Part shown: positions 1 to 16,657 of the stretch, in pieces
How the letters are laid out: every line of letters starts with the position of its first letter
Numbering within the stretch: position 1 is the first letter of the stretch
Assembly (NCBI GenBank): GCA_903839795.1
Contig: CAIMDR010000213.1
Span: forward strand, 1 to 16,657
Direction of reading: 5' to 3'
Source of the DNA: an uncultured Methylococcaceae bacterium
GTDB lineage: Bacteria; Pseudomonadota; Gammaproteobacteria; Methylococcales; Methylomonadaceae
DNA: 16,657 nt
Translations under genes and position numbers: made by a program
Notes under the pieces: generated by a model
Seen by the model: the letters and a program-made list of their open reading frames with translations, nothing else
Told to the model about the DNA's origin: nothing
Databases searched by the model: none

Positions 1-29
1 AGCATGTTGAGCTTAATAGGCATTTGTTG

Positions 30-195
30 CTAGGATGCTGTCCGAGAATAGGAACCGTAGCGAGGGGAAGCTATTTTGAGTCAGATTTTTTGATCATTTG
101 AGGCGAATAGTTGTGCTATTTAACGAAAATGAGCGGAAAATCTGGCCGAAATGGCTTTTCCGCAGTAGGTTTTCTATTCTCGGACAGCCTCCTAG
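30..195. mobile_element. MITE-like non-autonomous element with IS5-type inverted repeats
   Basis: The ends at 30-51 and 174-195 are reverse complements over 22 bp with one mismatch, and share the perfect core gctgtccgagaatag. The outermost four bases at each end read CTAG, so they may be a CTAG target duplication rather than part of the element. The inner 166-bp body has no transposase. It holds a second palindrome: 82-99 pairs with 127-144 (15 of 18 bases), with an inner stem of aatag/ctatt (106-110, 116-120). Terminal repeats of the GAGGCTGTCCGA kind and CTAR-like targets are known from the IS5 family. The element is therefore probably mobilised in trans by such an insertion sequence elsewhere in the genome. 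It sits at the 5' edge of a decayed heme oxygenase gene. Confidence 0.72.
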
Positions 196-697
196 TGGGA
201 CTGATACAGACAAATTATTCACCCAGTCATTACTGCTACTGATTTGTAATTATTATCGCCCATACGCATTGCGGGAAAAACGTATTAACTTATTGCTTAA
301 TTGCCTGCGGTATAACCCGCGCTGCAAATTGTCTTTTTTGATTGAAGATTTGGCTTTCTTTCAGATTGACTGCCTTGCACAATCTTCTTTGTCACAGACG
401 GCGACTTATTTTTGAAAATAGAGACTATCGGACAGCGCCTCGGTGGACTTTACGTAATGAGGCTCTACATTAGTCGGGCAAATAATTGCTTAGGTTATAG
501 CTAAAAACCATAGTGTTACGCATGATATCGGCAGTTTTTTTACCGGTTATGGTGAAAAAACAATGCCTTTCTGGCAGCGATTCATTACTTTTTCTGATGC
601 TCTTTCTGGCGACAACCAGTAATATCAATCGGCAGTAGATGCAGCCAGTCAGATATTTCAATTATTTAATCAGATTCTTGATGACATCAGTCATTAA
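196..697 (+). pseudogene. bphO: Decayed bacteriophytochrome-type heme oxygenase (BphO-like)
   Basis: No intact reading frame exists, but three stretches in order give a recognisable heme oxygenase. Frame A (about 200-370) encodes NPRCKLSFLIEDLAFF, like the R-x-x-L-x-x-L-x-x-DL segment. A second frame (about 391-459) encodes GQRLGGLYVM. From 461 frame A resumes with GSTLVGQIIA, together restoring the hallmark LYVxEGSTLGGQ. It continues as VIAKNHS...FFTGYGEKTMPFWQRF and ends QSAVDAASQIFQLFNQIL before TAA at 695-697. Lesions: a frameshift at about 370-400, another at 460, TAG at 491-493 and TAA at 620-622. The N-terminus (about 30-35 residues) is missing or lies beyond the transposable element. 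Functional relatives release biliverdin from heme for phytochromes. The phytochrome gene starts 24 bp downstream, matching the classic bphO-bphP order. Family assignment is by motif recall only. Confidence 0.78.
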
Positions 698-721
698 GAC
701 CACATAGCGGCATATTAAGCG

Positions 722-3700
722 ATGAATAATGTAAATCAACAGGCGTTGGAACAAGCCATGCAAATCTGTGCTGCTGAGCCTATTCATCAAATTGGCCATA
801 TTCAGCCGCATGGCGCGATACTGGTTTTAAGCGCAGACAACCTGCGTATGGTACTTCAGGCCAGTTCCAATATTAACTGTTTTATTGATTGTCCTGTTGA
901 AGGTGCGCTCGGCAAGTCACTGATTGAGCTAATGGGAGGTGCTTCAGCTCGACAGATTGAGCAATTAATTGAAGATGCCAAAGTTCACGATAATGCTACC
1001 GGCCTGGTCAGCGCTTCCCTGCAACAAATGTCGGTAGATCTTGATGTACATATTTATAGAGACGAGAGCTTGTGGATATTGGAGCTATGTCATGACATCG
1101 GTTTGCCCAAACGAGAGAAGTTGGGTGAGCTGCTTATGCGCTTGCAGGACTCGCTATTGGCTACTAAATCAGATACCGAAACTATTAGTTACTTTGAAGA
1201 GATCACTCAGTTAGTACAGTCGCTTACCGGCTATGATAGTGTCATGGCTTATCGTTTTGAAGCCAATTGGGACGGCGAGGTTATTGCCCAAAGCCGTATT
1301 GAAACGGCCCCTTCTTATCTGGGCACGCAGTTCCCGGCCAGTGATATTCCGCCTCAGGCACGAGAGTTATACACCAAAAACCTGGTGCGTATCGTTACTG
1401 ATGTCAATGCTGAGCCGATAGCCATAATTCCAACGCTAAATCCGGTCAGTCAACAACCGCTTGATATGACTTATTCGGCATTGCGCAGTCTTTCTCCCAT
1501 ACATCTGGAATACCTCCGCAATATGGGGGTTGAGGCGTCTATGGTGATTTCACTACTGCAAAACGGGCGGTTATGGGGTTTAATTTCTTGTCATCACATG
1601 ACTCCAAAACGGGTATCTTTCGCCATGCGGGATGCCGCAATGTTTATCTCACGAATGGCATCAACAGAGCTGACATCAATTGAATTAAGGGCGGAACATA
1701 AATTACGTATAAAGGTTTCGCATATTAAAACTGCATTGCTTAAATCCATCATCACCCAGTCAGAAGAGAAAGTTCTGCAACGCTTAAGCTCCGATCTCCT
1801 TAACGCAGTCGATGCTTCAGGTCTGATTATTGTCGTTGAAGGCAAGCGTTATGTCTTTGGACAAGTACCGGAAGCGATAGCGGTTGATGAACTCTTGAGC
1901 TGGTTAGGCAAGCAGTCAATAACAGATATTTTTAGCTGCAATAATCTGTCCGAACAGTTTTCTGCCGCCAGTGCCTATACAGAAATTGTATCCGGGGTCA
2001 TTACCTCAACACTTTCAAACGATATGCGCAATTGCCTGGTTTGGTTGCGTAAAGAAAAAACACGTACTGTGAAATGGGCGGGTAGTTACGAACAAGGTCT
2101 TGTGCAAGCCCCGAATGGAAATTTTCATCTTAATCCTCGAAACTCCTTTAAATCCTGGTCGGAATTATCGCGTGGCCATAGTATCCCGTGGACTTTACTC
2201 GAGATTAAAATTGTTAATGCCTTTGGGCAGACCCTCTCGGAAGGTTTGGCACAAAAACATAAGTCTCGGCTGGCAGATAATGAACGAGTAGAGCTTCTGG
2301 GACGTTTGCAAAAAATTGCCAGCCGTTTGCCGGGGGTTGTCTATCAATTTCGTTTGGATGCTAATGGCAATAACAGCTTTCCCTATATTAGTGAAGGTAT
2401 TAGTGATATTTATCGGCTCAGGCCGGAAGACGTTTTCGATAATGGAGCAAAAATATTTGCCCTGATTCACCCCGATGACCAATGCGATATGTGGCAATCC
2501 ATTCAACAATCCGCTCAACACTTGACGCCATGGAATCACGAGTATCGAGTGAAGTTTAATGAGGGTGATGAGCGTTGGCTGCATGGAAACTCAATACCCG
2601 AAAAGGAAGCGGACGGCTCAACGTTATGGCACGGCTTCGTCACAGATATCACCGTACGCAAGCAGGCCGAAGATGAACTACGTATTGCCGCTACGGCCTT
2701 TCAACTTCAAGAAGGCATTATGGTCACCGATGCCGATGGCATTATCTTGCAGGTAAATAATGCCTATACGGCCATCACTGGCTATTCTCCGCAGGACGTC
2801 ATTGGCAAGAACCAACACCTTCTTAACTCAGGGCGCAACGATGTTAATTTTTATACCGAGATGTGGAATACCATTAAAAAAAGTGGTTCTTGGTCAGGTG
2901 AAAGCTGGGATCGTCGCAAGAATGGTGAAATATATCCGGAATACTTGACTATCACGGCAGTAAAAGCAGTCAATGGTAAGGTAACCAATTACGTTACCAG
3001 CCTGACTGATATTACCATCAGTAAAGCTGCCGATTCCGAGATTCGACATCTGGCCTACTACGACCCGCTTACGCAATTGGCCAATCGACGACTGCTTAGG
3101 GATCGTATTCAGCATGCCTTGGCAGTTAGCATCCATAGCGGGGAAAAAGGTGCGCTTATGTTTCTTGACCTGGATTATTTTAAGACGCTTAACGACACCC
3201 TCGGTCATGAGGTGGGTGACTTACTATTGCAACAGGTTGCAACCCGGCTAATAAGTTGCGTGCGTGAAAGCGATACCGTAGCTCGTTTAGGGGGTGATGA
3301 GTTTGTCATATTGTTGGAAGGTTTAAGTAAGCATGCCATTGCTGCAGCGGCGGAAACCAAAGTGATTGGTGATAAGATTCTGGCGACTCTTAGTCAACCC
3401 TACCAATTTGCTTCACATAAATACCACGGTACAGTAAGTATGGGCGCTACTTTGTTTACAGGTCAGCGAGAAGGCATAGATGAACTTTTTCGGCAGGCAG
3501 ATATTGCGATGTATCAGGCTAAGGCTAGTGGCCGCAATAGTCTGTACTTTTTTGATCAACAGATGCAAGAGTCCATTAATGCGCGTGCATCAATAGAAAC
3601 TGATTTACGCAGTGCACTTGAACAGCAACAATTTCAACTGTATTACCAAATTCAGGTTGATGCCTTGGAGCGCCCAATAGGTGCAGAGGCGCTGATTCGG

Positions 3701-4387
3701 TGGCTACACCCTCAGCGTGGTTTGGTATCACCCTATCATTTCATTCCGCTGGCAGAAGAAATCGGGCTGATTTTACCAATTGGACAATGGGTATTAGAAA
3801 CCGCTTGCGCTCAACTAAAGGCATGGGAACAAGATGAGGCTACCAGCAATCTTACGCTATCAATTAACGTCAGCGCCAAGCAATTCCACCAAGCAAACTT
3901 TGTAGCCCAAGTGCAAAGCGCAGTACAACGTCATGCAATTAATCCAACTAAATTGAAGATGGAGCTGACCGAAAGTATGTTGGCCGAGAATCTTGAACAG
4001 ATTATCGCTGCAATGAGTACATTGAATGTCCTTGGCATTCGCTTTTCATTGGACGACTTTGGCACCGGCTATTCATCTCTGCAATATCTGAAACATTTGC
4101 CTTTGTATCAAATGAAAATCGATCAGGCGTTTGTGCGAGACATTACCGTTAATAGCAGCAATGATCGTGAACTCGTGTGCGCTATTATTAGAATGGCGGA
4201 AAATTTGGGGCTTGAGGTTATTGCCGAAGGGGTTGAAACAAAAGAACAGCAAAAAATTCTCTTAGAAAGAGGCTGTGTCCATTACCAAGGTTATTTATTT
4301 GGCAAGCCTACACCGATTAAGCAGTTTGAAGTGGAGCTAAACAGGAATGCTTTTCGGTTTGCTGTACTCACTCACTTACCCAGTTAA
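722..4387 (+). CDS. bphP: Bacteriophytochrome with PAS-GAF-PHY-PAS-PAS-GGDEF-EAL
   Basis: A 1221-residue cytoplasmic photoreceptor predicted to control cyclic-di-GMP; no signal peptide or membrane segment is visible. The photosensory core has an N-terminal PAS (about 16-120) with the biliverdin-attachment Cys16 in the context CAAEPIHQIGHIQPHG. The GAF (about 145-310) has the DIP motif at 208-210 in PASDIPPQAR and His261 in SPIHLEY. The PHY (about 325-500) has the tongue motif PRNSF at 472-476 followed by W-x-E and PW. Two PAS domains follow (about 525-650 and 655-780). GGDEF at 857-861 is intact, with an RxxD inhibitory site (RESD, 848-851) exactly five residues upstream. The EAL motif (989-991), ELTES, DDFGTG (from 1111), MKID and AEGVE are all present, so both cyclase and phosphodiesterase could be active. 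The ATG at 722 has only a weak ribosome site but places Cys16 normally. The adjacent heme oxygenase is dead, so biliverdin must come from elsewhere. Confidence 0.95.
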   Translation: MNNVNQQALEQAMQICAAEPIHQIGHIQPHGAILVLSADNLRMVLQASSNINCFIDCPVEGALGKSLIELMGGASARQIEQLIEDAKVHDNATGLVSASLQQMSVDLDVHIYRDESLWILELCHDIGLPKREKLGELLMRLQDSLLATKSDTETISYFEEITQLVQSLTGYDSVMAYRFEANWDGEVIAQSRIETAPSYLGTQFPASDIPPQARELYTKNLVRIVTDVNAEPIAIIPTLNPVSQQPLDMTYSALRSLSPIHLEYLRNMGVEASMVISLLQNGRLWGLISCHHMTPKRVSFAMRDAAMFISRMASTELTSIELRAEHKLRIKVSHIKTALLKSIITQSEEKVLQRLSSDLLNAVDASGLIIVVEGKRYVFGQVPEAIAVDELLSWLGKQSITDIFSCNNLSEQFSAASAYTEIVSGVITSTLSNDMRNCLVWLRKEKTRTVKWAGSYEQGLVQAPNGNFHLNPRNSFKSWSELSRGHSIPWTLLEIKIVNAFGQTLSEGLAQKHKSRLADNERVELLGRLQKIASRLPGVVYQFRLDANGNNSFPYISEGISDIYRLRPEDVFDNGAKIFALIHPDDQCDMWQSIQQSAQHLTPWNHEYRVKFNEGDERWLHGNSIPEKEADGSTLWHGFVTDITVRKQAEDELRIAATAFQLQEGIMVTDADGIILQVNNAYTAITGYSPQDVIGKNQHLLNSGRNDVNFYTEMWNTIKKSGSWSGESWDRRKNGEIYPEYLTITAVKAVNGKVTNYVTSLTDITISKAADSEIRHLAYYDPLTQLANRRLLRDRIQHALAVSIHSGEKGALMFLDLDYFKTLNDTLGHEVGDLLLQQVATRLISCVRESDTVARLGGDEFVILLEGLSKHAIAAAAETKVIGDKILATLSQPYQFASHKYHGTVSMGATLFTGQREGIDELFRQADIAMYQAKASGRNSLYFFDQQMQESINARASIETDLRSALEQQQFQLYYQIQVDALERPIGAEALIRWLHPQRGLVSPYHFIPLAEEIGLILPIGQWVLETACAQLKAWEQDEATSNLTLSINVSAKQFHQANFVAQVQSAVQRHAINPTKLKMELTESMLAENLEQIIAAMSTLNVLGIRFSLDDFGTGYSSLQYLKHLPLYQMKIDQAFVRDITVNSSNDRELVCAIIRMAENLGLEVIAEGVETKEQQKILLERGCVHYQGYLFGKPTPIKQFEVELNRNAFRFAVLTHLPS

Positions 4388-4411
4388 TTTTAACGACGCA
4401 TATTGTGCCTC

Positions 4412-4519
4412 TTACTTTTTCGAGGCCGTATGAAACCACCGCACCTCAACACGACCTTCACCGTCGTCATTTTTTCGGTCACTATCCAGGCGATGTTCAC
4501 CAAGGAGCGTCTTGTCGGC
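4412..4519 (-). pseudogene. Possible 3' relic of an unrecognised gene
   Basis: Read on the minus strand, 35 codons are open up to a TAA and give a charged, protein-like sequence beginning ADKTLLGEHRLDSDRKND and ending EVRWFHTASKK. There is no start codon and a stop lies just upstream in frame, but the neighbouring frame continues with a plausible ADGHIIAI stretch, as if a frameshift had occurred. I do not recognise the family. It may equally be a chance open stretch; the composition is the only argument. Confidence 0.22.
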
Positions 4520-4673
4520 TTATTGCGATGATATGCCCATCGGCTTTCAATATTCGCTTTTGTCCGGTGGTTGAGTTTCGCTGATGAGTGCTTGATTGCC
4601 CATTACTGACGGCGGGACGTTCCAGTCGTCAGCTCTTGATCAGGTTAATCAATTATCTTAAAAAACCTATTTG

Positions 4674-4805
4674 AGCCACAGATAAACACGGATTTACTTA
4701 GATAAACAACGCGTTAGATCAATTTTTTTGATCACCCTTTGGGTAAATTGTCAGTCGTGCGTAACATCATGCATTATCAGTGCTTATCTGTGTAAATCGT
4801 TGGCT
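4674..4805. repeat. Inverted-repeat pair with cacagataa arms
   Basis: The left arm, at 4674-4697, reads agccacagataaacac then ggatttac. The right arm, at 4779-4805, contains gtgcttatctgtg then taaatcgttggct. The reverse complement of the right arm matches the left imperfectly (core cacagataa-cac, with gcca/tggc outside). Between them lies the hairpin gatcaa-ttttt-ttgatc (4717-4733). This looks like a dispersed intergenic repeat remnant in the convergent gap. Confidence 0.4.
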
Positions 4806-4833
4806 AAATGAAGTTTTTAGGATTATCCCTGCA

Positions 4834-6354
4834 TTAGAAAAATCCTAAGGGATTGATGTCATAGCTGATGAGCATGTTTTTGGTTTGTTGATAATGGTCC
4901 AGCATCATTTTATGATTTTCACGCCCCACACCTGATTTCTTATAGCCGCCAAAGGCGGCGTGAGCCGGATAATGGTGATAGCAGTTTGTCCATACCCGAC
5001 CCGCTTGAATGGCGCGTCCCATACGGTAGGCCCGATTCATGTCACGCGTCCAAAGACCGGCACCTAAACCAAACTGTGTGTCATTGGCAATCGCCAAAGC
5101 TTCAGCTTCATCTTTAAAGGTGGTTACCGATATAAATGGGCCAAAAATTTCTTCCTGAAAGATACGCATTTTATTGCCCCCTTTCATTATTGTCGGTTCA
5201 ATATAGTAGCCGTCAGAGAAACCACTTCCTATAGCGGCAACTTCACCGCCCATTAAAACTTCAGCCCCTTCATCCTTGCCAATTTGTACATAATCCAGAA
5301 TTTTGTCAAACTGTTGTTTGGAGGCTTGTGCGCCTACCATGGTATCGGTATCCAACGGATTGCCGCGTTTAATCTGCTTGGCGCGTGCGATGACTTTAGC
5401 GATAAATTCATCATAGATAGATTCCTGTACCAACAGACGTGAAGGACAGGTACACACTTCACCCTGATTAAAAAAGGCCAGTACCGCACCTTCTACGCAT
5501 TTGCTGACAAAAGCATCTTCTTGAGCCAGAACATCCTCAAAAAAGATGTTGGGGGATTTGCCGCCTAACTCAACCGTGGAGGGAATGATGTTTTCTGCGG
5601 CGCATTTTAAAATATGCGCACCGACAGGCGTTGACCCGGTAAAGGCTATTTTTGCAATCCGGGTGCTGGTTGCCAATGCCTGTCCCGCTTCTGCGCCATA
5701 ACCGTTAACAATATTGATAACGCCAGCGGGTAATAAATCGCCAATCAATTCCATCATCACCAAAATTGAGGCAGGCGTTTGTTCAGCGGGCTTCATCACC
5801 ACGCAGTTACCGGCTGCCAGGGCAGGGGCTAATTTCCAGCAAGCCATCAATAAAGGAAAGTTCCACGGAATAATTTGCCCAACCACACCGAGTGGCTCGT
5901 GAAAATGATAAGCCACAGTATTTTCGTCAATCTCACCAATTGAGCCTTCTTGAGCGCGAATACAACCTGCAAAATAGCGAAAATGATCGGCTGCCAAGGG
6001 AATATCTGCGGCCAACGTTTCCCGTATGGGCTTGCCATTATCCCAAGTTTCGGCAACCGCCAGCGTTTCAAGATTGGCTTCGATTCGGTCGGCAATTTTC
6101 AATAAGATGTTTGAGCGGGCGGTGACTGACGTTTTTCCCCACGCCTCTTTTGCCGCATGAGCCGCATTCAGTGCCAGCTCAATATCTTCAGTGGAAGAAC
6201 GGGGAATGGCACAAAATACTTTACCGTTTACAGGACTGAGATTATCAAAGTATTGGCCTTTAACCGGATCAACCCAGTGGCCGCCGATAAAATTGCCATA
6301 ACGTGCTTTAAAGTGAACTTTACTGTTGGGTTGGTTGGGATCTATATAAAGCAT
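4834..6354 (-). CDS. NAD(P)-dependent aldehyde dehydrogenase, AldB/ExaC type
   Basis: A 506-residue soluble aldehyde dehydrogenase of normal family length, oxidising an aldehyde to its acid with NAD(P)+. Family signatures are complete: PWNFP with Asn165, MKPAEQTP with Lys188, FTGSTPVG (238-245) in the Rossmann fold, the general base Glu262 in VELGGKSP, and the nucleophile Cys301 in [12 protein letters not shown]. The C-terminal stretch with [19 protein letters not shown] and the ending [11 protein letters not shown] are typical of the AldB/AcoD/ExaC acetaldehyde dehydrogenases. The usual substrate is therefore acetaldehyde or another short aldehyde, though this is by family only. A good AGGAG ribosome site at 6361-6365 lies seven bases before the ATG. 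The gene appears monocistronic: it is convergent with the phytochrome and separated by a repeat-rich gap from the upstream genes on the same strand. No alcohol dehydrogenase partner is in the window. Confidence 0.93.
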
Positions 6355-6360
6355 TTTTTG

Positions 6361-6365
6361 CTCCT
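6361..6365 (-). promoter_or_regulatory. Ribosome binding site of the aldehyde dehydrogenase
   Basis: On the minus strand AGGAG lies six bases upstream of the ATG at 6354, which fixes the start codon. Confidence 0.7.
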
Positions 6366-6440
6366 GACTTGCATAATTGAAGATAACTTGTTTTTATAGT
6401 GTATTAACTGAATCAAATAATGACCTATTGCTACGTAATC

Positions 6441-6530
6441 ATTCACCTCCCCCTTTGAAAAAGGGGGATTTATCTAATAAAATGTCCCCTACCTCCTCTT
6501 TGTTAAAGAGGGGGGGACTGAATAATTACA
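6441..6530. repeat. Two stacked C/G-rich hairpin repeats
   Basis: Two hairpins follow each other. The first is tcccccttt (6448-6456) with aaaggggga (6460-6468), a perfect 9-bp stem with a 3-base loop. The second is cctcctcttt (6492-6501) with aaagaggggg (6505-6514). A tail gggggactgaataattac (6512-6529) closes the unit. The same tail with one mismatch recurs at 6642-6659. This is a short palindromic dispersed-repeat family (REP-like). It occupies the gap upstream of the aldehyde dehydrogenase and could also act as a transcription barrier for the minus-strand genes upstream. Confidence 0.6.
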
Positions 6531-6599
6531 TCGCTTCAGCTATTGCCTGTAAAAAAGCTAAAGCTGTTTTATTTCAGTTGGTTGCTTAAATTAACAGCA

Positions 6600-7115
6600 T
6601 TACCCCAATCCACTTTTTTCAAAGGCGGGCGAGCAAAGCGAGGGGGACTGAATACTTACGTTTAAGGCAGGATCAGGTTTTCCCTGTATATAAGACGCGC
6701 TGGGGTCAATAATAAAACGATTATTCATGGTAGTGCGGCCTATCAACATGCGAAAGAGCATGCTATCCCGATTAGTCAACGTCATTTCTGCGGTGATAAG
6801 GGATTGCCCCAAAATTAGCGGGGTTTCTATCACATAACGTCGTTGTTTGTGGCCACCAGAATCCGATACCATACGCCGATCTTTAATTGGGGCGTGGCAT
6901 TCAATCGCTATGTCGGAATTGTTTTGTATGGGATGAAGGGTAAACATAACCCAGCGTTGCCCACCTTTTCGGTAGGGGTCAATAGCGAAAGCATGTAAAG
7001 CCGACGAACGTGCGCCGGTGTCCACTTTAGCTTTAAGCTGGGCAATGTTAAGTTCCGGTAAACTCACCCATTCGCGCCAACCCAATAGTGGGTGTGATGT
7101 AGGTATGTGCGTCAT
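6600..7115 (-). CDS. RimK-associated retropepsin-like protease (putative ATP-dependent zinc protease family)
   Basis: A 171-residue cytoplasmic protein of the small family annotated as putative ATP-dependent zinc protease (Pfam Zn_protease), whose members are often found with the glutamate ligase RimK. The fold is retropepsin-like. The diagnostic opening GWREWVSLPELNIAQLKAKVDTGARSSALHAF is present, with the Asp-Thr-Gly triad at 32-34. RYVIETPLIL, MLIGRTTMN and FIIDPSASYIQGKP follow in family order. The normal protein ends near residue 150. The last 19 or so residues (153-171, IQSPSLCSPAFEKSGLG) are translated from a dispersed repeat that also supplies the stop codon. An AGGGGG ribosome site precedes the ATG. 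The start lies 14 bp after the stop of the upstream RNA-binding gene, suggesting one operon. No rimK is in the window, so the partner and substrate are unknown. Confidence 0.85.
   Translation of the reverse strand: MTHIPTSHPLLGWREWVSLPELNIAQLKAKVDTGARSSALHAFAIDPYRKGGQRWVMFTLHPIQNNSDIAIECHAPIKDRRMVSDSGGHKQRRYVIETPLILGQSLITAEMTLTNRDSMLFRMLIGRTTMNNRFIIDPSASYIQGKPDPALNVSIQSPSLCSPAFEKSGLG
6642..6659. repeat. Second copy of the gggggactgaata repeat tail
   Basis: The bases at 6642-6659 match 6512-6529 at 17 of 18 positions, 130 bp apart in the same orientation. This copy lies inside the 3' end of the protease gene and is read on the other strand as codons for residues 153-158. Confidence 0.6.
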
Positions 7116-7129
7116 AATGCCCCCTTTAA

Positions 7130-7723
7130 TTAATCAACGGGCTTGCTGCTATTGCCGCCCTGGTCCAAAATTTGATTATCTGTTTTGATATCTCGCTTTC
7201 GCCCTCGGCGTAGATGAATATTTCCGCGTTTTTTATTACGTGCTTTTACACGTCTGATATCCAGTTTTTGCTGATTAATTTCTACCAGTTTTAAATGTTG
7301 AAATATATCCGGAGGCATTTCATCGGGAAGTTCAATCAGTGTATAGAGGTGTTGAATATTAACGTTATGGATATTTTTTTTGTCGACACCTGACTCTTCA
7401 ATCAGTACTTTTTTAAGCTGTTCCAGTGTGATACGGTGTTTAGAGCCTACATCCAACCGGTAACGAACCATTTTAAGGATTAACGGCGAGTTGTTTGTTG
7501 GTAACTGAAGGTCTGTTTTTTTATCCTCTTGAAATACGGGCGGTAAGGTATTTTCAGAAGTCTGGGTTAAATACATCAGCGCCGCTGCAAAGGTTACTAT
7601 ATCGATTTGCAGTTCAGCTGCCAGAGTGCTGATAAATTCACGCTGGCTGTCGATATTTTTGCTGTTTATAATGTGTTGTAGTCGATTTTTCAACGGTTCT
7701 TCTTTGTTTAAATAGTTGATCAT
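7130..7723 (-). CDS. Helicase-less DeaD/DbpA C-terminal domain protein (RNA-binding)
   Basis: A 197-residue protein that looks like the C-terminal part of a DEAD-box RNA helicase standing alone. Residues about 8-55 (LKNRLQHII... LAAELQIDIVTFAAALMYL) resemble the helical segment that precedes the RNA-binding domain in DeaD/CsdA-type helicases. Residues about 84-160 match the DbpA RNA-binding domain: MVRYRLDVGSKHRITLEQLKKVL, then IHNVNIQHLYTLIELPDEMP and DIRRVKAR. The tail is strongly basic (NKKRGNIHLRRGRKR, 163-177), as expected for RNA contact. No DEAD-box or helicase motif is present in the 280 bases upstream, so it is not a recent truncation with a visible parent. In DbpA this domain binds 23S rRNA; binding of structured RNA here is inferred. 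It is probably co-transcribed with the protease gene 14 bp downstream. The ribosome site is weak. Confidence 0.75.
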   Translation of the reverse strand: MINYLNKEEPLKNRLQHIINSKNIDSQREFISTLAAELQIDIVTFAAALMYLTQTSENTLPPVFQEDKKTDLQLPTNNSPLILKMVRYRLDVGSKHRITLEQLKKVLIEESGVDKKNIHNVNIQHLYTLIELPDEMPPDIFQHLKLVEINQQKLDIRRVKARNKKRGNIHLRRGRKRDIKTDNQILDQGGNSSKPVD

Positions 7724-7847
7724 AAATTCTTTACTGGTTTAATCATGAGCAACTCAACGTTTTGTAACTAATCCAAAGTGGATTTAAAAAGTCGATGTAT
7801 AGTCTTTCAGAAATTAAACTTCAATTACGTGACGTTTTGAGTCGGCA

Positions 7848-7878
7848 CGGATAACATCCCTTAAAGGGAGGGTATCCG
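7848..7878. repeat. Hairpin 3' of surA, related to the hairpin 3' of murU
   Basis: The arms 7848-7862 and 7864-7878 pair at 13 of 15 positions. Neither strand has a following T-run, so it is not a standard intrinsic terminator. Read on the minus strand (sense for surA), it aligns with the hairpin at 13997-14023 over gatacc-tccct and ggatgttatc. Confidence 0.5.
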
Positions 7879-7948
7879 TTAGTATCGAAATTATTTATCT
7901 GAAAAGCTGTAGGTATTTTAGAGACCGGTCATGGTATTGTTTATTTTT

Positions 7949-7962
7949 AGAAGTTAACTTCT
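7949..7962. other. Perfect 14-bp palindrome
   Basis: The bases agaagttaacttct are identical on both strands. The site lies 45 bases beyond the surA stop and about 225 bases before the RNA-binding gene start. A repressor operator is possible but there is no direct support. Confidence 0.3.
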
Positions 7963-8006
7963 GCTTCTATATGATCATGATGACTCAGGCAATATTATAA
8001 AACCTA

Positions 8007-9299
8007 TTAAATAATTTCCACATAAGCTTCATCACGCAGGCGGCGCATCCAAAGCTCGGTTTCTTCTTCAATTTTTCGTTTACGAATGGCATCTCTAACC
8101 AGGTTCTTTTTGTGCTCAAGACTGTCATCTTTATTTTCCCGATCAAGAACCTGAATTAAATGCCAACCAAATTGTGTCTGTATGGGGTCACTGATTTGAT
8201 TGATGTCCAATTTGGTCATGGCTTCTTCAAACGGCTTAACCAGATCACCGGGACTTACCCAGTCAAGTGAGCCCCCCTTTAATGCGGAACCTTTGTCATC
8301 TGAATGGGCACGGGCAAGCGAGGCAAAATTATCACCGTCTGCAATGCGCACTTTTAAGGCCAGCAAGCGTTTTTTAGCTTCTTCGTCATCAACCAATTCA
8401 TTGGTTTTTATTAAAATATGACGCACCTTGGTTTTGGTAATAATATGATTATCAAAACCTTTTATTTCCAGCATTTTAATAATATGAAAACCGCTGGGAC
8501 TACGAATCGCATCGGCGACTTCACCGGTACGCATTTGACTGACTTTATCAGCAAACAGTGTGGGTATATCATTAACTGTACGCCAACCCAGATCACCGCC
8601 TTTTAGGGCATTGTCGTCTTCTGACTCACTCATGGCGGCTTGGCTAAAATCGTGACCTGCCCGGAGTTTTTTAACGAGATTATCGGCTTTGCTTTGGGCT
8701 TTTTGTATCTCGCTTGCTGAGGCGGCTTCTTTAACAGCAATCAGGATATGACCCAAATGATACTGAGCCGCCTCTTCGCCCACTTTTCCCTGAGTTTCCA
8801 GATAGTGATCGACTTCTCGGTCGGTCACTTTAATGCGTCCGCCTATTTCTCTGCTACGTAATTGGTTAATAATAATTTCATTGCGCATATTATCCAAAAA
8901 GCCTTTATAGGTCATGCCCTGATGTTCCAGTTCTGCTCTAAACTGCTCGAGGGTCATATTATTTCTTTGGGCAATGTCGGCTGCCGAATTATTAAGCATC
9001 TCCTCAGTTACCGTAATTCCGGCTTTTTCTGCCAATTGGCGCTGAAGTCTATCGATGATCATTTTTTCCAGCACCTGTTTACGTAAAACAGACTCAGGCG
9101 GCATCTGTGTTTTACTGGCTTGTATTCTTTGTTCAATAGTCGATACTTCCTGGTTTAATTCTTGTTCCAGAATAACATCATCTTCAACTACGGCGGCAAT
9201 TTTGCCAAGGACTTCTGCCGTTACCGGCACATTGCCCAGTAGTAAACAGCTGGTCAGTAAAGAAATAACGGCTTTTTTCATTGTGTTCTGAGTGCTCAT
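8007..9299 (-). CDS. surA: SurA periplasmic chaperone / peptidyl-prolyl isomerase
   Basis: A 430-residue periplasmic chaperone that delivers unfolded outer-membrane proteins, including LptD, to the BAM complex. The first Met gives MSTQNT before a classic signal peptide starting at Met7 (MKKAVISLLTSCLLL), likely cut after VTA at about residue 28. The N-terminal SurA domain (about 29-170) opens with the conserved GKIAAVVEDDVIL. Two parvulin (PpiC) domains follow: about 178-280 (HILIAVKE ... GGDLGW ... SGFHIIKM) and about 288-388 (VRHILIKT ... GGSLDWVSPGDLV ... FGWHLIQV). A C-terminal helix ends in WMRRLRDEAYVEI. Length and order match E. coli SurA (428). The ATG overlaps the lptD stop as ATGA (9296-9299), so translation is probably coupled. 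This supports the upstream start; Met7 is the alternative. The usual next genes pdxA and ksgA are absent. Confidence 0.96.
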   Translation of the reverse strand: MSTQNTMKKAVISLLTSCLLLGNVPVTAEVLGKIAAVVEDDVILEQELNQEVSTIEQRIQASKTQMPPESVLRKQVLEKMIIDRLQRQLAEKAGITVTEEMLNNSAADIAQRNNMTLEQFRAELEHQGMTYKGFLDNMRNEIIINQLRSREIGGRIKVTDREVDHYLETQGKVGEEAAQYHLGHILIAVKEAASASEIQKAQSKADNLVKKLRAGHDFSQAAMSESEDDNALKGGDLGWRTVNDIPTLFADKVSQMRTGEVADAIRSPSGFHIIKMLEIKGFDNHIITKTKVRHILIKTNELVDDEEAKKRLLALKVRIADGDNFASLARAHSDDKGSALKGGSLDWVSPGDLVKPFEEAMTKLDINQISDPIQTQFGWHLIQVLDRENKDDSLEHKKNLVRDAIRKRKIEEETELWMRRLRDEAYVEII

Positions 9300-12220
9300 T
9301 TTTGAGATTTCCGGTAGCCATAAATTTCGCGTTGTAAAAAAGTGTCCATATCGTCGCCGAGGGCGGACAAGCCTTTTAGTTCTACTTCGAAAAATATGCC
9401 GTTTTGGGCGGTACCCGTGAGTGCCAAATTGGTGTTGGTACCGATGAGGCTGCTGTTGGCATTGGAAATATTATTAATGTAATGCCGCAGCGCTATACGG
9501 AACCGCCAACAACAATTTTCTTTCTCAACACCGAATAAAGCATCCTGGGTTTTATTATACAACAGTGAATACTGCCAGCGACCCATTGCCGACCAGTTAT
9601 CATAAATCGGATAACGAAACGATACATCGCTCTGAGTAATATCATTGGTTTTATCAGGTATCAGCGGGTTTTTTCTATAAAGATACCCTATATTGAAAAT
9701 CTCATTATCCGGATTGTTATAATGAATACCGGCTTGGCCTCTTTGAAGCTCATTCAGTTGAGGATTCCATTGCAAACCTGTAGTAACCGATAAATTACGA
9801 GTTAATTCGCTGGATAATTCAGTAACCAGATTTGAGTAGCTGCCAGTTTGTGCGGTGCTACCGGGTACGAGAGCGTTGGTTCCTGCGTACTGCAAAGTAA
9901 CATTTCGGTCACGAAAATAAAAAATTTCCCCAATATTTAATTTTAGTCTTTCCAGGCCGGAGTTATCATCAATCAGTCGCGAAGTAATAGCGGTTGTTAT
10001 CTGATTGGCATCCTGTATTCTGTCGCTGCCGCTAAAACTGTTTTCCCTGAACATGGAGTAGTAGTTAAAGTCATACAGCGCACTATCAAACACTGGAATA
10101 TCCTGCTGATTGGAATAGGGAACATATAAATAAAAGAGTCGGGGTTCCAGTGTATGCACAAATGAGGTGTTAGCCATATTTAGATTACGCTCAAAGAACA
10201 AGCCGCTATCAGTAGAAAAAATAGGCAAGGTTCTGGAAGCGGAGCTGGAGCTGGATGAGCCGGGTTGCAAGTTATTTAGAATATACTGGGTGTGTTGCAC
10301 AGAAAGTTTGGGCGTAATAAACGAACTGGGTGTTTGCAGTGGAATACTGACTGAGGGCTTGGTATTAATACGTTGACCATTAACCAGACTGGCTTGTTGA
10401 AAATAGACATATTCATTTTCCATGGCGGTGTTTAGCGGCATGAACTGAAAGCTATGATTCAGATTAAGGTTAATTTGGGGCAATTTTCGATAAGGGAGAG
10501 CCGCATCAAGTATGGTGTTATTAATGGACTGATAATTGTCAACCAGACCTGAAAGGGAAACACCGGCACCCGCATAATTAACGTTGGCATAACTTCTAAG
10601 ATAATTGTAGTTAGAGAAGCTTAGTGCATTGCCCAATTCAGCGAAATAGGTTTTATCAGACGCATAATTCAAGTCCATGTTTGAACTGATATGAGGCGTA
10701 ATTCGGGAGGTGTTTTTGATCGAACCCAAATAGCGTGTGGTGTTAAGGACGCTATCATGCGGCATAACTTCCAGTGCCACATTCCCGCTTGATTGCTCGG
10801 TTAGATAACGGAATTTACCCGCCAATAAAGGGCCTCTTGACGTCAACTCGCGAGGGATTAAAGTGGCGTCATAATTAGGGGCAATATTCCAGTAATAAGG
10901 TGCCGCCATACGAAATCCGCCGTACTTGGTAGAACCAAATGAGGGCGCAAGAAAACCGGAAAGCCGTCTATTATCAATAGGAAAGGATATATAAGGCGTG
11001 TAAAACGCAGGCGTACCTTTAAATTCCAACCAGGCATTTTTAGCCGTTCCTTTGCCGGTGGTTTTATTCATTTTTAATTCGGGCGTGTGAATAACCCAGT
11101 CCTGATTGCCGGGACGACAACTGGTATAAGCCACATCTTTGTACTGCGACAACGTTTTACTTTGCCGATTATAGGATTTTGCCATGCCTCTTAAGGGAGT
11201 CTCTGGTGAAATAAACTGCACATTTCTTAGTTTGGCCTGATCAGCGGCCAGATTGAGCATGGCTGTTTCACTGTGCAGCGCCAGAGCATCTTCACGATAA
11301 TAGACATTGCCGTGCATATCCATCACCTGTGAAACACTATCATAATTAGCTGTGTTGGAGGATGATTGCTGATCGGCTCTGGACATCTTGACATTGCCAA
11401 CAAAATTTCTGATTTCACCATCAAAAACTTCGGCATAATTCGATTTGATATCCATCGGTGAGGTTTCTCTTTTATCGGTCTGCGACACAAAATCACGTTT
11501 TGTGCCACGTTGCTTCATATTGCAGTTTTCCCATGGATCATAAGGGAGTTGTGACGTTAGCGTCTTAAAGGTTTGTTCCTGTTGTCGATCAAACGCGGGC
11601 GATAGTAACCTCATCATGGGGGATTCGGCTGCAATGTCGGCATTGCTTTCAGTATTAGGGCCTACTGACTGACAGTTCCAACTTTCAGTTGCTTTATTGG
11701 TACCGCAGTTCCAACCCGTGTTTTTAGCTTCCTGGTCGGGGATTTTATTGCTATCGACCGTTGTTTTTTTGGAGGCTGATAAGGGCGGTTGAGTGCTTTT
11801 AACGGCCTCCGTATCAACGGGTGGAATCACTTGGGCGGATGCGGCTGGGCTATGTTCAGCTGCTTTAGCCGTAACCGGAGGGGTTACGCGAACGGGTTCT
11901 GCTATAACCGGTTGGACTGGCTGTGCTTTAACCGGAGGCGTGTTTTCAACGGGTTCGTTTAAATCAGGCTGTGCAGCCTTGGAAGGTTCCGGCGTAACGG
12001 GTGATGTTACCGCACTGGTTTTAACCGCCGGTTTTTTGTCACCGACACAAATCCATTCTTTGCTGTCTTTATTTTGCTCGCAATTCCACGATGCTTCATT
12101 GGCATAGCTGACAGATGCAGTTAAGGAGGGTAAAAATACTATAAATAAACGGCGAAGCATAGGCGGTATAAGTTTAGTAGCGTTATGGATCGTAAATCGA
12201 ATAAAATGCTTTAAACGCAT
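9296..12220 (-). CDS. lptD: LptD, LPS-assembly outer-membrane barrel
   Basis: A 974-residue outer-membrane protein that, with LptE, inserts LPS into the outer leaflet. The start at 12220 has a good TTAAGGT ribosome site (12224-12230). The signal peptide has a long 20-residue n-region before LRRLFIVFLPSLTASVSYA (cut near 40). Residues 41-200 are an unusual extension: two W-N-C...W-x-C modules (Cys47/58 and Cys172/183, both 11 apart) joined by a Pro/Ala/Val-rich linker. The OstA-like jellyroll spans about 255-350 (NYAEVFDGEIRNFVGNV). The barrel starts near 400 (GTPAFYTPYISFPID, RRLSGFLAPSFG) and runs to the C-terminus, which ends in a conserved barrel strand region. The adjacent pair Cys903-Cys904 (ENCCWRFRIALR) matches the conserved cysteine pair that forms disulfides with N-terminal cysteines in E. 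coli. At 974 residues it is much longer than E. coli LptD (784). Confidence 0.97.
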   Translation of the reverse strand: MRLKHFIRFTIHNATKLIPPMLRRLFIVFLPSLTASVSYANEASWNCEQNKDSKEWICVGDKKPAVKTSAVTSPVTPEPSKAAQPDLNEPVENTPPVKAQPVQPVIAEPVRVTPPVTAKAAEHSPAASAQVIPPVDTEAVKSTQPPLSASKKTTVDSNKIPDQEAKNTGWNCGTNKATESWNCQSVGPNTESNADIAAESPMMRLLSPAFDRQQEQTFKTLTSQLPYDPWENCNMKQRGTKRDFVSQTDKRETSPMDIKSNYAEVFDGEIRNFVGNVKMSRADQQSSSNTANYDSVSQVMDMHGNVYYREDALALHSETAMLNLAADQAKLRNVQFISPETPLRGMAKSYNRQSKTLSQYKDVAYTSCRPGNQDWVIHTPELKMNKTTGKGTAKNAWLEFKGTPAFYTPYISFPIDNRRLSGFLAPSFGSTKYGGFRMAAPYYWNIAPNYDATLIPRELTSRGPLLAGKFRYLTEQSSGNVALEVMPHDSVLNTTRYLGSIKNTSRITPHISSNMDLNYASDKTYFAELGNALSFSNYNYLRSYANVNYAGAGVSLSGLVDNYQSINNTILDAALPYRKLPQINLNLNHSFQFMPLNTAMENEYVYFQQASLVNGQRINTKPSVSIPLQTPSSFITPKLSVQHTQYILNNLQPGSSSSSSASRTLPIFSTDSGLFFERNLNMANTSFVHTLEPRLFYLYVPYSNQQDIPVFDSALYDFNYYSMFRENSFSGSDRIQDANQITTAITSRLIDDNSGLERLKLNIGEIFYFRDRNVTLQYAGTNALVPGSTAQTGSYSNLVTELSSELTRNLSVTTGLQWNPQLNELQRGQAGIHYNNPDNEIFNIGYLYRKNPLIPDKTNDITQSDVSFRYPIYDNWSAMGRWQYSLLYNKTQDALFGVEKENCCWRFRIALRHYINNISNANSSLIGTNTNLALTGTAQNGIFFEVELKGLSALGDDMDTFLQREIYGYRKSQK

Positions 12221-12267
12221 TTTACCTTAATTCATCCCAGCTTTATAACTAATCTAACCCAAACATC
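12221..12267. promoter_or_regulatory. Divergent intergenic region between lptD and amgK
   Basis: Only 47 bases separate the two divergent start codons, so promoters for both operons must overlap here or extend into the coding sequences. I cannot assign -35/-10 boxes with confidence. The lptD ribosome site TTAAGGT (minus strand) is at 12224-12230. Confidence 0.4.
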
Positions 12268-13302
12268 ATGATGCTCGACAACTTAAGAAAAATATCCATG
12301 CTCGATTGGCTTGAGAATGATCTGTTACTGACCCTTGCTTCTTGCGAACCGGTCTCCAGTGATGCCAGTTTTCGACGTTACTTTAGAATCAAGGCCGCAG
12401 AGGGACAATTTATTGTGATGGACGCGCCACCGGAAAAAGAAAACATTGAACCGTTTATAAGAGTTGCCGCCTTAATGGCAGGCTCTCAGGTTAATGTTCC
12501 TATTATTTTTCAAAAAAACCTCAGTGACGGATTTTTACTGCTTGAGGATTTTGGCTCGACGTGTTTTTTAGACCGGCTTAATCCAGAGTGCGCCACCGCA
12601 CTTTATCAAAGCGCTTTTGATGCTCTCTTTAAACTACAATCCAATACATCTTTACAAGACTGTACCTTGCCCCGCTATAACGAGCCGCTTTTGCAGCGTG
12701 AACTGGGTATCTTTGAAGACTGGTTTTTAAATCAATGGCTGGATATTCAGATTCCTGCCTCACTTTGGGAAGGCGTGTGCACTATTTTAGTTGCTTCAGC
12801 ATTGGAGCAACCGGTTACCTGCGTTCATCGGGATTACCATTCGCGCAATCTGATGGTTTTAAATGACGATTCTCCTGGTGTTATCGACTTTCAGGACGCC
12901 GTTATCGGCCCGATTACTTATGATTTGGTGTCGTTATTGCGGGATTGTTATATCGCCTGGCCAACAGAGCAGGTTGACTTGTGGAGGGAGCACTATTATC
13001 AGCGGCTTTTGCAGGCAAAAATCATCACCTGTTCGCCTGCCTGTTTTAAACGCTGGTTTGATTTGATGGGTATGCAGCGACACCTCAAAGCGATTGGTAT
13101 TTTTTCAAGGTTACATTTAAGGGATGGTAAATCCGGCTATTTACATGACATTCCGCGCACCCTGAATTACGTTACGACACTCTGCAAAGCCTATCCGGAA
13201 CTGACCGGGTTTAGTGATTTTCTGCAAGCTCAGGTTTTACCTGCGCTACATGAGTTAACCGCTGCAACCCGGAAAGAAGATCAGGCATTGATAACACCAT
13301 GA
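12268..13302 (+). CDS. amgK: AmgK, anomeric MurNAc/GlcNAc kinase
   Basis: A 344-residue cytoplasmic kinase of the aminoglycoside-phosphotransferase fold. It phosphorylates MurNAc (and GlcNAc) at the anomeric carbon in the peptidoglycan recycling route that bypasses de novo MurNAc synthesis. The N-lobe has SSDASFRRYFRI and FIVMDAPPEKENIEPF, with LLLEDFGS as the hinge. The catalytic loop is CVHRDYHSRNLMV, with His187, Asp189 and His191. The metal-binding Asp207 is in VIDFQDAVIGPITYDLVSLLRDCY. The first Met has a weak ribosome site and Met2 and Met11 are alternatives. The gene overlaps murU by ATGA (13299-13302) and diverges from lptD-surA, the arrangement known from Pseudomonas. Substrate assignment rests on family and context. 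Confidence 0.92.
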   Translation: MMLDNLRKISMLDWLENDLLLTLASCEPVSSDASFRRYFRIKAAEGQFIVMDAPPEKENIEPFIRVAALMAGSQVNVPIIFQKNLSDGFLLLEDFGSTCFLDRLNPECATALYQSAFDALFKLQSNTSLQDCTLPRYNEPLLQRELGIFEDWFLNQWLDIQIPASLWEGVCTILVASALEQPVTCVHRDYHSRNLMVLNDDSPGVIDFQDAVIGPITYDLVSLLRDCYIAWPTEQVDLWREHYYQRLLQAKIITCSPACFKRWFDLMGMQRHLKAIGIFSRLHLRDGKSGYLHDIPRTLNYVTTLCKAYPELTGFSDFLQAQVLPALHELTAATRKEDQALITP

Positions 13303-13979
13303 AAGTAATGATTTTAGCCGCAGGGCGAGGCGAGCGAATGCGCCCCTTAACGGATTACACACCCAAACCACTGCTGCCGGTAGCAGGAAAGACAATCATT
13401 GAACATACCATAAAGCAACTGGTTGCGGCGGGTTTTAACGATATTATCATTAATCACGCGCATTTGGGTCAACAGATAGAACAGCACTTGGGCAATGGTC
13501 AGCAGTATGGCGCAACTATTCATTATTCACCCGAAGGCGAGCAGGGACTGGAAACGGCGGGCGGTATTATTAATGCCTTGCCTTTATTGGGTGACGCCGT
13601 TTTTTTGGTGGTTAATGGTGATGTTGCGACAGATTTTCCTTTTGCCGAACTCAAAAATCAGACGGTTGATTTAGCCCATTTAGTGCTGGTTGATAATCCT
13701 GACCATCATCCTCAGGGAGATTTTGGCTTGGATGACGCCGGAAAAGTGACTGAAAAGAATGTCGAGAAATTTACGTTTAGCGGTATCGGCTTATACCGTC
13801 CGGCCCTGTTCAGCAACATTCCCGCAGGAAGCAGTAAGCTAGGGCCTTTGTTACGTCAGGCCATGTCAAGTCAGCGCGTTTCAGGGCAAAAATTTTCAGG
13901 ATTCTGGATGGATATAGGTACACCGGAACGCTTGCAGGAACTTAATCATTTATATGCATCAAGAATACCTCATGCCTGA
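13299..13979 (+). CDS. murU: MurU, MurNAc-1-phosphate uridylyltransferase
   Basis: A 226-residue nucleotidyltransferase joining UTP and MurNAc-alpha-1-phosphate to give UDP-MurNAc, the step after AmgK. It begins directly with the nucleotide-binding signature MILAAGRGERMRPLTDYTPKPLLPVAGK, with Arg15 and Lys23 in the usual places. GLETAGGI (83-90) and the metal-binding Asp108 in VVNGDVATDFPF follow. The C-terminal GFWMDIGTPERLQEL carries a second acidic residue, Asp205. Length matches the MurU family and lacks the left-handed helix domain of GlmU-type enzymes. Its ATG overlaps the amgK stop, so the two are translationally coupled. A hairpin repeat begins 18 bases after its stop. Confidence 0.93.
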   Translation: MKVMILAAGRGERMRPLTDYTPKPLLPVAGKTIIEHTIKQLVAAGFNDIIINHAHLGQQIEQHLGNGQQYGATIHYSPEGEQGLETAGGIINALPLLGDAVFLVVNGDVATDFPFAELKNQTVDLAHLVLVDNPDHHPQGDFGLDDAGKVTEKNVEKFTFSGIGLYRPALFSNIPAGSSKLGPLLRQAMSSQRVSGQKFSGFWMDIGTPERLQELNHLYASRIPHA

Positions 13980-13996
13980 TCATATTTATGTCGACA

Positions 13997-14023
13997 GATA
14001 CCATCCCTACAAAGGATGTTATC
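13997..14023. repeat. Hairpin 3' of murU
   Basis: The arms gataccatcc (13997-14006) and ggatgttatc (14014-14023) pair at 9 of 10 positions around a 7-base loop. No T-run follows. It may stabilise or end the murU transcript, and it resembles the hairpin at 7848-7878. Confidence 0.5.
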
Positions 14024-14117
14024 GGTATGATCTTACAGCGACGTGAATTGGACATTTAATTTAGGCTAATTTCCAAGCTTCAGCTTCTAGTCTCACGAAG
14101 CTAGAGCTTCGACCTCT

Positions 14118-14145
14118 GGGTTCCCAATCTGGAGCTTGGGAACCC
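14118..14145. repeat. gttcccaa palindromic repeat, left of the CoaB/CoaC cassette
   Basis: The arms gggttccca (14118-14126) and tgggaaccc (14137-14145) form a perfect 9-bp stem. The 15 bases at 14129-14143 recur as an exact reverse complement at 16410-16424, just beyond the far end of the cassette. This is a REP-like dispersed palindrome. Confidence 0.65.
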
Positions 14146-14443
14146 GCGCAAACGATGATATTACCTTAATGTTTTTTAAATGCAGCGGGTTATTTGCACT
14201 TAAATTGGCGTAATTTCTGTCAGGCAAGGGTATTTACAATATAAGCTGACCGGCTTTTTATATGAATAGCGATACCTGTTACGTGAGGATGGTTACCGTC
14301 CAAAAAAAATAGGTTACCACTACACAAAAACCCTAGCGTCTATATTATGTCATTGATTTATAACTTTTATTAAATAATATAAGGTGTTGGCTTGCAGGAT
14401 TTAGTTGTTACATATTGATACAATTCATCATTAGGTTAACTTA

Positions 14444-14472
14444 TTGACTTATGTTAAATTTTATCTTTTTAT
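14444..14472 (+). promoter_or_regulatory. Candidate sigma-70 promoter for the CoaB/CoaC cassette
   Basis: TTGACT (14444-14449) is a 5/6 match to the -35 box. Seventeen bases later TTTTAT (14467-14472) is a 4/6 match to the -10 box, in AT-rich sequence. It lies 65 bases before the start codon of the CoaB-like gene and is the best-spaced pair seen in the gap. Confidence 0.4.
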
Positions 14473-14496
14473 GGCAACGGCTAAGCAGGATTTTAA

Positions 14497-14541
14497 ATGA
14501 ATACCACAAACGTTTATTTTAAGAATGGAGAGGGAATATGA
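14497..14541 (+). CDS. Possible 14-residue leader peptide overlapping the CoaB start
   Basis: An ATG at 14497, seven bases after an AGGA ribosome site (14487-14490), opens MNTTNVYFKNGEGI and stops at TGA 14539-14541. That stop overlaps the ATG of the CoaB-like gene as ATGA, the same coupling seen between the two cassette genes. It could couple translation or be a leader. No attenuator hairpin or codon run (for example Cys) is visible, and the strong ribosome site of the next gene lies inside it, so chance is a real alternative. Confidence 0.3.
   Translation: MNTTNVYFKNGEGI
14527..14534 (+). promoter_or_regulatory. Strong ribosome binding site of the CoaB-like gene
   Basis: The purine block ggagaggg ends three bases before the ATG at 14538, with its GGAG core seven bases away. 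It fixes that start and is stronger than the sites of most other genes in the window. Confidence 0.7.
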
Positions 14542-15263
14542 AAATACTCGTTACATCAGGTGGAACAAAAGTACCGATTGATCGTGTGAGAGATATTACT
14601 AATATGTCTAAAGGGACATTTGGTAGCAAAATCTCAGAACAGTTGCTCAAATTGGACCAAGATGTATTCTTCTTGAAATCCAAAGGGTCTAAATCCCCAA
14701 TGTCGGCGACTGTTGATTTTGCGGCGAATAACCATGGCGAACCTGTTATGGCGACGGTGGAGAATGCCCAAGCATTATACACCAGATATTTTGAGCATTG
14801 GCGAGAAATGGAATATACCACATTCAATCAATACCGTGATTGTTTGGAACATATCGTCAAAGTTGAGAAACCCGATGTTGTGGTATTGGCCGCAGCGGCT
14901 AGTGATTATGGAGTCGCAAATTTTGTAAATGGGAAAATGAGGTCGAATGACGATTATAAGATTTTTCTCGAACCATTGCCCAAATTAATTCATTATATTA
15001 AGGAATGGTTGCCGACCGCTAAGTTAGTCGGATTTAAACTATTGGTAGAGTCAACTCCACATGGATTGATCGCTGCCGCCAAGCGCAGCATTGCTGATAA
15101 TAAATGTGATTTGATGGTCGCAAATGATCTTCAAGACATCAAGGATAATAAACATCGGGTATTCATTGTTCGTCCTGATGGAAGTGACACCTTGTATAAT
15201 ACCGACCCAAATGATTCCAATTATTTGGCCCGTATGGTCGCAGAAAACATTATCAAGATATGA
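14538..15263 (+). CDS. coaB: Stand-alone CoaB-like phosphopantothenate-cysteine ligase
   Basis: A 241-residue cytoplasmic protein with the fold and motifs of the CoaB domain, which joins 4'-phosphopantothenate and cysteine. Visible landmarks are ILVTSGGTKVPIDRVRDITN (3-22), the ASDY motif (121-124) where classical CoaB has ADY/VADY, NGKM (131-134) near the usual GK loop, LVGFKLLVE (163-171) and CDLMVANDL (190-198). The sequence is closest in memory to the separate CoaB of streptococci and enterococci, which has the same GFKLLV ... ANDL spacing. It is unlike the CoaB half of the proteobacterial CoaBC fusion. It overlaps the next gene, a CoaC-like decarboxylase, by ATGA. GGA (Gly) and CCA (Pro) codons look commoner than in the housekeeping genes to the left, by eye only. 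Since a normal coaBC is expected elsewhere in the genome, this is probably a paralogue or a specialised enzyme. Confidence 0.82.
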   Translation: MKILVTSGGTKVPIDRVRDITNMSKGTFGSKISEQLLKLDQDVFFLKSKGSKSPMSATVDFAANNHGEPVMATVENAQALYTRYFEHWREMEYTTFNQYRDCLEHIVKVEKPDVVVLAAAASDYGVANFVNGKMRSNDDYKIFLEPLPKLIHYIKEWLPTAKLVGFKLLVESTPHGLIAAAKRSIADNKCDLMVANDLQDIKDNKHRVFIVRPDGSDTLYNTDPNDSNYLARMVAENIIKI

Positions 15264-16396
15264 AACGTAGAATATTGCTTGGATTGACCGGAAGTGTAGC
15301 ATCGGTTTTGTATGTTAAACTCATCAAAGAGTTATCGAAAGTTGGCACGGTGGATGTCATTTTGACTGATAAGGCGAAATGTTTTATCGATATAGTAGAA
15401 CTTAGGAATGCCTTGTTAAATCAACCAGTCGGTGTCGGGGAGATTTATACAGATGATAGTGAATGGGAATGGGGTAATCCTACTCGATCCCCGGTACAGC
15501 ATTGTTATGTTAATCGAACAAAATGGCAAAAGGATGACCAAGTTCTACATATCATACTTCGGGATCAATCAGCGGCCTTGGTAATTGCACCTTGCTCGGC
15601 AAATACGCTTGCGAAAATATCTAATGGGATATCGGATAATCTTATAACATCTATTGCCAGAGCATGGGATTTAAATCGCCCATTCATCATCGCCCCGTCG
15701 ATGAATACCCACATGTGGGAACATCCTCTTACACAAGAACACCTTGCTCGGTTTCGTTCTTTCTCAAAAAATAATATATTTGTATCACCACAGGCAAAAA
15801 TGTTGGCATGTAATACCGAAGGTATGGGCGCATTAGCAAATATTGATACTATCCAAGAATGTTTGGAACATGCATTGACATGGAAGTTTCCCTTGGAGGT
15901 TTGTAGTGGAATTCCCGCAAATGGACATCCAGGCGCATTTTTAAATGCTCGGAAAAATTATACTCATGCCGGAGTAGATCTATATTGTAAAGATGGGGCA
16001 TTAGTAACTGCGGTGGAAGATGGAAAAATTATTGGAAAAGAACAGTTTACTGGAGGTACTGCTTCGTCGTGGTGGGAAGATACTTGGTGTATATTAGTTG
16101 AGGGTGCCTCTGGAGTCATTTGTTATGGTGAAATCAATGATTATACTGGAGATATTATTGGGCGGAATGTAAAGCGTGGGCAAGTTATTGGATATGTAAA
16201 ACGAGTCCTTAAAGAGGGTAAAGAAAGACCTGATATTGCAGGGCATAGTACCAGTATGCTTCATATAGAGATCCATAAACACGGCATTCAACGAGCATTT
16301 GAAGAAATGGGGGATCATAAAATAGACTGGAACGATTTAATTGACCCAACGTATTTCTTACTAAATTCCGAGGGCGCACCCGAAAGACGATTGTAA
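15260..16396 (+). CDS. Eukaryote-type PPC decarboxylase (CoaC/HAL3) fused to an M23/LytM-like domain
   Basis: A 378-residue fusion. Residues 1-208 form an HFCD flavoprotein like plant HAL3a or animal PPCDC. Landmarks are the FMN loop GLTGSVAS (8-15), the proposed catalytic His97 in VLHIILRD, PCSANTLAKISNGISDNLIT, RAWD, the substrate-binding Asn149 in APSMNTHMWEHPLT, and Cys184 in LACNTEGMGA. This predicts decarboxylation of phosphopantothenoylcysteine. Residues about 210-370 match an M23 (LytM) metallopeptidase: HAGVD gives metal ligands His236 and Asp240, and MLHIEI gives His335. The two catalytic histidines are replaced, by Glu291 in CYGEI (usual Y-x-H-L) and by Met333 in MLH (usual HLH). 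No signal peptide or membrane segment exists, so the M23-like part should be cytosolic, unusual for a cell-wall hydrolase. It is ATGA-coupled to the CoaB-like gene. Catalytic competence of the second domain is doubtful; substrate or ligand binding is an alternative. Confidence 0.85.
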   Translation: MKRRILLGLTGSVASVLYVKLIKELSKVGTVDVILTDKAKCFIDIVELRNALLNQPVGVGEIYTDDSEWEWGNPTRSPVQHCYVNRTKWQKDDQVLHIILRDQSAALVIAPCSANTLAKISNGISDNLITSIARAWDLNRPFIIAPSMNTHMWEHPLTQEHLARFRSFSKNNIFVSPQAKMLACNTEGMGALANIDTIQECLEHALTWKFPLEVCSGIPANGHPGAFLNARKNYTHAGVDLYCKDGALVTAVEDGKIIGKEQFTGGTASSWWEDTWCILVEGASGVICYGEINDYTGDIIGRNVKRGQVIGYVKRVLKEGKERPDIAGHSTSMLHIEIHKHGIQRAFEEMGDHKIDWNDLIDPTYFLLNSEGAPERRL

Positions 16397-16409
16397 ATGG
16401 TTTTTGCTC

Positions 16410-16540
16410 GTTCCCAAGCTCCAGCTTCACTGCAATTAAGTTAAGAAAAAATTCATTTAAAAACAATGCTTTTTAATCCTTTTATGATTTATGAGGGTGC
16501 TGATTTTATATAATTTCTGTTACGCGTAAACTTGGGAACC
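16410..16540. repeat. gttcccaa repeat pair right of the cassette
   Basis: The sequence gttcccaagctccag (16410-16424) is the exact reverse complement of 14129-14143. A further inverted copy of its first nine bases lies at 16531-16539 (cttgggaac). The AT-rich stretch between has no gene. The pair may delimit a small non-autonomous element. Confidence 0.5.
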
Positions 16541-16598
16541 ATATTGATCAATCTTATCCCAAAATTGCTGCCATCTTCCTTGGGTCTGAACGAGCCGC

Positions 16599-16649
16599 GT
16601 CGGGCAACAGCTTTATCGTTGCCCGACAATCATGCCGAAATTGTCGGGC
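16599..16649. repeat. Two overlapping perfect hairpins sharing an arm
   Basis: The arm gtcgggcaac (16599-16608) pairs perfectly with gttgcccgac (16618-16627). The overlapping segment gcccgacaat (16621-16630) pairs perfectly with attgtcgggc (16640-16649). The shared bases 16621-16627 can be in only one hairpin at a time. It is probably a dispersed palindromic repeat cut by the window end; no gene is seen next to it. Confidence 0.6.
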
Positions 16650-16657
16650 GCAAAGAG

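What the first reader, a model, noticed from the sequence alone, without database searches (positions are those of the whole stretch)
15260..16396. Decarboxylase of coenzyme A synthesis fused to a catalytically altered M23/LytM-like domain
Seen: residues 1-208 carry a full set of eukaryote-type PPCDC motifs (His97, Asn149, Cys184), and residues 210-370 carry HAGVD and MLHIE of an M23 fold. The three metal ligands (His236, Asp240, His335) remain, but both catalytic histidines are replaced (Glu291, Met333). Known: M23 enzymes cut peptidoglycan outside the cytoplasm, whereas PPCDC enzymes are cytosolic. Inference: with no export signal, the second domain acts in the cytosol, perhaps as a binding or allosteric module, or as a peptidase or amidase with new chemistry using Glu291. 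I know of no described role for such a fusion.
Basis: partly seen in the sequence, partly recalled or inferred. Interest (0 to 1): 0.85.

Follow-up and report, generated by a model that had tools for sequence, protein, structure and literature searches.

The report
Phage coenzyme-A enzyme fused to M23-fold domain
A bacterial chromosome carries a two-gene cassette of the kind found in large phages: two enzymes for making a coenzyme A precursor, one of them fused to a metal-site protein fold normally used to cut cell walls, and in viral DNA these three parts tend to travel together although what the third part does is unknown.

Summary
The ORF at 15260-16396 joins a complete HAL3-type PPC decarboxylase (PPCDC) to an M23-fold domain that keeps its metal ligands (H236, D240, H335) but has Glu291 and Met333 in place of both catalytic histidines. 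It overlaps an upstream PPC synthetase gene (PPCS, 14538-15263). It is no frameshift: all 120 listed relatives keep HxGxD, YGE and MLHxE. The fusion is of large-phage type; the window copy groups with viral contigs and sits in a chromosome between host repeats, with an ordinary CoaBC elsewhere. Of 41 viral PPCS loci, 40 have PPCDC and 34 the YGE/MLH M23-like protein within the held flanks: 18 fused, 16 separate, in all six gene orders, always on one strand. This ties an M23-fold family to the phosphopantetheine pathway; the papers searched showed no report of it. PPCS and PPCDC probably make 4'-phosphopantetheine. The M23-like part most likely acts inside the cell in that pathway through its metal site, perhaps as a hydrolase using Glu291; this is inferred, and a pure binding role is not excluded.

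The parts
14538..15263 (+). PPCS (CoaB-like phosphopantothenate-cysteine ligase), 241 aa
   Evidence: Pfam DFP 90.4 bits; NCBIfam CoaB models as best hits, below their equivalog cut-offs; best PDB 2gk4, then CAB2 and human PPCS
14527..14534 (+). GGAGAGGG, ribosome-binding-like site before the PPCS start
   Evidence: read from the sequence
15260..16396 (+). PPCDC-M23-like fusion gene, 378 aa; its ATG overlaps the PPCS stop (ATGA)
15260..15883 (+). PPCDC domain, residues 1-208 (H97, N149, C184)
15887..16393 (+). M23-fold domain, residues 210-378
   Evidence: Pfam Peptidase_M23 33.7 bits when scanned alone; structure matches
15965..15979 (+). HAGVD: metal ligands H236 and D240
   Evidence: equivalent H and D invariant in 23 diverse family members
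16124..16132 (+). YGE: Glu291 where M23 enzymes have a catalytic His
   Evidence: YGE present in 248 of 248 proteins held
16256..16270 (+). MLHIE: Met333 in place of the first His of HxH; His335 third metal ligand
   Evidence: MLHxE present in 248 of 248 proteins held
14126..14156 (+). left arm of an inverted repeat bracketing the cassette (host dispersed repeat)
   Evidence: 81% complementary to 16397-16427; upstream flank 13980-14537 has 42 other matches in the genome
16397..16427 (-). right arm of the inverted repeat, directly after the fusion stop codon
   Evidence: downstream flank 16397-16657 has 24 other matches in the genome

Best explanation
This is a cassette of large-phage type, now in a bacterial chromosome, that makes 4'-phosphopantetheine: PPCS joins cysteine to phosphopantothenate and the PPCDC domain decarboxylates the product. 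The fused M23-fold domain is an intracellular relative of cell-wall peptidases that has left peptidoglycan. It keeps the His-Asp-His metal site but has fixed Glu291 and Met333 in place of the two catalytic histidines, and it acts in the same pathway, most likely as a metal-dependent enzyme (Glu291 as base) on a pathway metabolite or a molecule carrying one. Shown: domains, fold, residues, conservation, linkage, occurrence in phage records. Inferred from family: the reactions of PPCS and PPCDC. Inferred with weak support: metal-dependent catalysis by the M23-like part; its substrate is unknown.
For: Complete PPCDC motifs and fold. PPCS fits its family. Of 41 viral PPCS loci 40 have PPCDC and 34 have the M23-like protein, all 34 with YGE and MLH; after grouping near-copies, 34 and 30 of 35. 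Of the 30 loci on contigs not already returned, 23 have it. All six orders of the three genes occur, always on one strand. The next commonest gene family around these loci is in only 6 of 35 groups, so the rest of the neighbourhood is not conserved. Some of these phages also carry CoaD (over cut-off in 4 of 26 records) and CoaE (3 of 26), the two side by side in the 735 kb phage. YGE and MLHxE in 248 of 248 and HxGxD in 246 of 248 proteins held (the two lacking it are 125 and 109 aa long); metal ligands, Glu and Met invariant in two alignments. The window copy groups with viral contigs L032 and L118 (99/92).
Against: Eleven of 25 phage records with the M23-like gene have neither PPCS nor PPCDC (complete genomes of XacN1, PA5oct and RAS14 among them), so it may have a role outside this pathway; that host CoaBC supplies the rest is assumed. 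Seven of 41 PPCS loci lack it within the held flanks (L122, L135, L150, L151, L152, L153, L158; L135 and L153 reach contig ends, L122 has a short PPCS and L152 and L158 PPCS in two pieces). The 462 kb record LR756500 has PPCS, CoaD and CoaE without it (PPCDC not tested there). Eleven of the 12 PPCS seed sequences came from the window or from loci found through the fusion or its parts, which favours linkage. The protein sets were found with queries that carry the motifs. No assay, metal or substrate evidence exists. M23-fold proteins lacking the catalytic set are mostly binders (PMC9662197, passages). Type III pantothenate kinase was found in none of 26 records.
Confidence: 0.55

Rival explanations
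1. The M23-like domain is a non-catalytic, metal-holding binding or regulatory module for PPCDC/PPCS (for example holding the thiol product or assembling the two enzymes), as LECT2 and EnvC use the M23 fold for binding.
Against: Glu and Met sit at these sites in all members aligned, which fits an active site better than simple loss; the protein also occurs in phages without their own PPCS or PPCDC (11 of 25 records).
Confidence: 0.3
2. The M23-like domain is still a lysis or peptidoglycan enzyme and the fusion merely co-expresses it.
For: Its best PHROGs matches are metallo-endopeptidase and endolysin profiles (27.5 and 23.5 bits for the window protein; 61.1 bits to an endolysin profile for the XacN1 protein); the fold is that of LytM and lysostaphin.
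Against: Catalytic histidines replaced; fused to or encoded beside CoA enzymes in 34 of 41 PPCS loci; 124 of 125 family proteins under 300 aa show no hydrophobic N-terminus by a crude scan, although endolysins released by holins would not need one.
Confidence: 0.06
3. Assembly chimera: a phage fragment joined to a bacterial contig.
For: The cassette is near the contig end and 0 of 200 other genomes of the family have it at E up to 1e-30.
Against: Host dispersed repeats lie on both sides; the 90% cluster of this protein holds 3 sequences on 2 contigs.
Confidence: 0.07
4. The cassette is bacterial and phages acquired it from bacteria.
For: PPCS and PPCDC are cellular enzymes by origin (recalled).
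Against: A scan of 84,980 bacterial and archaeal species genomes returned 17 loci, none with the fusion (two peptide patterns only, and records near the window's genome may be left out); 1 of 201 family genomes has it, the window's own; the window copy nests among viral copies.
Confidence: 0.06

Closest known systems
HAL3-type PPC decarboxylase (AtHAL3a, human PPCDC; Pfam PF02441)
   Different: Carries an M23-fold domain; gene of phage type
M23 peptidases (LytM, lysostaphin, zoocin A)
   Same: Fold; metal ligands of H(x)3D and the second His of HxH
   Different: Glu and Met replace both catalytic histidines; probably intracellular, fused to or encoded beside CoA enzymes
LECT2
   Same: M23 fold; metal triad kept, a catalytic histidine lost
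   Different: Secreted mammalian protein with no enzyme partner
Degenerate LytM activators EnvC and NlpD
   Same: M23 fold without the full catalytic set
   Different: They bind and activate amidases in cell division; here the metal ligands are conserved and the partners are CoA enzymes
Bacterial CoaBC (the genome's own copy, L052:1402-2628)
   Same: Same two reactions expected
   Different: CoaBC joins PPCDC to PPCS in one chain; here PPCS is a separate overlapping gene and PPCDC is fused to an M23 fold

Membership tests
PPC decarboxylase (PPCDC/HAL3) | Flavoprotein domain over the curated cut-off | tested here: met
   102.1 bits against 22.7
PPC decarboxylase (PPCDC/HAL3) | Catalytic His, Asn (NxxMW) and Cys | tested here: met
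   H97, N149, M152, C184, invariant in 42 sequences. Roles of the residues recalled
PPC decarboxylase (PPCDC/HAL3) | Fold of solved PPCDC | tested here: met
PPC decarboxylase (PPCDC/HAL3) | FMN binding and decarboxylation of PPC | not testable with these tools
   needs purified protein
M23 peptidase | M23 fold and Pfam Peptidase_M23 over cut-off | tested here: met
M23 peptidase | H(x)nD metal motif | tested here: met
   H236, D240
M23 peptidase | HxH motif | tested here: not met
   MLH in 248 of 248 proteins held, HLH in none
M23 peptidase | Second catalytic His about 30 residues before HxH (LytM His260) | tested here: not met
   YGE at the aligned place; role from PMC9662197, passages. Three of the 248 proteins also contain a YGH somewhere
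M23 peptidase | Zinc-dependent peptide bond cleavage | not testable with these tools
   needs assay
Degenerate LytM activator (EnvC/NlpD) | M23 fold lacking a complete catalytic set and/or zinc | tested here: inconclusive
   catalytic histidines absent but metal ligands kept; metal content unknown
Bifunctional CoaBC | PPCDC and PPCS in one chain | tested here: not met
   two ORFs overlapping by 4 bases; coaBC_dfp 121.6 bits against cut-off 219.7
PPCS (CoaB) | DFP domain and similarity to solved CoaB | tested here: met
   90.4 bits against 22; 2gk4 E 6.2e-26
PPCS (CoaB) | Ligase activity with cysteine | not testable with these tools
   needs assay

The most novel reading that the evidence does not exclude
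The YGE/MLHxE family is a new intracellular branch of the M23 fold: a metal amidohydrolase of large phages acting on pantetheine-type amides. With PPCS and PPCDC it would close a cycle (cysteine joined to phosphopantothenate, decarboxylated, then the amide split to release cysteamine and return phosphopantothenate), letting phages turn cysteine into cysteamine or drain the CoA precursor pool; phages carrying only the M23-like gene would use the host CoaBC.
Probability: 0.1. Interest if true: 0.88.

Novelty: new variant of a known kind. Interest (0 to 1): 0.62.

Why it matters
M23 proteins are known as cell-wall enzymes or as binding relatives of these. A family with a fixed alternative active site (the best 120 of 925 matches were seen; the tail may include ordinary M23 proteins), fused to or encoded beside coenzyme A enzymes in phages of up to 735 kb, would be an M23 fold recruited to intracellular metabolism. 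It gives a named partner pathway and hence a short list of substrates to test, and it adds CoA-precursor synthesis to the metabolism that large phages carry.

Tried and rejected
Rejected: frameshift joining two genes (the 120 relatives listed cover 96-100% of the query and keep the M23-part motifs). Rejected: unrelated fold. Defence system: no PADLOC match for three proteins. No Rfam match in 13900-16657. Promoter-like sites no more than in shuffles and no terminator-like site. No DNA match of 14157-16396 in 50,697 phage records. Around the M23-like gene where it stands alone, no other gene family is shared by more than 2 of the 16 loci compared; XacN1 and RAS14 share an R2K ATP-grasp gene and a gene with a sub-threshold HD_4 match beside it (Pfam run on the XacN1 copies only).

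Papers: no title or abstract opening in the listings (20 of 156 listed), 71, 73, 80 and 81 reports a PPCDC-M23 fusion or a phage PPCS/PPCDC module; most of these papers were not opened. Of the main texts of PMC7162821 (huge phages) and PMC7674155 (pmoC phages) I saw passages; the term pantothen occurs in neither. PMC8093824 (passages) lists a CoaD gene in one jumbo phage. PMC4033161 (passages) names Dfp and an M23 peptidase gene as genomic-island border genes, separately. The library is open-access only, so this does not show that nothing is in print.

The profiles were partly trained on members of the loci counted, and each locus holds at most 10 kb on each side. That the IMG/VR contigs are viral is IMG/VR's own classing; I did not test it. 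The tree left out six near-copy loci (L135, L137, L138, L144, L151, L157). The counts (513 and 925) are known only through their best 120 rows.

Full report

The ORF directly upstream, 14538-15263, is a PPCS (CoaB-like ligase). Its stop overlaps the start of the fusion gene (ATGA at 15260-15263), so the two genes are probably translated together (inference). PPCS and PPCDC make successive steps from phosphopantothenate to 4'-phosphopantetheine (pathway knowledge, recalled).

Where the cassette lies. The genome has an ordinary CoaBC elsewhere: DFP matches at 233.7 bits on contig C457, in a 408-residue ORF whose sequence carries both the decarboxylase and the ligase motifs (L052:1402-2628; read by eye). 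The cassette region is lower in GC (0.35-0.41) than most of the contig (0.40-0.50), though a stretch near 7.3-8.3 kb is as low. The upstream flank 13980-14537 has 42 other matches in the genome and the downstream flank 16397-16657 has 24. An inverted repeat (14126-14156 and 16397-16427, 31 bases, 81% complementary) brackets it, the right arm starting directly after the stop codon. So the cassette lies in host DNA. In 201 genomes of the family only this one has it at E up to 1e-30.

The fusion is a family found in phages. A protein search gave 513 relatives; the best 120, the only ones seen, cover 96-100% of the query, and all 120 contain HxGxD, YGE and MLHxE. The 84,980-species genome scan gave 17 loci and no fusion: 16 match the PPCDC profile (9 of them also PPCS) and one, on a 5.5 kb contig binned to a CPR bacterium, is a free-standing M23-like gene. 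That scan used only two peptide patterns, and records near the window's genome may be left out. The scan of viral contigs gave 21 loci, among them contigs of 47, 113, 138, 151 and 527 kb with the fusion, and others with the M23-like domain alone. The 735 kb phage record LR756501 has the fusion followed by PPCS. Free-standing M23-like proteins occur in phages XacN1, PA5oct, RAS14 and Milchi and on Variovorax megaplasmids. A profile search gave 925 relatives, fusions among them, 120 seen. All 128 proteins P0121-P0248 contain YGE and MLHxE, and 126 contain HxGxD; the two that do not are 125 and 109 aa long. These sets were found with queries carrying the motifs.

Linkage. To test the link I scanned viral contigs with PPCS alone (alignment A3) and looked for the other parts in the 41 loci found. 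PPCDC is present in 40 of 41, the M23-like protein in 34 of 41, both in 34. All 34 have YGE and MLH. In 18 the two share one open frame, in 16 they do not. Every match is on the same strand. Orders: PPCS-PPCDC-M23 15 (14 fused), M23-PPCS-PPCDC 10, PPCDC-M23-PPCS 5 (4 fused), PPCDC-PPCS-M23 2, PPCS-M23-PPCDC 1, M23-PPCDC-PPCS 1: all six possible orders. After grouping loci with over 85% DNA identity, 35 groups remain: 34 with PPCDC, 30 with the M23-like protein, 18 fused. Eleven of the 41 loci lie on contigs already returned; of the 30 others 23 have the M23-like protein. The seven without it are L122, L135, L150, L151, L152, L153 and L158: L135 and L153 reach contig ends, L150 and L151 are near-copies, L122 has a short PPCS and no PPCDC, and L152 and L158 have PPCS in two pieces. 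Apart from these genes, no gene family is shared by more than 6 of the 35 groups, so the association is not a by-product of related neighbourhoods. As a contrast, 0 of the 16 PPCDC-profile loci from bacterial and archaeal genomes have the M23-like gene in the stretch held (some are short contigs). Caveats: 11 of the 12 PPCS seeds came from the window or from loci found through the fusion or its parts, and the profiles include some of the counted loci.

Fusion and fission. On a tree of 46 M23-like domains the window copy groups with viral contigs L032 and L118 (99/92) and the fused state needs 8 changes on the best tree; well-supported branches force at least 2. The joining or splitting therefore happened more than once.

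Other CoA genes in the same phages. Among 26 phage records CoaD is over its cut-off in 4 (G218, LR756501, LR756500, G204) and below it in G202 (89 bits); CoaE is over cut-off in 3 (G219, LR756500, LR756501). In LR756501 CoaE and CoaD lie side by side. Type III pantothenate kinase was found in none of 26; other kinase types were not searched. Against the pathway link: LR756500 has PPCS, CoaD and CoaE but no M23-like gene (PPCDC not tested there), and 11 of the 25 records with the M23-like gene have neither PPCS nor PPCDC (several are fragments, but XacN1, PA5oct and RAS14 are given as complete genomes).

What the M23-like part does. Two facts bear on this. First, the metal triad, Glu and Met are invariant across diverse members (23 of 23; YGE and MLHxE in 248 of 248), as is a nearby Arg in the aligned sets, while FTG is in 244 and WW in 247 of 248. 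Second, its partners by fusion and by neighbourhood make phosphopantetheine. I infer an intracellular metal site acting on, or binding, a molecule of that pathway. Glutamate is a common base in other metal peptidases (recalled), so hydrolysis using Glu291 is chemically plausible; nothing here shows it. The M23 review describes relatives lacking the catalytic set as mostly protein binders, and LECT2 keeps zinc on His-Asp-His (PMC13385698, passages), so binding alone remains a serious rival.

Verdict. Observation confirmed; interpretation partly supported. Known parts in a combination that I did not find in the papers searched, recurrent in viral contigs, with one part of unknown chemistry.

Noticed in passing
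L012:5018-5974 (Pseudomonas phage Milchi): A PPCS-like gene (PF04127 51 bits) with an extra N-terminal region overlaps the free-standing M23-like gene; it is about 20% identical to the window PPCS and lacks an otherwise nearly invariant Asn, and the phage has no PPCDC match.
   Followed up: partly
L031:9663-10001: A 112-residue protein with HELAH (Zincin_1, 18.8 bits, below cut-off) sits between PPCS and the fusion in IMG/VR contig 3300011264_000028.
   Followed up: partly
L009:7372-8187 and L013:6700-7509: In XacN1 and RAS14 an R2K ATP-grasp gene (Pfam run on XacN1 only) lies close to the M23-like gene, possibly again an enzyme that forms amide bonds (class property recalled).
   Followed up: no
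L033 (IMGVR_UViG_3300005613_000001, 527,112 bases): Its length is close to the 527,138-base Crystal Bog pmoC-phage CB_2 of PMC7674155 (passages); identity of the two was not checked.
   Followed up: no
L046:9989-11046 (same contig as L121): PPCDC and M23-like ORFs overlap in different frames; either separate overlapping genes or a sequencing frameshift. Counted as separate.
   Followed up: no
L011:5815-6477 (Variovorax sp. SRS16 plasmid 2): An M23-like reading frame (YGE, MLHIE) lies on the megaplasmid in a stretch without a listed gene in the PLSDB table, which is incomplete.
   Followed up: partly
window 13980-14537 and 16397-16657: Families of short dispersed repeats, present in dozens of places in this genome, crowd both flanks of the cassette.
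   Followed up: partly
window 722-4387: A 1221-residue phytochrome-type sensor (PAS_2, GAF, PHY, two further PAS, GGDEF and EAL).
   Followed up: no
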